A stretch of DNA of 64,000 nt from Micromonospora purpureochromogenes (GTDB lineage: Bacteria > Actinomycetota > Actinomycetes > Mycobacteriales > Micromonosporaceae). Below the pieces are notes generated by a model. The model had not been told where the DNA came from. It did no database searches and saw nothing but the letters and a program-made list of their open reading frames with translations. Made by a program: the position numbers and the translations under genes. The stretch is taken from contig NZ_LT607410.1 of assembly GCF_900091515.1 (NCBI RefSeq), positions 2,790,001 through 2,854,000 on the forward strand. The letters are read 5' to 3'. Positions 1 through 64,000 of this stretch are shown in pieces (position 1 is the stretch's first letter; every line of letters begins with the position of its first letter).

Positions 1-782
1 AAGTCGCTGCCCAGCAGCACCTTGCCGGCCAGCCCCAGCTCGCGCAGCCGGGGCAGCTCACCGGCGGGGAAGGGCACGAACCGGTCGAAGAACGGGGTGA
101 ACGCCATGGTGGTGTCGAGCCGCACCCGCTCGTACCGCTCGGCGAGGTCGAGGAAGGCGGCGTAGTCGGGCGCGCCCAGGTGGGCCACGATCGCGCTCAG
201 CCGCGGATGCCGGGCCAGCAGGGCCGCGAAGCCCGCCGGCCCGGTGTGCGTGGTGCCGACCGGGGCGTGCCCGGCGTGCACCACCACCGGCACGGCCGCG
301 TCGGCGAGCAGCCTCCACACCTTGTCCAGCGCCGGGTCGGTCGGTGCGAACCCGCCGACCTGGACGTGCACCTTGAACACCCGGGCGCCGCCGTCCAGCG
401 CCTCGGCGACGTACCGGGGCGCGTCCGGCTCCGGGAAGAAGGTCGCCGAGGGCAGGCACCCCGGCGTGGCCCGGGCGAAGTCCAGCGTCCACCGGTTCAG
501 CTCCGCGGCCATCCCGGGCCGGTGCGGGTACGCCAGCGCGCTGAACGCCCGTACGCCCATCCGCCGCAGGTGCGCCACCCGGTCGTCGTCGCTCCACCGG
601 TACCGGATCGGCCACTCGGTGCCCACCAGCGGCCCGGCCGCGTCGAAGTACGCCCACACCCGGCGCAGCAGCCGGGGCGGCAGGAAGTGCACGTGCACGT
701 CGGCCAACCCGGGAATGCCCAGGTGCCGGCAGAACGCCGGGACCTCGTCGTCGTCGGCCGGCACCGGCCCGCTGGTGGTCAC
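1..782 (-). CDS. Amidohydrolase family protein, C-terminus cut by window edge
   Basis: Reading leftward from a GTG at 782, the frame encodes a metal-dependent TIM-barrel hydrolase of the amidohydrolase_2 type. Visible motifs are an early HVH in ADVHVHFLP (residues about 30-38), a central VVVHAGHAP and a later IVAHLGAPD, the usual order of metal-binding and catalytic histidines; the expected late aspartate lies at or beyond the edge. The substrate cannot be told from sequence. The start overlaps the stop of the upstream DUF457 gene in a GTGA arrangement, so the two are probably translationally coupled. The overlapping leftward frame at 58-789 is an Arg/Gly/Pro-rich shadow. The family call is fairly firm; the specific function is unknown. 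Confidence 0.8.
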   Translation of the reverse strand, partial: MTTSGPVPADDDEVPAFCRHLGIPGLADVHVHFLPPRLLRRVWAYFDAAGPLVGTEWPIRYRWSDDDRVAHLRRMGVRAFSALAYPHRPGMAAELNRWTLDFARATPGCLPSATFFPEPDAPRYVAEALDGGARVFKVHVQVGGFAPTDPALDKVWRLLADAAVPVVVHAGHAPVGTTHTGPAGFAALLARHPRLSAIVAHLGAPDYAAFLDLAERYERVRLDTTMAFTPFFDRFVPFPAGELPRLRELGLAGKVLLGSD

Positions 783-1588
783 ACCTCAATATTGAACCGG
801 TGCAGCACCGACGGCGCCACCAGCCCGACCGCGGCGAGCACGGAGAGCACGGTCAGCGCGGTGCGCAGCACGATCACCTCGGCCTTGCTGCCGGTCCGCA
901 GCGCGATGCCGTTCGGCAGGCCGACCATCAGCCACATCCGCCGTTTGATCGGGATGGGCCACAGGATCGGCACCCCGGCCTTGGTGATCATGTCGCCGAG
1001 GATGTGCACGAAGCAGCCCACCCCGACGGCCAGGCCGATCATCGGATAACCCCGGTCGCCGGGCAGGTTGGCGAAGGTGAACCAGGCGGCGGCGGCCGAG
1101 GCCAGCGTGACGATGACCCAGCCGGCGCGCTCGGCCCACTCGTCGAAGAGCCCGCGCAGGGCCAGACCGATCATGAAGAACAGGATGCTCACCACGGCCC
1201 ACTTGCCGTACGCCGCGCAGAGCGCGGTGGTGCCCCAGCCGACGAGGGCGGTGAACGGCAGGGTGTGGGTCAGCGTCCGGTGGCCGTTGTTGCGGCGCGG
1301 GTCCCGGCTCAGCTTGGTGGCGTAGTAGACGCCCAGCGAGATCTTCTCCATCACCTCGGCGATGAAGAGCGAGAAGACCCCGAAGGTGCGGGCCACCGTC
1401 GCGCCGCCCTGGTTGCGGGTGACCTTGCCGGAGAGGTCGAGGTCGGGGAAGAGCGCCCCGCCGGCGCAGACCGCGGTGCCGACGGCCAGCGCCAGCGGCG
1501 ACTGGTGGTAGTCGGCGAACTGGTCCAGCGCCCACGAGCCGGTCAGCCACACCGCCGCGCCGGACAGCGCGTGGGACGGTCCCATCAT
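779..1588 (-). CDS. DUF457 / YdjM-type membrane-bound metal-dependent hydrolase
   Basis: The 269-residue protein belongs to the YdjM/DUF457 family of integral membrane putative metal-dependent hydrolases. Supporting motifs are GPSHALSG near residue 3, FPDLDLSG near 47, HRTLTHT near 102 and HILGDMITKAG near 190, giving the conserved His/Asp set between hydrophobic helices. At least four membrane segments are visible. The physiological substrate of the family is not well established. An ATG pair at 1588/1585 offers two starts; the first is used and a GGGAGGG lies about 10 bases upstream. It overlaps the amidohydrolase gene by four bases. Confidence 0.8.
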   Translation of the reverse strand: MMGPSHALSGAAVWLTGSWALDQFADYHQSPLALAVGTAVCAGGALFPDLDLSGKVTRNQGGATVARTFGVFSLFIAEVMEKISLGVYYATKLSRDPRRNNGHRTLTHTLPFTALVGWGTTALCAAYGKWAVVSILFFMIGLALRGLFDEWAERAGWVIVTLASAAAAWFTFANLPGDRGYPMIGLAVGVGCFVHILGDMITKAGVPILWPIPIKRRMWLMVGLPNGIALRTGSKAEVIVLRTALTVLSVLAAVGLVAPSVLHRFNIEV

Positions 1589-1689
1589 GTCGCGTCGCCC
1601 TCCCCAGGTTCTTGATCGACAAAACTACGCCACTGTGTCAGAGCCGCCGCCGAGGGGGCAATCACCCGGACGGTCCACAGGGGAGGGCG

Positions 1690-3480
1690 TCAGGCGGCGG
1701 GCCGGAAGCTCTGCCGGATCATCAGGAAGTATGTCGCGTTGACCTGCCAGTCGAACTCTTCTGTCAACCATGAGACGGTGTAGGCCCGGCCCGCCGCGAC
1801 CGCCACGATCAACCGGGCGGTGTGCACCTGCACGTCGGCGGCGTTGAGCCAGGAGCACTCCCACAGCGCCCCGCCCCGGAACATGTCCAGCCGGGAGATG
1901 TCCACCCGGTGGTAGCCGGGCAGCGCCCCGTCGCCGGTCAACCGTCGCTCCTCGGCCCGCCAGTGGGCGACCGGGTCCGCCGGCGCGGCACCGGGGGCCA
2001 CGCTGAGCACCCGTCGGCCGCCCGGCTCCCGGAAGCAGGTCACCGTGCCGTCGGTGAAGCGCAGCCAGCGGGCCGGGGCGGCGATCCGGAAGCCGGTCGC
2101 ATCCTCGTACCAGGTCCACCCCGCAACCAGCGCGGGCTCGCCGGCCGGCGGTGGCACGGAGGGGACCGGGGTGGCGCCCGCCGGGGCGGGCGTGCCGCAG
2201 GGAAAGGCGACGGGCCGGACGGCGGTCGCGCCCCCGCCGCCGCCGGGGGAGGGCGACGCCCGGTCGCCGCCGCCGCGCAGCGCGGCCGCGACGCCGGCGC
2301 CGACCAGCAGCGTGCTCGCCACGGCCACCGCGACCAGCCGCTGCCGGCGGCGGCGCGCGCCGCCCCGCCGCGGCGCGACGACCGGCGCGGGTACGGCGGC
2401 GGCCCGCGGCACGTCGGCGTCCCCCGGTGCCGGCGGGCCCGCCCGCTCGCCGCCGCCCCCGGCCGGCGCGTCCGTCGGCCTCGGGGCGTCCGTCGGCGTC
2501 GATGCGTCGCCCGCCGCCGGCCGGCCGGCCTCCCACGACGCGGGCAGCGCGGCCGGGACGCCACCCGGCCGCGTCCGGGGATCCGGAGTGGTGGGACGGG
2601 TGTCGTGGGACGCCGGCCGGTCGATCGCCTCGGGGCGCCGGCCCGCCAGCGGCAACCCGCCGTCGGCGGCGGCGAGCGCCGCCCGCAGCAGCCGGTCGGC
2701 CTCGACCGCGGTCAGCCGTCGCCACGGGTCGCGCTGCAACAGCCCTTCCAGCACCGGCCGGAGCGGCCCGGCCCGGCGGACCGGGTCCGGCGGCTCGGTG
2801 GCCAGCGCGCTCAGCGTCGCCATCGCGGTGGACCGGGCGTACGGGGACTGGCCCTCCACGGCCGCGTACAACGTCGCGCCCAGCGACCACAGGTCGGTGC
2901 GCGGGTCGGAAACGCCGTCGCGGGCCCGTTCCGGGGCGACGAACTGCGGGGAGCCGAGCACCAGGCCCGGGCCGGTCATCAGGCCGTCCCCACCGTCGAA
3001 GGTGGCCAGCCCGAAGTCGGTGAGCATCACCCGCCCGTCGTCGGCGACCAGCACGTTGTGCGGCTTGACGTCGCGGTGCAGCACCCCGGCGGCATGCGCG
3101 GCGCGCAGCGCGGCCAGCACCGCCAGCCCGATCCCCGCGACCCGCCCCGGCTGCAGCGGTCCGTCGGCGGTAAGGATCTGCTGCACCGAGCGGGACGGCA
3201 CGTACTCCATCACGATCCACGGGCTGTCCCGGTCGTGCACCACGTCGTAGAGCCGGACCACGTTGGGGTGGTTCAGCCGGGCCGCGGTCCGCGCCTCGCG
3301 CAGCGTCCGCAGTCGCAGCTCGTCCCGTTCGGCCTCGTCGAGCCAGTTGGGCGGGACGACCTCCTTGACCGCGACGTCCCGGTGCAGCATCTCGTCGCGG
3401 GCCAGCCAGACCCGGCCCATCCCGCCGCTGCCGACCAGCTCGAGCAGCCGGTACCGCCCGGCGACCAGCAGTTGCTGCAC
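1690..3480 (-). CDS. PknB-type Ser/Thr protein kinase with one membrane span and external domain
   Basis: The 596-residue receptor kinase shows a glycine loop GSGGMG (residues about 17-22), the ATP-binding Lys in VAVKEV (about 39), catalytic loop HRDVKPHN (about 135-142) and DFG (about 155-157). A Pro/Ala-rich linker leads to one membrane helix at about 380-401 and an extracytoplasmic domain of about 195 residues containing WTWYED, three or more cysteines and a RQSF ending. No PASTA repeats are seen, so this is not a classical muropeptide-sensing PknB. The GTG start is preceded by GGGGAGG. It lies 87 bases downstream of a paralogous kinase on the same strand, probably one transcript. The ligand is unknown. 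Confidence 0.92.
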   Translation of the reverse strand: MQQLLVAGRYRLLELVGSGGMGRVWLARDEMLHRDVAVKEVVPPNWLDEAERDELRLRTLREARTAARLNHPNVVRLYDVVHDRDSPWIVMEYVPSRSVQQILTADGPLQPGRVAGIGLAVLAALRAAHAAGVLHRDVKPHNVLVADDGRVMLTDFGLATFDGGDGLMTGPGLVLGSPQFVAPERARDGVSDPRTDLWSLGATLYAAVEGQSPYARSTAMATLSALATEPPDPVRRAGPLRPVLEGLLQRDPWRRLTAVEADRLLRAALAAADGGLPLAGRRPEAIDRPASHDTRPTTPDPRTRPGGVPAALPASWEAGRPAAGDASTPTDAPRPTDAPAGGGGERAGPPAPGDADVPRAAAVPAPVVAPRRGGARRRRQRLVAVAVASTLLVGAGVAAALRGGGDRASPSPGGGGGATAVRPVAFPCGTPAPAGATPVPSVPPPAGEPALVAGWTWYEDATGFRIAAPARWLRFTDGTVTCFREPGGRRVLSVAPGAAPADPVAHWRAEERRLTGDGALPGYHRVDISRLDMFRGGALWECSWLNAADVQVHTARLIVAVAAGRAYTVSWLTEEFDWQVNATYFLMIRQSFRPAA

Positions 3481-3567
3481 GACGCCTCCCCCTCGGCTAC
3501 CCCCGATACACGATATCCAGCGGCCTGCGGTTTCTCATCCACAGCGCGGTCCGGTACGGGGGCGCCG

Positions 3568-5574
3568 TCAGGTCGGCGAGACCACCTCGGTGACCCGGCC
3601 GCGGAAGCTCTGCCGCACCACGGTGAACTGCCCGGTCGCCGCGGCCCAGTCGTCGTCCGCCGTGCTCCAGCCGAGCAGCCACCCGCCGGCGTCGTCGCCG
3701 GGCAGCAGCCGCAGCGCGTGCTGCCGTTCGCCGAACGGGGCCGTCCAGCGGCACTCCCACTGCGCACCCCGGCCGCCGGCCGCGCCGATCCGCACCTTGG
3801 CGTATTCCGGCAGCGTGCGGGCGTCGACCAGCCGGCGCTCCTCCGACCGCAGCCAGGCGACCGGGTCGGGGTGCTCGGCGGTGACCGGCTCGACGCTGAG
3901 CGTGCGCGGACTGGACGGGTCCCGGAAGCAGGCGACGCCGTTCTCGGTGAACCGGAGCCAGCCGACGGGCACGGTGACCCGCCAGCGCTCCTGCACGTAC
4001 CAGGTCCAGCCGGCCGGCGGGCGGAAGCCGCCGTCGGCGGTGCCGGGCCGGGCGACGATCGGCTCGCCGACCGGGTGCGGCCGCAGGCAGGGGAAGGGCG
4101 GGGGGTTCGGCGGCGGGCCGCCGTCCGGAGGCGGCGGTCGGCCGGGGTCCCGGCCGTACGGTCGGTCCGGCCCTCCGTCCGCGGTGGAGGTGGATCCGCT
4201 GGTCGGCGCCGTGGTCGGCGAGGCGGCCGGCTCGCCGTCGACGATGGCGAAGGCGGTGCCGATCCCGGTGGCCGCCGCCACGCCCAGCGCGGTCACCACC
4301 AGCGCCACCCGGCGCGGGGTGAGCCGCAGCCAGGCCAGGAGGCGCGCGAGCACGGCGCTGAGGTCGACCCGCGCGGCCGGACGGTCGCCGCCCGCTGCGG
4401 CGGCGGCCTGGCCGGTGCGGGCGGCGCGGGTGGCGGGACACTCCGCCTCCCCGGAGCCGGTCGCGGTCCCGTCGATCGCCCGGGCCGTCGGGTCGGCGGC
4501 CGCCGCCTCCCGGGCGGCGCGGGTGGCACCGCCCTCCGCTTCGCCGGACCCGGCCGGACTCTCCTCGGCGGCGGGCAGCGCGGCGCCGGACCGGTCCGGC
4601 GGGGCGTACGGCGACGACAGGCCACCGGAGGATCCCGTGCCGCCGCTGCCGGCTCCGGACCGGTCCGGCACGCCGGGCCAGGGCGGCGGTGGGGTCACCA
4701 TGGCCGCCGAGCGGGCGACGGAGCGCGGCACGGTGCGCCGCTCGGTGGCGGGCGGGGCCGGCGGGTGTGCGGCGGCCGCGATCAGCCCGTCGGCCTCGTC
4801 GTGGCGGATCCGCCGGCGCGGGTCCCGGCGCAGCAGCCCTTCCAGCGCCGGCCCCAGCGGGCCGGCGTGCGGCGCCGGGTCGGGCGGCTCGGTGGCCAGC
4901 GCCGCCAGGGTCGCCATCGCGGTGCTGCGGGCGTACGGCGAGCGCCCCTCGACGGCGGCGTGCAGGGTGGCGCCGAGCGACCACAGGTCGGCCTCCACGC
5001 TGGACACCCCCTCGGCGGCGCGTTCCGGGGCGACGAACTGCGGCGAGCCGAGGACCATCCCGGGCCGGGTCGTCAACCCGTCGCCACCGTCAAAGGTGGC
5101 CAGCCCGAAGTCGGTGAGCATCACCCGCCCGTCGTGGGCCATCAGCACGTTCTGCGGCTTGACGTCGCGGTGCAGCACCCCGGCGTCGTGCGCGGCGCGC
5201 AGCGCGGCCAGCAGCGCCCGCCCGATGCCGGCCGCGCGCACCGGGTCGACCGGGCCGGTGTCCTCCAGGACGGCCTGCAACGTCCGGGAGGGGACGTACT
5301 CCATCACGATCCACGGGCGGTCGTCGACCTGGACCACGTCGTAGACGCGGACCACGTTGGGATGGTTGAGCCGGGCCGCGGTGCGCGCCTCGCGCAGCGT
5401 CCGCAGCCGCAGCTCGTCGCGCTCCGCCTCGGCCAGCCAGTGCGGCGGGACGACCTCCTTGACCGCCACCTCGCGGTGCAGGATCTCGTCCCGGGACCGC
5501 CAGACCCGGCCCATCCCGCCCCGGCCCACCAGTTCCAGCAGGCGGTACCGGCCGGCGATCACATGCTGCTGCAC
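3568..5574 (-). CDS. Second PknB-type Ser/Thr protein kinase, tandem paralogue
   Basis: This 668-residue kinase closely resembles its downstream neighbour: GRGGMG loop, VAVKEV lysine, HRDVKPQN catalytic loop, DFG, one membrane helix at about 421-443, and an extracytoplasmic domain with WTWYVQ, CFRD and a RQSFRG motif near the end. Kinase domains are very similar while linkers diverge, as expected for a tandem duplication. The start is set at the GTG at 5574, matching the paralogue's start, with GGAG six bases upstream; an in-frame GTG at 5586 is the alternative. The shared external domain suggests both sense related signals, possibly as partners. Confidence 0.92.
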   Translation of the reverse strand: MQQHVIAGRYRLLELVGRGGMGRVWRSRDEILHREVAVKEVVPPHWLAEAERDELRLRTLREARTAARLNHPNVVRVYDVVQVDDRPWIVMEYVPSRTLQAVLEDTGPVDPVRAAGIGRALLAALRAAHDAGVLHRDVKPQNVLMAHDGRVMLTDFGLATFDGGDGLTTRPGMVLGSPQFVAPERAAEGVSSVEADLWSLGATLHAAVEGRSPYARSTAMATLAALATEPPDPAPHAGPLGPALEGLLRRDPRRRIRHDEADGLIAAAAHPPAPPATERRTVPRSVARSAAMVTPPPPWPGVPDRSGAGSGGTGSSGGLSSPYAPPDRSGAALPAAEESPAGSGEAEGGATRAAREAAAADPTARAIDGTATGSGEAECPATRAARTGQAAAAAGGDRPAARVDLSAVLARLLAWLRLTPRRVALVVTALGVAAATGIGTAFAIVDGEPAASPTTAPTSGSTSTADGGPDRPYGRDPGRPPPPDGGPPPNPPPFPCLRPHPVGEPIVARPGTADGGFRPPAGWTWYVQERWRVTVPVGWLRFTENGVACFRDPSSPRTLSVEPVTAEHPDPVAWLRSEERRLVDARTLPEYAKVRIGAAGGRGAQWECRWTAPFGERQHALRLLPGDDAGGWLLGWSTADDDWAAATGQFTVVRQSFRGRVTEVVSPT

Positions 5575-5652
5575 GGTTCTCCTCACCGTTGGCCGACGTA
5601 CACCGTAGCCAATGGATCGGGGGAGACCTATCCGTCGTCGGGATCGGGCGGT

Positions 5653-6984
5653 TCAGCAGGCCGCCCCGTCCATCGCCAGCAGGTTTCCCTCGGGGATGGC
5701 GATGCGGGGCCGCCCGCCGGCCAGCAGCGTGCCGGCCCGCCGGGCCTGGAAGGTGCAGTGCTCGCGCCGGGCGGCGGCGTAGCTGTCCGCGGTGCGGGCC
5801 GCGATGGTCGCCCAGCCGTACCGCCGGCTGACCATGGTGCGGGCGCGGCGGGCCACCCGGCGGGCGAAGACCTCGTCCCGGAGGAGTTGGTCCACCGCGC
5901 CGGCGAGGGCGTCCGGGTCGCTGTGCGGGAAGGTCACCCCGGTGACACCGGGCTCGACGATCTCGGCCAGCCCGCCGGTGCTGGCCACCGCCAGCGGCGC
6001 GCCGGCCGCCGCGGCCTCGAGGGCCACCATGCCGAACGGCTCGTAGAGGCTGGGCACCACGGTCGCGTCGGTGGCGGCCAGCACCGCCGGGAGCTGGGTG
6101 GCGTCCATGAAGCCGGCGAAGCGGACGGTGTCGCCCAGGTCGAGCCGCTGCGTCTGGTCCACCAGTTCCTCCCGGTACGGCCCGTCGCCGGCGATCACCA
6201 CCCGCAGCCCGGGGTGTCGCCGGCGCAGGTGTGGCACCGCGTGCACCAGGTGCTGGACGCCCTTCTCGTAGACCAGTCGGCCGGCGTAGCCGACCAGCGG
6301 GCCGTCCCCGGCGAACCGGGCGCGGGCCGAGGCGACCGCCCGGGGGCGGGCGTGCCAGGCCCGGTCGTCGACGCCGTTGGGCACCACGTCGACCCGTCCG
6401 GCCGGCACCTCGAAGAGCCGGGTGACCTGGTCGCGCATGTAACCCGAGCAGGCGATCACCCGGGCGGAGGCGTTGCTGAGCCAGTGCTCGACGCCGTGGA
6501 TGGTGCGGTTCATCTCCTCCGGCAGCCAGCCCTGGTGCCGGCCGGCCTCGGTGGCGTGGATGGTGGTGACCAGGGGCAGGTCGAGGTGCTCGGCGAGGGT
6601 GATCGCGGTGTGCGCGACGAGCCAGTCGTGGGCGTGGACCACGTCGTAGTCGCCGGACTCGGCGGCGCGCAGCGCGGCGCGGGTCAGGGTGTGGTTGAAG
6701 GCCATCGTCCAGGCCAGCAGGGAGCCGGTGGCCAGCGGGAAGGTCACCGGGTCCTCGGCGGCGCGCAGCACGCGCACGCCGTCGGCGTACTCCTCCAGGG
6801 GCGCGCCCTCGGCGTGCCGGGTGACGACGGTGACCTCGTGCCCGGCGGCGGCCAGGGCCACCGACAGCGCGTGCACGTGCCGGCCGAGTCCACCGACGAG
6901 CACGGGCGGGTATTCCCAGGAGAGGATCAGCACCCGTTGGTGCCGGGCGGGGTGGATGTCGATCACGTCGGCGTCAGGTGACAT
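5653..6984 (-). CDS. GT4-family glycosyltransferase (Rv3032/GlgA-like)
   Basis: The 443-residue protein is a GT-B fold GT4 enzyme. The N-terminal domain opens with WEYPPVLVGGLGRHVHAL, typical of bacterial starch/glycogen synthase-like GT4 enzymes, followed by HAHDWL and TTIHATE. The C-terminal donor domain has YAGRLVYEKG, VIAGDGPY and the E-x7-E-like element in SLYEPFGMVALEAA. It probably transfers glucose from a nucleotide donor to an alpha-glucan, as proposed for mycobacterial Rv3032, but the acceptor is inferred. A debranching enzyme gene lies directly upstream on the same strand, supporting alpha-glucan metabolism. The ATG at 6984 is chosen over a frame extending to 7170 because AAAGGGGG precedes it. 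Confidence 0.85.
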   Translation of the reverse strand: MSPDADVIDIHPARHQRVLILSWEYPPVLVGGLGRHVHALSVALAAAGHEVTVVTRHAEGAPLEEYADGVRVLRAAEDPVTFPLATGSLLAWTMAFNHTLTRAALRAAESGDYDVVHAHDWLVAHTAITLAEHLDLPLVTTIHATEAGRHQGWLPEEMNRTIHGVEHWLSNASARVIACSGYMRDQVTRLFEVPAGRVDVVPNGVDDRAWHARPRAVASARARFAGDGPLVGYAGRLVYEKGVQHLVHAVPHLRRRHPGLRVVIAGDGPYREELVDQTQRLDLGDTVRFAGFMDATQLPAVLAATDATVVPSLYEPFGMVALEAAAAGAPLAVASTGGLAEIVEPGVTGVTFPHSDPDALAGAVDQLLRDEVFARRVARRARTMVSRRYGWATIAARTADSYAAARREHCTFQARRAGTLLAGGRPRIAIPEGNLLAMDGAAC

Positions 6985-7127
6985 GAAGCCCCCTTTGAGT
7001 TGTCCCCCGTACGTGCGGCGGAAGGCACCCCCACCGGGTGCCCGCCGTCTCGCCTGGGTCGGGGCCCATCCTGCCGACCGCTGGATAACCAGCGGAGACG
7101 CCGTCGTTGCCGGTGTGTAACGCGTGC

Positions 7128-9068
7128 CTATCGGGGCCGGCGGACGCGCAGCAGTTCGGCCACCGACCACGCCTGGAACGGGCAGCCGGTGGCGGCGTAC
7201 GGCGGGGTGCCGTCGGCCGTCTCACTCACCGATCCTAGGCCATAATCCCCCAAATGGCCTTCAAGTCCGACTAAAAGGTCATCGGTGGGTAGACCGGCCT
7301 TCCGGTACGCGTCGACGAACGGTCCGATCAGCCACGGCCAGACGGTCCCCTGGTGGTAGGCGGTGTCCCGCTCGGCCGGCCCGCCCCGGTGCCGGGCGGC
7401 GAAGTCGGGGGAGTCGGGGGAGAGGCTGCGCGGGCCGAGCGGGGTGAACAGCCCGGCCGCCACCCGGCGCAGCACCGCCGGGTCCGGTTCCAGCGGGGCG
7501 TACGGCAGGGACCAGGCCAGCAGCTGGTTGGGGCGCAGCAGGTCGTCGTCGTGGTACGCCGCCCCGCCCAGCGGATAGGCCGGCGCCGGCGCGTCCACCA
7601 CGTCGTGCAGCCAGCCGGCCGGCGACGGGAACCGCTTGCCGAACGCCTCCCGGGCCCGGGCGTGCAGCCGCCACAGCTCGGCCGCGTCCCGGCCGGCCAG
7701 CTCGGTCAGCTCGGCCAGGCCGGCCAGGCCGTTGACCCAGAGCGCGTTGACCTCGACCGGCTTGCCGGTGCGCGGCGTCACCGGCACTCCGTAGACCCGC
7801 GCGTCCATCCAGGTCAGCGCGGTGCCCGGGATGCCGCCCTGGGTGAGCAGGCCGTCGGCCGGGTCGACCGCGATGCCGTACCGGGTGCCGGCCAGGTGCG
7901 CCTCGACCACCCCGTGCAGCGCCGGCAGCAGCTCGTCGCCCAGGTCGGTGTCGCCGGTGAGCGTGACGTGCCGGCTCACCGCGTGCAGGAACCACAGCGT
8001 CGCGTCGACGGTGTTGTACTCCACCCGGCCGGTGTCGGCGGTGTTCGCCAGCATCCCCTCCGACAGCGTGGCCGCGTACGACCGCAGCAGCGCCCGCCCC
8101 TCCTCGGCCCGCCCGGTGCACAGGAACAGCCCCTCGTACGAGGTCATCGTGTCCCGCGACCAGGCCCCGAACCAGGGGTAGCCGGCCACCACGTCGGGCC
8201 CGGCGGACGTGCGCACCACGAACGCGTCCGCGGCCAGGGCGAGGGTGGCCTCGACCGGGTCGGCCGGCTTCGCTGCCGCCACCACCGCCCGGTGCCGCCG
8301 CCGGGCCGCCGCGACCACCTCGGTCGCCGGCGGCGGCTCGTCGGCGAGGTCGCCGGACCAGGCCAGCACCGACACCGTGTCCCCGGGGCGGTCCAGCGCG
8401 CCGGCGAAGCGGCCCGCGTACCAGAGGTCCTCCTCCGGGTGCAGCCCGCGCGCGGCCTCCTCGCGGTGGTGCACGCCGAGCCACCACTGCCCCTCCGGCG
8501 TCCAGTCCGGCCCGGCCAGCCGGACCGAGCCCTCCACCACCGCGCCGCCGTCGGCCGGCTCCATCCGGGGCGCCGGGCCGTCCGCGCGGCGCTCGCCGTG
8601 CGCGTCCCGCCAGGTGCAGGCCGCCGCGAGCTCCAGCCGGACCGGGCCGCCGGCGACCAGCCGGTGCACCACCGCCACGCCGGGGCGGCCGTGGGTCATC
8701 GCCAGCTCCCGCTCGATCACCACGTCGCCGATCCGCCAGCGCCAGCGCGGCAGCCCGTCGACCAGCTCGAAGCGCTCCAGCAGCTCGAAGCCGCGCGGGT
8801 CGACCACGCCCGAGGACCACTCGTGCGCCCCGAGTCGCACCCGCGCCCCGGAGGGCAGGGTCACCGCCGGATCCAGGCTCACCAGTCCCACCCGGCGGGA
8901 GGCCGGCGTTTCGCCGGCCACCACCAGCAGGCCGTGGTAGCGCCGGGTGCGCAGCCCGCTCACCGTGCCCATCGCGTACCCGCCCAGGCCGTCGGCGACC
9001 AGCCACTCCCGGGTCGTCCCGCCGGCCAGTTCGCCGCAGACCTGCGGACCGAAACCGATCTCGATCAA
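7128..9068 (-). CDS. Glycogen debranching enzyme, amylo-alpha-1,6-glucosidase type
   Basis: The 646-residue protein matches the bacterial/archaeal GDE family: an N-terminal beta domain beginning REWLVADGLGGYAMGTVSGLRTRRYHGLL (motif at residues about 20-48), then an (alpha/alpha)6 barrel with GYPWFGAWSRDTMTSYEGL, an EVNALWVNG segment and DTAYHQGTVWPWLIGPF near the end. It hydrolyses alpha-1,6 branch points of glycogen-like glucans in the cytosol. The start is a TTG at 9068 preceded by AGGAGGAAA, a strong ribosome site. The divergent glucosidase gene begins only 45 bases away, so their promoters must overlap. The GT4 gene follows 143 bases downstream on the same strand. Confidence 0.9.
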   Translation of the reverse strand: MIEIGFGPQVCGELAGGTTREWLVADGLGGYAMGTVSGLRTRRYHGLLVVAGETPASRRVGLVSLDPAVTLPSGARVRLGAHEWSSGVVDPRGFELLERFELVDGLPRWRWRIGDVVIERELAMTHGRPGVAVVHRLVAGGPVRLELAAACTWRDAHGERRADGPAPRMEPADGGAVVEGSVRLAGPDWTPEGQWWLGVHHREEAARGLHPEEDLWYAGRFAGALDRPGDTVSVLAWSGDLADEPPPATEVVAAARRRHRAVVAAAKPADPVEATLALAADAFVVRTSAGPDVVAGYPWFGAWSRDTMTSYEGLFLCTGRAEEGRALLRSYAATLSEGMLANTADTGRVEYNTVDATLWFLHAVSRHVTLTGDTDLGDELLPALHGVVEAHLAGTRYGIAVDPADGLLTQGGIPGTALTWMDARVYGVPVTPRTGKPVEVNALWVNGLAGLAELTELAGRDAAELWRLHARAREAFGKRFPSPAGWLHDVVDAPAPAYPLGGAAYHDDDLLRPNQLLAWSLPYAPLEPDPAVLRRVAAGLFTPLGPRSLSPDSPDFAARHRGGPAERDTAYHQGTVWPWLIGPFVDAYRKAGLPTDDLLVGLEGHLGDYGLGSVSETADGTPPYAATGCPFQAWSVAELLRVRRPR

Positions 9069-9113
9069 CTACTTTCCTCCTGCGGCCGCGAGGTGTGACG
9101 CGCCACGACGACA

Positions 9114-11822
9114 ATGGCCCTTGTGGTGAAGTACCCGGGCGGCGTCGAAGATGTGCACGTGTTCACCGACTCCTCGCCCTCCGACGCACCGTCCCCCGAC
9201 CCTGAGCGGCTCCGGCTGGCCCAGGCCGACGCCGGGGAGCAGGACTGGCGCGCATGGGGTCCCTATCTGTCCGAGCGGGCGTGGGGGACGGTACGGGAGG
9301 ACTACAGCGAACACGGTACGGCGTGGGACTACTTCCCCCACGACCACGCGCGGTCCAGAGCCTACCGGTGGAACGAGGACGGCATGGCGGGCGTCTGCGA
9401 CGACCGGCAGACCTTCTGCTTCTCCCTCGCGCTCTGGAACGGCGTCGACCCGATCCTCAAGGAGCGGATGTTCGGCCTCGGCGGCGACGGCGGCAACCAC
9501 GGCGAGGACGTCAAGGAGTACTGGTGGTACGAGGACTCCACGCCCACCCACTCCTGGATGCGCTGGCGCTACCACTACCCGCAGGCCGCCTTCCCGTACG
9601 ACGAGCTGGTCGCGGTCAACGCGCTGCGCGCGCGGGACGAGACCGAGTACGAGCTGGTCGACACCGGGATCTTCGACGACGACCGGTACTGGGCGGTGAC
9701 CGTCGACTACGCCAAGGCGTCCCCGACCGACATGTGCATCCTCGTCACGGTCGCCAACCGGGGCGACGCGGCGGCCACCCTGCACGTGCTGCCGCACCTG
9801 TTCTTCCGCAACACCTGGGCCTGGGGGCTGCCCGGCGCCGACCGGGTGCCCCGGCTGGTCGGCGAGGGCTCCCGGCTGGTCGGTGAGCACTGGGTGCTGG
9901 GCCAGGTCCTGCTGGAGGGCGACGGCGCGCCGACCCCGCTGCTCTGCGACAACGACACCAACGCCGAGCGGCTCTGGGGGCTGCCGGGGCGGTCGCCGTA
10001 CCCGAAGGACGGCATCAACGACCACGTCGTGACCGGCGCCGCCACGGTCAACCCGGCGCGGGAGGGGACCAAGGGGGCGCTGCACTACGTCCTCGACGTG
10101 CCCGCCGGCGGCCAGCGGCAGATCCGGCTGCGGCTGACCCGTACCGCCCCGCCGCCCGGCACCGCCCCGCCGCCCCCGGCGGACCTGCGCGACGGCTTCG
10201 ACGCGGTGCTGTGGGCCCGTCGGGCCGAGGCCAACCGGTTCTTCGCCGGGGTCATCCCGGCGGCGGCCAGCGCCGACGAGACCCTGGTCGCCCGGCAGGC
10301 CATCGCCGGGCTGATGTGGGGCAAGCAGTTCTACCACTTCGACGTCAAGCGGTGGCTGGAGGGCGATCCCGGCTCCGCGCCGCCGCCGGCCGGTCGCCGG
10401 CACGGGCGCAACAGCGCCTGGTGGCACATGAACAGCTTCGACGTGTTCTCGATGCCCGACCCCTGGGAGTACCCCTGGTACGCCGCCTGGGACCTGGCCT
10501 TCCACTGCGTCAGCATCGCCCGGGTCGACCCGGGCTTCGCCAAGGACCAGCTGCTGCTCCTGCTCCGCGAATGGTACCTGCACCCCAACGGGCAGATCCC
10601 GGCGTACGAGTGGGCGTTCGGCGACGTCAACCCGCCGGTGCACGCCTGGGCGGCGCTGAAGGTGTTCGAGATCGACGGCGGGCGCGACCACGAGTTCCTG
10701 GCCCGGGTGATGCACAAGCTGCTGCTGAACTTCACCTGGTGGGTCAACCGCAAGGACACCGGCGGCAACAACGTCTTCGAGGGCGGCTTCCTCGGGCTGG
10801 ACAACGTCGGCCCGTTCGACCGGTCCGCCGCGCTGCCGGTGGCCGGGGTGCTGGAGCAGTCCGACGGCACCGGCTGGATGGCGATGTACGCGCTCAACCT
10901 GCTGGACATGGCCATCGTGCTCGCCGAGCACGACCACGCCTACGTCGACACCGCCACCAAGTTCTTCGAGCACTTCGCGTACATCGCGGCGGCCGCGTAC
11001 TCGCAGGGGCTCTGGGACGACGAGGACGCCTTCTTCTACGACGTGCTCCGGCTGGCCGACGGCAGCCAGGTGCCGCTGCGGGTGCGTTCGGTGGTCGGGC
11101 TGCTGCCGCTGGCCGCCACCACCCGGCTCACCGCGCGCACCCTGCAACGCCTACCCGAGCTGGGCGCCCGGCTGCGCTGGTTCCTCACCCACCGCCCCGA
11201 GTACGCCGACGTGATCGGCGCCCGCCGGCTCGGCCCGGACGGCCGCCAGCAGCGGCTGCTCTCCATGGTCGGCCCGGAGCAGGTGGTCCGGCTGCTCGCC
11301 CGGATGCTGGACCCCGACGAGTTCCTCTCCGACTACGGCCTGCGCACGCTGAGCCGCGCCCACCTGGACAAGCCCTTCTCGGTGACCCTCGGCGGGCAGG
11401 AGTTCGCCGTCGGGTACGAGCCGGCCGAGTCGACCAGCGGCCTGTTCGGCGGCAACTCCAACTGGCGGGGCCCGATCTGGATGCCGACCAACTTCCTGCT
11501 GATCAGCGCGCTGCGTGACTACGCCGCGTTCTTCGGCGACGACCTCCAGGTGGAGTACCCGACCCGCTCCGGGCGCAAGTGCACCCTCGACGAGATCGCC
11601 GACGACCTGTCGGCGCGGCTCATCTCGCTGTTCACCCGGGACGACTGGGGGCGGCGGCCGATCTACGGCGCCGCCCAGCTCTTCCAGACCCACCCCGACT
11701 GGCGGGACCTGATCTGCTTCCCGGAGTACTTCCACGGCGACAACGGCGCCGGCCTGGGGGCTTGGCACCAGACCGGGTGGACCGCGCTGGTCGCGGACCT
11801 CATCCTCACCCTGCGGCGCTGA
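9114..11822 (+). CDS. GH63/MGH1-like glucosidase family protein
   Basis: The 902-residue protein resembles the large bacterial glucosidase / mannosylglycerate hydrolase MGH1-like group (GH63 clan). Recognisable stretches are LSERAWGTVREDYS near residue 45, WNEDGMAGVCDDRQ near 85, HMNSFDVFSMPDPWEYPWYAAWDLAFH near 440 (aromatic, acidic active-site region) and a late NSNWRGPIWMPTNFL. No signal peptide is seen, so it is probably cytosolic. Its position facing the debranching enzyme suggests alpha-glucoside or compatible-solute breakdown; the exact substrate is inferred. The ATG at 9114 has no clear ribosome site; in-frame GTG codons at 9123 and 9126 are alternatives. Confidence 0.85.
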   Translation: MALVVKYPGGVEDVHVFTDSSPSDAPSPDPERLRLAQADAGEQDWRAWGPYLSERAWGTVREDYSEHGTAWDYFPHDHARSRAYRWNEDGMAGVCDDRQTFCFSLALWNGVDPILKERMFGLGGDGGNHGEDVKEYWWYEDSTPTHSWMRWRYHYPQAAFPYDELVAVNALRARDETEYELVDTGIFDDDRYWAVTVDYAKASPTDMCILVTVANRGDAAATLHVLPHLFFRNTWAWGLPGADRVPRLVGEGSRLVGEHWVLGQVLLEGDGAPTPLLCDNDTNAERLWGLPGRSPYPKDGINDHVVTGAATVNPAREGTKGALHYVLDVPAGGQRQIRLRLTRTAPPPGTAPPPPADLRDGFDAVLWARRAEANRFFAGVIPAAASADETLVARQAIAGLMWGKQFYHFDVKRWLEGDPGSAPPPAGRRHGRNSAWWHMNSFDVFSMPDPWEYPWYAAWDLAFHCVSIARVDPGFAKDQLLLLLREWYLHPNGQIPAYEWAFGDVNPPVHAWAALKVFEIDGGRDHEFLARVMHKLLLNFTWWVNRKDTGGNNVFEGGFLGLDNVGPFDRSAALPVAGVLEQSDGTGWMAMYALNLLDMAIVLAEHDHAYVDTATKFFEHFAYIAAAAYSQGLWDDEDAFFYDVLRLADGSQVPLRVRSVVGLLPLAATTRLTARTLQRLPELGARLRWFLTHRPEYADVIGARRLGPDGRQQRLLSMVGPEQVVRLLARMLDPDEFLSDYGLRTLSRAHLDKPFSVTLGGQEFAVGYEPAESTSGLFGGNSNWRGPIWMPTNFLLISALRDYAAFFGDDLQVEYPTRSGRKCTLDEIADDLSARLISLFTRDDWGRRPIYGAAQLFQTHPDWRDLICFPEYFHGDNGAGLGAWHQTGWTALVADLILTLRR

Positions 11823-11868
11823 CCGACCAGGGGAGAGTCGCCAATCCGTCACCGGCCGGTGACCTCGG

Positions 11869-12492
11869 GTGACCGTCGCTAGCATCGACCGGGTGTCGCC
11901 CACCGACGGCCCGGACGCCGAGCCGACCGAGTCGAACGAGCCGGCCGAGCCGGCCGAGCCGGCCCGGGTCGTGGCGGCCGCCCGGCGGCTGGCCGAGGCC
12001 GAGGGGTGGGCGGCGGTGACCCGCCGCCGGCTGGCCGAGCGGACCGGGATCGACATCGAGACGCTGTACCGCCGCTTCCCCGATCCGGCCGCGCTGGTGG
12101 CCGCCGTGGCGCTGCGCGGCTTCGCCGACCTGACCGACGCCCTCGCCGCCGCCCGTGCAGCGGCCGGCGACGACGGCGCCTGGCCGGCGGTGGTGACGAC
12201 GTACCTGGACTTCGCGTACGCCAACCCGGAGGTGTACGACGCCATGCTCGCCCACACCCCGGACCTCACCCTCGGCCGCGATCCGGTGCCCGGCGCGCCC
12301 CGCGCCGCCTTCGCCGAACTGCGCGCCGCGCTGGCGCCGCTGGCTGCCGGCCGCGACCCCGACACGCTCGCCGAGATCGGCTGGGCCCTGCTGCACGGCA
12401 CGGTCATGCTGACCCGGGGCGGCCGGCTGCGACCGGAGACGCAGGAGCAGCGGGAGGAGTTGATCGCGGCCGGGCTGTTCGCCGCGCCCTGA
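11869..12492 (+). CDS. TetR-family transcriptional regulator
   Basis: The 207-residue protein has a TetR N-terminal helix-turn-helix: ARRLAEAEGWAAVTRRRLAERTGIDIETLYRRFPDPAALV (residues about 36-75), the usual TetR recognition layout with LYRRFPD. The C-terminal ligand domain is divergent, so no effector can be assigned. A stretch of repeated EPAEPAEP precedes the DNA-binding domain. Starts at GTG 11869 or GTG 11893 are both possible; the region between them is not conserved-looking. It follows the glucosidase gene by 46 bases but need not belong to the same transcript. A target is not known; no obvious palindrome precedes it. Confidence 0.85.
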   Translation: MTVASIDRVSPTDGPDAEPTESNEPAEPAEPARVVAAARRLAEAEGWAAVTRRRLAERTGIDIETLYRRFPDPAALVAAVALRGFADLTDALAAARAAAGDDGAWPAVVTTYLDFAYANPEVYDAMLAHTPDLTLGRDPVPGAPRAAFAELRAALAPLAAGRDPDTLAEIGWALLHGTVMLTRGGRLRPETQEQREELIAAGLFAAP

Positions 12493-12601
12493 CCGGGCGG
12501 GGTCGATTTCGTGTCGGGCGCCACGCGGCGGCGTAACCCGGATGACCTGCGGCGGCGGCGCGCAGTAGCGTGTCCCGGACGCCAGACCGGGAGGGCAACC
12601 G

Positions 12602-13300
12602 ATGGAACAGCGCCGGGACGCGGCGGTGCTCGTCTTCGACGCCGACGACACGCTCTGGGAGAACAACGTCGTCTTCGAGCGGGTGATCGACGACTTCCTG
12701 GACTGGCTGGAGCACCCGACGCTGGACCGGGCGCAGATCCGGGCGGTGCTGGACGACATCGAACGCGCCAACGCGGTGGTCCACGGGTACGGCAGCAAGG
12801 TCTTCCTGCGCAGCCTCGGCGAGTGCCTGGAGCGGCTGCGCGAGCGGCCCGCCACCGAGCGGGAGCGCCGGGAGATCGACGAGCTGGCCGCCGCGCTCGT
12901 CGCCCACCAGGTGGAGCTGATGCCCGGCGTCGCCGACACGCTGGACGCCCTCGCCGGCCGGTACGAGCTGCTGCTGCTGACCAAGGGCGACCGCGAGGAG
13001 CAGCAGCGCAAGCTCGACGCCTGCGGGCTGCTGCACCACTTCGACGCCGCGCACATCGTGCTGGAGAAGGACGTCGAGACGTACCGCTGGCTGGCCCGCG
13101 AGCACGGCTTCGACCCGGCCCGCGCCTGGATGATCGGCAACTCCCCGAAGTCCGACATCCTGCCGGCCCGGGCCGCAGGCATGAACGCGGTGTTCATCCC
13201 GAACGACAACACCTGGGTACTGGAGCACGACGAGCTGGACCCGGCCGACGAGGGCGTGCTGCGCCTGACGGAGTTCACCGACCTGCTTCGGTACTTCTGA
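12602..13300 (+). CDS. HAD-superfamily hydrolase (phosphatase)
   Basis: The 232-residue protein shows all four HAD motifs: DADDTLWENN with the nucleophile Asp pair (residues about 13-22), motif II in LLLTKGD (about 122-128), a lysine in VLEKDVETY (about 155) and acidic motif IV in MIGNSPKSDILPARAAGM (about 178-195). Residues between motifs I and II form a helical cap. It is a cytosolic phosphatase of unknown substrate. GGGAGGG lies six bases before the ATG. The DUF4184 gene follows 27 bases later on the same strand and may be cotranscribed. Confidence 0.88.
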   Translation: MEQRRDAAVLVFDADDTLWENNVVFERVIDDFLDWLEHPTLDRAQIRAVLDDIERANAVVHGYGSKVFLRSLGECLERLRERPATERERREIDELAAALVAHQVELMPGVADTLDALAGRYELLLLTKGDREEQQRKLDACGLLHHFDAAHIVLEKDVETYRWLAREHGFDPARAWMIGNSPKSDILPARAAGMNAVFIPNDNTWVLEHDELDPADEGVLRLTEFTDLLRYF

Positions 13301-13327
13301 GCGCGCGCGGCCGGTAACGTCCGGTAG

Positions 13328-14119
13328 GTGCCCCTGACGTTCCCCTCGCACCTGGCGCCGGTGCTGCCGCTCAAGCTGTGGCGACCGCGCTGGTTCGACG
13401 GGGTCGCGCTGGCCACCGGCGCGGTGTCGCCGGACGTCGCCTACCTGTTCACCGGCACCGGGCTCGAGCTGGGCGTGCACACCCACACCGCGGGCGGGGT
13501 GCTCTGGTGGGGCCTGCCCGTCGCGCTGGCCTACGCCTGGATCGTCCGCCGCACGGTGGCCGGGATCGCGGTGCACCTGCCCGGCGACCGGCTCTTCGCC
13601 TGGCGGGACCACGCCGCCCTCGGCGTGGTCCGGCACCCCTGGCAGGTCACGGTCTGCTCGGCGCTGATCGGCGCGGCCAGTCACGTGCTCTGGGACCGGG
13701 CCACGCACACCGAGCGCTGGCTGCGCCTGGTCGGCATCGAGGACTTCCACGCGCACACCGGCATGTACTGGTGGTTCTTCTCGGACCTGGTCAGCACCGC
13801 GGTCGGCGGCGTCGTGGTGGTCGCCCTGGCGTTGCGAGCGGCCCGCCGGGGTGAGATCTTCCAGGGGGTCCGACCGCCTCCGCCGCCGGCGCGGCCCGCC
13901 GTCTTCTGGGGAGTGGCCCTGCCGGTCACCGCCGCCGGGGCGACGGTGCTGCCGCTGCTGCCGGCCGCCACCGTGCCCGCTCCCGCCGGGGTCCGACTGC
14001 TGCACCTGGCGGCCCTCGCGCTCATCGCCGGCGCCGGCGCGGCGGGAGCGCTTCCGGTCGGCCGCACGCCCCCCGGCCGGACGGGTCGCTTCGAGGAAAA
14101 ACAGCGTCAACCCGGGTAG
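13328..14119 (+). CDS. DUF4184 family integral membrane protein
   Basis: The 263-residue protein begins MPLTFPSHLAPVLPLKLW, the hallmark of DUF4184, and keeps GAVSPDVAYL, a histidine-bearing HTHTAGG and SHVLWDRATH followed by HAHTGMYWWFF. Several hydrophobic segments, five to six by eye, place it in the cytoplasmic membrane. The histidine/aspartate pattern recalls YdjM/DUF457 proteins such as the one at 779-1588, but no reaction is established. The C-terminus is basic and ends shortly before a palindrome and promoter-like sequence. Start is a GTG, 27 bases after the HAD gene. Confidence 0.82.
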   Translation: MPLTFPSHLAPVLPLKLWRPRWFDGVALATGAVSPDVAYLFTGTGLELGVHTHTAGGVLWWGLPVALAYAWIVRRTVAGIAVHLPGDRLFAWRDHAALGVVRHPWQVTVCSALIGAASHVLWDRATHTERWLRLVGIEDFHAHTGMYWWFFSDLVSTAVGGVVVVALALRAARRGEIFQGVRPPPPPARPAVFWGVALPVTAAGATVLPLLPAATVPAPAGVRLLHLAALALIAGAGAAGALPVGRTPPGRTGRFEEKQRQPG

Positions 14120-14147
14120 TCGCGTTACGCGGACATGCCGCATTTCA

Positions 14148-14163
14148 TGATTGGTACCAATCA
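14148..14163. promoter_or_regulatory. Perfect 16-bp palindrome, probable operator
   Basis: TGATTGGTACCAATCA is a perfect palindrome lying 23 bases before a -35-like hexamer. Two 8-base half-sites without a spacer are typical of a dimeric repressor or activator site. The regulator is unknown. Confidence 0.55.
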
Positions 14164-14186
14164 CATTCGGCGGAGCCGCGGAATGC

Positions 14187-14216
14187 TTGTCCGAACGGTG
14201 GCCGGATGCCTAACCT
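14187..14216 (+). promoter_or_regulatory. Putative promoter upstream of L,D-transpeptidase
   Basis: TTGTCC and TAACCT are separated by 18 bases, a reasonable housekeeping-type -35/-10 pair. Transcription starting near 14223 would give a leader of about 365 bases including the hairpin repeat before the transpeptidase gene. Confidence 0.4.
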
Positions 14217-14315
14217 GAGCGCGCGTTCACGGCTCTTCGGGGTGAGTCGGGAACGCACCGAAGTCCGGTAGTTGGGCACCGTGGAGCTGAGTGCAGGCGG
14301 GCCGGCTCGCCGTGC

Positions 14316-14428
14316 TGGGCCCGGCGTGGGCGGCGTGCCCCGCCCGCCGTGCTCGCATCGGCGATTCCGCTACCACACCGGACGGCTGGTGGTCAGGGCC
14401 GGGGAGTTGCGGACCCGGTCCTGACCCG
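14316..14428. repeat. Hairpin-bearing direct repeat, copy 1
   Basis: This segment matches 15365-15480 over about 113 bases, with best identity in ATTCCGCTACCAC and in the hairpin block. The hairpin (14391-14426) has 12-base arms starting GGTCAGG and ending CCTGACC with one mismatch and an internal GAGTTG loop. The two copies bracket the transpeptidase gene in the same orientation. Confidence 0.75.
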
Positions 14429-14587
14429 CCACCAGAACTGTTTACCCCGCCGCTCCCTCTTCTCCACCGGAAAATGAAAGCGCCGGCCGCGTCCTGCGCG
14501 TTACACGGACCCGCCGAAATTGCCGGACGAGATCCGTCACCATTTCCGGGACCCCGGAAAGTCGGCCGGGATGCGATCATCTGGCGA

Positions 14588-15289
14588 ATGGAGACGACAC
14601 CAGTCGCCGGTGGCCCCGTCGGGACGACGACGGGCCGCGCGAAGCCGATCCCGCCGCCCAACCGGGCCTCCCGGTTGACCACCCTGCCCGCCGCGACCAC
14701 CCAGGTCGTCGTCGTGACCGGTGACAGCTACAGCACCACCTACGCCACCCTGGAGACCTTTCACAAGGTCGGCGGCCACTGGGTGGCGGTCTCGGCGCCG
14801 CTGCCCGCCCGGATCGGTGCCAAGGGCTTCAGCGACAACCACCTGGAGGGCGTCGCCACCACCCCCACCGGGGTCTACTCGTTCGGCCCGACCATGTACG
14901 GCATCGGCGCCAACCCCGGCGTGCGCTACCCCTACCACCAGGTCGTGCAGGACGACTGGTGGAACGAGAACCCGAACTCGCCGGCGTACAACACGTTCCA
15001 GCACACCGCCACCAACCCGGGCGGCTACAGCGAGGCGCTGTGGACCGAGACGCCGGCGTACACCCACTTCGCGGTGATCACGTACAACATGCCGCCGAAC
15101 GTGGCCACGCCCGTCCCCGGCGCCGGCAGCGGGATCTTCCTGCACGAGTACAGCACCTCCGGCGGCAACGCCACCGCCGGCTGCGTGAGCATGTCCCACG
15201 CCAACCTGGTCTCGGTGCTGACCTGGCTCGACCCGGCCCGCTCGCCGCGCATCGTCATCAGCCCGGTGCAGAACCTCGGCCGGTACTAG
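14588..15289 (+). CDS. L,D-transpeptidase (YkuD-like) without visible signal peptide
   Basis: From the ATG at 14588 the protein has 233 residues. The YkuD-type catalytic region is IFLHEYSTSGGNATAGCVSM (residues about 180-199), with the active-site His and Cys; upstream are TPTGVYSFGPTMYGIG and HFAVITYN. Such enzymes form 3-3 peptidoglycan cross-links or attach proteins outside the membrane and are normally exported. Here the N-terminus (METTPVAGG, then proline/threonine-rich) lacks a hydrophobic core, and no upstream in-frame start supplies one. Either export is unconventional, the true start was altered, or the gene is a truncated relic. It lies between two copies of a hairpin repeat, suggesting local rearrangement. 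Confidence 0.78.
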   Translation: METTPVAGGPVGTTTGRAKPIPPPNRASRLTTLPAATTQVVVVTGDSYSTTYATLETFHKVGGHWVAVSAPLPARIGAKGFSDNHLEGVATTPTGVYSFGPTMYGIGANPGVRYPYHQVVQDDWWNENPNSPAYNTFQHTATNPGGYSEALWTETPAYTHFAVITYNMPPNVATPVPGAGSGIFLHEYSTSGGNATAGCVSMSHANLVSVLTWLDPARSPRIVISPVQNLGRY

Positions 15290-15364
15290 CTGTGGTGACC
15301 ATGAGCGTTGTTGACGGCGTGGCGGCCTGAGAACGGCGAGACCTCTGGCGAGGTGTGCCGCGCT

Positions 15365-15480
15365 GATGCCCGGCGTGTGCGGCGTGTCCCGCCGGGCGGG
15401 CTCTCGACGGCGAAATTCCGCTACCACCGCCGGACAACGGGGGTCAGGACCGGAGAGTTGTGGACTCGGTCCTGACCCGT
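15365..15480. repeat. Hairpin-bearing direct repeat, copy 2
   Basis: Second copy of the element at 14316-14428. Its hairpin (15442-15477) has perfect 11-base arms, GGTCAGGACCG and CGGTCCTGACC, around a 14-base loop containing GAGTTGTGGAC. It sits in the 371-base gap 15290-15660, which otherwise contains only the protease promoter at its end. It could act as a terminator for the transpeptidase gene, though no T run follows. Confidence 0.75.
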
Positions 15481-15605
15481 TCCGCGTCCGGACACACCGG
15501 CTCCTTCCGCAGCTCGGCCACGTCGGCCACGCCAGCCCGTCTTGCCGGTTCCCGCCATGGTCGGAGTCGTGTTGCGCCGAAAGGGACCAGCCGCCATTCA
15601 AACCC

Positions 15606-15653
15606 GCGATGTAGCTAGGCGATAGCAACCGAGGTATCCGCTCTTCCTAGCCT
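15606..15653 (+). promoter_or_regulatory. Multi-block promoter of the S1 protease gene
   Basis: Blocks GCGATGTA (15606), CGATAGC (15620), CCGA (15629), GTA (15634) and CCTAGC (15646) recur at the same offsets before the RHS gene. TAGCCT at 15648 is a plausible -10, which would place the transcript start within a few bases of the protease ATG, giving a leaderless message. The upstream blocks look like activator or alternative sigma factor contacts. Confidence 0.6.
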
Positions 15654-15660
15654 CGGCCGC

Positions 15661-16443
15661 ATGATTCGTTTGTCAGGTCTCTCCCGGCTCGCCCGGCTCG
15701 GCGCGGCGGTCGCCGTGCTCGGCGCCTCCACTCTGCTGAGCACTCCGGGCGCGGCCCAGGCCGTCGCGAACGGCACTACGGTCGCCGAGGGTCAGTACAC
15801 CTTCTCCACCAAGCTCACCATGACCAACATTCCGCGTTCGGACGGGACCGTCTACGACAGTGCCTGCTCGGGCGCGCTCGTCGCTCCGCAGTGGATCATC
15901 ACGGCGGGACACTGCTTTCACGACACGTCCGGCAACCGGGTCAGCGGCGCGGTTCCGTACGCGACCACCGCCACCGTCGGGCGCGCGGACCTGGCCGCTA
16001 CCACCGGGTACGTCATCGACGTCACCGAGGTGCGCCAAGCGGGCCGCCAGGACGTGGCGCTCGCGAAGCTCGCCACCCCCATCACCGACATCGCTCCACT
16101 GCCGGTGAGCGCCGTGGCACCGAAGACCGGCACCATTGTGCGGATGACCGGCTGGGGTGCCACCGGTTCGGTGAACCCGGCCCCGAGCCCGCTGCTGCAG
16201 ACCGGCCAGTTCAAGATCAACCGGGTCTCCGGTGCCTCCGTGATGGTGGTCGGCTATGCACCGAGCACCACCACCAGCGCCTGCCTGTGGGACTCCGGCG
16301 CGCCGTACTTCACTGAGAACGTGGACGGCAGCCAGACGCTGGTGTCCGTCGAGTCCGACGGCCCGGCCTGCCCGCACTCCCGTGAGGAGACCACCGAGCG
16401 GGTCGACTGGCTCGCCGACTGGATCCGTCAGACCACGGCCTGA
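15661..16443 (+). CDS. Secreted trypsin-like serine protease (S1 family)
   Basis: The 260-residue precursor has a signal peptide (basic start, hydrophobic core at about 12-28, AQA cleavage-type end near 35). The mature part is a chymotrypsin fold: WIITAGHC with catalytic His (about 83), QDVALAKL with Asp (about 137) and CLWDSGAPYF with Ser (about 213). The usual GDSGGP is WDSGAP here, so the oxyanion-hole flank is altered but the nucleophile remains. Cysteine pairs around the His and Ser motifs fit disulfides. It is predicted to be extracellular. No ribosome site is visible and the promoter abuts the ATG, suggesting leaderless translation. The next gene, RHS, carries the same promoter architecture. 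Confidence 0.92.
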   Translation: MIRLSGLSRLARLGAAVAVLGASTLLSTPGAAQAVANGTTVAEGQYTFSTKLTMTNIPRSDGTVYDSACSGALVAPQWIITAGHCFHDTSGNRVSGAVPYATTATVGRADLAATTGYVIDVTEVRQAGRQDVALAKLATPITDIAPLPVSAVAPKTGTIVRMTGWGATGSVNPAPSPLLQTGQFKINRVSGASVMVVGYAPSTTTSACLWDSGAPYFTENVDGSQTLVSVESDGPACPHSREETTERVDWLADWIRQTTA

Positions 16444-16561
16444 GCTGAGGTCCTGATCCAACGAAGTCTCGGTGGCGTCCGGTGATCCGGTCGCCACCGC
16501 TTCCTTTGGCCTGCCCGAGTACGTCGAAACCGACGCCCACCGCGCCCGCCGGCCGCAGCCG

Positions 16562-16609
16562 GCGATGTATCCCAACGATAGCGGCCGATGTACGCCGCAT
16601 CCCTAGCTT
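16562..16609 (+). promoter_or_regulatory. Multi-block promoter of the RHS gene
   Basis: GCGATGTA (16562), CGATAGC (16576), CCGA (16585), GTA (16590) and CCTAGC (16602) repeat the protease promoter blocks at identical spacing, the first and last being 40 bases apart in both. Flanking bases differ, arguing for selected sites rather than a recent duplication. The RHS start is about 40 bases beyond the -10-like TAGCTT. Confidence 0.6.
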
Positions 16610-16648
16610 GTTGCCCACATGTGAATACCTGACCTCGGAGGGTTACGG

Positions 16649-19600
16649 GTGAGACAGAGACTACGAGGGCCACTGATCGTGGCCTTGGTGCTGGCCCTGG
16701 TGGCCACGCTGGGCGGGATGGAAACGCTCCGCCAGTACCAACCGGACCCGGCGGCCACTGCCTCGGCCGGTGACGACGACATCCTGACCCGGCTCGGCAA
16801 GGCCGCCCGCGGCCTGGTCGGCGGCGGGGCCGCGAAGGCCCCGGCGGAGGCGGTCCGTGCCGGCCTGTACGTGGAGCAGAAGCTCCCGGCCGGTGTGCGG
16901 AAGAAGCCCGCGAAGCGGGTGAAGGAGTTGACCGGTCGTCGGTCGGCGACCACCCGGGTGTACAAGATGTCGGACGGCAGCCTGCAGGCGGAGGTGTCGG
17001 CGACGCCGCAGTTCTACCAGGACGCCAAGGGCACCTGGCAGCCGATCGACTCGACGGTCTCGCCGTCGAAGGCCGGCGGGTTCGCGGCGGCGAACACCAC
17101 GAACACCTTCACCAGCCGGTTCGGTGATTCGACCACGGCGCTGACCCGGTTCGAGTTGGACGGTCAGCAGGTCACCCTCGGCCTGGCCGGCGCGCCGCGG
17201 GCGCTCAAGCCGGTGCTGAACGGCCACACCGTCACCTACCCCGGCATCGCCGAGGGCGTGGACCTGGCGTACGACGTAACCGCCACCTCGCTGAAGGAGC
17301 GGCTGGTGCTGCGCGCCCCGTCCGCCGCGGCGGCGATGACGTTCACGCTCGACGCGGGCAAGCTGAAGGTCGCGCAGGGCAAGGGCGGTTCGATCGAGTT
17401 CCGGTCGCCGGTGGACAACCGGGTGCTGCTGGTGATGCCGGCGCCGTTCATGTACGACGCCAAGGCCGACAAGTCCTCGCCGTACGGCTTCGCCTACAGC
17501 ACCAAGGTGACGCAGACCCTGCGGGCCGACGGCGGCCGGTGGGCGATCGACGTGGCGGCCGACAAGGGCTGGCTGGGCGACCCCAAGCGGGTCTACCCGG
17601 TGACCGTCGACCCGACCATCAAGGTCCAGCCGGACAGCCAGGCTGGGCAGGACGCGATGGTCGTCTCCGACGGTCCGAGCTCCAACTACGGCACCGGCTG
17701 GAACCTGTCGGTTGGCACCACCGACCTGGCGGCGGCGCGCAGCCTGGTCAAGTTCAACCTGAGCTCGATCCCGGCGAACACCACGATCGACTCCGCCTCG
17801 CTGCAGATGTACTACGACACCACGCACACCACCAACGCGTACGACGTGCCGATCGAAGTCCGCGAGGTCATCACGGCCTGGGACGAGTCCACGGTCAACT
17901 GGACCCAGGTCAAGGACGCCATGGGCTCCGGCGCGGCGACCGTGGAGATGGTCGACGACACCGACACCGCCAAGGTCGCGGCGAAGGGCGTCTGGCCGCT
18001 ATCGACCAACAGCACCCTGAACAAGGACGCCGTCAAGCAGACTTACCTGTACAACAGGGACGACATTGCGGGGGACACCTACACCTGGGTGCCGGCCGTG
18101 CCGGAGGACGGCACGTACACGGTGGAGGCCCACTACCTTCCGGCCAACGACCGGACCGACAAGGCGCAGTACACCGTCACCCACGACGGCGGTGTCACCA
18201 CCCCCAAGCCGGTCAACCAGAAGCTGCCGGCCAACGCCGATTGGGCCAGCCTCGGCCAGTACCCGTTCAGGGCCGGCACCACCGGCCGGGTCATGCTCAG
18301 TGACGCCAACACCAACAGCACCACTTCGGTCATCGTCGACGCGGTGCGGCTGACCAAGTCCGGCGGCCTGATGCGGGCCAAGGAGGCCAACCTCTGGCAC
18401 TCCTTCGCGGCGACCAACTTGGTGCAAAAGTGGGTCAACTCAGGCGGCAACAACGGCTTCATGGTCAAGGCGGTCGACGAGGCCCGGCTCGGCCACGGCG
18501 GCCCCCGCTACCAGGCGGCGGAAAACGTCTACGGCGGCGAGACCGAGAACGCCCCGAAGCTGATTATCAACTACGGCAACCCCGGCCTGGTCGTCGACAC
18601 CCCGCGCACTCTCTACCCGACGGGCGCCGCGCTGCGCTGGTCGGCGTACGGCGGCGCGGACATCACCGAGTACCAGGTGCACCGGTCGACCACCCCGAAC
18701 TTCACCCCGACCGCGGCCACCCTGGTCGCCCCGGTGAGTAAGGCGGTCACGTCGTTCACCGACTCCACCGCCACCCCCACCGGGGCCAGCTCCACCGACC
18801 CGTACGGGCAGACCTACTACTACCAGGTGGCGGTCAAGACCAACGGCGGAACTGTCGTCCCGTCCACCGCGGTGACGGCCAAGCTGCCGAAATCCGGCCA
18901 GGTGGTGCAGACCATCCAGGCCGCCGCCGACGTGACCCTCTCCTCCCACCCCGACAAGCAGACCACCAACCTCAACACCTTGGATGGCAAGACGCAGCTG
19001 ATGGCGGGCAACAACTCCGTCGATTACAACTCCGCACGGTCGCTGCTGCGCTTCGACACCTCGTCCATCCCGGCGAATGCGAAGGTGCTGTCCGGATCGC
19101 TGAACCTCTGGGGCTTCAGCACCGTCATCGGCACCTCGCAGCAGTCGACCTACTCGGTGCACACCCTCAACAAGGCGTTCGACCCGACGGCCGCGACCTG
19201 GGTGAAGGCCAACAGCACCACCAACTGGACCACCGCCGGCGGTGACTACTCGGCCACGGCCGCCAGCTCGCTGGCCAACTTCGGTGTGGACGACGCGCCG
19301 CAGTGGCGGCGCTGGGCGGTCAAGGACTCCGTCCAGAACTGGGTCACCAACCCGACCGCCAACAAGGGCTTCCTGGTCAAGTACACCGACGAGGCAGGCC
19401 GGCTCAAGGGGCACAGCCTCTTCGCGTCCAGTGAGGGCACCGAGGCGCTGCGCCCGCAGCTGCAGGTCGTCTACACCCAGCCGGACGCGGTGCAAACCTA
19501 CTACGCGCCGTCCACCCCGTCGGTGATGACCTCCGACGGCACGTACAGCATCCCGGTCACCCTCGCCAACCCGACCGCCACCCCCTGGCTCAAAAGCGAG

Positions 19601-22600
19601 TGGGCGCTGACGTACAGCTGGACCCTGCCCAACGGCGACCCGGTCCCCACGGCCGGCACGCCCCTGAAGACGGCACTGCCCGTGGACGTCGCGCCGATCG
19701 GCTCGCCCACCGGCATCAGCAGCGTGGACGTCACCGCCCAGGTCAAGGCCCCGGCGACTAGCGCCGACGGCAACCGGCGCAACAACTACACCCTCAACTG
19801 GGAACTCAAGAAGACCGACGGCACCAAGCTGACCGGGATCGCCCCGCTGCCCCAGGACATCGCGGTCGAAGAGCCCACCTCCGACCAGCTCGGCCTGGAG
19901 AAGTACTACTCCTACGCGGGCAAGAACACCGGCGCGGGCGGCACGCTGATGAACAACCTGTTCGCCGGCAACACCGTCTGGTCGTACAACGCGTTCAACA
20001 ACCCGTCGCGGGGCCTGTCGACCTTCGTCCGGCTGGCGTACAACTCGCTGGACACCAGCGACTCGGTGGCCGGCTACGGCTGGTCGCTGCAGGCGTCGTC
20101 GATGATGCGCCTGGGCACGCCGCTGGACTTCCACCCCAACCCGAACCCGAGGAAGGTCACCTTCACCGACGGTGACGGCACCAGCCACCGGTTCATGCTG
20201 AATGACGCGACGGGGGAGTGGATCAGCCCGAAGGGTGTGCACCTCTACCTGGAGAAGGTCACCAGCCTCGACTGCAAGCCCAACACCGAGGAGCCGAAGG
20301 CCTGGCGGCTGACCAAGCCGGACCGGACGCAGTTCTACTACGACTGCGAGGGTTTCCTCACCAGCGTGGTGGACAACAACGAGAACGAGATGGTGTTCAC
20401 CTACGAGGAGCGCCGGTCGAACAACAAGCCGACCAAGTTCCTCCGGTACATCACCGACCCGGCCGGGCGGATCACCCTGACCATCGACTACTACGCCAAG
20501 GGCCAGGACTACACGTACATCGACGACACGGACTGGCTGCCGAGGTCCGGGACTAACCTCACCAACCCGCACATCATCGACCACGTCTCACAGATCACTG
20601 ACATCTCCGGGCGGAAGTTGACCTTCGCCTACACCGACAAGGGGCTGCTCGCCCAGCTCATCGACGGCGTCGGCTCCAGCGGCGAGTTGGGCCTGGAGAA
20701 GAAGTTCCAGTTCCGCTACGACGCCACGCAGGGGAACAAGAACGTCAAGCTGGTGCAGGTCACCGACCCACGGAATCACTCCACCAAGCTGGCGTACTAC
20801 TACCCCCAGACGGGCGACGACCCGAAGTGGCACTGGAGGACGAAGTCCTACGACGACCGGCACACCGACGAACGCCTCACCACGTTCACGTACGCCGACC
20901 CGGACGCGACGGACAACATCCTGACCACGGTCAGGGACGCCGAACTCCGCGAAACCAAGTACCTGATGGACGTCTTCGGCCGGCCGATCGAGACGACCAA
21001 CGCCAAGCAGCAGAAAACCACGCTGGGGTGGGATGACGACCACAACGTCACCACGCTCATCGAGGACAACGGCGCCACATCGACCTGGGTCTACGACGCC
21101 AAGACCGGCTACCCGACGCTGATCAAGGACGCCGAGGCGGTCGCCAACGGCACTCCGGGTACAGAGCTGAAGTACCAGTTCCAGCTGAACGGGTACGTCG
21201 CCGACCTGGTCGAGAAACTCAGCCCGGAACGGCGGAAGTGGACCTTCGGCTACGAGAACGACGGTGACCTCTCCTGGGTGGTCGACCCGAAGGGCAACAC
21301 CACGTCCGACCCGGAGGACTACAAGACCTCTTACACGTACGACGCGTTCGGGCAGATGCTGACGGCGACCGACGCCAACGGCAACACCACCAGGAACGAC
21401 CTCTTCGACGCGAACGGCTACCCGCAGAAGATCATCGACGCGAAGACGAAGGAGACGACGTTCGTCTACGACCTGCGCGGCCAGGTCACCAAGGTCACCG
21501 ACGCGTACGGCAAGGAAACCACGCAGACGTACGACACGTTCGGACGTCCGCGGGAGAACCGGGTCCCGAAGGACCAGAACGCCGGCGAGTTCATCGTCAC
21601 CCCGGCACCGACGTACGACGCCAACGACAACGTCCTGAAGTCCTTCGCCCCGAACGGCGCCTTCACCGAAGCCCACTACGACGCGGCCGACCAGGTGGAG
21701 TTCACGCTGGCACCGGTTGACGAGGAGGGCGACCCGCAGCGGAAGACCTCGTTCACCTACGACAAGGTCGGCAACCTGAAGACCGTCACCGAGCCGTGGG
21801 GCAACCTGACGCCCGAGGTGCCCGGGGACTATGTCACCACCAACCACTACGACGAGATCTACCAGCTCACCAGCGTCGTCAACGCCAAGAGCCAAACGAT
21901 CTCGTACGAGTACGACAACGTCGGCAACGTGCGGAAGGTCGTCGACCCGCGCAAGAACGCCACCAGCGCGACCGACGACTACACCACCGTCTACGAGCAC
22001 GACAAGGCCCACCGGGTCAAGAAGGTCACCGACGCCCTGGGCAAGTTCACCAGCACCACGTACGACCGCGATGGTGTCGTGAGAACCACGACCGACCAGC
22101 TCGGCAACACCACCGAGACCATCCCCGACCCGCGGGGCATGCCGGAGCAGGTCAAGGTGCCGCACAAGAACGACAACGGCACCATCACCTACCGCATCAC
22201 GCAGTACCAGTACGACGAGGTCGGCAACCGCACCAAGGTGACCAGCCCGCGGGGCGTGAACACGCCCGACGACCCGGACGACTTCGCCACGGTGACCGTC
22301 TACGACGAGCTGAACCGGGTAGAGGAGACCCGCACCGCCTACGACGAGCAGGACGCCCGTTACAAGACCGCGGACGTCACGACCTACGAGTACGACGACG
22401 TGGGCCGGCTGAAGATCCTCAGCTCGCCGCCGTCGGCGGGCGAGTCGGTCCGCAACGACACCCACTACACCTACTTCGACAACGGCTGGACGAAGACCAG
22501 CCGCGACCCGTGGGACATCCTGACCACCTACGACTACAACAAGCTGGGCGCCCAGACCGAGCGGACGCTCACCCCGGCCGGCGAGGATCCCGACGGGGGG

Positions 22601-25255
22601 TCGTCCAACCGGACGATGACGTGGTCGTACTTCCCCGACGGCAAGCTGGCGTCCCGCTCCGACAGCGGGGTGCCGGTCGGACGGCACGTGGTGCTGGTCG
22701 ACAACTCCGACTTCAACAACGTCACGACTGCCGGGACCTGGACGGCCGCGACCTCGGCGACGGGGAAGGTCGGCCCCAACTACGCCACCCGGCCGGCGGG
22801 GACCGGCACGAACACCTTCACCTGGAAGCTGAACGTGCCGCAGGCCGGCACGTACGAGGTGTTCGCCCGCTACCCGCAGGTCTCCGGTGCCGCGACCAAC
22901 GCGAAGTACACGGTCAGTCACGGCGGCGGCGACACGGAGAAGACGGTCAACCAGACCACCAACACCGGCACCTGGGTGAGCCTCGGCTCGTACAGCTTCA
23001 CCGAGGGCAACACCCACAAGGTGTCGCTGTCCGACCAGGCCAACGGCACCGTCGTCGCCGACGCGGTGAAGCTGGTCCGGGACAACACCGGCGAGGTCGA
23101 CGACGAGAGGGTCAACTACACCTACCGCTACGACCCGAACGGCAACCTCAAGAGGATCACCGACTCGTCGCCCAACGCCCGGGTCGACACGTACTCGGTC
23201 GACTACACCGAACTGAACCAGGTGCAGACGGTCACCGAGAGCAAGTCGGAGACGCCGACGAACACCACCACCTTCACCTACAACGAGAACAGCGCCCCGC
23301 GGACCACCAGCCACGAGCGGCAGTACGCCAGCTACGACTACGACGAGCGTGACCTGGTGTCGACGGTGATCAACGGCAAGTCCGCCGACGATCCGGACAA
23401 GAAGACCACCACCTTCACCTACACCGACCGGGCCGAAAAGCTGAAGGAGGTCAAGGGCAACGGCAACACCGTCGACTACACGTACTACCTCGACGGACTG
23501 CTGAAGAACCAGGTTGAGAAGAAGTCGAACGGGACGTTGGTGTCCGAGCACACCTTCACCTACGACCTGAACGGCAACCGCACACGGGACGCGGCGAAAA
23601 AGATGAACGCCGACAACAACGCGGCGTATCTCAACACCACCAGCGACTACACCTACGACCCTCGGGACCGCCTCGCTCAGCTGGTCAGGACGGGTGACGG
23701 CGCCGACACGGAAACCTATGTGCACGACGCCAACAACAACGTCATCAGCCAGACGATCAAGGATGCCACGACCACCTTCAACTACGACCGCAACCGGCTG
23801 CTGACCGCGACGACGGGTGGGGCGACGGCCTCGTACAACTACGACCCGTTCGGTCGGCAGGACACGGTGACCGCCGCAGGCGAGGTGATCGAGCGCAACG
23901 TCTACGACGGCTTCGACCACATCCTCGAGAACCGCAAGAAGAGCGGCACCGGCACGACCGTCACCGAGTACACCTACGACCCGCTGGACCGGACGACGAC
24001 GAAGACGACCGACGCCGGCGGGACGAAGGAGAAGACGACCACCTTCAACTACCTGGGCCTGTCGTCAGAGGTGCTGGACGAGGAGGTGGCCGACGAGCTC
24101 ACCAAGTCGTACCAGTACTCGCCCTGGGGCCAGCGGCTGTCGCAGGTCACCCACAAGGACGATGGGACCGAGGAGGAGGCGTACTACGGGTACAACCCGC
24201 ACACCGACGTCGAGCAGCTGACCGACGAGACCGGCAACACGAAGGCCACGTACGGCTACACCGCGTACGGCAAGGACAACGAGGCCGAGTTCACCGGTAT
24301 CGACAAGCCGGACGCCGCGGACCCGACCAAGGAGCCGTACAACGCCTACCGGTTCAACGCGAAGCGGTGGGACCAGGCCTCCGACTCGTACGACATGGGT
24401 TTCCGCGACTACAGTCCCAGCCTCAACCGCTTCCTCACCCGGGACAACTACAACGGTGCCATGGCCGAGTTCAGCCTCGGCCTTAGCCCGTGGACCGGCA
24501 ACCGCTACGCCTTCGGCGGCGGAAACCCGATCAGCATGATCGAAGTTGACGGCCACCGTCCGTGCGGTGACGATGCGTGCCGGCTGTACGAGAACGAAGC
24601 AGGGCAGGTGGTCGATCTTCGTTCTGCGTCACAGATCCCCGACGAGGACGAGCTGCCAGATGACGGTCCGTCCCCCAAGGAGATGTGCGGAAACGCGAGC
24701 CTCGACTCGTGCCTGGTCACGTTGCAGCAGCATGAGCAGGACAAGCGGAACCTCTGTAAGAACATGCCGCCGGACCGCTGCCTGATGGCGCTGGAAGCCG
24801 ATCGAAACAACCCGGGCTACACGCCGCCGGGAGAGACCTGGACGCTGCAGCCACATCCGGACATCGCTGGCATCCGTATGTATGGTCTCTGCGTCAATGG
24901 TAGTGTCGCGGGCTTTCTCGGCGCCGGGGAACAGGCCTGCATCGTGGGTGACGGCCAGGGTGTGGGTTGGACCTACTCACTGCAAGGGGATGTTGGCCCT
25001 AATGCTGGTTTCGGCGTGGGTATTAGCGGCGTGGCTTCCGATGGAGCTATCCACGACCAAATTGGCTCATCTGACTACTGGCAGGGCAGCCTGGGGAAAG
25101 TTGGGAATGTCCAGTATTCAGCTGGCCCCGGGGCTTGGAACCAACCAGTAAATACGGTCAGCGGTGGGGTTGGCATCGGGGTCGGGGGCGGCTATACCGA
25201 GGGTAAATCCGGGACCATTGGGGGCCGCTTGTTTGATTGGTGGTGGTGGGACTGA
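16649..25255 (+). CDS. Giant RHS-repeat surface protein with DNRLRE and golvesin-like domains and variable C-terminal tip
   Basis: The 2868-residue protein starts at a GTG with GGAGG nearby and a hydrophobic export segment (about 8-24). A DNRLRE domain spans about 320-640 but is interrupted at about 476-572 by a golvesin-like beta domain (DTYTWVPAVPEDGTYTVEAH). A second DNRLRE domain follows (about 752-944). Long RHS/YD repeats (YDxxGN variants) run from about 1080 to 2560 and are interrupted at about 2012-2145 by a second golvesin-like domain. The RHS core ends with DMGFRDYSPSLNRFLTRDNY and GNPISMIEVDGH (to about 2636). The last 230 residues form a variable tip: a Cys-rich acidic part, then a Gly-rich part ending WWWWD, with lower GC codons. 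It is likely a cell-surface polymorphic-toxin-type protein; the tip activity is unknown and no immunity gene follows. Confidence 0.9.
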   Translation: MRQRLRGPLIVALVLALVATLGGMETLRQYQPDPAATASAGDDDILTRLGKAARGLVGGGAAKAPAEAVRAGLYVEQKLPAGVRKKPAKRVKELTGRRSATTRVYKMSDGSLQAEVSATPQFYQDAKGTWQPIDSTVSPSKAGGFAAANTTNTFTSRFGDSTTALTRFELDGQQVTLGLAGAPRALKPVLNGHTVTYPGIAEGVDLAYDVTATSLKERLVLRAPSAAAAMTFTLDAGKLKVAQGKGGSIEFRSPVDNRVLLVMPAPFMYDAKADKSSPYGFAYSTKVTQTLRADGGRWAIDVAADKGWLGDPKRVYPVTVDPTIKVQPDSQAGQDAMVVSDGPSSNYGTGWNLSVGTTDLAAARSLVKFNLSSIPANTTIDSASLQMYYDTTHTTNAYDVPIEVREVITAWDESTVNWTQVKDAMGSGAATVEMVDDTDTAKVAAKGVWPLSTNSTLNKDAVKQTYLYNRDDIAGDTYTWVPAVPEDGTYTVEAHYLPANDRTDKAQYTVTHDGGVTTPKPVNQKLPANADWASLGQYPFRAGTTGRVMLSDANTNSTTSVIVDAVRLTKSGGLMRAKEANLWHSFAATNLVQKWVNSGGNNGFMVKAVDEARLGHGGPRYQAAENVYGGETENAPKLIINYGNPGLVVDTPRTLYPTGAALRWSAYGGADITEYQVHRSTTPNFTPTAATLVAPVSKAVTSFTDSTATPTGASSTDPYGQTYYYQVAVKTNGGTVVPSTAVTAKLPKSGQVVQTIQAAADVTLSSHPDKQTTNLNTLDGKTQLMAGNNSVDYNSARSLLRFDTSSIPANAKVLSGSLNLWGFSTVIGTSQQSTYSVHTLNKAFDPTAATWVKANSTTNWTTAGGDYSATAASSLANFGVDDAPQWRRWAVKDSVQNWVTNPTANKGFLVKYTDEAGRLKGHSLFASSEGTEALRPQLQVVYTQPDAVQTYYAPSTPSVMTSDGTYSIPVTLANPTATPWLKSEWALTYSWTLPNGDPVPTAGTPLKTALPVDVAPIGSPTGISSVDVTAQVKAPATSADGNRRNNYTLNWELKKTDGTKLTGIAPLPQDIAVEEPTSDQLGLEKYYSYAGKNTGAGGTLMNNLFAGNTVWSYNAFNNPSRGLSTFVRLAYNSLDTSDSVAGYGWSLQASSMMRLGTPLDFHPNPNPRKVTFTDGDGTSHRFMLNDATGEWISPKGVHLYLEKVTSLDCKPNTEEPKAWRLTKPDRTQFYYDCEGFLTSVVDNNENEMVFTYEERRSNNKPTKFLRYITDPAGRITLTIDYYAKGQDYTYIDDTDWLPRSGTNLTNPHIIDHVSQITDISGRKLTFAYTDKGLLAQLIDGVGSSGELGLEKKFQFRYDATQGNKNVKLVQVTDPRNHSTKLAYYYPQTGDDPKWHWRTKSYDDRHTDERLTTFTYADPDATDNILTTVRDAELRETKYLMDVFGRPIETTNAKQQKTTLGWDDDHNVTTLIEDNGATSTWVYDAKTGYPTLIKDAEAVANGTPGTELKYQFQLNGYVADLVEKLSPERRKWTFGYENDGDLSWVVDPKGNTTSDPEDYKTSYTYDAFGQMLTATDANGNTTRNDLFDANGYPQKIIDAKTKETTFVYDLRGQVTKVTDAYGKETTQTYDTFGRPRENRVPKDQNAGEFIVTPAPTYDANDNVLKSFAPNGAFTEAHYDAADQVEFTLAPVDEEGDPQRKTSFTYDKVGNLKTVTEPWGNLTPEVPGDYVTTNHYDEIYQLTSVVNAKSQTISYEYDNVGNVRKVVDPRKNATSATDDYTTVYEHDKAHRVKKVTDALGKFTSTTYDRDGVVRTTTDQLGNTTETIPDPRGMPEQVKVPHKNDNGTITYRITQYQYDEVGNRTKVTSPRGVNTPDDPDDFATVTVYDELNRVEETRTAYDEQDARYKTADVTTYEYDDVGRLKILSSPPSAGESVRNDTHYTYFDNGWTKTSRDPWDILTTYDYNKLGAQTERTLTPAGEDPDGGSSNRTMTWSYFPDGKLASRSDSGVPVGRHVVLVDNSDFNNVTTAGTWTAATSATGKVGPNYATRPAGTGTNTFTWKLNVPQAGTYEVFARYPQVSGAATNAKYTVSHGGGDTEKTVNQTTNTGTWVSLGSYSFTEGNTHKVSLSDQANGTVVADAVKLVRDNTGEVDDERVNYTYRYDPNGNLKRITDSSPNARVDTYSVDYTELNQVQTVTESKSETPTNTTTFTYNENSAPRTTSHERQYASYDYDERDLVSTVINGKSADDPDKKTTTFTYTDRAEKLKEVKGNGNTVDYTYYLDGLLKNQVEKKSNGTLVSEHTFTYDLNGNRTRDAAKKMNADNNAAYLNTTSDYTYDPRDRLAQLVRTGDGADTETYVHDANNNVISQTIKDATTTFNYDRNRLLTATTGGATASYNYDPFGRQDTVTAAGEVIERNVYDGFDHILENRKKSGTGTTVTEYTYDPLDRTTTKTTDAGGTKEKTTTFNYLGLSSEVLDEEVADELTKSYQYSPWGQRLSQVTHKDDGTEEEAYYGYNPHTDVEQLTDETGNTKATYGYTAYGKDNEAEFTGIDKPDAADPTKEPYNAYRFNAKRWDQASDSYDMGFRDYSPSLNRFLTRDNYNGAMAEFSLGLSPWTGNRYAFGGGNPISMIEVDGHRPCGDDACRLYENEAGQVVDLRSASQIPDEDELPDDGPSPKEMCGNASLDSCLVTLQQHEQDKRNLCKNMPPDRCLMALEADRNNPGYTPPGETWTLQPHPDIAGIRMYGLCVNGSVAGFLGAGEQACIVGDGQGVGWTYSLQGDVGPNAGFGVGISGVASDGAIHDQIGSSDYWQGSLGKVGNVQYSAGPGAWNQPVNTVSGGVGIGVGGGYTEGKSGTIGGRLFDWWWWD

Positions 25256-25269
25256 TGCACGTGCATCAG
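25252..25269. repeat. 18-bp perfect palindrome over the RHS stop codon
   Basis: CTGATGCACGTGCATCAG is a perfect palindrome containing the TGA stop. It could be a protein-binding site or a junction scar left by exchange of the RHS C-terminal tip. Confidence 0.5.
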
Positions 25270-25381
25270 CGGCATCGAATCCGAGGTTGGCGATGATGCT
25301 GACGTGACGAGCAATCGGGTGTCGGGTTCGACGGGCCGCCGGAGTTTGTTCAGCCGGCGCTGACGGACATCGGGGTCAAGG

Positions 25382-25417
25382 GTGGCCGCCGAGGTGAGTT
25401 TCCGCCTCGGCGGCCAC
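25382..25417 (+). terminator. Strong hairpin downstream of RHS gene
   Basis: Arms GTGGCCGCCGAGG (25382-25394) and CCTCGGCGGCCAC (25405-25417) pair perfectly over 13 bases around a 10-base loop. No T run follows, as is common in actinomycetes. It probably ends RHS transcription. Confidence 0.6.
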
Positions 25418-25622
25418 TGCTCAACAGAAGTATGGCGAGATCACCTGGCCGGAACCTGCGCGCTCGGCTCGGCCACTTCCTTCACAAGTAGTAAGTTTTC
25501 AATTCGGGAGCGAGGCGTTCAACGAATCCGGTCGGCGGAGCGCTCCAGTCAGAAACTTTGTTACATCGACACGCCGTTGTGACGCATTGAGACTCGTCAC
25601 CATTTTCATCCCTCGATGTGTC

Positions 25623-25652
25623 TTGCTGCTGTCCACAACAGGCACTTAGCCT
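25623..25652 (+). promoter_or_regulatory. Putative promoter of SARP gene
   Basis: TTGCTG and TAGCCT are separated by 18 bases, about 35 bases before the SARP ATG. The -10 hexamer is identical to the one before the S1 protease, but the upstream blocks are absent. Confidence 0.4.
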
Positions 25653-25687
25653 GAGCGCGCTCAAAGGCTCAACGGGGGAGCGGCAAC

Positions 25688-27502
25688 ATGCAGGTGGAGC
25701 TCAGGCTACTCGGCAGGATGCAACTGTTCGTCGAGGGTGCCGACGTCACGCCGGGGGCGGCGAAGCGGCGGGCCGTCCTCACCGCCCTGGCGCTCGGTGC
25801 CAACCGGCCGGTGTCGCTGAACCGTCTGTCCAAGGTGGCCTGGGGCGACGTGCCCCCGCCGTCCGCGGTGGCCAACCTGCGGTCGCACGCGATGGGGCTG
25901 CGCCGGGTGCTGGGTGACCGGTTGCTCGCCCGATCCAACGCCTACGAGCTGTGCCTGGCCGGCGAGGAATTGGACGTCGACCGGTTCCAGCGGCTGGCCA
26001 GCAAGGGCCGGGCCGACCTGGCGGCCGGGAAACACCGTGCGGCGGTCGCGACGCTGACCGCTGCACTCGATCTTTGGCGTGGACCGGCCGGGGACGGTCT
26101 GCCGCCGGGGCCGCTTCTGGACGGTCACTGGGCCAGCCTGGAGGAGCAGCGCCTCCAGGTGTTCGAGGAGTGGGCGCAGGCGCGTCTGGCCGTCGGGGAC
26201 CATGGCGACCTGCTCGGCGACCTGCGCCGCCATCTCGCCGCGCACCCGCTGCGCGAACGTGCCTGGGGTCAGTTGATGCTCGCCCTCTACCTGTGCGGGG
26301 ACGTGCCGGCGTGTCTGACCGCGTATCGGGAGGCTCGCGCGGCGCTCGACGAACACCTGGGCGTCGAACCGGGGGAGGAGCTCGCGGCGCTGCACCGGGC
26401 TGTGCTTGACCGCTCCCTCGAAACGACGCACACCGCAGGCACCTCGGCCGGGCCGGAGAGCGAGGGGCGCGGCAACACACCCCTCGTACCCAGGGAACTG
26501 CCGGCCAACCTGACCACCTTCGTCGGGCGTACCCAGGAGTTGGCCGACGTGGTCGCGGCCGTGCGTGGCAGGACGCCGGCCGCCGTGGTCGTGAGTGGGC
26601 CGGCAGGCAGTGGGAAGACGGCGCTTGCGGTACGCGCGGCGCACGCGGTGGCCACCGAGTTCCCGGACGGTCAGGTCTTCGTCGACCTCGGGCGCCGACC
26701 GTCGATGACGGCCGGCGAGGTACTGGGCCGGGTGCTGCGCGCACTCGGGGTGCCCGCCGCCGAGGTGCCGGGAGACGTGGACGAGAGGGCCGGGTGGTAC
26801 CGCTCCCGGGTCGCCGGCCGGCGCATGCTGCTGGTGGTCGACGGGGTGACCGGGGCCGAACAGGTGCGACCGCTCATTCCGGCCGGGCCCGGCCCGGCTC
26901 TGATCGTCGTCGGCCAGCGGCGGCTGCACGGGCTCGACGGCGTCACTCCGGTCGGGCTGCGTCCGCTGTCCGCCACCGGCGCGTGGGCGCTGCTCGCCGC
27001 GCACGTCGGGGCCGACCGGCTGGACGCGGAGCCCGCCGCCACCGCCGGGCTGATCCGGCTCTGCGCCGGCTCGGTGCTGGCCCTGCGAATCACCGCGTTG
27101 CGGTTGGCGAGCCACCCGAAGCTGGCGATCGGCGTCCTGATCGGGCAGGCGCGTGACGCGCAGGCCCGGCTGGACCTGCTGGCGTTCGGCGACCAGTCGG
27201 TGCGGGCGAGCCTGGCGGCTGGCGTCGCCGCGGTCCGCTCCGGGGACGAGGTGGCCGGCCGGATCCTCGCCCTGCTGGGGGAAACGCCCGATGCGGCAGC
27301 CGCCCCCGACCGTACGGCGGCGCGGCTCGGCGTCTCGGCCGAGCGCGTGTGGCGTGCGCTCGAGGACCTGGTGGACGCGCACCTCGTGTCCCGGGACGAG
27401 CGGGCCGGGTACCGGCTGCCCGCACTGGTCGACGACTACGTGGCCGAACTCGCGGCGACACCGTTGACGGCGGGCGGCCGGATGAGCCCGATGGCGGCGT
27501 GA
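25688..27502 (+). CDS. AfsR/SARP-family regulator with BTAD and NB-ARC-type ATPase domains
   Basis: The 604-residue protein has an OmpR-type winged helix (about 1-95: VELRLLGRMQLFVEG, then SHAMGLRRVLGDRLLAR), a bacterial transcriptional activation domain (about 97-240, ending EPGEELAALHRAVL) and a P-loop ATPase module opening with LPANLTTFVGRTQELADV (about 272) and Walker A SGPAGSGKTAL (about 301-311). AfsR proteins of about 990 residues carry a C-terminal TPR region; this one lacks it. SARPs activate secondary-metabolite or developmental genes through direct repeats. No biosynthetic cluster is in view; the nearest candidates are the RHS and protease genes upstream. GGGGGAG precedes the ATG. 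Confidence 0.9.
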   Translation: MQVELRLLGRMQLFVEGADVTPGAAKRRAVLTALALGANRPVSLNRLSKVAWGDVPPPSAVANLRSHAMGLRRVLGDRLLARSNAYELCLAGEELDVDRFQRLASKGRADLAAGKHRAAVATLTAALDLWRGPAGDGLPPGPLLDGHWASLEEQRLQVFEEWAQARLAVGDHGDLLGDLRRHLAAHPLRERAWGQLMLALYLCGDVPACLTAYREARAALDEHLGVEPGEELAALHRAVLDRSLETTHTAGTSAGPESEGRGNTPLVPRELPANLTTFVGRTQELADVVAAVRGRTPAAVVVSGPAGSGKTALAVRAAHAVATEFPDGQVFVDLGRRPSMTAGEVLGRVLRALGVPAAEVPGDVDERAGWYRSRVAGRRMLLVVDGVTGAEQVRPLIPAGPGPALIVVGQRRLHGLDGVTPVGLRPLSATGAWALLAAHVGADRLDAEPAATAGLIRLCAGSVLALRITALRLASHPKLAIGVLIGQARDAQARLDLLAFGDQSVRASLAAGVAAVRSGDEVAGRILALLGETPDAAAAPDRTAARLGVSAERVWRALEDLVDAHLVSRDERAGYRLPALVDDYVAELAATPLTAGGRMSPMAA

Positions 27503-27509
27503 CGGGGCC

Positions 27510-27785
27510 TCAGGAGGCTCCGCCGCGCACGATGGCCACCGCCACCCGGCAGAACTCGTCCATGTCCGGGTTGAAGCCGGCCGCGATGTCGGGGTGCAGG
27601 CCGGCGCGGGTCTCGTCCAGCAGCCGCTGGCAGACCTGCTCGACCGGCTCGCCCGCGTAGCTGGCCCGGACCCGTTCGGTGGCCGCCTGCAGGGCCGAGG
27701 TCAGCTGATCCTCCAGCGCGCCGCGCAGCTTCTCCTGCACAGGGTCCAGCGCGCTCGGATCGAGCGTGACATGTGGCTCCGACAT
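27510..27785 (-). CDS. Small conserved-looking protein of unknown function
   Basis: This 91-residue, mostly helical acidic protein begins MSEPHVTLDPSALDPVQEKL and ends FCRVAVAIVRGGAS. I do not recognise a family. The ATG at 27785 is chosen because GAAGGGAG lies eight bases upstream; a longer in-frame extension to 28298 would overlap the RusA-like gene in another frame and is Arg/Gly-rich shadow sequence. It lies 47 bases after the RusA-like gene on the same strand and is probably cotranscribed, making the two a candidate functional pair. Confidence 0.7.
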   Translation of the reverse strand: MSEPHVTLDPSALDPVQEKLRGALEDQLTSALQAATERVRASYAGEPVEQVCQRLLDETRAGLHPDIAAGFNPDMDEFCRVAVAIVRGGAS

Positions 27786-27832
27786 CGGCGCTCCCTTCGT
27801 CGGCGTCCGCGGTACCCCACCGCGGTCGTCGG

Positions 27833-28264
27833 TCAAACCTCGGCCGGTACGGCGGCCACCCGGACCTGGTACGAGAAGTCCTCTGCGGGCTCCTCCGCGT
27901 ACGACAGCCGCCGGATCTGCCGGTCGTCGTCGTAGAGCGCGACGTCGACCAGGACGCCGAGATGGGCCAGCCCGATGTTGGCGACCCGCTTCTTGTCCTG
28001 GAGCACCGCGCACACCCCGCCGAGCAGGGTGCTGGCGTCCGAGGTGCGGTGCCCCGGCGGGCAGCGCAGGATCAGGTCGACCTCGACGGGCCCGGGCAGC
28101 GGCGTCCAGCCGGTGCGCTGGGCCGCGGCGCAGGCCGCCTGGAGCAGGGCGCGGACCCTCGTCGCCTGCCGGTGTCCGGCGGCGAAGATGGACAGCGCCT
28201 CGGTCTTGACCGGTGGCAGGCCGCTCACCTCGAACGTCAGGGCGAGAGCGCGGGTGTCCTGCAC
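27833..28264 (-). CDS. RusA-like small protein (putative Holliday-junction resolvase fold)
   Basis: The 143-residue protein has a strand-rich N-terminus (VQDTRALALTFEVSGLPPVKTEAL), a central PVEVDLILRCPPG, then HRTSDASTLLGGVCAVLQDK and LYDDDRQIRRLSY. This order, an Asp-bearing S/D-x-x-x-LLGG helix followed by a DDxQI motif, resembles RusA endonucleases, which resolve Holliday junctions using clustered aspartates. The match is by pattern only; many actinobacterial proteins of this type are annotated hypothetical and nuclease activity is unproven. A GTG at 28264 preceded by GAGGAGG is preferred over an ATG at 28408 with no ribosome site. Confidence 0.6.
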   Translation of the reverse strand: MQDTRALALTFEVSGLPPVKTEALSIFAAGHRQATRVRALLQAACAAAQRTGWTPLPGPVEVDLILRCPPGHRTSDASTLLGGVCAVLQDKKRVANIGLAHLGVLVDVALYDDDRQIRRLSYAEEPAEDFSYQVRVAAVPAEV

Positions 28265-28476
28265 GACGGCACCTCCTCGTGGGGACGATCCTGCCCAACC
28301 GGTGGACCGGCGGAGGGAAGTTCGCGCGAGAACCAACCGATCGGGCGGGCTGGGGTCGGCCGGAGGCGTATCGACTTCGACGGCGACGCGCTGGCTGGTG
28401 AAGCTCACCTGACGCTAGTCGACCCGGCGGGCGCGGGGTAGCCCCACCGCGCCCACCTGCTGGGAACGACCGCCGG

Positions 28477-29181
28477 TCAGGCCGGCCGGCGCGGGGCGAA
28501 GGCGCAGAACTCGTTGCCCTCCGGGTCGGCGAGCACCCACCAGCCGATCGTTTCGTCAGGCTCGCGCAGCAGGGTCGCCCCGGCGGCGATCAGGGCGGTG
28601 GCGTCCGGGCCGGCCAGGTCGACGTCCCAGTGCACCCGGTTCTTGACCCGCTTGCGCTCCGGCACGGGGTCGAAGAGCCAGTAGTCCCAGGGGAAGTTGG
28701 CCGCGCCGACCACCGAGACGTGGCCCTCCGCCGAGGTCTTCACCCGACCGCCCACCACGCCCGCCCACCAGGTGGCCTGGGCCGTCGGGTCGGCGCTGTC
28801 CACCACCATCTCGAACGGCCCGGGCCGCCTGCCCTCGCGCGCCGCGAACGCGCAGAACTGGTTGCCCTCCGGGTCGGCGAGCACCCACCAGCTGATCTCG
28901 GCGTCGGGCTCCCGCACCAGCCGGGCGCCCGCGGCCAGCAGCGCCGCCGGGTCGGCGTCGGCCAGTCGCAGGTCCAGGTGCACCCGGGTCTTGCCGGTAC
29001 GCGGCTCGGGCACCCGGTTGACCCAGATCGACTCCGGCCCGGCCCCGCCCGGCCGCGGGTCGACCCGGAAGTCGCCGTCACCGGTGTCGACCACCTCGCC
29101 ACCGAGGATCCGGGCCCAGAACCCGGCCAGCGAACGGGGGTCGGCGGCGTCCATGCAGAGATCCTTGAAGCGCGCGATCAT
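28477..29181 (-). CDS. VOC-family (glyoxalase-like) two-domain protein
   Basis: From ATG 29181 the protein has 234 residues in two similar halves. Each half has a FKDLCMDAADP- or PFEMVVDSADP-like start and ends WWVLADPEGNQFCAF / WWVLADPEGNEFCAF, the glyoxalase_6 signature with a terminal metal-ligand-type acidic residue. Paired VOC modules bind a metal in glyoxalases and dioxygenases or bind antibiotics in resistance proteins; the ligand is unknown here. An in-frame GTG at 29202 is an alternative start. The DsbA-like gene lies 58 bases upstream on the same strand. Confidence 0.85.
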   Translation of the reverse strand: MIARFKDLCMDAADPRSLAGFWARILGGEVVDTGDGDFRVDPRPGGAGPESIWVNRVPEPRTGKTRVHLDLRLADADPAALLAAGARLVREPDAEISWWVLADPEGNQFCAFAAREGRRPGPFEMVVDSADPTAQATWWAGVVGGRVKTSAEGHVSVVGAANFPWDYWLFDPVPERKRVKNRVHWDVDLAGPDATALIAAGATLLREPDETIGWWVLADPEGNEFCAFAPRRPA

Positions 29182-29239
29182 CGGGTCATCATGCCCGCCC
29201 ACCCGACACCACGCCGCCCCGCCGCGGGCCGGGGGAGGG

Positions 29240-29818
29240 TCAGCGGCGGCCGCGCTTGACCTCGTGGAAGGCCGGCATCCGCAGCAGTGGCAGCAGCGAG
29301 TCCCAGATGGTCAGCGCGTCGTCGAGCTCGGGCACCTCGCTCAGGATCGGCCCGTGGATGCCGCGCTCCGCGCCGGGCACCATCAGCACCGGCGAGCCGA
29401 CGTCCGGGCCCGCCGAGGCGCACGCCACGGCGTGCGACTCGCGTACCGCCTCGTCCCAGCGCTCGTCGTCGAGGGCCGGCGCCGCCTCGCCCAGCCCGGC
29501 CGCGTCGACGGCGGCGGTCACGATCGACGCGGCGAGCGGGTTGCCGGCGTCGTGACTGCGTGCGCCCAGCTCGGTGTAGAAGCGGGCGACGTCCTCGGGG
29601 CGGCCCTGGGCGCGCAGCGCCTCCACCAGCCTCAACGCCCGGCTCGACGCGGTCATCGCGTCGGCGAACTGCGGCGGGACGTTGCCCTCGTTGAGGATCG
29701 CCAGGCTGAACGCCCGCCACCCGACGCTGAGCCCGCGGGCCTCGGCGACCCGCACCAGCCAGCGCGAGGTGCGCCAGGTCCACGGGCAGGCGGGGTCGAA
29801 GAAGAAGGTCGCATCCAT
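29240..29818 (-). CDS. DsbA-family protein, Rv2466c-like mycothiol-dependent nitroreductase, CPWT active site
   Basis: The 192-residue protein resembles mycobacterial Rv2466c, a thioredoxin-fold mycothiol-dependent reductase: FFFDPACPWTWRTSRWLVRVAE at residues about 5-26, LSVGWRAFSLAILNEGN, and GSPVLMVPG with the cis-proline region near 142. Rv2466c carries CPWC; here the second cysteine is Thr (CPWT), implying a monothiol mechanism. It is cytosolic, with no signal peptide. Such enzymes protect against oxidative stress and activate nitro compounds. The 233 bases upstream separate it from the divergent trehalose-transporter operon. Confidence 0.85.
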   Translation of the reverse strand: MDATFFFDPACPWTWRTSRWLVRVAEARGLSVGWRAFSLAILNEGNVPPQFADAMTASSRALRLVEALRAQGRPEDVARFYTELGARSHDAGNPLAASIVTAAVDAAGLGEAAPALDDERWDEAVRESHAVACASAGPDVGSPVLMVPGAERGIHGPILSEVPELDDALTIWDSLLPLLRMPAFHEVKRGRR

Positions 29819-30051
29819 CGGCCGAGCCTACGGCGGGGCCGACCGACCCGCACCGCGGTGATCTCCCGCACACCCACGGCCCGGACATGCGCATCGTCAC
29901 GCTGAGGTTTCGGGGCGTCGCGGGTCGGGCACTGTGGGCGCACGAAACGCCCGGACCTGGCGCGATTCCGCCGCCCACTGTCCGGGCCGTCTCGCCGTGC
30001 GCCGGGGCACGGGCCTTCCCCCGGTCTCTCGCCGAAGAAAGGGGGAGGGCG

Positions 30052-31344
30052 ATGACGACAGACCCCGAAGCGATCCGACATCGGCGCCGTCCGGGCGTTC
30101 GGCTCGGGGCGGCGGCCGCCGCGCTGGCGCTGGTCGCGCCACTGGCGGCGTGCGGCTCCGATGGCGCAGGCGGCGGTACGCCCACGATCAACCTGTACTA
30201 CCCGCCGGAGCAGAACCTCCAGAAGGTGGTCGACGACTGCAACGCCCAGGCACAGGGGCGTTACCGGATCGCCTACCGGGTGCTGCCGCGGCAGGCCGAC
30301 GACCAGCGGGTGCAGCTGGTCCGTCGGCTGGCCGCGCAGGACACCGGGATGGACGTGCTCGGCCTCGACGTCACCTGGACCCAGGAGTTCGCCAGCGCCG
30401 ACTGGATCCGCGAGTGGACCGGCCAGGACAAGGCCGAGGTGGAGCAGGGCACGCTGACCGGCCCGCTGGAGACCGCCCGGTACGAGGGCAAGCTCTACGC
30501 CGCCCCGAAGAACACCAACGTGCAGCTGCTCTGGTACCGCAGTGACCTGGTGCCGCAGGCCCCGACCAGCTGGGACGACATGATCAAGGCAGCCCAGGAC
30601 CTCAAGGGACAGGGCAAGCCGTACCAGGTGCTCACCATGGGCGCCCAGTACGAGGGACTGGTCGTCCTCTACAACACCATGGCCGAGAGCGCCGGCGGGA
30701 AGATCCTCAGCGACGACGGCAAGCAGGCCGTGATGGACGCCGGGACGGTCAAGGCGCTGGACCAGCTCAAGCGCTTCGCCACGTCGGGCGTGGCCTCCCC
30801 GTCGTTCACCAACGCCACCGAGGACCCGGTACGGCTGGAGTTCCAGGCCGGCGGCGGCGCCTTCCAGGTCAACTGGCCCTTCGTCTACCCGGCGTTGCAG
30901 GAGGCGGACCCGGAGCTGGCCAAGAAGGTCAAGTGGGCCCGGGTGCCGGGCATCGACGCGAACACCCCGAGCAAGGTCACCATCGGCGGGGTGAACATGG
31001 CGGTCAGTTCCTACTCGAAGCACCCGACGGAGTCCTTCGAGGCGGCCAGGTGCATCCGCAACGAGAAGAACCAGAAGTTCTCCGCCATCAACGACGGCGT
31101 GCCGCCGACCATTGAGAAGGTCTACGACGACCCGGAGATGGCCAAGGCGTACCCGATGAAGGAGACCATCCTCGACGAGCTCAAGGAGCCGGCGGTCCGA
31201 CCGCTGACCCCGGCGTACCAGAGCATCTCCACGGTGATGTCGGCGATCCTGTCGCCGCCGTCGGGGATCCAGCCGGACCGGACGGCCGACGAGTTGCGCG
31301 ACGCGATCTCCGACGCCCTCCAGTCCAAGGGGGTCCTGCCGTGA
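30052..31344 (+). CDS. lpqY: Trehalose ABC transporter substrate-binding lipoprotein (LpqY)
   Basis: The 430-residue lipoprotein has a basic start, a hydrophobic core and lipobox LAAC (Cys 34). The mature protein closely resembles mycobacterial LpqY: LDVTWTQEFASADW, LYAAPKNTNVQLLWYRSDL, KVTIGGVNMAV and VRPLTPAYQSIS followed by a TADEL ending. LpqY binds trehalose outside the membrane and feeds SugA-SugB-SugC, recycling trehalose released from envelope glycolipids or taking it up. The ATG at 30052 follows GGGGGAGGG; the frame extends to 29887 without support. It is the first gene of a four-gene operon, 58 bases before sugA. Confidence 0.9.
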   Translation: MTTDPEAIRHRRRPGVRLGAAAAALALVAPLAACGSDGAGGGTPTINLYYPPEQNLQKVVDDCNAQAQGRYRIAYRVLPRQADDQRVQLVRRLAAQDTGMDVLGLDVTWTQEFASADWIREWTGQDKAEVEQGTLTGPLETARYEGKLYAAPKNTNVQLLWYRSDLVPQAPTSWDDMIKAAQDLKGQGKPYQVLTMGAQYEGLVVLYNTMAESAGGKILSDDGKQAVMDAGTVKALDQLKRFATSGVASPSFTNATEDPVRLEFQAGGGAFQVNWPFVYPALQEADPELAKKVKWARVPGIDANTPSKVTIGGVNMAVSSYSKHPTESFEAARCIRNEKNQKFSAINDGVPPTIEKVYDDPEMAKAYPMKETILDELKEPAVRPLTPAYQSISTVMSAILSPPSGIQPDRTADELRDAISDALQSKGVLP

Positions 31345-31402
31345 CGAACCGAACCCAGCGCCGCCGGCCGACCGGTGGCGGCAACCGTCCGGAGGTGACG
31401 GC

Positions 31403-32398
31403 ATGAGCATCAACGCCACTCCCACCGGGGCGGAGGTCGCGGCCGAGGCCGAGCGGCCCACCGGCCGGCACGCGGCGGTGCCCGCCCAGCGGGCCGGCCG
31501 CCGGGCGAAGACCCCGTTGAGCGAGAACAAGAAGGCCGAGCGCCGGCTGGGCTGGCTGCTCTGCGCCCCGGCCGCGCTGGTCATGCTGCTGGTGACCGCC
31601 TACCCGATCATCTACTCGGTCTGGCTGTCGCTGCAGCGCTTCGACCTGCGCTTCCCCGACCAGCGCGAGTTCATCGGGCTGGAGAACTACGGCACCGTGC
31701 TGACCAACGAGTTCTGGTGGACCGCGTTCGGTGTCACCATGCTGATCACGGTGGTCACCGTCGCGATCGAGCTGGTGCTCGGCATGGGGCTGGCGCTGAT
31801 CATGCACCGGACGCTGGTCGGCCGGGGCATCGTCCGCACCGCCGCGCTGATCCCGTACGGCATAGTCACGGTGGTGGCCGCCTTCTCCTGGCGGTACGCC
31901 TGGACGCCCGGCACCGGCTACCTGGCCAACCTCTTCGACGGCAGCGCGCCGCTGACCGAGCGGGCCAGCTCGCTGGCGATCATCATGCTGGCCGAGATCT
32001 GGAAGACCACCCCGTTCATGGCCCTGCTGCTGATGGCCGGGCTGGCGCTGGTCCCGGAGGACCTGCTCAAGGCCGCCTCCACCGACGGGGCGACCGCCTG
32101 GCAGCGGTTCACCAAGGTGATGCTGCCGGTGATGAAGCCGGCGATCCTGGTCGCGCTGCTGTTCCGCACCCTGGACGCGTTCCGGGTCTTCGACAACATC
32201 TTCGTGCTGACGGCGGGCGGCAACGAGACCTCCTCGGTGTCGATGCTCGCCTACAACAACCTGATCCGGGGCCTCAACCTCGGCATCGGTTCGACGATGT
32301 CGGTGCTGATCTTCCTCACCGTGGCGATCACCGCCTTCGTCTTCGTGAAGCTGTTCGGTACCGCTGCTCCGGGCAGCGACGACGGGGAGAGGCGCTGA
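31403..32398 (+). CDS. sugA: Trehalose ABC transporter permease SugA
   Basis: The 331-residue permease has a charged cytoplasmic N-terminus (about 50 residues), then six membrane segments starting [20 protein letters not shown]. The EAA loop that contacts the ATPase is present as [23 protein letters not shown] (residues about 220-242). This is the MalF-type partner in carbohydrate uptake 1 family transporters. GGAGGTG lies six bases before the ATG. The stop is followed after one base by the sugB ATG, so the two subunits are tightly coupled. Trehalose specificity is inferred from the LpqY-like binding protein. Confidence 0.9.
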
Positions 32399-32399
32399 C

Positions 32400-33233
32400 A
32401 TGGCCGAAACCACCACCCGGGCGAAGCTGCGCTGGGGTCTGCTGGACGTCATCGTCGTCGTCTTCGCGCTGATCCCGGTGCTCTGGATCGCCTCGCTGTC
32501 GTTCAAGACCCCGGCCACCCTCACCGACGGGAGGTTCATCCCCCGCGAGTGGACGCTGGACAACTACCGGACGATCTTCGACACCGACCAGTTCGTCCGG
32601 GCACTGGTGAACTCGATCGGCATCGCGCTGATCGCCACGCTGATCGCGGTGGTGCTCGGGGCGATGGCCGCGTACGCGATCTCGCGGCTGGACTTCCCCG
32701 GCAAGAAGCTGCTGGTCGGCGTCTCCCTGCTGATCGCGATGTTCCCGCAGGTGTCGCTGGTGTCGCCGCTGTTCGAGATCGAGCGGCAGCTCGGCCTCTT
32801 CGACACCTGGCCGGGCCTGATCCTGCCGTACATCACCTTCGCGCTGCCGCTGGCGATCTACACGCTGTCGGCGTTCTTCAAGCAGATCCCGTGGGACCTG
32901 GAGAAGGCGGCCAAGATGGACGGCGCCACCCAGGGCCAGGCGTTCCGGCGGGTGATCGCCCCGCTGGCCGCGCCCGGCCTGTTCACTACGGCGATCCTGG
33001 TCTTCATCTTCTGCTGGAACGACTTCCTCTTCGCGATCACGCTCACCTCCACCGAGCGGGCCCGCACGGTGCCGGTGGCGCTGTCGTTCTTCACCGGCGA
33101 GTCGCAGTTCGAGGATCCCACCGGGGCGATCTGCGCCGCCGCCGTGGTGATCACCATTCCGATCATCCTGTTCGTGCTCTTCTTCCAGCGCCGCATCGTC
33201 TCCGGACTGACCTCCGGCGCAGTCAAGGGATAG
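32400..33233 (+). CDS. sugB: Trehalose ABC transporter permease SugB
   Basis: The 277-residue MalG-type permease has six membrane segments and the EAA motif [24 protein letters not shown] (residues about 164-187), which docks on the nucleotide-binding subunit. It pairs with SugA to form the trehalose channel. The conserved [10 protein letters not shown] tail is typical of MalG-like permeases. The start ATG lies one base after the sugA stop region, and the sugC start follows within 10 bases, so the operon is very compact. Confidence 0.9.
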
Positions 33234-33242
33234 GTGGTAGTC

Positions 33243-34451
33243 GTGGCTGACATCGTGCTCGACAAGGTGAGCAAGCGGTTCCCGGACGGGACCGTGGCGG
33301 TGCAGGACGTCGATCTGGAGATCGCCGACGGCGAGTTCGTCATCCTGGTCGGCCCCTCCGGCTGCGGGAAGTCCACCACCCTCAACATGATCGCCGGGTT
33401 GGAGGACATCAGCTCCGGTGAGCTGCGCATCGCCGGGCAGCGGGTGAACGACAAGGCGCCCCGGGACCGGGACATCGCGATGGTGTTCCAGTCGTACGCG
33501 CTCTACCCGAACATGACCGTCCGGGAGAACATGGCCTTCCCGCTGCGGCTGCAGAAGCTGGACAAGGAGACCATCACCCAGAAGGTGGACGAGGCGGCCA
33601 AGGTCCTGGAGCTGACCGCGCTGCTGGACCGTAAGCCGGCGAACCTCTCCGGCGGCCAGCGCCAGCGGGTGGCGATGGGTCGGGCCATCGTCCGCCAGCC
33701 CAAGGCGTTCCTGATGGACGAGCCGCTGTCCAACCTGGACGCCAAGCTGCGGGTGCAGATGCGCACCGTGGTGTCCCGGCTGCAGAAGCAGCTCGGCACC
33801 ACCACCGTCTACGTCACCCACGATCAGACCGAGGCGATGACCCTCGGCGACCGAGTGGTGATCATGCGGGGCGGCGCGGTGCAGCAGGTCGGCCCGCCGC
33901 AGGAGCTCTACGACCACCCCCGCAACCTCTTCGTCGCCGGTTTCATCGGCTCCCCGTCGATGAACTTCCTGCACGCGGCGGTCTCCGATGGCACCTTGCG
34001 GACGGCGCTCGGCGACGTGCCGATCGGCGATCGGCTTCGCCGGCAGCTCGAAGGGGCCGACGCTCCCCGCGAGCTGATCCTCGGCATCCGTCCGGAACAC
34101 TTCGAGGACGCCGAGCTGGTCGACGACGAGACCCGCCGCCGGGGCATGGAGTTCGAGGCGCCGGTGGACATCGTCGAGTCGATGGGCTCGGACAAGTACG
34201 TCTACTTCACCGTCGAGGGGGAGCGGGCCAGCGCCGCCGAGCTGGAGGAACTGGCCGCCGACGCCGGCGCCGCCGACTTCACCGGCACCGGGGCCAGCCT
34301 GGTCACCCGCCTGTCGGCCGAGTCCCCGGTGGCGGAGGGCACGAGCCGCCGGGTCTGGTTCAACCTGGAGAAGATCCACCTGTTCGACCCGTCCAGCGGT
34401 CGCAACCTGACCCTGCACGAGGGCCGGGCCGCGGGCGCGCTGGCCGACTGA
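33243..34451 (+). CDS. sugC: Trehalose ABC transporter ATPase SugC (UgpC/MsmX type)
   Basis: The 402-residue ATPase has Walker A GPSGCGKSTT (about 37-46), Q-loop VFQSYALYPNM, signature LSGGQRQRVAMGRA (about 136-149), Walker B AFLMDEPLSNLD and H-loop VYVTHDQTEA. A C-terminal TOBE/OB regulatory domain follows from about 235, containing LGIRPEHFEDAE, as in MalK/MsmX proteins. It hydrolyses ATP to drive trehalose import through SugA-SugB. The start is taken at GTG 33243, spaced five bases from GGTGG; GTG 33234, directly after the sugB stop, is possible. A terminator hairpin follows 10 bases after the stop. Confidence 0.92.
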   Translation: MADIVLDKVSKRFPDGTVAVQDVDLEIADGEFVILVGPSGCGKSTTLNMIAGLEDISSGELRIAGQRVNDKAPRDRDIAMVFQSYALYPNMTVRENMAFPLRLQKLDKETITQKVDEAAKVLELTALLDRKPANLSGGQRQRVAMGRAIVRQPKAFLMDEPLSNLDAKLRVQMRTVVSRLQKQLGTTTVYVTHDQTEAMTLGDRVVIMRGGAVQQVGPPQELYDHPRNLFVAGFIGSPSMNFLHAAVSDGTLRTALGDVPIGDRLRRQLEGADAPRELILGIRPEHFEDAELVDDETRRRGMEFEAPVDIVESMGSDKYVYFTVEGERASAAELEELAADAGAADFTGTGASLVTRLSAESPVAEGTSRRVWFNLEKIHLFDPSSGRNLTLHEGRAAGALAD

Positions 34452-34461
34452 CGGTCGTCGC

Positions 34462-34497
34462 CGAGGGGCCGGTGGGTGTCCACCCCCGGCCCCCTCG
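34462..34497 (+). terminator. Terminator hairpin of the trehalose operon
   Basis: CGAGGGGCCGGTGGGTG pairs with CACCCCCGGCCCCCTCG across a two-base loop, giving about 16 base pairs with two single-base bulges. It lies 10 bases after the sugC stop. Confidence 0.7.
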
Positions 34498-34589
34498 CGT
34501 TGCCGCCCCGGCCCCAGTCCCGGAGCAGCTACCGAGCCTGGGCGTCCTCACCGACCGTCACACCGCCCGTGCCGGCCGACACCCGAGCG

Positions 34590-34668
34590 GCACGCTTTGC
34601 TCTGCTGCCGCCCCGGCAACAGTGACGATCCGTGGCTGTTGCCGGGAGGGCAGCAGAGCAAAGCGTGC
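34590..34668. repeat. Long inverted repeat, 33-bp arms with two mismatches
   Basis: Arms 34590-34622 and 34636-34668 are complementary at 31 of 33 positions around a 13-base loop. The outer 20 bases (GCACGCTTTGCTCTGCTGCC) pair perfectly, as do the inner 10. It lies about 93 bases beyond the operon terminator in the 360-base gap 34452-34811, which contains no gene. The size exceeds a normal terminator and suggests a MITE-like repeat or a structured RNA. Confidence 0.8.
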
Positions 34669-34811
34669 GAGGCGAGGGTGGCGGGGTGGGGTAAGAGTTC
34701 GGCATCCAGGCAGGTCAGGGAGATGGCGCGTGTCTGGGCGGCCGGCGTCGCTCGCGGGTGGAGGTCAGTCCGGTTACGGATGGTGACGATGCGGGTGGCG
34801 CGGAGCCGGGG

Positions 34812-35909
34812 TCACCAGGAGTGATGAAGGGGCAGGCCGAGGAAGTCGGCGTACCGGGTGAGGGCGGCCTCGACCCGACCGCGCACCGTGTCGTCGAACG
34901 GGGTCAGCTGCCGCACGGTCACGCTGACCCGGGCCCGGCCGATGGTGCGCTTCCACGTGCCCACGACCCGGCCGCCGCGCACGATCGTGGACTGGAACAC
35001 GCCGTTGCCGCCGGGGACCACGGCCTGCCGGTGCGCGGGGTCGAGCATCAGCGTGCGGTCCTTGTAGCCGAGCAGGTACTCGTCGAACCCGGGCAGCGCC
35101 AGCACGTCGTCGCGCGCGGTGCGGGGTGCGTCCAGCAACGCCGCGTCGAGCACGGCCGGCACCCCGTCCACCTCCACCGTGGCCAGGTCGTCGCCGGCCA
35201 CCGCGATGCCCCGCCGGGCGTCCGTCGCGGTCAGCCCCGTCCAGCCGGCGAAGTCCTGCCGCGTTGTCGGCCCGTGGGACCGGAAGTAGCGGAGCGCCAG
35301 CAGACCGAGCGCCTCGTCGCGCTCGAGGCGGCGCGGCTCGGGCGCCCACTCGTCGAGCAGGGCGAAGGTCTGCTCGGTCCCGACGTGCGGGGCGATGCAG
35401 GTGACGCCGCGCTGGCTGGCGTACCAGAGCAGGTGGTAGCCGCGCTGGCCGGCCGGGTCGATGCCGGCGGCGGCCAGGGTGGCCAGGCACTCGGCGCGGG
35501 TGAGCCGGCCGCCGCCGGCCAGGGCCGCGCCGAGCACGTCGGCCGCCCGGTCGGCGTCCGCCTCGGTGAGGCCGAGCGCGTTCCGGCGGGCCGCCGCGCC
35601 GCGCAGCGCCCGCACGCCGGTCACCTCGAGCATCCAGCGGGCGTCCCGCGGGGGTACGAGGTGCACGGTGCCCCGCATCGGCCAGGTACGCAACGCCTCC
35701 CGGCGTTCCAGGGCCGCCCGCACGTCCGCCACCGTCCACCCGGGCAGGCGGGTGCCCAGCGACCACAGGCCGCTCGCCGCGTCCTGCGCCTGCATCGCGC
35801 CGAACCACTCGACCACGCCGGCGATGTCCCGCGGCCGGCCGCGCGGGTGCTCCCGCAACAGCAGGCTGGTCATCCGTAACGCCAACGCCTGGCCGCCGGT
35901 CAACCGCAC
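34812..35909 (-). CDS. Winged-helix DNA-binding domain protein (AlkZ / HTH_42 family)
   Basis: The 365-residue protein matches the HTH_42 family that includes AlkZ/AZL DNA glycosylases: MQAQDAASGLWSLGTRLPGW (residues about 39-58), which carries a QxQD-type catalytic motif, then LRTWPMRGTVHLVPPRDARW, ALRYFRSHGPTTRQDFAGWTGL and ALPGFDEYLLGYKDR. AlkZ excises interstrand crosslinks and bulky alkyl adducts, often protecting producers of genotoxic antibiotics; whether this member is a glycosylase is inferred. It converges on the trehalose operon across the large inverted repeat. Confidence 0.82.
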   Translation of the reverse strand: MRLTGGQALALRMTSLLLREHPRGRPRDIAGVVEWFGAMQAQDAASGLWSLGTRLPGWTVADVRAALERREALRTWPMRGTVHLVPPRDARWMLEVTGVRALRGAAARRNALGLTEADADRAADVLGAALAGGGRLTRAECLATLAAAGIDPAGQRGYHLLWYASQRGVTCIAPHVGTEQTFALLDEWAPEPRRLERDEALGLLALRYFRSHGPTTRQDFAGWTGLTATDARRGIAVAGDDLATVEVDGVPAVLDAALLDAPRTARDDVLALPGFDEYLLGYKDRTLMLDPAHRQAVVPGGNGVFQSTIVRGGRVVGTWKRTIGRARVSVTVRQLTPFDDTVRGRVEAALTRYADFLGLPLHHSW

Positions 35910-36041
35910 AGTGCCGCCCTTCGCCCGGTAACGACGGTCAGCCTAGGCGGCGGCACCGACACCGATCCGGACACGGCGCCGGGCGGGCGGGCCACGGCCC
36001 ACCCGCCCGACGTCCACGATCACCGACCGTGGCGTGCGCGG

Positions 36042-36764
36042 TCAGCGCCGCCGGCGTGCCGGCTCCGGCACGTCCGCGTCGACCCGCTCGCGGCGGACCT
36101 GGGCGTCGATCGGCTCATTCTCGACGATCTCGTCCTTGGTCAGCCGGACCCGCTCGACCGGCACCTGGTCCTTGCCGACCACGGGCCGCTCGGCGCGCAG
36201 CTCCATCTCACGCTGCTCGTCGCGGATGTCCGGCCGGACGTCGCCGCGGTTCGCCGCGGTGATCGGCTCGCGCACCACCCGTACCTCGTCGTGCTCGACC
36301 GGCACCGTGGTGTGCACGTCCTCGGTCACCACGTGCTTGTTCAGCCGGGCCTTGCCCGCCGGCTCGCTCTGCGTACCGACCCGCAGCCGCTCCTCGGACC
36401 GGGTCACCTCCGGCGCACCGGGCCGCCGCTGCGGCTGTTCCTGCTGCTGCTGGATCTGGTAATGCCGGTAGAGCTGGGCGAGCTGGTCCGCGCCGAGCGG
36501 CGCCTCGGTCCCCGACTCGACGGCGGGCGCGCTGCGCACGGTCGCCTTGTCGTAGGGCACCCGCAGGCGACCCTCGGCCATCCCGGCCCCGGCAAGCGGC
36601 GCCATGGACTCGTGGTGTCCCATCACGCCGGTCTTCACACTGACCCAGGTGGCCTCGCCGGCCGGATCGGCCCAGACCTGGGCCACAGTGCCGATCTTGG
36701 CGCCCGAGCGGTCCTGGACGTCCTGCCCGTACAGCGAGCGGACCTGCTGTTCGGTGAGTCGCAT
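36042..36764 (-). CDS. PRC-barrel and DUF2382 (YsnF/AvaK-like) protein
   Basis: The 240-residue hydrophilic protein has an N-terminal PRC-barrel (about 1-75: SLYGQDVQDRSGAKIGTVAQVW, then RLRVPYDKATV), a Gln-rich linker and a C-terminal DUF2382 domain (about 118-235) with SEERLRVGTQ, KHVVTEDVHTTVPVEHDEVRVVREPI and VGKDQVPVERVRL. Proteins of this design are commonly associated with stress responses in actinobacteria; the molecular function is unknown. It is cytosolic. It faces away from the DUF4190 membrane protein gene. Confidence 0.88.
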   Translation of the reverse strand: MRLTEQQVRSLYGQDVQDRSGAKIGTVAQVWADPAGEATWVSVKTGVMGHHESMAPLAGAGMAEGRLRVPYDKATVRSAPAVESGTEAPLGADQLAQLYRHYQIQQQQEQPQRRPGAPEVTRSEERLRVGTQSEPAGKARLNKHVVTEDVHTTVPVEHDEVRVVREPITAANRGDVRPDIRDEQREMELRAERPVVGKDQVPVERVRLTKDEIVENEPIDAQVRRERVDADVPEPARRRR

Positions 36765-36938
36765 CGTTCGTCCTTCCTCTCGTGGGTCACGACGTGGCTA
36801 CCCGGCCCGCGCGGAGCACATTCGTGAGGACGGCCGTGGATAGCAGCAGCGGGAGAACAGGTGCCGGAGGGGACGCATAAGTGTCGGGACATCGGGGATG
36901 CGCCGTCCGGGACCGTAGCGAAGAATGCGAGGTATGAG

Positions 36939-37313
36939 ATGACCGCGTCCAGTGAGCCCGCCCCGCGCGCCCGTCCTGCCGGAGGTACGCCGGCCAAGAC
37001 CAGCGCCGCCGCCACCTTCGCCCTGGTGTTCGGCGTCGCGGCGCTGTTCAGCGTGCTGACCGCCATCCTCGCCTGGATCGGTCTGCTGCTCGGGATCATC
37101 GGGGTGATCCTGGGGATCGTCGGACTGAAGATGAGCCGCCGCCCGGGGGTGACCGGGCGGGGGGTGGCGATCGGGGGGCTGGTGCTCAGCATCCTGGCGG
37201 TGCTGCTCGGGTTGGCCCTCGCGGCCGGGATCAGCACCTTCGTCAACGACGAGGGTGCGGTGGACCGCCTCCAGCAACAGGTCGACGACCTGCGCGACCG
37301 ACTCGACGACTGA
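36939..37313 (+). CDS. DUF4190-type small membrane protein
   Basis: From ATG 36939 the 124-residue protein has a short Ala/Pro-rich N-terminus, two long hydrophobic segments (FALVFGVAALFSVLTAILAW through IIGVILGIVGL, then GGLVLSILAVLLGLALAAG) separated by a basic loop KMSRRPGVTGRG, and a helical acidic tail with Gln/Asp heptad-like spacing ending RLDD. This is the DUF4190 layout. Its role is unknown. The start is placed here because GAGGT precedes it; an in-frame upstream codon at 36861 lacks support. A strong hairpin lies 54 bases after the stop. Confidence 0.8.
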   Translation: MTASSEPAPRARPAGGTPAKTSAAATFALVFGVAALFSVLTAILAWIGLLLGIIGVILGIVGLKMSRRPGVTGRGVAIGGLVLSILAVLLGLALAAGISTFVNDEGAVDRLQQQVDDLRDRLDD

Positions 37314-37639
37314 GCCGGACACGGGCCGCCGACCTGTTGGCGAAGCCCCCCAGCTGACACGGGCCCTGATCGCGCTACGCCCGCTCTCGCGGGCGGAGCG
37401 CGATCCCCCCGTTCAGGTTCCGTCGTGCGTCGGCGGTGTCCCGGGCCGCCGGCACCCGTGCGATCAGGATCCCGGCCGGCGCGGCCGGCGGGCATCGCCC
37501 CGCAGGGAACTTGCGCAAATCTTGAGCCGGGGGGCGCGTGGTCGTCCTGATCAGCGGGTCGCGACCGGAGCGCCGAGAGCGACCTTCGCCGACCGGCAGC
37601 CGGCCGGCCGCTGCTGCCCGGCTCCGTGCCGCCGCCGGT
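37314..37639. other. Convergent intergenic gap with terminator
   Basis: This 326-base gap between the DUF4190 gene and the leftward LLM gene holds one clear structure, the compound hairpin at 37368-37405: perfect 9-base outer arms GATCGCGCT / AGCGCGATC enclose an inner CGCCCGC-GCGGGCG hairpin. It probably terminates the DUF4190 transcript. I see no gene in the rest. Confidence 0.65.
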
Positions 37640-38530
37640 TCAGTGCCGGTCGGCGGCGATCAGCTCGCGTACGCCGGGCGCCACCTCGGCGGCGAATCGG
37701 CGCAGGTCGTCGGGGTCGTCGCTGCCGAGGATGAAGACGCTGACGCCCTCGCTCAGTGCCAGGTCCGCCAGTTCCTCGGCCCACTGCTCCGCGGGCCCGT
37801 CCAGCGGGCCGCGACCGACCGCGCCGAACCGTCCGGTGATGTTGAGCAGCCGCCGGACGTCCCGGGGCGACCGGCCGGCCTGCTCGGCGGCGTCGTCGAT
37901 GATCCGGTTGCCGGTGGTCAGGTCGTCGGGTTGCAGGTAGCCCAGCGACGGGAGCCAGCCGTCGGCCCGCCGGCCGGTGAGCGCGAGCATCCGGGGTTTG
38001 TAGGCGCCCAGCCAGATCGGCACCGGGTGGGCGGGGGCCGGGCCGCGCTTGGCGCCGTGCACCCGATGGAACTCGCCGTCGACCCGCACGCCGCCGCGCC
38101 CGTCGGCGTCCCACAGTTGCCGGATGACGTCGATGGCCTCCTCCAGGGCCCGCACCCCCTGGGCCGGGGTGAGCCGGCGGCCGCCCATCGCCTCGATGGC
38201 GTCCCAGAACGCGCCCGCCCCCAGGCCCAGCCGGACCCGGCCGCCGCTGAGCAGGTCGAGGCTCGCCACGCTGCGCGCGAGGACCGCCGGCGGGCGCAGC
38301 GGAAGGTTCGTCACGTTCGCCGACAGGCCCACCGTGCTGGTCCGCGCGGCGACGTAGCTCAGCAGGGTCCAGGTGTCGAGCAACTTCGGCTGGTACGGAT
38401 GGTCCTGGAAGGTGACCAGGTCCAGCCCGACCTGCTCGGCCAGGACGGCGAGAGCGACGGTGCCCGCCGGGTCGTCGCTCGCCGGTGTGGTGAACGATCC
38501 GAAGAGCAGCGGGTGACCGTAGTCGCTCAT
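37640..38530 (-). CDS. LLM-class flavin-dependent oxidoreductase
   Basis: From ATG 38530 the 296-residue protein is a luciferase-like monooxygenase-fold enzyme: LVTFQDHPYQPKLLDTW, VGLSANVTNLPLRPPAVLARSVASLDLLSGGRVRLGLGAG (residues about 64-103) and PVPIWLGAYKPRMLALTGRRADGW. These mark the FMN- or F420-binding barrel; the substrate is unknown. An in-frame GTG at 38560 is an alternative start with no better ribosome site. It is divergent from wrbA, with about 220 bases between. Confidence 0.85.
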   Translation of the reverse strand: MSDYGHPLLFGSFTTPASDDPAGTVALAVLAEQVGLDLVTFQDHPYQPKLLDTWTLLSYVAARTSTVGLSANVTNLPLRPPAVLARSVASLDLLSGGRVRLGLGAGAFWDAIEAMGGRRLTPAQGVRALEEAIDVIRQLWDADGRGGVRVDGEFHRVHGAKRGPAPAHPVPIWLGAYKPRMLALTGRRADGWLPSLGYLQPDDLTTGNRIIDDAAEQAGRSPRDVRRLLNITGRFGAVGRGPLDGPAEQWAEELADLALSEGVSVFILGSDDPDDLRRFAAEVAPGVRELIAADRH

Positions 38531-38750
38531 CGCCGGTCGGACCCCGGGTAGGGCGGGCACGAGGGCCGGCGCGTTCCGATGCTCATCCGCCTCTTCTTCC
38601 CGTCACGGCCGCGGGCAGTCCATCGATTCCGGGTGCCGGGATGCCGGCCTCGACCGGGGCAGGCTCCGCGCGATCGCTCGATCTTGCAGTTTGACCCGGC
38701 ACGGGACGGGTAGTCGCGGGAGCTGATTCGAACCGAGGAGGGACGTGCCG

Positions 38751-39371
38751 ATGGACGGCCAGGTCAAGGTAGCGGTGGTCTACTACAGCGCGACCGGCAT
38801 CACCTACCAGATGGCGCAGGCGGCCTGCGAGGCGGCCGGCGAGGCCGGCGCCGAGGTGCGCCTGCGCAAGGTACGCGAGCTGGCGCCCGACGAGGCGATC
38901 CGCTCCAACTCGGGCTGGCAGGCCCACCACCTGGAGACGCAGGACGTCCCCGAGGCCCAGCTCGACGATCTGTCCTGGGCCGACGTGATCATCTTCGGCT
39001 CGCCCACCCGCTACGGCATGATCGCCGCCCAGCTCAAGCAGTTCATCGACACCACCGGCCCGCTCTGGTCGCAGGGCGCCCTGGTGGACAAGGTCTACAG
39101 CGCCTTCACCTCCACCGCGACCTCGCACGGCGGGCAGGAGTCCACCCTGCTGTCGCTGTTCACGATCTTCTACCACTGGGGCGGGCTCGTGGTGACCCCC
39201 GGCTACACCGACCCGAGCCAGTTCGCCGCGGGCAACCCGTACGGCGCCTCGCACACCAGCAACAACGGGGAGACTGCCCCGGACCAGCTGGCGTTGGGCG
39301 CGACCGCCCTGACCGCCAAGCGGGCGGTGCGCATCGGCGCCGCGGTCAAGCGCGGCCTGGCCGCCGGCTGA
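38751..39371 (+). CDS. wrbA: WrbA-type NAD(P)H:quinone oxidoreductase
   Basis: The 206-residue flavodoxin-fold protein has VAVVYYSATGITYQMAQA (FMN phosphate loop), IIFGSPTRYGMIAAQLKQFIDTTG (residues about 78-101), VYSAFTSTATSHGGQESTLLSLF and a late PYGASHTS, all matching WrbA. WrbA performs two-electron reduction of quinones, limiting redox cycling. The ATG at 38751 is eight bases after GAGGAGG; the in-frame GTG at 38745 is too close to that site. A GC-rich gap follows before the convergent PhzE-like gene. Confidence 0.92.
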   Translation: MDGQVKVAVVYYSATGITYQMAQAACEAAGEAGAEVRLRKVRELAPDEAIRSNSGWQAHHLETQDVPEAQLDDLSWADVIIFGSPTRYGMIAAQLKQFIDTTGPLWSQGALVDKVYSAFTSTATSHGGQESTLLSLFTIFYHWGGLVVTPGYTDPSQFAAGNPYGASHTSNNGETAPDQLALGATALTAKRAVRIGAAVKRGLAAG

Positions 39372-39437
39372 CGTACTGGGCGACCGGTGGCCCGGGCGGG
39401 GGCTCTCGGCCCGTCCGGCCACCGGTCGCCGCAACCC

Positions 39438-41357
39438 CTACCCGCGATCGGCCGGTCCATGCGCGATCAGCGCCGGACGGGCCAGCAGGTGCCCGAGCAG
39501 GTCCGCCAGGACGGCCAGCCCGTCCCGGCTGAGCACCGACTCCGGGTGGAACTGCACCCCGGCGAAACCGGGGCCGCGCAGCGCGTGCACCGCCCCGTCG
39601 GCCGGGTCACGGGACACCTCCACCGGCCCGTACCGGGTGCCGAGCCGGTCGCGGTCGGCCAGGGCGGTGAAGGTGGAGTAGAAGCCCACCCGCCGGGACG
39701 TGCCGAAGACCCGCACGTCGCGCTGCAGTCCCTGGTACGGCGCCTCCCGTCGGTGCAGCGGCAACCCCAGCAGGCCGGCGAGCAGCTGGTGGCCGAGGCA
39801 GACCGCCAGCGTGGGCAGGCCGGCGGCGAGCCGGTCGGCCAGCAGCGCCCGCAGCGCCGCCATCTTCGGCTCGGTGATCGCGCCCGGGTCGCCCGGCCCG
39901 GGCCCCACCACCACCAGGTCGTACCCGTCGAGCGGGGCCGCCCGTTGCCACGGCCGCACGTCCACGTCGAGACCCAGGGCGCCGAGCTGGTGGGCGAGCA
40001 TCCCGGTGAAGGTGTCCTCACCGTCCACGATCAGCGCCCGCCGGCCGGCCAGCCCGGCCAGCCTGGTCGTTCCGGGCACCCGCTCCTCGAGCCAGAACCG
40101 GGCCAGTGGCGTGTTCCGTGCGGCTAGCACCGCCCGCACCTCGGGGTCGTCGGCGAGGCGTACCGCCCGGGTGGGGTCGGTGGCCGGCGCCTGCGGAGCC
40201 AGCCCCAGCGCGGCGAGCACGCCGGCCGCCTTGGCGTGCGTCTCGGCGACCTCGCCGGCGGCGGTGGAGTGCCGCACCAGGGTCGCCCCGACCGGCACCC
40301 GCAGCTCACCGGCGGGGGAGATCTCCGCCGTCCGGATCAGGATCGGCGCGTCCAGCGTCTGCCGTCCCTGGCTGTCGCGCCCCAGCAGGGCCAACACGCC
40401 GGAGTAGTAGCGCCGTCCGGAGCGCTCGTGCCGGGCGATCACCCGGCAGGCGTTCTCCATCGGACTGCCGGTGACCGTCGGGGCGAACATCGTCTCCCGC
40501 AGCACCTCCCGGACGTCCTTCGAGCCGCGTCCGGCGAGCAGGTACTCGGTGTGCGCGAGGTGCGCCATCTCCTTCAGGTACGGCCCGACCACCTGGCCGC
40601 CGTGCTCGGCGACCGTGGCCATCATCTTCAGCTCCTCGTCGAGCACCATGTACAGCTCCTCGACCTCCTTGGGGTCGCGGAGGAAGCGCAGCAGGGCGGC
40701 GCGGTCCGGGGTCGCGCCGGCGTGCCGGAAGGTGCCGCTGATCGGGTTCATCATCACCAGCCCGTCGTCGACGCTGACGTGCCGCTCCGGGCTTGCGCCG
40801 ACCAGGATCCGGTGCCCGGTGTACACCAGGAACGTCCAGTACGCGCCCCGCTCGGCGAGCAGCAGCCGGCGCAGCGCCGCCAGCCCCGCCCGCAGCGGCG
40901 ATCCCTGCACCGTCGCCCGCAGCGTGCGGTGGATGACGAAGTTGGCGCCCTCGCCGCGGCCGATCTCCTCGGTCAGCACCCGTTCGACGGTGCCGGCGTA
41001 CTCCTCGTCGGCGACGTCGAAGGCGGCGCCCGTGGTGACCACCGGGGCCTGCGGGAGCGCGGCGAGCGCGTCGGCCAGGGCGATCGGCGCGTGCCCGGCT
41101 ATCTCCAGGTATTCCAGCGGCGTGCCGTCGTCGACGCACTCGAAGCCCCGCTCGGCGATCTGCCGGTACGGCACCAGGGCCAGCGTGCGGGGGCCGGCCG
41201 CCCCGTCCGGCAGCGGCAGGTCGACGAGCCGGTCGGCGGTGCGGACCGTACCCGTGAAGAGGTCGAGGTGCGCGGCGCCCTCGCGACGGACGAGCGCGAA
41301 CGGGCCGGGGTCGGCGTCGTGCGCGAGGGCGGCGAGCAGGTCGTGCGGGCGGTTCAT
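39438..41357 (-). CDS. PhzE-like fused anthranilate / 2-amino-2-deoxyisochorismate synthase
   Basis: The 639-residue protein joins a chorismate-binding TrpE-type domain (about 1-420; VMMNPISGTFRH, PTVTGSPMENACRVI, RYYSGVLALLG) to a class I glutamine amidotransferase (about 440-630; VVVGPGPGDPGA, LAVCLGHQLL with nucleophile Cys near 519, FHPES with His/Glu near 607). The order and the EDTFTGMLAHQL motif match PhzE, which makes ADIC for phenazines, but fused anthranilate synthases look alike. No other phenazine genes are in view. A Trp-Trp leader peptide and hairpins upstream indicate tryptophan attenuation, favouring an anthranilate/tryptophan role. The ATG at 41357 follows GGAGGAGA. Confidence 0.88.
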   Translation of the reverse strand: MNRPHDLLAALAHDADPGPFALVRREGAAHLDLFTGTVRTADRLVDLPLPDGAAGPRTLALVPYRQIAERGFECVDDGTPLEYLEIAGHAPIALADALAALPQAPVVTTGAAFDVADEEYAGTVERVLTEEIGRGEGANFVIHRTLRATVQGSPLRAGLAALRRLLLAERGAYWTFLVYTGHRILVGASPERHVSVDDGLVMMNPISGTFRHAGATPDRAALLRFLRDPKEVEELYMVLDEELKMMATVAEHGGQVVGPYLKEMAHLAHTEYLLAGRGSKDVREVLRETMFAPTVTGSPMENACRVIARHERSGRRYYSGVLALLGRDSQGRQTLDAPILIRTAEISPAGELRVPVGATLVRHSTAAGEVAETHAKAAGVLAALGLAPQAPATDPTRAVRLADDPEVRAVLAARNTPLARFWLEERVPGTTRLAGLAGRRALIVDGEDTFTGMLAHQLGALGLDVDVRPWQRAAPLDGYDLVVVGPGPGDPGAITEPKMAALRALLADRLAAGLPTLAVCLGHQLLAGLLGLPLHRREAPYQGLQRDVRVFGTSRRVGFYSTFTALADRDRLGTRYGPVEVSRDPADGAVHALRGPGFAGVQFHPESVLSRDGLAVLADLLGHLLARPALIAHGPADRG

Positions 41358-41382
41358 CGGTGTCTCCTCCGGGGCCGTCGGC

Positions 41383-41400
41383 GCCGCCCGTCGGGGCGGC
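41383..41400 (-). promoter_or_regulatory. Second hairpin in the PhzE-like leader
   Basis: GCCGCCC and GGGCGGC pair perfectly around a four-base loop, 26 bases before the start codon and just before the ribosome site. It may be the terminator or an alternative structure of the attenuator. Confidence 0.5.
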
Positions 41401-41422
41401 CCGGGAGCCGGGGGAGAGACCG

Positions 41423-41446
41423 GCGGCCGCCTCGTCGGGCGGCCGC
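41423..41446 (-). terminator. Attenuator hairpin after the Trp leader peptide
   Basis: Nine-base perfect arms GCGGCCGCC (41423-41431) and GGCGGCCGC (41438-41446) around a six-base loop lie immediately after the leader stop codon. Ribosome position on the Trp codons would influence its folding. Confidence 0.6.
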
Positions 41447-41455
41447 GTGGGAAAG

Positions 41456-41515
41456 CTACGCGCGGAAGGTGGCCGCCGGGTCGGCGGGCCACCAGCAGGA
41501 CAGGTGCGCGAGCAT
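41456..41515 (-). CDS. Tryptophan leader peptide (trpL-like), 19 residues
   Basis: Reading leftward, ATG at 41515 to TAG at 41458 encodes MLAHLSCWWPADPAATFRA, with two adjacent tryptophans. The pattern M-x-AH ... WW ... A-x-PAA resembles actinobacterial trp leader peptides of the Streptomyces type. GGTGG lies five bases upstream of the ATG. It is followed by two hairpins and then the PhzE-like gene 98 bases downstream, the layout expected for ribosome-mediated attenuation in response to tryptophan supply. Confidence 0.75.
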   Translation of the reverse strand: MLAHLSCWWPADPAATFRA

Positions 41516-41629
41516 GTCGACCACCCTACGCGGCGCCCGCCCGGCGGGGAAGCCGTCCGAGGTACACGGCCGCGCCCTGGCCACCGATCGAGGCTTCGCC
41601 GGGCCGGTCGGCGGGTACCGTGACCGGCG

Positions 41630-43030
41630 ATGAACATTCTCGCTCTCGACCTCGGCACCTCCTCGGTACGCGGGCTCGTGCTCGACGCCGACGCGGAGCC
41701 GCGGCCGGGTGCGCTGGCGCGGCGCAAGGTGCACGTGGACATCGGCGACCGGGGCTCGGGCACCCTCGACCCCGCGCAATACCTGGCCTGCCTGGTCGAG
41801 TGCCTGGACGAGCTCGCCGCCGCCGGGCACCTGCGCGACGTGCACCTGGTCGCGGTCTCGGCGCAGTGGCACTCGGTGCTGCCGCTCGACCCCGCGGGCG
41901 CGCCGCTCGGGCCGGTCCTGACCTGGCTGGACACCCGCGCCATGGCGCCCCCCGGCAACGGCGGCCCGGCCGATCCCGACGCCTACCACCGACGGATCGG
42001 CGGGTGGTGGCACCGGGGCTACTGGCCGCTCCGGCTGCCCTGGCTCCGGGCGCGGTGCGACACCCCGATCGCCCGGTTCGCCGGCCTGGCCGAGTACGTC
42101 CTCGGCCAGCTGCTCGACACCGCGCCGATGTCGGTCTCCATGGCCTCCGGTACCGGACTGCTCGACCTGCGCACGCTGACCTGGGACGCCGAAGCCTGCG
42201 AGCTGGCCGGGGTCCGCCCGGGCGAGCTGCCCGAGCTGGCGCCGACGGGGTGGAGCGGGCGACTGCGCGCGGAGCACGCCCGTCGGTGGCCGCAGCTGGC
42301 CGACGTCGCCTGGTCCGTCCCGGTCGGTGACGGGGCCGCCTCCAACGTGGGCTCCGGTTGCGTGGACGGGCGGCGTGCGGCGGTGACCGTGGGCACCTCC
42401 GCGGCGGTCCGGCTGCTGCATCGGCTGCCGGCCGGTGAGCCGCTGCCGCCGCTGCCCGAGGAACTCTGGCGTTACCGGGTGGACCACGAGTACGTGGTGA
42501 CCGGGGCGGCCTACTCCAGCGGGGGCAACCTGTACACCTGGGCGAAGCGGGAGTTGCGGCTGCCCGAGAGCCGGGAGCTGCATGCCGCGCTGGCCCGCGT
42601 GCCGCTGGACGGCGGCGCGGTGACGGCCGACCCCCGCCTGGGCGGCGACCGGCCACCCGGCTTCGCTCCGGCCGGTTCCGGCGGGCTGCGCGGGCTCAGC
42701 TTCTCCACCACCGGCGTGGAGATCCTGGCCGGACTGATGGCCAGCCTGTGCCGGATGGTGGCCGACGATCTGACCGTGCTGGAGTCCACCGTCGAGACGC
42801 CGATGGAGGTGGTGCTGGGTGGGGGAGCGATGGCGGCCTCCGCCTGGTGGCGCTCGGCGTTCGCCACGGCGCTGGCACCCCGCCCGGTGCGGCACCGCGC
42901 CGAGCCGGAGATCGGGGCGATCGGCGCGGCGCTGGTGGCGCTGGGCCGGGTGCCCGAGGCGGGGCGGCTGGCGATGACCGACCCGCTCGACGAGGGACAC
43001 GCGCCGCAGCGCTCCGGCGCCGCTTCCTGA
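41630..43030 (+). CDS. FGGY-family carbohydrate kinase (gluconokinase-like)
   Basis: The 466-residue protein begins MNILALDLGTSSVRGLVLD, the phosphate-1 motif of FGGY kinases, then has VSAQWHSVLPLD, GPVLTWLDTRA, SGTGLLDLRTLTWD, a GDGAASNVGSGC phosphate-2-like stretch, VGTSAAVRLL and LGGGAMAASAWWRSAFA (adenosine motif). It phosphorylates a sugar or polyol with ATP in the cytosol; the gluconokinase suggestion rests on overall likeness and is tentative. It is divergent from the trp leader with 114 bases between. Confidence 0.85.
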   Translation: MNILALDLGTSSVRGLVLDADAEPRPGALARRKVHVDIGDRGSGTLDPAQYLACLVECLDELAAAGHLRDVHLVAVSAQWHSVLPLDPAGAPLGPVLTWLDTRAMAPPGNGGPADPDAYHRRIGGWWHRGYWPLRLPWLRARCDTPIARFAGLAEYVLGQLLDTAPMSVSMASGTGLLDLRTLTWDAEACELAGVRPGELPELAPTGWSGRLRAEHARRWPQLADVAWSVPVGDGAASNVGSGCVDGRRAAVTVGTSAAVRLLHRLPAGEPLPPLPEELWRYRVDHEYVVTGAAYSSGGNLYTWAKRELRLPESRELHAALARVPLDGGAVTADPRLGGDRPPGFAPAGSGGLRGLSFSTTGVEILAGLMASLCRMVADDLTVLESTVETPMEVVLGGGAMAASAWWRSAFATALAPRPVRHRAEPEIGAIGAALVALGRVPEAGRLAMTDPLDEGHAPQRSGAAS

Positions 43031-43127
43031 CCGGAGCTGTGCCATGCCCCGTTGACACAGCTCGCGGGCCTGGTTGGATGGACCCCGCTCCCTGACGCGG
43101 GGGAGGCGGGGGACCGAGGAGGCAGGT

Positions 43128-45671
43128 GTGGGCGCAGGTCCCGACCCGAGGCAGGGCGAGCAGGGTGGTCGGAGCCGGGGGGGCGTCCGGGTCGTACCGC
43201 ACCGGCGGCGCTCGCCGTTCCGGCTGCGCGACTGGCGGATGCGCACCAAGCTCGCCACCGTGCTGGTCATCCCGTCGGTGGCCTTCCTGGTGCTGGCCGG
43301 CGTGCAGACCGCGGCGCTGGTCGGGCAGACCACCGCGCTGAGCGACTTCGCCCGGCAGGTCGGCATCGGCCGGCAGATCACCACCGTGGTGGACCGGCTC
43401 CAGCAGGAGCGGGACCGCTCCGCCGGGGAGCTGGCCGAGCTGCGCCGGGCCGGGAGCGAGGCCGACCGGGAGGCGGCGATCAGCGCGCTGCGGCCGTTGC
43501 AGGCGGCCACCGACCAGGCCGTCAGCGAGCTGCGCGGGGCCGCGCAGCCGCTGGCCGACGCCGACGCGTCTTGGCGGGTGGCGTACGGCGAGGCGCTGGA
43601 GGCGTACGACCAGGTGGTCTACATCCGGGCCGCGGTGCCGCCGGCGGTGCTCAACAGCGACACCATCCTGAGCAACTACCACCGGGCCATCGAGGCGCTG
43701 CTCAACCTGCTGGCGGAGCCCTCGCCGGGGGAGCAGCAGCCCGTGCTCACCGACGCCGTGCTGCGGTACGTGCAGCTCGCCCGGGTCAAGGAGCTGTCGT
43801 CGCGGATCCGCGGGCAGCTCTACGCCGCCGCCCGGGCCGGCCGCTACGACCTGGACGACCAGGTGACCCTCACCGACCTGCGGGCGCAGCAGCTGGCCGC
43901 GCTCGGCGCGTTCCGGGTCGCCGCCACCAACGATCAGGTCCGGCTCTACGACCGGACCTCGGTCGATCCGGCGTTCGTCGCGGCGATGAAGCTGGAGGAG
44001 AAGAGCCTGCCCACCGGCGGTGCCGGCGCGGAGGTACTGCCCGCGCCGCAGTGGTGGGCCGCCAGCGAGCAGCGGCAGGAGCTGCTGCGCCAGCTGGAGG
44101 CGCGGGTGCTGGACGACGCGGTGACCCGGGCCGACACGGTCAGCGGCGACCGGCTGCGCACCACCCTGCTGGTGGTCGGCGGCATCGTGGTGGTGCTCGG
44201 GCTGGCCGTGCTGCTCGCCCTGCTCATCGGCCGGTCCATCGCCAACTCCCTGCAGCGCCTGCGCGGGCAGGCGCTGCGGATCGCCCAGGTCGAGCTGCCG
44301 TACGCGCTGGACCGGCTCCGCTCGGTGCAGGGCGGCGTGCCCGCCATCGACGTGCCGCCCCCGGTCGTCCGTTCCTCCGACGAGATCGGCGAGCTGGCCG
44401 AGGCGTTCGTCGCAGTGCACCGCAGCGCGGTCAGCGTCGCGATGGAGCAGGCGGAGACGCGGCGCACCGTCAACGCGATGTTCGTCAACCTGGCCCGACG
44501 CAGCCAGGTGCTGGTGGAGCGGCAGCTGGAGCTGCTCGACGACCTGGAACGGGAGGAGGCCGACCCGGACCAGCTGGAGAACCTGTTCAAGCTGGACCAC
44601 CTGGCCGCCCGGATGCGCCGTAACGACGAGAGCCTGCTGGTGCTGGCCGGCACGGAGTCCACCCGGCGGTGGAACCGCCCGGTCGGTCTCGGCGCGGTGC
44701 TGCTGGCCGCCAGCGCCGAGATCGAGCAGTACCAGCGGGTCCGCCGCGAGTCGGTGGCCGACCTGTACCTGGTCGGGCACGCCGTCGGCGAGCTGGTGCA
44801 CCTGCTGGCCGAGCTGCTGGAGAACGCCACCGCCTTCTCCCGGCCCGACACTGTGGTGCGGGCGGGCGCCCGGGTCGAGGGCGGCGGCGCGGTGGTGGAG
44901 ATCGTCGACCAGGGGTTGGGGATGAGCCCGGCGGCGCTGGAACAGGCCAACATCCTGCTGGCCTCCCCGCCGGCCGCCGACGTGGCCGCCTCGGAGCGGA
45001 TGGGCCTGTTCGTGGTCAGCCACCTCGCCGCCCGGCACGGCATCCGGGTACGCCTCAGCGGTGGCGCCCAGGGCCTGGTCGCCCGGATCGACCTGCCCGC
45101 CGCGCTGCTGGCCGCCGCGCCCCCGGCGGAGCTGGACGCGCCGGTCTCACCCCGGATGCTGACCACGGCGGTCGCCGGCGCGACCCGACCCGGCGGGCCG
45201 CGACGCCCGGCCGGTGCGCCGGCGCCGACGGAGCTGCCGGTGGCCGGCCGTCGTCCCGACCCGGCTCCGGTGGTGCCCGCCCAGGGGCGGCCGGTGCCGG
45301 TCCGCGCCGAGGACGTCCTGTCGCCGGCCACGGACGGCCCGGCGGCCGGTGGCGGCTGGTGGTCCCGCCAGGGGCCGGCATCGTCCGCGGCGGTGCCGGC
45401 GGGTGATGTGACGCCCGCGCCGCCCGCGACGCCTGTCATCGGGGGCACCAACGAGCGGGGCCTCCCGGTTCGGGTGCCGATGGCTCAGCTCTCCGCGGTC
45501 ACCGAGCCGGCCCGTCCGGAGGTTGCGCCCGCACGGGACGACCCGGACCCGGAGGCGGTCGGTGGGATGCTGTCGCGGCTGTACAGCGGGGTCCGCCGGG
45601 CCGAGGCCGAGGAGACCCGGGAGATAATTTTGCCGCCGTCGGGTGGGCACAGCGAAGGGGGACGACAGTGA
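43128..45671 (+). CDS. Nitrate/nitrite-sensing-domain sensor kinase of a conservon (CvnA-like)
   Basis: From GTG 43128 the 847-residue protein has a membrane helix (about 37-65), an extracytoplasmic NIT-type helical domain (about 70-330, with [15 protein letters not shown]), a second helix (about 345-371), a HAMP-like linker, a dimerisation helix region [21 protein letters not shown], and an HATPase domain (about 540-660) with N-box [10 protein letters not shown] and [10 protein letters not shown]. The C-terminal 190 residues are Pro/Ala-rich and probably disordered. CvnA proteins signal with CvnB, CvnC and the GTPase CvnD. Only CvnB follows here, overlapping by GTGA. Confidence 0.88.
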
Positions 45672-46093
45672 CGACGACCTTGAGCCAGGAGGCGCGGGAC
45701 CTCAGCTGGCTGGTCAACGCGTTCGCGGAGCGGGTGCCGGGGGTGGCCCACGCCGTGGTGGTCTCCTCCGACGGGCTGCTGGTCGCGATCTCGGCGCACC
45801 TGCCCCGCGACCACGCCGACAAGCTCGCCGCAGTGACCTCCGGCCTGATGAGCATCACCGCGGGAGCGGCCCAGATGTTCGACGGCGACATCGTCAAGCA
45901 GACGGTCGTCGAGATGGGGCGCGGCTACTTCCTGGTGATGCAGATCCGCGACGGCTCGATCCTCGCCACGCTGGCCGCGTCGGACGCCGACATCGGCGTG
46001 GTGGGCTACGAGATGGCCCGGCTGGCCAAGCAGGCCGGTGAGATGCTCACCCCGGCGCTGCGCGCCGAGTTGCAGCAGGCGCTGCCCCGCTGA
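45668..46093 (+). CDS. Roadblock/LC7-domain protein (CvnB-like)
   Basis: The 141-residue protein is a typical actinobacterial Roadblock/LC7 domain: [52 protein letters not shown] and [19 protein letters not shown]. In conservons, CvnB regulates the Ras-like GTPase CvnD. No DUF742 (CvnC) or GTPase gene follows; the next gene is a convergent beta-glucosidase. The GTG start overlaps the kinase stop. The partner GTPase must lie elsewhere or the pair works alone. Confidence 0.9.
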
Positions 46094-46099
46094 CGACGT

Positions 46100-46189
46100 C
46101 CGCTCCCGCCGTGGCGGGAGCGGTCCCGCCCGGCCGGACCCGCCCGCCCCGGCGGGTCGGACCACCGGACCGCCCCCACGCGGTCCGGT
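46100..46189. terminator. Three consecutive hairpins between convergent genes
   Basis: 46100-46123 has 11-base perfect arms CCGCTCCCGCC / GGCGGGAGCGG with a two-base loop. 46137-46158 has 8-base arms GACCCGCC / GGCGGGTC. 46164-46189 has 10-base arms ACCGGACCGC / GCGGTCCGGT. Together they likely stop transcription from both cvnB and the opposing GH1 gene. Confidence 0.7.
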
Positions 46190-46214
46190 GCGCCGGTCCC
46201 GGCCGGCGGGTGGC

Positions 46215-47699
46215 TCAGAGGCCGTTGTCGCTGATGAGCCGCTGGTACCAGTGGGCGCTGCGCTTGGGGATGCGGCGCTGGGTGGCGTAGTCCACGTAGA
46301 CCAGTCCCCAGCGCTGGTCGTAGCCCTCGGCCCACTCGAAGTTGTCCAGCAGCGACCAGACGTGGTAGCTCTCCAGCGGCACGCCGGCGGCGATCGCGCG
46401 GTGCGCGGCGGCGAAGTGGTCCCGCAGGAAGGCGATCCGGCCGGCGTCGTCGACGGTGCCGTCGGCGCCCAGGACGTCCGGGCAGGGCAGCCCGTTCTCG
46501 GTGACGGTGATCGGGACGGGGCCGTAGTCGCGGGTGACCCGGGTCAGGATGTCGTACATCCCCTCGGGGTAGATCTGCTGCCACTCCGCCTCGGAGGTGG
46601 CCCAGCGCTGCACGGTGCCGCCGTCGGCGGTGACGTAGATCGGCGTGTAGTACTGCACGGCCAGCAGGTCGACCGGGCTGGAGATGATCTCCAGGTCGCC
46701 GTCGGCGATGCCCCGGACCAGCCGGCTCTCCTCGCCGAGGTCGGCCAGCACGTCGGCCGGGTACGAACCGGTGAGGACGGAGTCCAGGTACAGCCGGTTC
46801 TCGTACCCGTCGTAGAGCCGGGTCGCGGCCGCCGCGGCCGGGGTGTCGTCGGCCGGGTAGCAGGGGTGCAGGTTGAACGCCGGCCCGATCCGCGCGGTGG
46901 AGCCGTTGGCGCGCAGGGCGCGTACCGCCAGGCCGTGCGCGAGCTGCAGGTGGTGGGCGACCAGGTACGCGGCGTCCGGATCCTGCCGGCCCGGGGCGTG
47001 GTGGCCCCAGAGGTAGCCGTTCTGCACCACGGTCTTCGGCTCGTTGACGGTCAGCCACACCGGCACCTGGTCGCCCAGGCCCCGGAACACGGCGTCGGCG
47101 TAGTCGGCGAAGCGGTACGCGGTGTCCCGGTTCTCCCAGCCGCCGGCGTCCTGCAACGACTGGGGCAGGTCCCAGTGGAAGAGGGTGACCATGGGCGCGA
47201 TGCCGCGCTCGTGCAGGCCGTCGACGAGCCGGCGGTAGAAGTCGAGGCCGCGCTGGTTGGGTCGGCCGGTGCCGTCGGCCTGGATGCGGGGCCAGGAGAC
47301 GGAGAAGCGGTAGCTGCGCAGGCCGAGGTCGCGCATCAGGTCCAGGTCCTCGGACCAGCGGTGATAGTGGTCCGCTGCCACGTCGCCGGTGTCGCCGTTG
47401 CGGGTCCGCCCCGGGGTACGGCTGAAGGTGTCCCAGATCGACTCGCCGCGCCCGTCCTCCTTGGCGGCGCCCTCGATCTGGTAGGCCGAGGTGGCCGCGC
47501 CCCAGCCGAAGTCGCGCGGGAAGCGCAGGGTGCCCGCGCCGGGGGTGGCGGTCGGGTCCCCGTCCGGCGGGGTGTCGCAGCCGGCCGTCACGGCGGCGGC
47601 CGCGCCGGCCACGGCGGCCCCGACCGGGGAGAGCCCGGCGCCGGCGGTGGCGGAGAGCGCGGCGCGGTGGAGCAGTCGCCGTCGGGTGAGTATCGACAT
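46215..47699 (-). CDS. Exported GH1 beta-glucosidase with Tat/lipoprotein-type signal
   Basis: The 494-residue protein starts with a twin-arginine-like TRRRLLHRA and a long Ala-rich core ending in VTAGC (Cys 41), a possible lipobox, so it is probably a Tat-exported lipoprotein. The GH1 barrel follows: FGWGAATSAYQIEG, YRFSVSWPRI, general acid/base Glu in WLTVNEPKT and nucleophile Glu in ITVTENGLPC, ending with YVDYATQRRIPKRSAHWYQ. It would split cellobiose and cello-oligosaccharides to glucose at the cell surface. CelR/CebR-type operators lie upstream, the first 38 bases before the ATG, and a cellulase gene is divergent. Confidence 0.92.
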   Translation of the reverse strand: MSILTRRRLLHRAALSATAGAGLSPVGAAVAGAAAAVTAGCDTPPDGDPTATPGAGTLRFPRDFGWGAATSAYQIEGAAKEDGRGESIWDTFSRTPGRTRNGDTGDVAADHYHRWSEDLDLMRDLGLRSYRFSVSWPRIQADGTGRPNQRGLDFYRRLVDGLHERGIAPMVTLFHWDLPQSLQDAGGWENRDTAYRFADYADAVFRGLGDQVPVWLTVNEPKTVVQNGYLWGHHAPGRQDPDAAYLVAHHLQLAHGLAVRALRANGSTARIGPAFNLHPCYPADDTPAAAAATRLYDGYENRLYLDSVLTGSYPADVLADLGEESRLVRGIADGDLEIISSPVDLLAVQYYTPIYVTADGGTVQRWATSEAEWQQIYPEGMYDILTRVTRDYGPVPITVTENGLPCPDVLGADGTVDDAGRIAFLRDHFAAAHRAIAAGVPLESYHVWSLLDNFEWAEGYDQRWGLVYVDYATQRRIPKRSAHWYQRLISDNGL

Positions 47700-47736
47700 C
47701 GGTCTTTCTCCTCAGGGTGCGGGCCACCCCGACGGC

Positions 47737-47750
47737 CGGGAGCGCTCCCA
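47737..47750. promoter_or_regulatory. CelR/CebR-type operator, site 1
   Basis: CGGGAGCGCTCCCA differs at one position from the palindrome TGGGAGCGCTCCCA bound by LacI-family cellulose-utilisation repressors CelR/CebR of actinomycetes. It lies 38 bases upstream of the GH1 start. Confidence 0.75.
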
Positions 47751-47961
47751 GCACCGGCGTGCGGCGTTCCGGCCGCCTCGGGGGCGGACCGCCAGCCTAG
47801 AGGGCCGCGCGGAGGCGGCCGGGATGGGGGAAGTGGAGATGTGACGGGCGCCGTCGGTCGTCCGACGCGCCGGGCGGGGCGCAGATAGCGAGCGAGGCCG
47901 GCCGGGCGGCGTACGCGCCTGTCCCGTCGGCCTCTTTTCCCGTCGACTACGGGGGTTTAGT

Positions 47962-47993
47962 GTGGGGACGGGGAGGGCAACCCCCGTCCCCAC
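47962..47993. repeat. 12-bp perfect hairpin inside the divergent promoter region
   Basis: GTGGGGACGGGG and CCCCGTCCCCAC pair perfectly around an eight-base loop. A terminator-like structure between divergent genes is unexpected; it may insulate the two promoters or end a small untranslated transcript. Confidence 0.6.
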
Positions 47994-48197
47994 CTTGATG
48001 CACACACGCACGAGTCGAATTGGCGTCCGCCGTGCGTGTCGCGCGGGAGCCGGGCCACGCGAGTGGCTCTGGTTCCACCTCCCTCCGTCACTGGCGGGTG
48101 TCGGCTGACGACGGTGTCCGGGCTGGCCCGCCGTCAGCCTCTTGGCTTGCACCGCGGCCGGGCGACCACGGTCGACGAAACAATTGCAGTTCGTCGA

Positions 48198-48211
48198 TGG
48201 AAGCGCTCCCA
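48198..48211. promoter_or_regulatory. CelR/CebR-type operator, site 2
   Basis: TGGAAGCGCTCCCA matches the CelR/CebR palindrome with one change in the left arm. Confidence 0.75.
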
Positions 48212-48305
48212 TCGGCGATGCAGCGACTGTAACGCCCGTCACGGGTTTGTGAAAGCCCCAAAACGAGATCGAAACATCGATCGGGCCCTACCTGCGGTGT
48301 TGTCG

Positions 48306-48319
48306 TGGGAGCGCTTCCA
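48306..48319. promoter_or_regulatory. CelR/CebR-type operator, site 3
   Basis: TGGGAGCGCTTCCA matches the CelR/CebR palindrome with one change in the right arm and is the mirror of site 2. The two sites are 108 bases apart and flank the likely GH48 promoter. Confidence 0.78.
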
Positions 48320-48565
48320 TGGCAGACTGTCGAATCGACGCAGCGGAGCCAGCTCGCGTGAGCGTGGGTCGCCGAGGGCATCCGGATCTCCGGACGGCGC
48401 CCGAGGAACGGCCGCCGGTGCCGCCCCAGGGGCGGCAGACCGGCGCAGTTCCCCACCGACCACCTTCCCGGGCGCCTCCGTCCCCCCGCGTTTCCTGCTC
48501 GCGTGGAGGCGCCTCGCCGGCGGCCCCGTCAGGCTCCGGCCCTCCTCCGAGGAGACACCGCGCAC

Positions 48566-51472
48566 ATGAGACTCTGGGCAAGACGTCGCCGGACGGCGAT
48601 GGTCGCCGCCACCGCGCTGGCCATCGGCGGGGTGACCCTGCCGGCCGGCGCCGCGCAGGCCGCCCCCGCCTGCGACGTGGTCTACGCGACCAACGACTGG
48701 AACACCGGTTTCACCGCCAACGTCACCGTCAAGAACCTCGGCGACGCGCTCACCGGCTGGACGCTCAAGTTCTCCTTCCCGAACAGCTCCCAGCGCGTCA
48801 CCCAGGGCTGGTCGGCGAAGTGGAGCCAGACCGGCAGCGAGGTCACCGCGACCAACGAGTCGTGGAACGGCAGCCTCGGCACCGGCGCGTCGACCACCAT
48901 CGGGTTCAACGGCGCGTACTCGGGCAGCAACCCGAAGCCCACCGCCTTCACCCTCAACGGGGTCGCCTGCAACGGCACCCCGGCCAACCAGCCGCCGACG
49001 GTGTCGCTGGGGCTGCCGACCGGGCCGTTCGAGGCGCCGGCCGACGTGCCGCTCACCGCCACCGCCAGCGACCCGGACGGGACGATCGCCAAGGTCCAGT
49101 TCTACCGCAACGGCCTGCTGGTCAACACCGACACCACCGCCCCGTACGGCTACACCCTGGAGGACCTGCCGGCCGGCAGCTACACCGTGCAGGCCAAGGC
49201 GTACGACAACGCCAACGGCGTCGCGGTTGCGGAGAGGACGTTCACCGTCAACCCCGCCTCCGGTCCGGTGCTGGTGGCCACCCCGTCGGCGGTCAGCGTG
49301 ACCGAGGGCGGCACCGGCACGGTCAACCTGAAGCTGAGCGCGGCGCCCAGCGCCAACGTGCCGGTGACCCTCACCCGCACCGGCGACACCGACGTCACCG
49401 TCACCCCGGCGACGGTCACGCTGACGCCGACCAACTGGAACACCGGGGTGACGGCCACCGTCGCCGCGGCCGAGGATGCGGACACCCTGGGCGGCACCGC
49501 CACCGTCACGGCTTCGGCCAGCGGCTTCGCGCCACTGGCGATCGCCGTCACGGAGATCGACAACGACACCCCGGGCGGGGACAACGCCTACCTCAAGCGG
49601 TTCCTCGACCAGTACGGCAAGATCAAGAACTCCGGGTACTTCAGCCCGGAGGGCGTGCCGTACCACTCGGTGGAGACGCTGATCGTCGAGGCGCCCGACC
49701 ACGGCCACGAGACCACCTCGGAGGCGTTCAGCTTCTGGCTCTGGCTGGAGGCGCAGTACGGCCGGGTCACCCAGAACTGGGCCCCGTTCAACAACGCCTG
49801 GACGGTGATGGAAAAATACATAATTCCGAATCATTCGGACCAGCCCACCGCCGGCGCGGCGGGCACCGCCCAGTACGCCGCCGAGTACAACCTGCCCAGC
49901 CAGTACCCGTCGCAGTTGCAGCCCTCCGTTCCGGTCGGCCAAGACCCGCTCCGCTCGGAACTGCAGAGCACCTACGGCACCGGTGACATCTACGGCATGC
50001 ACTGGCTGCTGGACGTCGACAACACCTACGGCTTCGGCCGCTGCGGTGACGGCACCACCCGGCCGGCGTACATCAACACCTTCCAGCGGGGCACGCAGGA
50101 ATCGGTGTGGGAGACAGTGCCGCAGCCCTCCTGCGACACCTTCGCCCACGGCGGCCAGTACGGCTACCTCGACCTGTTCGTCAAGGAGGGCAGCGCCCCC
50201 GCGAAGCAGTGGAAGTACACCAACGCCCCGGACGCCGACGCCCGCGCCGTGCAGGCCGCGTACTGGGCGCTGACCTGGGCCAAGGCCCAGGGCAGGGAGG
50301 CCGACGTGGCGGCCACCGTGGCGAAGGCCGCCAAGATGGGTGACTACCTGCGCTACGCCATGTTCGACAAGTACTTCAAGAAGATCGGCAACTGCGTCGG
50401 GGCCAGCACCTGCCCGGCCGGCAGTGGCCGGGACTCGGCGCACTACCTGATGTCCTGGTACTACGCCTGGGGCGGCGCGTACGACCCCAGCCAGAACTGG
50501 TCCTGGCGGATCGGCTCCAGCCACAACCACTTCGGCTACCAGAACCCGCTCGCGGCCTGGGCGCTGACCAACGTGCCGGAGCTGAAGCCCAAGTCGCCGA
50601 CCGCGGTCGCCGACTGGCAGAAGAGCTTCGACCGGCAGTTGGAGTTCTACACCTGGCTCCAGTCCGCCGAGGGCGGCATCGCCGGTGGCGCGACCAACAG
50701 TTGGGACGGCAGCTACGCCCAGCCGCCGGCCGGCACCGCCACCTTCTACGGCATGTACTACGACGTCGACCCGGTCTACAACGACCCGCCGTCCAACCAG
50801 TGGTTCGGCATGCAGGCCTGGTCGATGCAGCGGATCGCCGAGCTGTACCTGCAGACCGGCAACGCCAGGGCCAAGGCGCTGCTGGACAAGTGGGTGCCGT
50901 GGGCGATCGCCAACACCACGGTGGGCACCAACTGGTCGATCCCGTCGGACATGAAGTGGACCGGCCAGCCCGACAACTGGGACCCGGCCAACCCGCAGGC
51001 GAACACCAACCTGCACGTCGAGGTGACGGTGAAGGGCCAGGACGTCGGCGTCGCCGCCGCCTACGCCCGCACCCTGATCGCGTACGCGGCGAAGTCGGGC
51101 AACGTGTCGGCGAAGAACACCGCCAAGGGGCTGCTGGACGCCCTCTCCGCGGCCAGCGACGCCAAGGGCGTCTCCACCACCGAGAAGCGCGGCGACTACC
51201 GGCGCTTCGACGACGTCTACACCGCCGCCGACGGACAGGGCCTCTACGTTCCGCCCGGCTGGACCGGGAAGATGCCCAACGGCGACGCCATCGCCGCGGG
51301 TAAGAGCTTCCTGGACATCCGGTCGTTCTACAAGAACGACCCCGACTGGCCGAAGGTGCAGGCCTACCTCAACGGTGGCGCCGAGCCGACCTTCAACTAC
51401 CACCGGTTCTGGGCCCAGGCCGACGTGGCCATGGCGTACGCCGACTACGGCAACCTGTTCCCGAACGGGTGA
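48566..51472 (+). CDS. GH48 exocellulase with CBM2, Ig-like and Calx-beta-like modules
   Basis: The 968-residue secreted protein has a signal peptide (RRRRTAMVAATALAIGG, ending near 33), a CBM2 cellulose-binding module (about 36-137, with WNTGFTANVTVKN and conserved tryptophans, Cys at both ends), an Ig-like Big_7 module (about 142-230, TASDPDGTIAKVQFYRNG), a Calx-beta-like module (about 235-334, VSVTEGGTGTVNLKLS) and a GH48 catalytic domain (about 335-968). GH48 features include YHSVETLIVEAPDHGHETTSEAF with the catalytic Glu region. GH48 enzymes cut cellobiose from reducing ends of crystalline cellulose. Multiple terminator hairpins follow. An in-frame start at 48503 has no signal-like sequence. 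Confidence 0.95.
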   Translation: MRLWARRRRTAMVAATALAIGGVTLPAGAAQAAPACDVVYATNDWNTGFTANVTVKNLGDALTGWTLKFSFPNSSQRVTQGWSAKWSQTGSEVTATNESWNGSLGTGASTTIGFNGAYSGSNPKPTAFTLNGVACNGTPANQPPTVSLGLPTGPFEAPADVPLTATASDPDGTIAKVQFYRNGLLVNTDTTAPYGYTLEDLPAGSYTVQAKAYDNANGVAVAERTFTVNPASGPVLVATPSAVSVTEGGTGTVNLKLSAAPSANVPVTLTRTGDTDVTVTPATVTLTPTNWNTGVTATVAAAEDADTLGGTATVTASASGFAPLAIAVTEIDNDTPGGDNAYLKRFLDQYGKIKNSGYFSPEGVPYHSVETLIVEAPDHGHETTSEAFSFWLWLEAQYGRVTQNWAPFNNAWTVMEKYIIPNHSDQPTAGAAGTAQYAAEYNLPSQYPSQLQPSVPVGQDPLRSELQSTYGTGDIYGMHWLLDVDNTYGFGRCGDGTTRPAYINTFQRGTQESVWETVPQPSCDTFAHGGQYGYLDLFVKEGSAPAKQWKYTNAPDADARAVQAAYWALTWAKAQGREADVAATVAKAAKMGDYLRYAMFDKYFKKIGNCVGASTCPAGSGRDSAHYLMSWYYAWGGAYDPSQNWSWRIGSSHNHFGYQNPLAAWALTNVPELKPKSPTAVADWQKSFDRQLEFYTWLQSAEGGIAGGATNSWDGSYAQPPAGTATFYGMYYDVDPVYNDPPSNQWFGMQAWSMQRIAELYLQTGNARAKALLDKWVPWAIANTTVGTNWSIPSDMKWTGQPDNWDPANPQANTNLHVEVTVKGQDVGVAAAYARTLIAYAAKSGNVSAKNTAKGLLDALSAASDAKGVSTTEKRGDYRRFDDVYTAADGQGLYVPPGWTGKMPNGDAIAAGKSFLDIRSFYKNDPDWPKVQAYLNGGAEPTFNYHRFWAQADVAMAYADYGNLFPNG

Positions 51473-51481
51473 GGTGACCTT

Positions 51482-51514
51482 CCCGGGTGGGTGGCGCGGC
51501 GCCACCCACCCGGG
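51482..51514 (+). terminator. Terminator hairpin directly after GH48
   Basis: Perfect 15-base arms (51482-51496, 51500-51514; CCCGGGTGGGTGGCG and its complement) around a three-base loop, 10 bases after the stop. Confidence 0.75.
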
Positions 51515-51580
51515 GGCCGACCGGGCCCGGGGGAGCGGACCGCCCGGTCGGCGGGCGGCCTGACTCCCACGGTCGGGCCG

Positions 51581-51628
51581 GGGGTGGGTCGACCGTCCGG
51601 TCGACGCAGCGGACGGTCGGCCCACCCC
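51581..51628. repeat. 18-bp inverted repeat downstream of GH48
   Basis: Arms 51581-51598 and 51611-51628 match with a single T/C difference that would still form a G-U pair in RNA; the loop is 12 bases and itself contains GGTCGAC. Confidence 0.7.
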
Positions 51629-51663
51629 ACCGCCCGCAGCCGTGTGCGTCGGGGAAAAGCCGC

Positions 51664-51697
51664 GAAAAAAGAGGGCGTCGTGGGATCACACGACGCC
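51664..51697 (-). terminator. Leftward terminator of DUF3159 gene
   Basis: On the minus strand, arms GGCGTCGTG / CACGACGCC (9 bases, perfect) with a six-base loop are followed within two bases by a run of six T residues, an intrinsic terminator for the DUF3159 gene. Confidence 0.75.
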
Positions 51698-51721
51698 GCG
51701 CGACGGAGTACCGTGTTTCTC

Positions 51722-51762
51722 GGAGAGGCCGCTCCCCCCGTGGCGGCCTCTCCCTTAATTTT
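51722..51762 (+). terminator. Rightward intrinsic terminator
   Basis: Perfect 11-base arms GGAGAGGCCGC / GCGGCCTCTCC with a 10-base loop are followed by CTTAATTTT, a classical rho-independent terminator on the plus strand. It backs up the GH48 terminators and faces the DUF3159 stop. Confidence 0.8.
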
Positions 51763-51770
51763 CCCCGGGT

Positions 51771-52448
51771 TCAGCTGCCGTCCGGGGTGACCGGGTGCCG
51801 CAGCCCCGGGTGGCCGGCCGGCAGCGACCGCCGGATCAGCATCCAGCTCACCGTCAGCGCCGCCGCCACCAGCGGCCAGGTCAGCGCCGCCCGGGCCACC
51901 GTCAGCGCGACCACCTGACCGCCGAGGTACAGCGGCAGGAACACCGCCACCCGCAACGCGTACGTCGCCGCCCAGACCCAGCTGCCCCGCGAGTACGCCC
52001 GCAGCAGCGCCCGGTCCCGCCGCCACCGGCCCCGCTGCCGCAGCGCCACCCCGACCACCACTCCCAGCAGCGGCCAGCGCACCACGATGCTGACCACCCA
52101 GACCAGCGCGCTGGCCGCGTTGGAGAAGAGCTGCACCAGGAAGAAGTCGGCCGCCCGTCCGGTGTAGAGCGCGATCAACGCGGCGACGCAGACGGCGAGC
52201 AGCCCGACCAGCACCGACCTCGGCCGGTCGCCCCGGCGCAGCCGCCACCCGGCCACCGTCGTGCCGGCCAGCACGGCCGCCGCCACCCCGCCGGCGATGG
52301 ACCGTCCGGTCAGCAGCCAGCCGAGGGTGAACGCCACCGGTGGCAGGGTCGCGTCCACCGCACCGCGCCGCCCGCCCAGCAGGTCCGCCAGCGACTCCGG
52401 CTGCTCCGCGACCGCCGGCTCCCGTTCCGCCGTACCGCCCACCGTCAC
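51771..52448 (-). CDS. DUF3159 integral membrane protein
   Basis: The 225-residue protein has a short hydrophilic start with ESLADLLGGRRGAVDATLPPVAFTLGWLLTG, the DUF3159 signature, then six hydrophobic segments with YTGRAADFFLVQLFSNAASALVW and RAYSRGSWVWAATYALRVAVFLPLY. Its role is unknown. In other actinobacteria DUF3159 proteins often neighbour DUF3710 and dut genes; neither is in this window. It is divergent from the PAP2 gene, with 83 bases between. Confidence 0.88.
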   Translation of the reverse strand: MTVGGTAEREPAVAEQPESLADLLGGRRGAVDATLPPVAFTLGWLLTGRSIAGGVAAAVLAGTTVAGWRLRRGDRPRSVLVGLLAVCVAALIALYTGRAADFFLVQLFSNAASALVWVVSIVVRWPLLGVVVGVALRQRGRWRRDRALLRAYSRGSWVWAATYALRVAVFLPLYLGGQVVALTVARAALTWPLVAAALTVSWMLIRRSLPAGHPGLRHPVTPDGS

Positions 52449-52531
52449 CTCCCGTGGTCCGGCCCCAACCTAGCCGGGACGCTCCGGTGGCCCGCCGAGC
52501 GACCTGCCGGACATGCCGCTACGGTGTGCGG

Positions 52532-53413
52532 GTGCGCGCGACGGCAAGGGGTTGGACCGCGGTCTGGTTGGTCGTACTGGCTCTGCTCCAGGCGGCCGCT
52601 CTCGTGGTGCTGTGGCGCTTCGCCGTGCACACCGGGACCGGCCAGTGGCTGGACACGGTCGCGTTGACCGGCAACCAGATCGGCCAGGATCGCATCGACG
52701 GGCCGGTCAGCCGCATCCTCAACGCGATGTCGGTGGTGTCGCTGCTCGCCGCCACGGCGGTGATCGGCTTCATCGCGCTGATCCGTGGCCGCAAGGGGCT
52801 CGCCGTCGCGGCCACCCTGCTGATCGCCGGCGCGAACGTCAGCACGCAACTGCTCAAACACATCCTCGACCGGCCGGCGCTGGGCATCGACCCGGAACGC
52901 GACGCCGCCGGCAACAGCCTGCCCAGCGGGCACACCACCATCGCCGCCTCGGTGGCGCTGGCGCTGGTCCTGGTGCTGCCGCCCAAGGTGCGCCCGCTCG
53001 GGGCGTTCCTCGGCGTCGCGTACGCCGCCAGCGCCGGCGTGGCCACCCTCTCCGCCGGCTGGCACCGGCCCAGCGACGCCGTGGCCGCGTTCCTCGTGGT
53101 CGGCGTCTGGGCCGCGCTGGCCGGGCTGCTCCTGCTGGCCTTCCAGCGGGAGCAGGCGCAGGTCTGGGGCGAGGAGGCGCACCGGGTCGGCGCGGCCCTG
53201 CTGGGGCTGGGCGGCCTGGCGGCCGTCGTCGCCAGCGGGCTGGCCCTGTCCTGGCTGCTCGACCAGCAGCAGGTGCCGGTCGACGAGCTGAGCCGCCGTC
53301 CGCTCTTCATCGGGTACGCGGGCAGCGCCGCCGGCATCGCCGGCACGATGGCCGTGGTGGCCGCGCTGGTGCTGCTCCCGATGCACCGCCTGGTGCCCCG
53401 CTACAAGGGCTGA
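52532..53413 (+). CDS. PAP2-family membrane phosphatase
   Basis: From GTG 52532 the 293-residue protein has the PAP2 motifs in order: KHILDRPALG (KxxxxxxRP-like), LPSGHTTIAAS (PSGH) and SAGWHRPSDAVAAF (the third motif, with catalytic His and Asp; the usual SRxxxxxH arginine is not obvious). Six or more membrane segments are visible. It dephosphorylates lipid phosphates or isoprenoid diphosphates at the membrane. TACGGT at 52520-52525 is a good -10, which would make the transcript leaderless. Its stop codon directly abuts that of the YbhB gene at 53414, with no bases between. Confidence 0.88.
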   Translation: MRATARGWTAVWLVVLALLQAAALVVLWRFAVHTGTGQWLDTVALTGNQIGQDRIDGPVSRILNAMSVVSLLAATAVIGFIALIRGRKGLAVAATLLIAGANVSTQLLKHILDRPALGIDPERDAAGNSLPSGHTTIAASVALALVLVLPPKVRPLGAFLGVAYAASAGVATLSAGWHRPSDAVAAFLVVGVWAALAGLLLLAFQREQAQVWGEEAHRVGAALLGLGGLAAVVASGLALSWLLDQQQVPVDELSRRPLFIGYAGSAAGIAGTMAVVAALVLLPMHRLVPRYKG

Positions 53414-53866
53414 TCAGCGCCGGTACGTCCCGACCATGGTGCCGCTGGCCAGCTCCCGGCCGGCCAGTGCCGCGTGCACGTCGGCGGCCTGCGGGGCGTC
53501 GGCCAGGTCGACCGGGCGTTCCAGGGCGTACAGCCGGAAGAAGTAGCGGTGCGCCTCTTCGCCCTGCGGCGGGTGCGGTCCACCCCACCCGGTGGTGCCG
53601 AAGCCGTTGGGCCACTCCCGGCCGCCCTCGGGGACCATGCCCTCGCCGACCCCGCCGGAGGTCGGGGAGATCCCGGTGACCAGCCAGTGCAGGAACGGGC
53701 TCCGCCCGGCGTCCGGGTCCTCGACCAGCAGCAGCAGCTCGGTCGCGGACTCCGGTACGTCGGACCACTCCAACGGCGGTGAGGCGTTCCCGCCGTCTCG
53801 CGAGAACCGCCCCGGCAACTGGTCGTGGTCGTTGAACGCGGTGCTGCGCAGCATGATGCCGGCCAT
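53414..53866 (-). CDS. YbhB/YbcL-type PEBP (Raf kinase inhibitor-like) protein
   Basis: From ATG 53866 the 150-residue protein has ALTFNDHD-like start (LRSTAFNDHDQLPGRFSRDGGNASPPLEWSDVPESA), LLLLVEDPDA, FLHWLVTGI, YFFRLYALE and a VGTYRR ending, matching bacterial PEBP proteins, which bind anionic ligands in a small pocket. The cellular role is unclear. It converges with the PAP2 gene with no intergenic space, so the two messages must overlap antisense. The isomerase-like gene is divergent upstream. Confidence 0.9.
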   Translation of the reverse strand: MAGIMLRSTAFNDHDQLPGRFSRDGGNASPPLEWSDVPESATELLLLVEDPDAGRSPFLHWLVTGISPTSGGVGEGMVPEGGREWPNGFGTTGWGGPHPPQGEEAHRYFFRLYALERPVDLADAPQAADVHAALAGRELASGTMVGTYRR

Positions 53867-53971
53867 CTGTCGCCCGCCCCCTCTCGTCGGCCCGGCGCGT
53901 ACCCGCGACCGGCCGGCCGAAACCGACGTGGCAGGGTACGAGCGCGAGGACGGCGGGGGAGGATCGGCCCG

Positions 53972-54643
53972 GTGGAGACGGTACGGACGGCGTTCCGGGA
54001 CGAGTGCGTTCGGCTCGACGGGGTGCTGCGCACCCTGACCGAGGCGGACCTGGACCGCCCGACCCCCTGCCCACCCTGGGCCGTCCGCGACCTCGTCGCC
54101 CACGTCAGCACCGGCGCCGGCCGTCTGGTCGACATGCTCGCCGCGCCGGCCCCGCCCCGGGCGGAGGTGGACGCCGCGGGCTACTTCGGCGCGGCGAAGT
54201 TCACCCCGGAGGTCGACGCCGCGCGGGTCGACAGCGCCCGCCGGGAGGCCCGCCGACCGGCCGACGTGGCGGCGACGGCCGAGGCCTTCACCGCCGCCTG
54301 GCGGGGCACCGACTCCGCCGTCGCGGCGCAGCCCGCCGACCGGGTGGTCCGCACCCGGCACGGCGACGCGATGACCCTGTCCGACTTCCTGGTCACCCGG
54401 GTGGTGGAGGTCGGCGTGCACGGCCTCGACCTGGCCCGGGCGCTGGACCGGCGGCCGTGGCTGACCCCGACCGCCGCCCGGGTGGTCGCCGACCTGCTCA
54501 CCGGCGGCCGGCCCGTCCCGGCGCGGCTGGGCTGGGACCCGCTCACCGTGATCCGCAAGACCACCGGGCGGCTGCCGCTCACCGAGGCCGAGCGCGCCGA
54601 GATCGCGACGGCGGATTTCCGCTGGCTCTCCTTCGCCGGCTGA
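53972..54643 (+). CDS. Maleylpyruvate isomerase-type mycothiol-dependent family protein
   Basis: The 223-residue protein has the N-terminal four-helix DinB-like fold: VRLDGVLRTLTEADLDRPTPCPPWAVRDLVAHVSTGAGRL (residues about 12-52), with the metal-site His of DLVAHV, and VTRVVEVGVHGLDLARAL with further His residues near 150. Members use mycothiol for isomerisation or thiol-transfer; the substrate is unknown. The GTG at 53972 follows GGGGGAGG; the frame extends to 53825 without support. Confidence 0.85.
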   Translation: METVRTAFRDECVRLDGVLRTLTEADLDRPTPCPPWAVRDLVAHVSTGAGRLVDMLAAPAPPRAEVDAAGYFGAAKFTPEVDAARVDSARREARRPADVAATAEAFTAAWRGTDSAVAAQPADRVVRTRHGDAMTLSDFLVTRVVEVGVHGLDLARALDRRPWLTPTAARVVADLLTGGRPVPARLGWDPLTVIRKTTGRLPLTEAERAEIATADFRWLSFAG

Positions 54644-54663
54644 CGTGCCCGGCTCGGCCCGAC

Positions 54664-54812
54664 GCCGGTAAACCGTCCGCCGGCCCTTTGGGTCGCCGGT
54701 GGCCGGTAACCGTCCGCCGGCCCTTTGGGTCGCCGATGGCCGGTAAACCGTCCGCCGCCCTTTGGGTCGCCGGTGGCCGGTAACCGTCCGCCGGCCGTTT
54801 GGGTTCGCCGGC
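54664..54812. repeat. Tandem repeat, four units of 37-38 bp
   Basis: Units begin GCCGGTAA at 54664, 54702, 54739 and 54776, and each contains CCGTCCGCCGG and CCCTTTGGGTCGCC. Spacing is 38, 37 and 37 bases, with few differences between units. It occupies most of the 222-base gap between the isomerase-like gene and DUF1028. No gene is seen. Confidence 0.9.
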
Positions 54813-54865
54813 CGCGCAGCAGGCTCGCGCCCGCCGTGCTGGCGGCCGGTCCGCCGTAGCTCGGG

Positions 54866-55789
54866 TCAGTCGCCGGTCCGGGGCGCGGGGACCGCGGCGA
54901 CCGTGCGGCGCAGATGCGCCAGGACGATCGGGTCGATGTGCCCCGACACCAGCCGTTCCTCGAGGTTCTCCCAGCCCGCCCAGGAAGCGAGCGCCTCCTC
55001 CAGCGCGGGCCCGGCGACCGTCGCGGGCGCCCCGGCGCCCACCGGGTGGACGGCGGCCGTCAGCCCGGCACCGCCGACCGGGTGGCCGGCGGCGGCCAGC
55101 AGACCGGCCACCTCGTCGGCGAGCGGGCCGGCCAGCTCCAGCAGGGTGGCCGGGTCGGGCTTCCCGAAGAGCATGGTGTGGATGTCGAGCAGCCGGTGCA
55201 GCTCCCCGACCGGGTCGAGGTGGTCGTCCACCCGCAGGTCGACCAGGTTGTCACCGGTGCCCGCGTACCCACCGCCGCGCTCGACCACCAGCAGGGCCGC
55301 GCTCTGGCGACCGCGCCGGTCGCCCCCGGCCTGCTCACCGGCGCGCAGGGCGGCGAGCAGGCGCTGCGGGAACGGCAGCGCCTCCCCGGCCAGCCAGCCG
55401 TCGCGCACCGCCTCGACGACCTGCGGGCCGGCCAGGATGTTGCCCTGGGCCGCCCAGCCGTCACCGGCCAGGCCACCGGCCCAGCCGCCGCAGCGCGGCC
55501 CGGTCCAGGTGGCGCCGGGGCCGGTGGCGCCGACCACACCGAGCTGCCGGTCGTCCCGGCCCGGATCGGCGGCGACCAGTTGGGCGATCACGTCGGCGGC
55601 GGGGACGCCCGCGCGCAGCAGCGCCAGCCCGCTCGGCCGGTAGGAGAGGTTGGCGTGGGCCTGGCTGGCCACCGCGCCCACCTCGGCCTCGGCCCCCGGC
55701 ACCAGAGCGCCGGCGGCGAGGAACCTGCTGGCCACGGCGACGCCGTGCAGGCGGCCGTCGGCGGACCGGGCGACGAGGGAGAAGGTCAC
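54866..55789 (-). CDS. DUF1028 (Ntn-hydrolase-like) protein
   Basis: The 307-residue protein begins MTFSLVARSADGRLHGVAVASRFLAAGALVPGAEAEVGAVASQAHANLSY, the DUF1028 signature, and continues with GWAAQGNILAGPQVVEAV and LLVVERGGGYAGTGDNLVDLRVDDH. DUF1028 has an Ntn-hydrolase fold, but autoprocessing and substrate are unproven. The C-terminal 90 residues contain a putative peptidoglycan-binding-like segment seen in many members. No signal peptide is seen. Confidence 0.88.
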   Translation of the reverse strand: MTFSLVARSADGRLHGVAVASRFLAAGALVPGAEAEVGAVASQAHANLSYRPSGLALLRAGVPAADVIAQLVAADPGRDDRQLGVVGATGPGATWTGPRCGGWAGGLAGDGWAAQGNILAGPQVVEAVRDGWLAGEALPFPQRLLAALRAGEQAGGDRRGRQSAALLVVERGGGYAGTGDNLVDLRVDDHLDPVGELHRLLDIHTMLFGKPDPATLLELAGPLADEVAGLLAAAGHPVGGAGLTAAVHPVGAGAPATVAGPALEEALASWAGWENLEERLVSGHIDPIVLAHLRRTVAAVPAPRTGD

Positions 55790-55984
55790 CGGTGAAGGTT
55801 AGCGCCGCCGTGGGGCACCCGGGAGCCCCCGAGTGCGGGCGGCGGTCGGCGGCCCCGGCCGGGGTGACCGACGCCACCGACCGGGGCTGGCCGGCCCGGC
55901 CGACGGCGGAGCCTGCCGAGCCTCCGGTCCCGGCCCCGGCAGGACCGGCCGACGGCGGGACATTTTCGTCCGTCTCTGCTCGGG

Positions 55985-56038
55985 CCCGGGACCGGGGCGG
56001 GCGCCGCCCGGCCCGGAACCGGGGCGGGCGCCGCCCGA
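55985..56038. repeat. 27-bp tandem duplication upstream of LLM gene
   Basis: Copies at 55985-56011 and 56012-56038 differ at only a few positions; each contains GGGGCGGGCGCCGCCCG, which can fold on itself. It lies 50-100 bases before the LLM start in the 298-base gap 55790-56087, which otherwise shows no gene. Confidence 0.75.
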
Positions 56039-56087
56039 CGATCCCCGACCCTTGTCCGCGGCCGGGCGAGCGGGCACGATCGACCGG

Positions 56088-57086
56088 ATGACGAACCGAT
56101 GGGGCATGACGGTGCCGCTGGGCGGCGTCCCGCTCGCCGACCACGCCGCGGTCTACGCGGCCCTCGACCGGGCCGGGTTCACCGACGTCTGGTCGTCGGA
56201 GGTCAACGGCGCCGACGCGTTCACCCCGCTCGCGCTCGCCGCCGCCTGGCAGCCGCGGCTGCGCCTCGGCACCGCGATCGCTCCGGTCTTCACCCGAGGG
56301 CCCGGGCTGCTGGCGATGAGCGCCGCCGCGCTCGCCGAGGCCGCTCCGGGGCGCTTCGCGCTGGGCATCGGCGCCTCCTCGCCGGTGCTCGTCGACGACT
56401 GGAACGCGATTCCGTTCACCGAGCCGTTCCGGCGTACCCGGGACGTGCTGCGCTTCCTCCAGGCGGCGCTGCGCGGGGAGACGGTGGACGGGGCGTTCGA
56501 CACCTTCGCCGTACGCCGGTTCACCCTCGAACGCCCACCGGCGGTGCCGCCGCCGGTGCTGCTGGCCGCGCTGCGCCCCGGGATGCTCCGGCTGGCCGCC
56601 GCGGAGGCCGACGGGGTGATCCTCAACTGGCTCGCCGCCGACGACGTGCCGAAGGCCCTCGCCGAGCTGGGCGGGCGCGGCCCCGGCTTCGAGGTGGTCG
56701 CCCGGATCTTCGTCTGCCCCACCGAGGACGCCGGCTACGCCCGCACCCTCGGCCGGCGGCTGATCACCAGCTACCTGACCGTGCCGGCGTACGCCGAGTT
56801 CCACCGCTGGCTGGGCCGGGAGAGCGCATTAGGCCCGATGTGGACGGCCTGGGCCGCCGGGGACCGGCGGGGCGCCGGGGCGGCGGTGCCCGACGAGGTG
56901 GTCGACGCGCTGGTGCTGCACGGTTCGCCCGAGCGGTGCCGCGCGCAGGTGCGCCGCTACGCCGAGGCGGGGGTGGACGTGCCGGTGCTCGCGCTGCTGC
57001 CCACCCCGGAGCTGACGTCCGCCGGCGCCGCGGCGCTGGGCGACCTGATCGCCCGGCTCGGGCCGGCGGGGGAGGAGCGGGCGTGA
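56088..57086 (+). CDS. LLM-class F420-dependent oxidoreductase
   Basis: From ATG 56088 the 332-residue protein is an F420-type LLM enzyme: WGMTVPLGGVPLADHAAVYAALDRAGFTDVWSSEVNGADAFTPLALAA, LRLGTAIAPVFTRGPGLLAMSAAALAEAAPGRFALGIGASSPVLV and VLLAALRPGMLRLAAAEADGVILNWL. Coenzyme F420 use is inferred from subfamily likeness. The frame extends to 55833 through repeats but without support. The SDR start overlaps its stop (GTGA), suggesting that the two act on one pathway. Confidence 0.88.
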   Translation: MTNRWGMTVPLGGVPLADHAAVYAALDRAGFTDVWSSEVNGADAFTPLALAAAWQPRLRLGTAIAPVFTRGPGLLAMSAAALAEAAPGRFALGIGASSPVLVDDWNAIPFTEPFRRTRDVLRFLQAALRGETVDGAFDTFAVRRFTLERPPAVPPPVLLAALRPGMLRLAAAEADGVILNWLAADDVPKALAELGGRGPGFEVVARIFVCPTEDAGYARTLGRRLITSYLTVPAYAEFHRWLGRESALGPMWTAWAAGDRRGAGAAVPDEVVDALVLHGSPERCRAQVRRYAEAGVDVPVLALLPTPELTSAGAAALGDLIARLGPAGEERA

Positions 57087-57874
57087 ACCTGACCGACCGG
57101 GTTGCGGTGATCACCGGCGCGGCCGGCGGCATCGGGTCGGCGCTGGCGCGCCGGTTCGCCGCCGAGGGCGCGGCGGCGCTGGTGCTGGCCGACCTGGATG
57201 CCACCGCCACCGGCGCGGTGGCCGAGAGCGTCGGCCCGGTCGCCCGGGCCGTCGCCGTGGACGTCACCGACGAGGACCAGGTCCGCGAGCTGGTCGCCGA
57301 CACCGAGCGACGGTACGGCCGGATCGACCTGTTCTGCGCCAACGCGGGCGTGGCCACCGGCGGGGGCGTGGACGCGGCCGACGCGGAGTGGGACCGGTCC
57401 TGGCGGGTCAACGTGCTGTCCCACGTGTACGCCGCCCGCGCGGTGCTGCCGGCGATGCTGGCCCGGGGCGAGGGCTACCTGCTGAACACCTGCTCGGCGG
57501 CCGGGGTGCTGACCGCGGTGGGCGACGCCCCGTACACCGCCACCAAGCACGCGGCGGTCGGGTTCGCCGAGTGGTTGGCGATCACCTACCGCGACCAGGG
57601 CGTCCGGGTCAGCGCGCTCTGCCCGCAGGGGGTGGACACGCCGATGCTCGCCGACGGGCTGGCCGCCGGCCACCTCGGCGCCCGCGTGATCGCGGCCTCC
57701 GGCGCGGTGCTCACCCCCGATCAGGTGGCCGACGCGGCCATCGCCGGGCTGGCCGAGGACCGCTTCCTGATCCTGCCGCACCCCGAGGTCGCCGCGTACG
57801 CCCTGCGCCGCGCCCAGGACCCCGACGGCTGGCAGGCCGGCCTTCGCAAACTCGTCCGCCGCCTCCGCGCCTGA
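57083..57874 (+). CDS. Short-chain dehydrogenase/reductase
   Basis: The 263-residue SDR has the NAD(P)-binding TGAAGGIG (about 12-19), an ADLDA acidic residue after strand 2 that favours NAD, NAG in LFCANAGVA (about 84), catalytic Ser in NTCSAAG, and YTATK with Tyr/Lys (about 152-156). It oxidises or reduces an alcohol/ketone of unknown identity. Translationally coupled to the LLM oxidoreductase by a GTGA overlap after GGAGGAG. Confidence 0.92.
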   Translation: MNLTDRVAVITGAAGGIGSALARRFAAEGAAALVLADLDATATGAVAESVGPVARAVAVDVTDEDQVRELVADTERRYGRIDLFCANAGVATGGGVDAADAEWDRSWRVNVLSHVYAARAVLPAMLARGEGYLLNTCSAAGVLTAVGDAPYTATKHAAVGFAEWLAITYRDQGVRVSALCPQGVDTPMLADGLAAGHLGARVIAASGAVLTPDQVADAAIAGLAEDRFLILPHPEVAAYALRRAQDPDGWQAGLRKLVRRLRA

Positions 57875-57923
57875 CCGCTCCCGCCTCCCACCCCCTCCCG
57901 TTGCTCCCGCCCGCTCGGCCCGG

Positions 57924-57978
57924 TGATCAAGAATTTGCGTCTCAGCGGGCCGGTTTCCTGACGCAAACCTCTTGATCA
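57924..57978. terminator. Imperfect inverted repeat between convergent genes
   Basis: TGATCAAGAATTTGCGTC and GACGCAAACCTCTTGATCA are near-complementary around a loop of about 17 bases. It lies between the SDR and the leftward TgpA-like gene and likely serves both as a bidirectional terminator. The A/T-rich core stands out from the local base composition. Confidence 0.65.
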
Positions 57979-58047
57979 TCGTGGCCCGGCCGGGCCGGGC
58001 CGGGCCTGGCTTGGCTTGGCCCTTGTGGGTGGGGGCGCTGGGTGGGG

Positions 58048-60441
58048 TCAGGGGCGCCAGCGGAGGGGGCCGGGGTGGACCGACCAGAGCAGGCGGCGCC
58101 AGCGGGGGCGGGCGGCGCGCAGGGCCGCCACGTACTGCTCGGCGAGTGCCGACGCGCGGTCGGCGTGTGCCGGGGTGGCGCTACCGGGTGCGAAGGCGAC
58201 CTGGTTGAGCAGGACGGCCAACTCGTCCACGTCCGGTCCGTCCACCATGGTCGGTGCGGTGGCGACGGCCGGGCCGTACCCGGCGTGGTCGGTCTCGCCG
58301 GTCGGGGGAGCGGTCGGGTCGCCGGTCGGGGGAGTGGTCCGGTCGGTGGTCGTGGTGGCGCGGGCGTCGGCCAGCGCCCGCCGGGCGTGCCGGGCCACCT
58401 CCGTGGCCGCCAGGTCGCCGCCGACCGGCCGGCCCGTCAGGCGCAGCGCGTCGGTGACCTCCCGCCAGGCGCCGGCGATCCGCTCGCCGGGGTCACCCCG
58501 TTCGCGGCGGGCCCGCGCCTGCGCCCGGCGCATCCCGGCCAGCGTGGCCAGCGCCGCCCCGAGAAGCAGCAGCAGGCCGGCGACCGCCACGGCGACCAGC
58601 ACCGGCGTCGACAGACCCCGGTCACCTCCGGGACGGTCCGCGGCGGCCACCGCCGGCGGCGTCGCGGTCGGCTCCACGGTTGGCTCGGGCACCTCCGACG
58701 GGGGCGGGTCGTCCGGCGTCGGCCGGAAGTCCTCCTCCACCGGGCGGGGCTCGGTGTCCGGACGGGGCAGCGGGTCGAACGGCACCCAGCCGACGCCCGA
58801 GAAGAGCACCTCCGGCCAGGCGAACGCGTCCGCGGCCCGGACCGGACCGTCGCCGCGCGACTCGAAACCCACCACCACCCGGGTCGGCAGACCGGTCAGC
58901 CGGCCCAGCACCGCGAACGCCGCCGCGAACTGCTCCGACGTGCCGCGCTGCCCGCCGCCCCCGCGCGGTCCGAAGAGGAAGAAGTTCAAGTTCGGGTACG
59001 CGTGCCCGCTCGGCGCGTCCGCCACCACCCGGTAGTGCTCGGCGAGGAACTGCTCGATCGCGGCGGCCCGCGCGTACGGGGCGCCGTTGTCCTCGGCGAG
59101 CTGGCCGGCGAGCTTGCGCAGGGGCTCCGGCGTCCCGTCGGCGACCCGTAGCACCCGCGCCACCTCCGCTCCGGCCGGCACGTCGGCGGTGGCGAGCAGG
59201 TTCGCGTCCGGCCGCTCCCGCGCCGAGGTGACCGTGTACCGCAGTCCCGGGCTCAGCCCCTCCGGGCGGATCAGCGTCCCGGTCGCCGGGTCGTACGCCA
59301 CCCGCGCCCCGGTGACCTCGCGCGGAGTGGCCACCGCCGGCAGCAGCCGTCCGGTCAGGTCGGCCACGGTGATCTCCTGCCGGACGGTCTCCACCGGCCC
59401 GACGCCGGGTGCCGTGGCGGGCAGGATCCGCCCCGCGTTGCGGTAGGTCGCGCCGACCCGCCAGGTCACCCCGTCGTAGTCGCTGAGCACCGCCAGCCGG
59501 ATCCGGCTCTCGGTCCCCGCCGGCGCCCGCGTCGTCACGTCCAGCAGCTTCTGCTCCGGGTTGAGCGCCCAGCCGGAGATCCGAATCAGCGGGTTCTCGT
59601 CCAGCGACTCCACCCGCGGCGGCTCCACGTACCGGCGCGGGTCGACCGGCCGGTCGTCGACCCGGGCGGCCAGCAGCGGCCCGAGCAGGGCGGCCAGGCC
59701 CACCACCACCGCGAGGCCGATCGCGGTGCCCGCCATCAGCCGGGCCCGCACGGCCGCCCGGACCGCCGGGGCCAGCCCGGCCGTCGGGTCGGCCGTCCCC
59801 GGCGCGCCCCGCCGGTCGGACGCGGCCAGCCCCAGCGCGACCGCGCCGGCGAAGGCCACCGACGGCCAGGTGGCCGGGTCGGCGTTCGGCCCCACCACGT
59901 AGAGCGCGCCGGCGTAGAGCAGCGCCGGCGGCAGGAAGCCGAGCAGGGTCCGGCCGGCGCGCAGCGCCACCTCCGCGCCGGTCAGCCCGGCCAGCCAGGC
60001 CGCCACCAGCGGCACCAGCACGGTGTCCGGCGCGGGCTCGACCGGGATCATCGCGGTGAGCAGCCGGGGGATGCCGTTGCGGGCCGCGTCGGCGACGATC
60101 GGCCCGAAGCCGCCCGGCAGGTCGGCGTGCCGGGCGGCCAGGTGCAGCGAGAACGCCGTCCAGCCCGCCATCGCGGCCACCGACACCGGCGCCACCAGCC
60201 ATGACGGCAACCGCCGGGCAGCCACGCTGACCAGCACCGAGCCGACCGCCGCGCCGAGCATCAGCCGGGTCAGCAGGTCGTCCGCGTACACCCGACCGAG
60301 CACCACGCCGGCCAGCGCGGTCAGCACGACCAGCGTCACCGGCACCGGCACCGCCCGCAGCCCCCGCCGTACCGTCGCGCCCCGACCGTCGCCCGGCGGC
60401 GCCGCCGGACCGGGCGCGGCCGGGCGGGCCTGCGTCGTCAC
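58048..60441 (-). CDS. TgpA-like membrane protein with degenerate transglutaminase domain
   Basis: From GTG 60441 the 797-residue protein has six or more N-terminal membrane helices (about 30-270), a transglutaminase-like domain (about 430-590), a Pro/Glu linker, another membrane helix (about 610-635) and a cytoplasmic helical DUF4129-like tail. In active members the catalytic Cys and His occur in GxCxxFA and HAWxEV contexts; here the matching stretches read RGTSEQFAAAF and DAFAWPEVLF, so Ser and Phe replace Cys and His, while the Asp-like FDPLP remains. It is probably a non-catalytic relative. It is the last gene of a FN3-moxR-DUF58 operon and overlaps DUF58 by four bases. Confidence 0.88.
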   Translation of the reverse strand: MTTQARPAAPGPAAPPGDGRGATVRRGLRAVPVPVTLVVLTALAGVVLGRVYADDLLTRLMLGAAVGSVLVSVAARRLPSWLVAPVSVAAMAGWTAFSLHLAARHADLPGGFGPIVADAARNGIPRLLTAMIPVEPAPDTVLVPLVAAWLAGLTGAEVALRAGRTLLGFLPPALLYAGALYVVGPNADPATWPSVAFAGAVALGLAASDRRGAPGTADPTAGLAPAVRAAVRARLMAGTAIGLAVVVGLAALLGPLLAARVDDRPVDPRRYVEPPRVESLDENPLIRISGWALNPEQKLLDVTTRAPAGTESRIRLAVLSDYDGVTWRVGATYRNAGRILPATAPGVGPVETVRQEITVADLTGRLLPAVATPREVTGARVAYDPATGTLIRPEGLSPGLRYTVTSARERPDANLLATADVPAGAEVARVLRVADGTPEPLRKLAGQLAEDNGAPYARAAAIEQFLAEHYRVVADAPSGHAYPNLNFFLFGPRGGGGQRGTSEQFAAAFAVLGRLTGLPTRVVVGFESRGDGPVRAADAFAWPEVLFSGVGWVPFDPLPRPDTEPRPVEEDFRPTPDDPPPSEVPEPTVEPTATPPAVAAADRPGGDRGLSTPVLVAVAVAGLLLLLGAALATLAGMRRAQARARRERGDPGERIAGAWREVTDALRLTGRPVGGDLAATEVARHARRALADARATTTTDRTTPPTGDPTAPPTGETDHAGYGPAVATAPTMVDGPDVDELAVLLNQVAFAPGSATPAHADRASALAEQYVAALRAARPRWRRLLWSVHPGPLRWRP

Positions 60442-61586
60442 CACCGGCGGACCCCGTCCCACTCGGCGGCGAACCCGGCGCCGTCGGCCACGTCCAGCAC
60501 CACCAGGCCCGCCGCGGCGGCCGGCGTCGGCCCGTCCGCGCCGAGGACCGCCACCACCACCGACGGGTACGCCCCGCGCAGCGCGCCCACCTGCCCCAGG
60601 TCACCCCGGCCGCCCGGCCCGGTGAGGAAGACCAGCGTGTCGCCGGCCCGGTCCTGCCGCAGCCGGCTCGCCGAGGTGCGCAACGTGTCGGCATCGCCGT
60701 CGGTCAGCTCCACGGCGGCCAGCCGGTCCAGCGGCGGCTCGCCGGCCCGGTCCTCCCCGGGCGCCACCAGCAGCAGCGCCACCGGCAGGTCCTCCCGGAC
60801 GGCGGCGGTGACCACCGAGGCGGCCGCCTCGCAGGCGGACTCGAAGGACTCGGCCACCCCGCCCACCCGCTGCGGATGGGCGCCGGCCCGGTTGTCCAGC
60901 AGCACCACGATCCGGGGCAGGCTGGTGTCCACGTTCTCCCGCACCATCAGCTCGCCGACCCGGGCGCTGGTGCGCCAGTGCACCCGACGCAGCTCGTCGC
61001 CGACCACGTATTCGCGCAGCGAGTCGAAGGTGATCGACCCGTGCGGCACGCTGTCCGACCGGCCGTCGAGGCTGCGCCCCGCGCCGGTGGGCACCGCGGT
61101 CAGCGGGTGGATCCGCGGGTGCACCCAGACCGGCACCGTGCCCCCGTACGGGCGGGAGAGCGCCACCAGCCCCAGCGGGTCGCGCCGGGTCACCCGCAGC
61201 GGACCGACCGGCACCACACCCCGGCGTCGCGTCGGCACCTCGTACCGGACGGTGGTGTCCCGCCCGGGACGCAGCCGCAGCACCGGCACGGGCACCGTCG
61301 CCGCGCCGCACCGGTCCTCGGCCAGCAGGTTCGCCGCCCGCAGCCGCCCGGCGTTGCGCACCATGACCGTCATGTGGGCCGGCTCGCCCCGGGCCACCCG
61401 GTCCGGGTCGGCGCTGCGGGAGACCTCCAGGCGGGGCCGCCGGGCCGCGGTCACCACGGCGTAGCCGACCGCCACCGCGGCCGCCGCGCCGAGCAGCGCC
61501 AACTCCGGGTACGCGAAGCGGAAGCCGACGCCGAGCAGCAGCACGGCGGCGACGAGCAGCCCGACGCCCCGGGCGGTGATCCCCAT
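60438..61586 (-). CDS. DUF58 protein (MoxR-associated, vWA-like)
   Basis: The 382-residue protein has two N-terminal membrane helices (about 8-45), a beta domain and the DUF58 signature GSITFDSLREYVVGDELRRVHWRTSARVGELMVRE (residues about 178-212), followed by a vWA-like fold with RIVVLLDNRAG. In MoxR operons, DUF58 proteins are thought to be partners of the AAA ATPase in assembling or activating envelope proteins. It lies 13 bases downstream of moxR and overlaps the TgpA-like gene. Confidence 0.9.
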   Translation of the reverse strand: MGITARGVGLLVAAVLLLGVGFRFAYPELALLGAAAAVAVGYAVVTAARRPRLEVSRSADPDRVARGEPAHMTVMVRNAGRLRAANLLAEDRCGAATVPVPVLRLRPGRDTTVRYEVPTRRRGVVPVGPLRVTRRDPLGLVALSRPYGGTVPVWVHPRIHPLTAVPTGAGRSLDGRSDSVPHGSITFDSLREYVVGDELRRVHWRTSARVGELMVRENVDTSLPRIVVLLDNRAGAHPQRVGGVAESFESACEAAASVVTAAVREDLPVALLLVAPGEDRAGEPPLDRLAAVELTDGDADTLRTSASRLRQDRAGDTLVFLTGPGGRGDLGQVGALRGAYPSVVVAVLGADGPTPAAAAGLVVLDVADGAGFAAEWDGVRRW

Positions 61587-61599
61587 CGGCGTACGGCCG

Positions 61600-62598
61600 T
61601 CAGCCGTGCGCCGGGGCCGGCTGGCCCGACGGCAGCGGCACCGGCACCGACGCGATCGCCTGGCGCAGCACCTCGGCGGGGGTCACCCCGCGCACCTGCG
61701 CGTCCGGGGTGAGCAGCAGTCGGTGCGCGAAGACCGGCTCGGCGAGGGTCTTCAAATCCTCCGGCATGATCCAGCCCCGGCCGTCGATCAGCGCGTACGC
61801 GCACGCCGCGCGGGTCAACGCGATCACGCCCCGGGGGCTGACCCCGACCCGTACCTGCGGATGGTTGCGGGTCGCGGCGGCCAGCCGGACCGCGTACGCG
61901 TAGAGCGGCTCGGCGATGTGCACCCGGCGGGCCATCCGGACCATCTCCCCGACGGTGGCGGTGTCCGTGACCGCGCTGAGCGAGTCGGGGGAGCGGACCG
62001 TCGCGCCGCGCAACACCTCCACCTCCACCGCCTCGTCCGGGTACCCGACCGACAGCTTCACCAGGAAGCGGTCCAGCTGCGCCTCCGGCAACCGGTAGGT
62101 GCCGTCCATCTCGACCGGGTTCTGCGTGGCCACCACCAGGAAGGGCTGCGGCACCGGATGCCGGACGCCGTCCACGGTGACGGTGCGCTCCTCCATCACC
62201 TCCAGCAGCGCCGACTGGGTCTTCGGCGAGGCACGGTTGATCTCGTCGGCGATGACGATGTTGGCGAAGACCGGCCCCGGGTGGAACTCGAAGCCCCGGG
62301 TGGCCTGGTTGAAGATGGTCACCCCGGAGACGTCCGAGGGGAGCAGGTCCGGGGTGAACTGGATGCGGCGCCACTCACCCTTGACCGTCGCGGTGATCGC
62401 CCGGGCCAGGGTGGTCTTGCCGACGCCGGGCACGTCCTCCAGGAGGACGTGCCCCTGCGCGAACAGCGCGGTCAGCGCCAGCCGTACCACCTGCGGCTTG
62501 CCCAGCACGACCGCGTTGACGTTCTCCGCCAGCCGGGCGGCGAGAGCGGCGAAGCCCTGCACCTCCGGGTGGGTGAGCGGTTCCTGGGGGCTGTTCAC
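61600..62598 (-). CDS. MoxR-family AAA+ ATPase
   Basis: The 332-residue cytosolic ATPase has Walker A in EDVPGVGKTTLA (about 54-65), Walker B in VIADEINRASPKTQSALLEVMEE (about 114-136), sensor 1 in VVATQNPVEMDGTY and the arginine-finger-type PEAQLDRFL. MoxR proteins act as chaperones for cofactor insertion or complex assembly. ATG at 62598; the FN3 gene ends 33 bases upstream, so the four genes form one leftward operon. Confidence 0.95.
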   Translation of the reverse strand: MNSPQEPLTHPEVQGFAALAARLAENVNAVVLGKPQVVRLALTALFAQGHVLLEDVPGVGKTTLARAITATVKGEWRRIQFTPDLLPSDVSGVTIFNQATRGFEFHPGPVFANIVIADEINRASPKTQSALLEVMEERTVTVDGVRHPVPQPFLVVATQNPVEMDGTYRLPEAQLDRFLVKLSVGYPDEAVEVEVLRGATVRSPDSLSAVTDTATVGEMVRMARRVHIAEPLYAYAVRLAAATRNHPQVRVGVSPRGVIALTRAACAYALIDGRGWIMPEDLKTLAEPVFAHRLLLTPDAQVRGVTPAEVLRQAIASVPVPLPSGQPAPAHG

Positions 62599-62631
62599 GG
62601 TGGTGGTGCTCCTCGACTGGCTGGTACGGCG

Positions 62632-64000
62632 TCAGCAGGTGGGCAGGACGTTGATGTCGTCGCCGCCCTCGAGATTGAGCCACGCCCACGGGATGTAGTT
62701 GCGCCCGGAGTACTCGACCTGCACCCACCACGTGCTGCGCTTGTTGTGGTTGTAGATGTAGGCGTAGACCTCTTCGCCCGACTTCTTGCAGTACGCCTTG
62801 AGCCGGGTGCCGGGCTTGGCCCAACCGACCTGCCTGTTGTTGTCCTGCCGGGGCACGGAGAAGACCTCATTGCCGTTGCGGCCGGCCACGTCGTTGTCGC
62901 AGTAGCTCGCCTCCGGCCCGGACGCGCCGTTGTTGCAGGTGGCGACGCCGTACAGCGGGTCGGTGGTCTGCGCCCGGGTCGCGGTGCCCTTGCCGGCGGC
63001 GTTGCTCGCCGTGACCGTGAACGTGTACGCCGTCCCCGGCGTCAGGCCGGGCATCGTGATGCTGGAACAGGGACCCGGCTTCGCCGTCTCGCCGGCGGTG
63101 CTCAACGAGCAGGTGGCCTGCCCGCCGCCCGCGTCGACGGTGAAGGTGACGGTGGCCGCGGTGGCGGTCGCCGACGAGCCGGTCACCGTCACCCGGGGCG
63201 CCGCGACCGTCCGCGCGGTGGTGGTGGCCTCCGGGCCGGGGCCGGCCTCGTTGACCGCCTTCACCTTCACCGTCACGCTCTGCCCGTCGTCCAGCCCGCG
63301 CACCGTGGTCTGCGTGTCGGTCACCTCGCTGACCCTGCCCCCGACGTCGACCAGGTACTTCGTCACCAGGCGGCCGTTGTCGAGCGCCGGCGACCACTGC
63401 ACGGCGACGGTGCCCCGCTGGTCGGCGACCGTGGTGGCCCGCAACTCGGCCGGCTGCCCCGGCGGGGCGAACGGCACCACCGTGTTGCTCACCGGTGAGG
63501 CCGCCGAGCCGGCGCCCTTGTCGTTGACGGACACCACGGTGAAGGCGTACTGGGTGCCGTACTCCAGCTCACCGGCCGGCACCACCAGCTCCGTCTTCGC
63601 CGACTCGCCGGCCGGGGCGTTCGTGCCGGCCGAGGTCGCGGTCACCGCGTACCTGGCGATGGTGTTGCCCTGCCCGTTCGCGGCCGGCCACTTCACCAGC
63701 ACGGTGCCGTCCGGCCGGGCCTCGGCGGTCACGCCGGCCGGCGGGTCCGGCACGGCTGCCGTCGGCGTGACCGGGTTGCTCCGCCGAGCCGGGCCGTCGC
63801 CCTTGGCGTTCACCGCGTGCACCGCGAACGTGTAGGACTCGCCGTTGGTCAGGCCGGTGATCTCCACCGCCCGCTGGTTGGCGCCCACCTCGTGCTTCTG
63901 GCCGCCGCCCTCCACCACGTACCTGGTGATCTCGGCGCCGTTCGCGGCCGCCGGCTTCCAGCTCACCCGGGCCCGCGCGTTGCCGGCGGACGCGGTGACG
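62632..64000 (-). CDS. Fibronectin type III repeat protein, N-terminus beyond window
   Basis: The frame runs in from the right edge with no start in view. It encodes at least three FN3 modules, each about 90 residues with ITGLTNGESYTFAVHAVNAKGDG- or GTQYAFTVVSVNDKGAGS-like endings, then a fourth Ig-like module with Cys residues, and a C-terminal ~100-residue SH3-like domain containing four Cys and many aromatic residues (WWVQVEYSGRNYIPWAWLNLEGG). The visible part is extracytoplasmic in character. As first gene in the MoxR operon it is a candidate client of the MoxR-DUF58 machinery. An internal Met at 63966 is not the true start. Confidence 0.88.
   Translation of the reverse strand, partial: VTASAGNARARVSWKPAAANGAEITRYVVEGGGQKHEVGANQRAVEITGLTNGESYTFAVHAVNAKGDGPARRSNPVTPTAAVPDPPAGVTAEARPDGTVLVKWPAANGQGNTIARYAVTATSAGTNAPAGESAKTELVVPAGELEYGTQYAFTVVSVNDKGAGSAASPVSNTVVPFAPPGQPAELRATTVADQRGTVAVQWSPALDNGRLVTKYLVDVGGRVSEVTDTQTTVRGLDDGQSVTVKVKAVNEAGPGPEATTTARTVAAPRVTVTGSSATATAATVTFTVDAGGGQATCSLSTAGETAKPGPCSSITMPGLTPGTAYTFTVTASNAAGKGTATRAQTTDPLYGVATCNNGASGPEASYCDNDVAGRNGNEVFSVPRQDNNRQVGWAKPGTRLKAYCKKSGEEVYAYIYNHNKRSTWWVQVEYSGRNYIPWAWLNLEGGDDINVLPTC

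Follow-up and report, generated by a model that had tools for sequence, protein, structure and literature searches.

What reads the promoter that a protease gene and a giant RHS gene of Micromonospora purpureochromogenes appear to hold in common, and what might tie two such genes together? They are neighbours within the 64,000 nt window analysed here (NZ_LT607410.1, nt 2,790,001 – 2,854,000, forward strand), to which all coordinates below refer; the source genome is designated G000, and relative genomes and loci carry the prefixes G and L. The first gene (nt 15661 – 16443, + strand) encodes a trypsin-like serine protease of 260 aa (PF00089, E=2.2e-18), in which a signal-peptide-like N-terminus and the H, D and S of the trypsin-type triad can be recognised by inspection. 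The second (nt 16649 – 25255, + strand) encodes an RHS/YD-repeat protein of 2868 aa, a member of a polymorphic family, with matches to RHS_repeat, Golvesin_C, Disaggr_repeat, YD repeats and Rhs_assc_core. The ORFs and their identities are as given in the original prediction, which had also described five sequence blocks, at equal offsets (0, 14, 23, 28 and 40), before both genes. Both sets of coordinates were checked, and the blocks (of which the second to fifth are CGATAGC, CCGA, GTA and CCTAGC) do lie at nt 15606 – 15651 and 16562 – 16607 of the + strand. A pattern search of the 6,674,134-base genome returned exactly these two matches to the full pattern, and none to a reversed control; the hundreds of copies before unrelated genes that would have refuted the prediction did not appear.

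The same prediction held that the arrangement cannot be chance, which is overstated for the pair alone. The protease and RHS 46-mers are identical at 31 of 46 bases, but the real window (73% GC) yields 1790 same-strand pairs of 46-mers that agree at 31 or more positions, and a single first-order random sequence of similar composition yields 156. Since equally good pairs are this common in the window, raw pairwise identity cannot exclude chance, and it was rejected as proof of a shared element. The evidence for the element is its placement directly before two adjacent genes together with its conservation in other genomes, and it is the conservation that carries the argument. The further statement that the pair is no simple recent duplication fits the data, as the flanks are unmatched (15 of the 60 bases upstream of the two promoters are identical) and both copies are present in M. 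chaiyaphumensis (G033) too, where protease and RHS genes are ordered as here and each promoter has the blocks at nearly equal spacing.

The core of the element is 46 bp in length. In the protease promoter it covers nt 15608 – 15653 (+ strand), with repeats GTAGC (15611 – 15615), ATAGC (15622 – 15626) and GTATC (15634 – 15638) and the predicted -10 hexamer TAGCCT (15648 – 15653). In the RHS promoter (nt 16564 – 16609, + strand) the repeats are GTATC (16567 – 16571), ATAGC (16578 – 16582) and GTACG (16590 – 16594), and the predicted -10 is TAGCTT (16604 – 16609). With the -10 hexamer placed at -12 to -7, transcription is predicted to start at about nt 15660 and 16616, respectively. The latter position is 33 bases before the GTG start codon of the RHS gene, and the leader holds a likely ribosome-binding site, GGAGGG (nt 16637 – 16642, + strand, by inspection), while the protease mRNA is probably leaderless, its ATG following the predicted start by about 1 nt.

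A search of 60 other genomes of the genus with the exact pattern minus its first base, allowing two mismatches, gave no match and suggested that the element is private to this genome, a view that was overturned by aligning the promoters of homologous RHS genes. Of 160 genus genomes, 30 have an RHS homologue at E≤1e-30. The upstream scan comprised 45 regions (15 protease loci and 30 RHS loci), of which 23 fit one ungapped motif: 21 of them belong to RHS loci, and the other two are protease regions, from G000 and G033. No fit was seen in 20 regions; for some of these 20 the match starts inside the gene, and the true promoter may fall beyond the scanned part. The RHS promoters of G087 and G155 (L082, L094) keep the repeats and have lost the -10 match, and are possibly silenced copies; both genomes also carry the SARP gene described below.

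A sequence-only model of the 46-bp motif (R1), built from 22 sequences, was then run on the 160 genus genomes, 26 of which were matched at E≤0.05 (33 hits, 31 of them at E≤0.01). The protease and RHS promoters of the window scored E=1.6e-6 and 2.3e-6, both sequences having been in the training set. At E≤0.01, 29 of the 31 hits lie before RHS genes of the family or their apparent remnants, and the other two before the proteases of G000 and M. chaiyaphumensis. Most matched sequences were training sequences; nine of the 33 hits were held out, and eight of these are at RHS genes or remnants, the remaining one (G107, E=0.04) being a partial match elsewhere. Common descent of the RHS promoters explains part of this conservation. 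The RHS genes behind the motif in G085 and G014:C314 look internally deleted and are counted as apparent remnants.

The motif is ungapped in 22 distinct promoters, with T5, T16, T28-A29, T41-A42 and T46 invariant. It consists of three TA-centred direct repeats, approximately (G/A)TA(G/T)C, at columns 4, 15 and 27, and of TANNNT at columns 41 – 46; the repeats are spaced by 11 and then 12 bp, and about 9 bp separate the last repeat from the -10. A three-unit score at one-turn spacing peaked at 16.6 for columns 4/15/27, a value reached in none of 2000 column permutations (permutation maximum 9.6), while the best single direct pair (5.98) was matched by 22 of 500. A palindromic site was also considered, as the best inverted pair scores slightly above the best direct pair (6.20 vs 5.98), but is held to be less likely than the coherent three-repeat array.

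Neither promoter of the window has a TTGACA-like -35. This, together with the fixed spacing to the predicted transcription start, would be in keeping with an ECF or other alternative sigma factor that reads the element directly and needs no activator. Such a factor is nevertheless very improbable, given that a housekeeping-type TANNNT -10 is invariant in the 22 sequences and that three helically phased repeats differ from a two-box sigma promoter. Where one dedicated regulator or sigma factor had been predicted, the regulator is well supported, on the strength of a motif of fixed spacing, its near confinement to the RHS family and a linked gene for a SARP activator (see below), but the special sigma factor is not favoured, as the element has a TANNNT -10 and its repeats upstream of this resemble the site of a SARP-type activator. 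According to passages in PMC10936776, SARP promoters have direct repeats 11 or 22 bp apart with the 3' repeat 8 bp from the -10, and a passage in PMC7040171 gives the same 8 bp. With its spacings of 11 and 12 bp and its 9-bp gap the element is a near, not an exact, fit to this rule, and is close to the published architecture.

The next gene downstream of the RHS gene (nt 25688 – 27502, + strand) encodes an AfsR-like SARP activator of 604 aa, with a winged helix/BTAD part and a NOD/STAND-like NTPase domain, and is the proposed regulator. The BTAD is well matched (PF03704, E=1.3e-43, residues 95 – 240), and the AfsR structure 8k60 aligns over residues 6 – 587 (E=6.9e-70). The N-terminal, OmpR-type winged helix aligns to solved structures from residue 6 (AfsR) or residue 3 (EmbR), the Pfam Trans_reg_C match being weak and below the cut-off (E=0.02); similarly, the NTPase domain is indicated by the AfsR alignment extending to residue 587, with AAA_16, NB-ARC and other models below their Pfam cut-offs. 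The NCBIfam AfsR model gives E=3.1e-91 and 306.8 bits against an equivalog cut-off of 1430, and the protein is too short for the TPR region of AfsR; judged from these comparisons it is a relative of AfsR and not its orthologue. Two residues of AfsR that contact bases, T88 and R92, are replaced by S66 and G70 in the alignment, so the DNA specificity of the SARP should differ from that of AfsR. R92 of AfsR contacts T-38 and T-27 (a passage in PMC10936776), and the invariant T16 and T28 of the element fall at -37 and -25 when the -10 is placed at -12.

It is likely, in our judgement, that the 46 bp common to the two genes form an operator-promoter of SARP type and that the linked SARP activates both the RHS and the protease gene. 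The three TA-centred repeats, about one helical turn apart, would span about -49 to -22, and the TANNNT -10 would be read by the housekeeping sigma factor. The SARP would bind side by side on the repeats, compensate for the missing -35 and so bring RNA polymerase to the two genes, with its NOD/STAND NTPase domain as the likely signal gate. The RHS protein would be a polymorphic toxin of interbacterial competition, and the protease a local recruit that is expressed with it. DNA binding, activation, the toxin role and the reason for co-expression are what we infer; the conservation of the promoter, its repeats, the protein families and the linkage of SARP and RHS genes are direct observations.

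As to that linkage, tblastn detected relatives of the SARP in 14 of the 20 RHS loci examined; at three further loci, two of them from G074 and one from G051, it is 6 – 8 kb beyond. In G091 and G020 it is carried on a contig other than that of the RHS gene, and G145 has no SARP relative at E≤1e-100. The SARP gene may lie upstream or downstream of the RHS gene, or be divergent from it (L256). Among the 160 genus genomes, 30 have the RHS and 36 the SARP (32 without four at about 45% identity). RHS and SARP occur together in 25 genomes (Fisher p=5e-16), motif and SARP in 23 (p=1.2e-15), and motif and RHS in 24 (p=8.5e-21), with phylogeny ignored in all three tests; within the 30 RHS genomes the association of motif and SARP has p=0.0026, and p=0.21 when three with distant RHS proteins are removed.

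Repeats that are direct and about 11 bp apart would equally suit regulators of OmpR type, and those of the element might be bound by another protein altogether (an OmpR-family response regulator, a BldC-like protein or a global factor), with the SARP controlling something else. Seven genomes are consistent with this, in that they hold a SARP (at least 57% identity) with neither this RHS family nor the motif, some of these SARPs lying at contig ends. Even so, another regulator seems quite unlikely: of the 130 genomes in which this RHS family is lacking, just two have a motif match (R1, E≤0.05), and one of the two matches lies at what looks like an RHS remnant, a distribution not in keeping with a global regulator; the gene linked to the RHS gene, in several orientations, is the SARP; and four RHS genomes without the motif (G145, G140, G152 and G080) are without the SARP too. 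Autoregulation of the SARP gene was considered as well and rejected, as no R1 match precedes it in the genome of the window.

The proposed control by the SARP may be compared with that exerted by AfsR at the afs box of the afsS promoter in Streptomyces coelicolor, where, in the account given in parts of PMC10936776, two SARP protomers sit side by side on the box and sigma region 4 rests on them and not in the -35. Both cases involve a protein of winged helix-BTAD-NOD type, one-turn direct repeats between -35 and -10, and a poor -35. Here, however, there are three repeats (11 and 12 bp) of other sequence, no room for a TPR region, and different contact residues, and in place of afsS the SARP would act on the genes for a giant RHS protein and a protease. 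Cluster-situated SARPs of antibiotic clusters (AfsR, ActII-ORF4, DnrI and others) are alike in having the activator gene near its target and comparable in their heptamer repeats, which frequently lie some 8 bp upstream of the -10 (a passage in PMC7040171), but they regulate metabolite clusters, whereas this large SARP lies beside a polymorphic toxin gene. The RHS/YD-repeat polymorphic toxins, as treated in parts of PMC3482391, have the same conserved delivery part and exchangeable C-terminal tips, but in the present case an activator gene and its promoter belong to the locus. The terms 'AfsR' and 'trypsin' have no occurrences in the portion of PMC3482391 that was searched, and SARP control of RHS or polymorphic toxins is the subject of no paper among the open-access full-text matches listed. 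These comparisons suggest that regulator and toxin are of known classes and that their pairing by way of a three-repeat site is new, an antibiotic-type switch having been adapted to control a protein weapon.

The RHS protein itself has the traits of polymorphic toxins, i.e. RHS/YD repeats, the associated core and a variable C-terminal tip. Over its residues 1101 – 2000, 22 loci with a nearly complete match are 62 – 76% identical to it, and L149 is 49% identical. The tip (241 aa, nt 24530 – 25252, + strand) follows a conserved junction and has no match to a toxin-domain family, or to any other family, in Pfam or NCBIfam. Tips behind an IS.IE.DGH-like junction were taken from 27 of 28 proteins, three of them second copies of the same locus; L087 was excluded because its junction pattern was unmatched. 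They are unrelated between many members, and some contain HINT-like regions by inspection. The 432 bp between the tip and the SARP gene (nt 25256 – 25687) contain no clear immunity gene, which is unusual for a polymorphic toxin locus, and only short frames are present, the longest being 83 and 66 aa on the + strand.

Where the SARP lies downstream (12 loci), its similarity follows that of the tip (Mantel rho 0.46, 0/1000 permutations) and that of the RHS N-terminus (rho 0.45, 12/1000), while tip and N-terminus are uncorrelated with each other (rho 0.11, 260/1000). The four loci with the SARP upstream show no trend of SARP similarity with either tip or N-terminus. Within the window, the tip and SARP (nt 24530 – 27502) are nearest to those of L085/L101 and the RHS N-terminus is nearest to that of M. 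chaiyaphumensis (L080). With nearest relatives that differ in this way, the locus is a mosaic, in which tip and SARP appear to have been exchanged together.

Relatives of the protease were searched in 121 of the 160 genus genomes and found in 15 at E≤1e-60, with at least 73% identity in five besides that of the window. Of these five, only G033 has an adjoining RHS gene and the motif. The other four orthologues (G084, G043, G052 and G061; 73 – 77% identical) all lack the motif, and their genomes have no RHS of this family at E≤1e-30; these four show that the protease family does not serve the RHS protein exclusively. The protease gene probably gained its promoter next to the RHS gene. Alternatively, the protease promoter might be a mere local copy of the RHS promoter, with no functional tie between the two proteins, and the restriction of the motif, among orthologues of at least 73% identity, to those beside an RHS gene (G000 and G033) agrees with this. 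We hold a mere copy to be possible but rather unlikely, since the repeats and the -10 are kept in both species while the intervening bases have diverged, which implies selection; moreover, it addresses the origin of the promoter and not its present function. The link proposed in the original prediction, cleavage or release of the RHS protein by the protease, draws on the adjacency of the genes, their common promoter and the trypsin-type triad. RHS processing of this kind is speculation and on balance unlikely, as the protease family occurs without RHS and, window aside, the protease was found in only one (L080, of G033) of 40 loci searched. Just upstream of the protease gene is a YkuD L,D-transpeptidase gene (nt 14291 – 15289), and related genes lie near the RHS gene in L080, L086 and L097.

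Across 354 genomes of the family, including the 160 of the genus, R1 matched 34, eight of them outside the genus, where three (G241, G203 and G173) reach E≤1e-3. In G241, from another genus, the motif is situated between the RHS gene and a divergently transcribed SARP gene (L256). In G203 and G173, which are Actinoplanes-type genomes, it precedes a gene for a DUF3558 lipoprotein (L257:15559 – 16143 and L258:15686 – 16246). The SARP gene follows the lipoprotein gene in G203, where the motif also recurs in weaker form (position-matrix score 23) before an RHS-like start that is followed by transposase-like sequence. The match in G173 has the same contig position as in the A. aureus genome. No SARP is present in the stretch of L258 examined (16.3 kb to one side and 3.6 kb to the other), and the A. 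aureus SARP sits on a contig of another length, so the motif apparently serves also where no SARP gene is close by. On the reading that we favour, the SARP would have recruited the lipoprotein gene as well in Actinoplanes. Weak R1 matches in G107, G239, G213, G252, G279 and G286 (E 0.007 – 0.05 per genome, 354 searched) were treated as chance; those in G239, G213, G252 and G286 have no RHS, SARP or protease match around them. A site in L185 (Paractinoplanes) with a position-matrix score of 29.9 was not counted, R1 being silent in that genome at E≤1.

We know of no account of how actinobacteria time the production of giant RHS toxins. A wider proposal, to which we would give an even chance, is that Micromonosporaceae carry an exchangeable weapon-control cassette, in which a STAND SARP is dedicated to polymorphic RHS toxins through the three-repeat promoter and is swapped along with the toxin tip. 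Capture of the promoter would recruit exported proteins, also in trans (the protease, the DUF3558 lipoprotein, perhaps a NucA/NucB-type nuclease), and the NTPase domain would sense a trigger of attack. If the SARP does control the RHS toxins, regulators of a class familiar from antibiotic production would also direct protein weapons; the regulon of these systems could then be predicted from sequence by way of the 46-bp signature, and the SARP gene would offer a direct test point for what turns RHS loci on.

Several SARP genes have other surroundings. In three of the seven genomes that have the SARP with neither this RHS family nor the motif (L130:11885 – 14236, L136:11211 – 13562 and L132:5746 – 8091) it adjoins a gene for a secreted protein of 782 – 784 aa. 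Upstream of this gene are GTATC-N4-ATATAG-like repeats with no matching -10, and the copy in L130, the only one scanned, has FN3 and NucA/NucB nuclease matches. In L137 (G058) the RHS gene has the promoter, the SARP matches in two fragments and the RHS gene in part, and the pair seems to be decaying together. In L135 the SARP adjoins a different giant RHS protein, which has ricin-B lectin and pretoxin-HINT domains.
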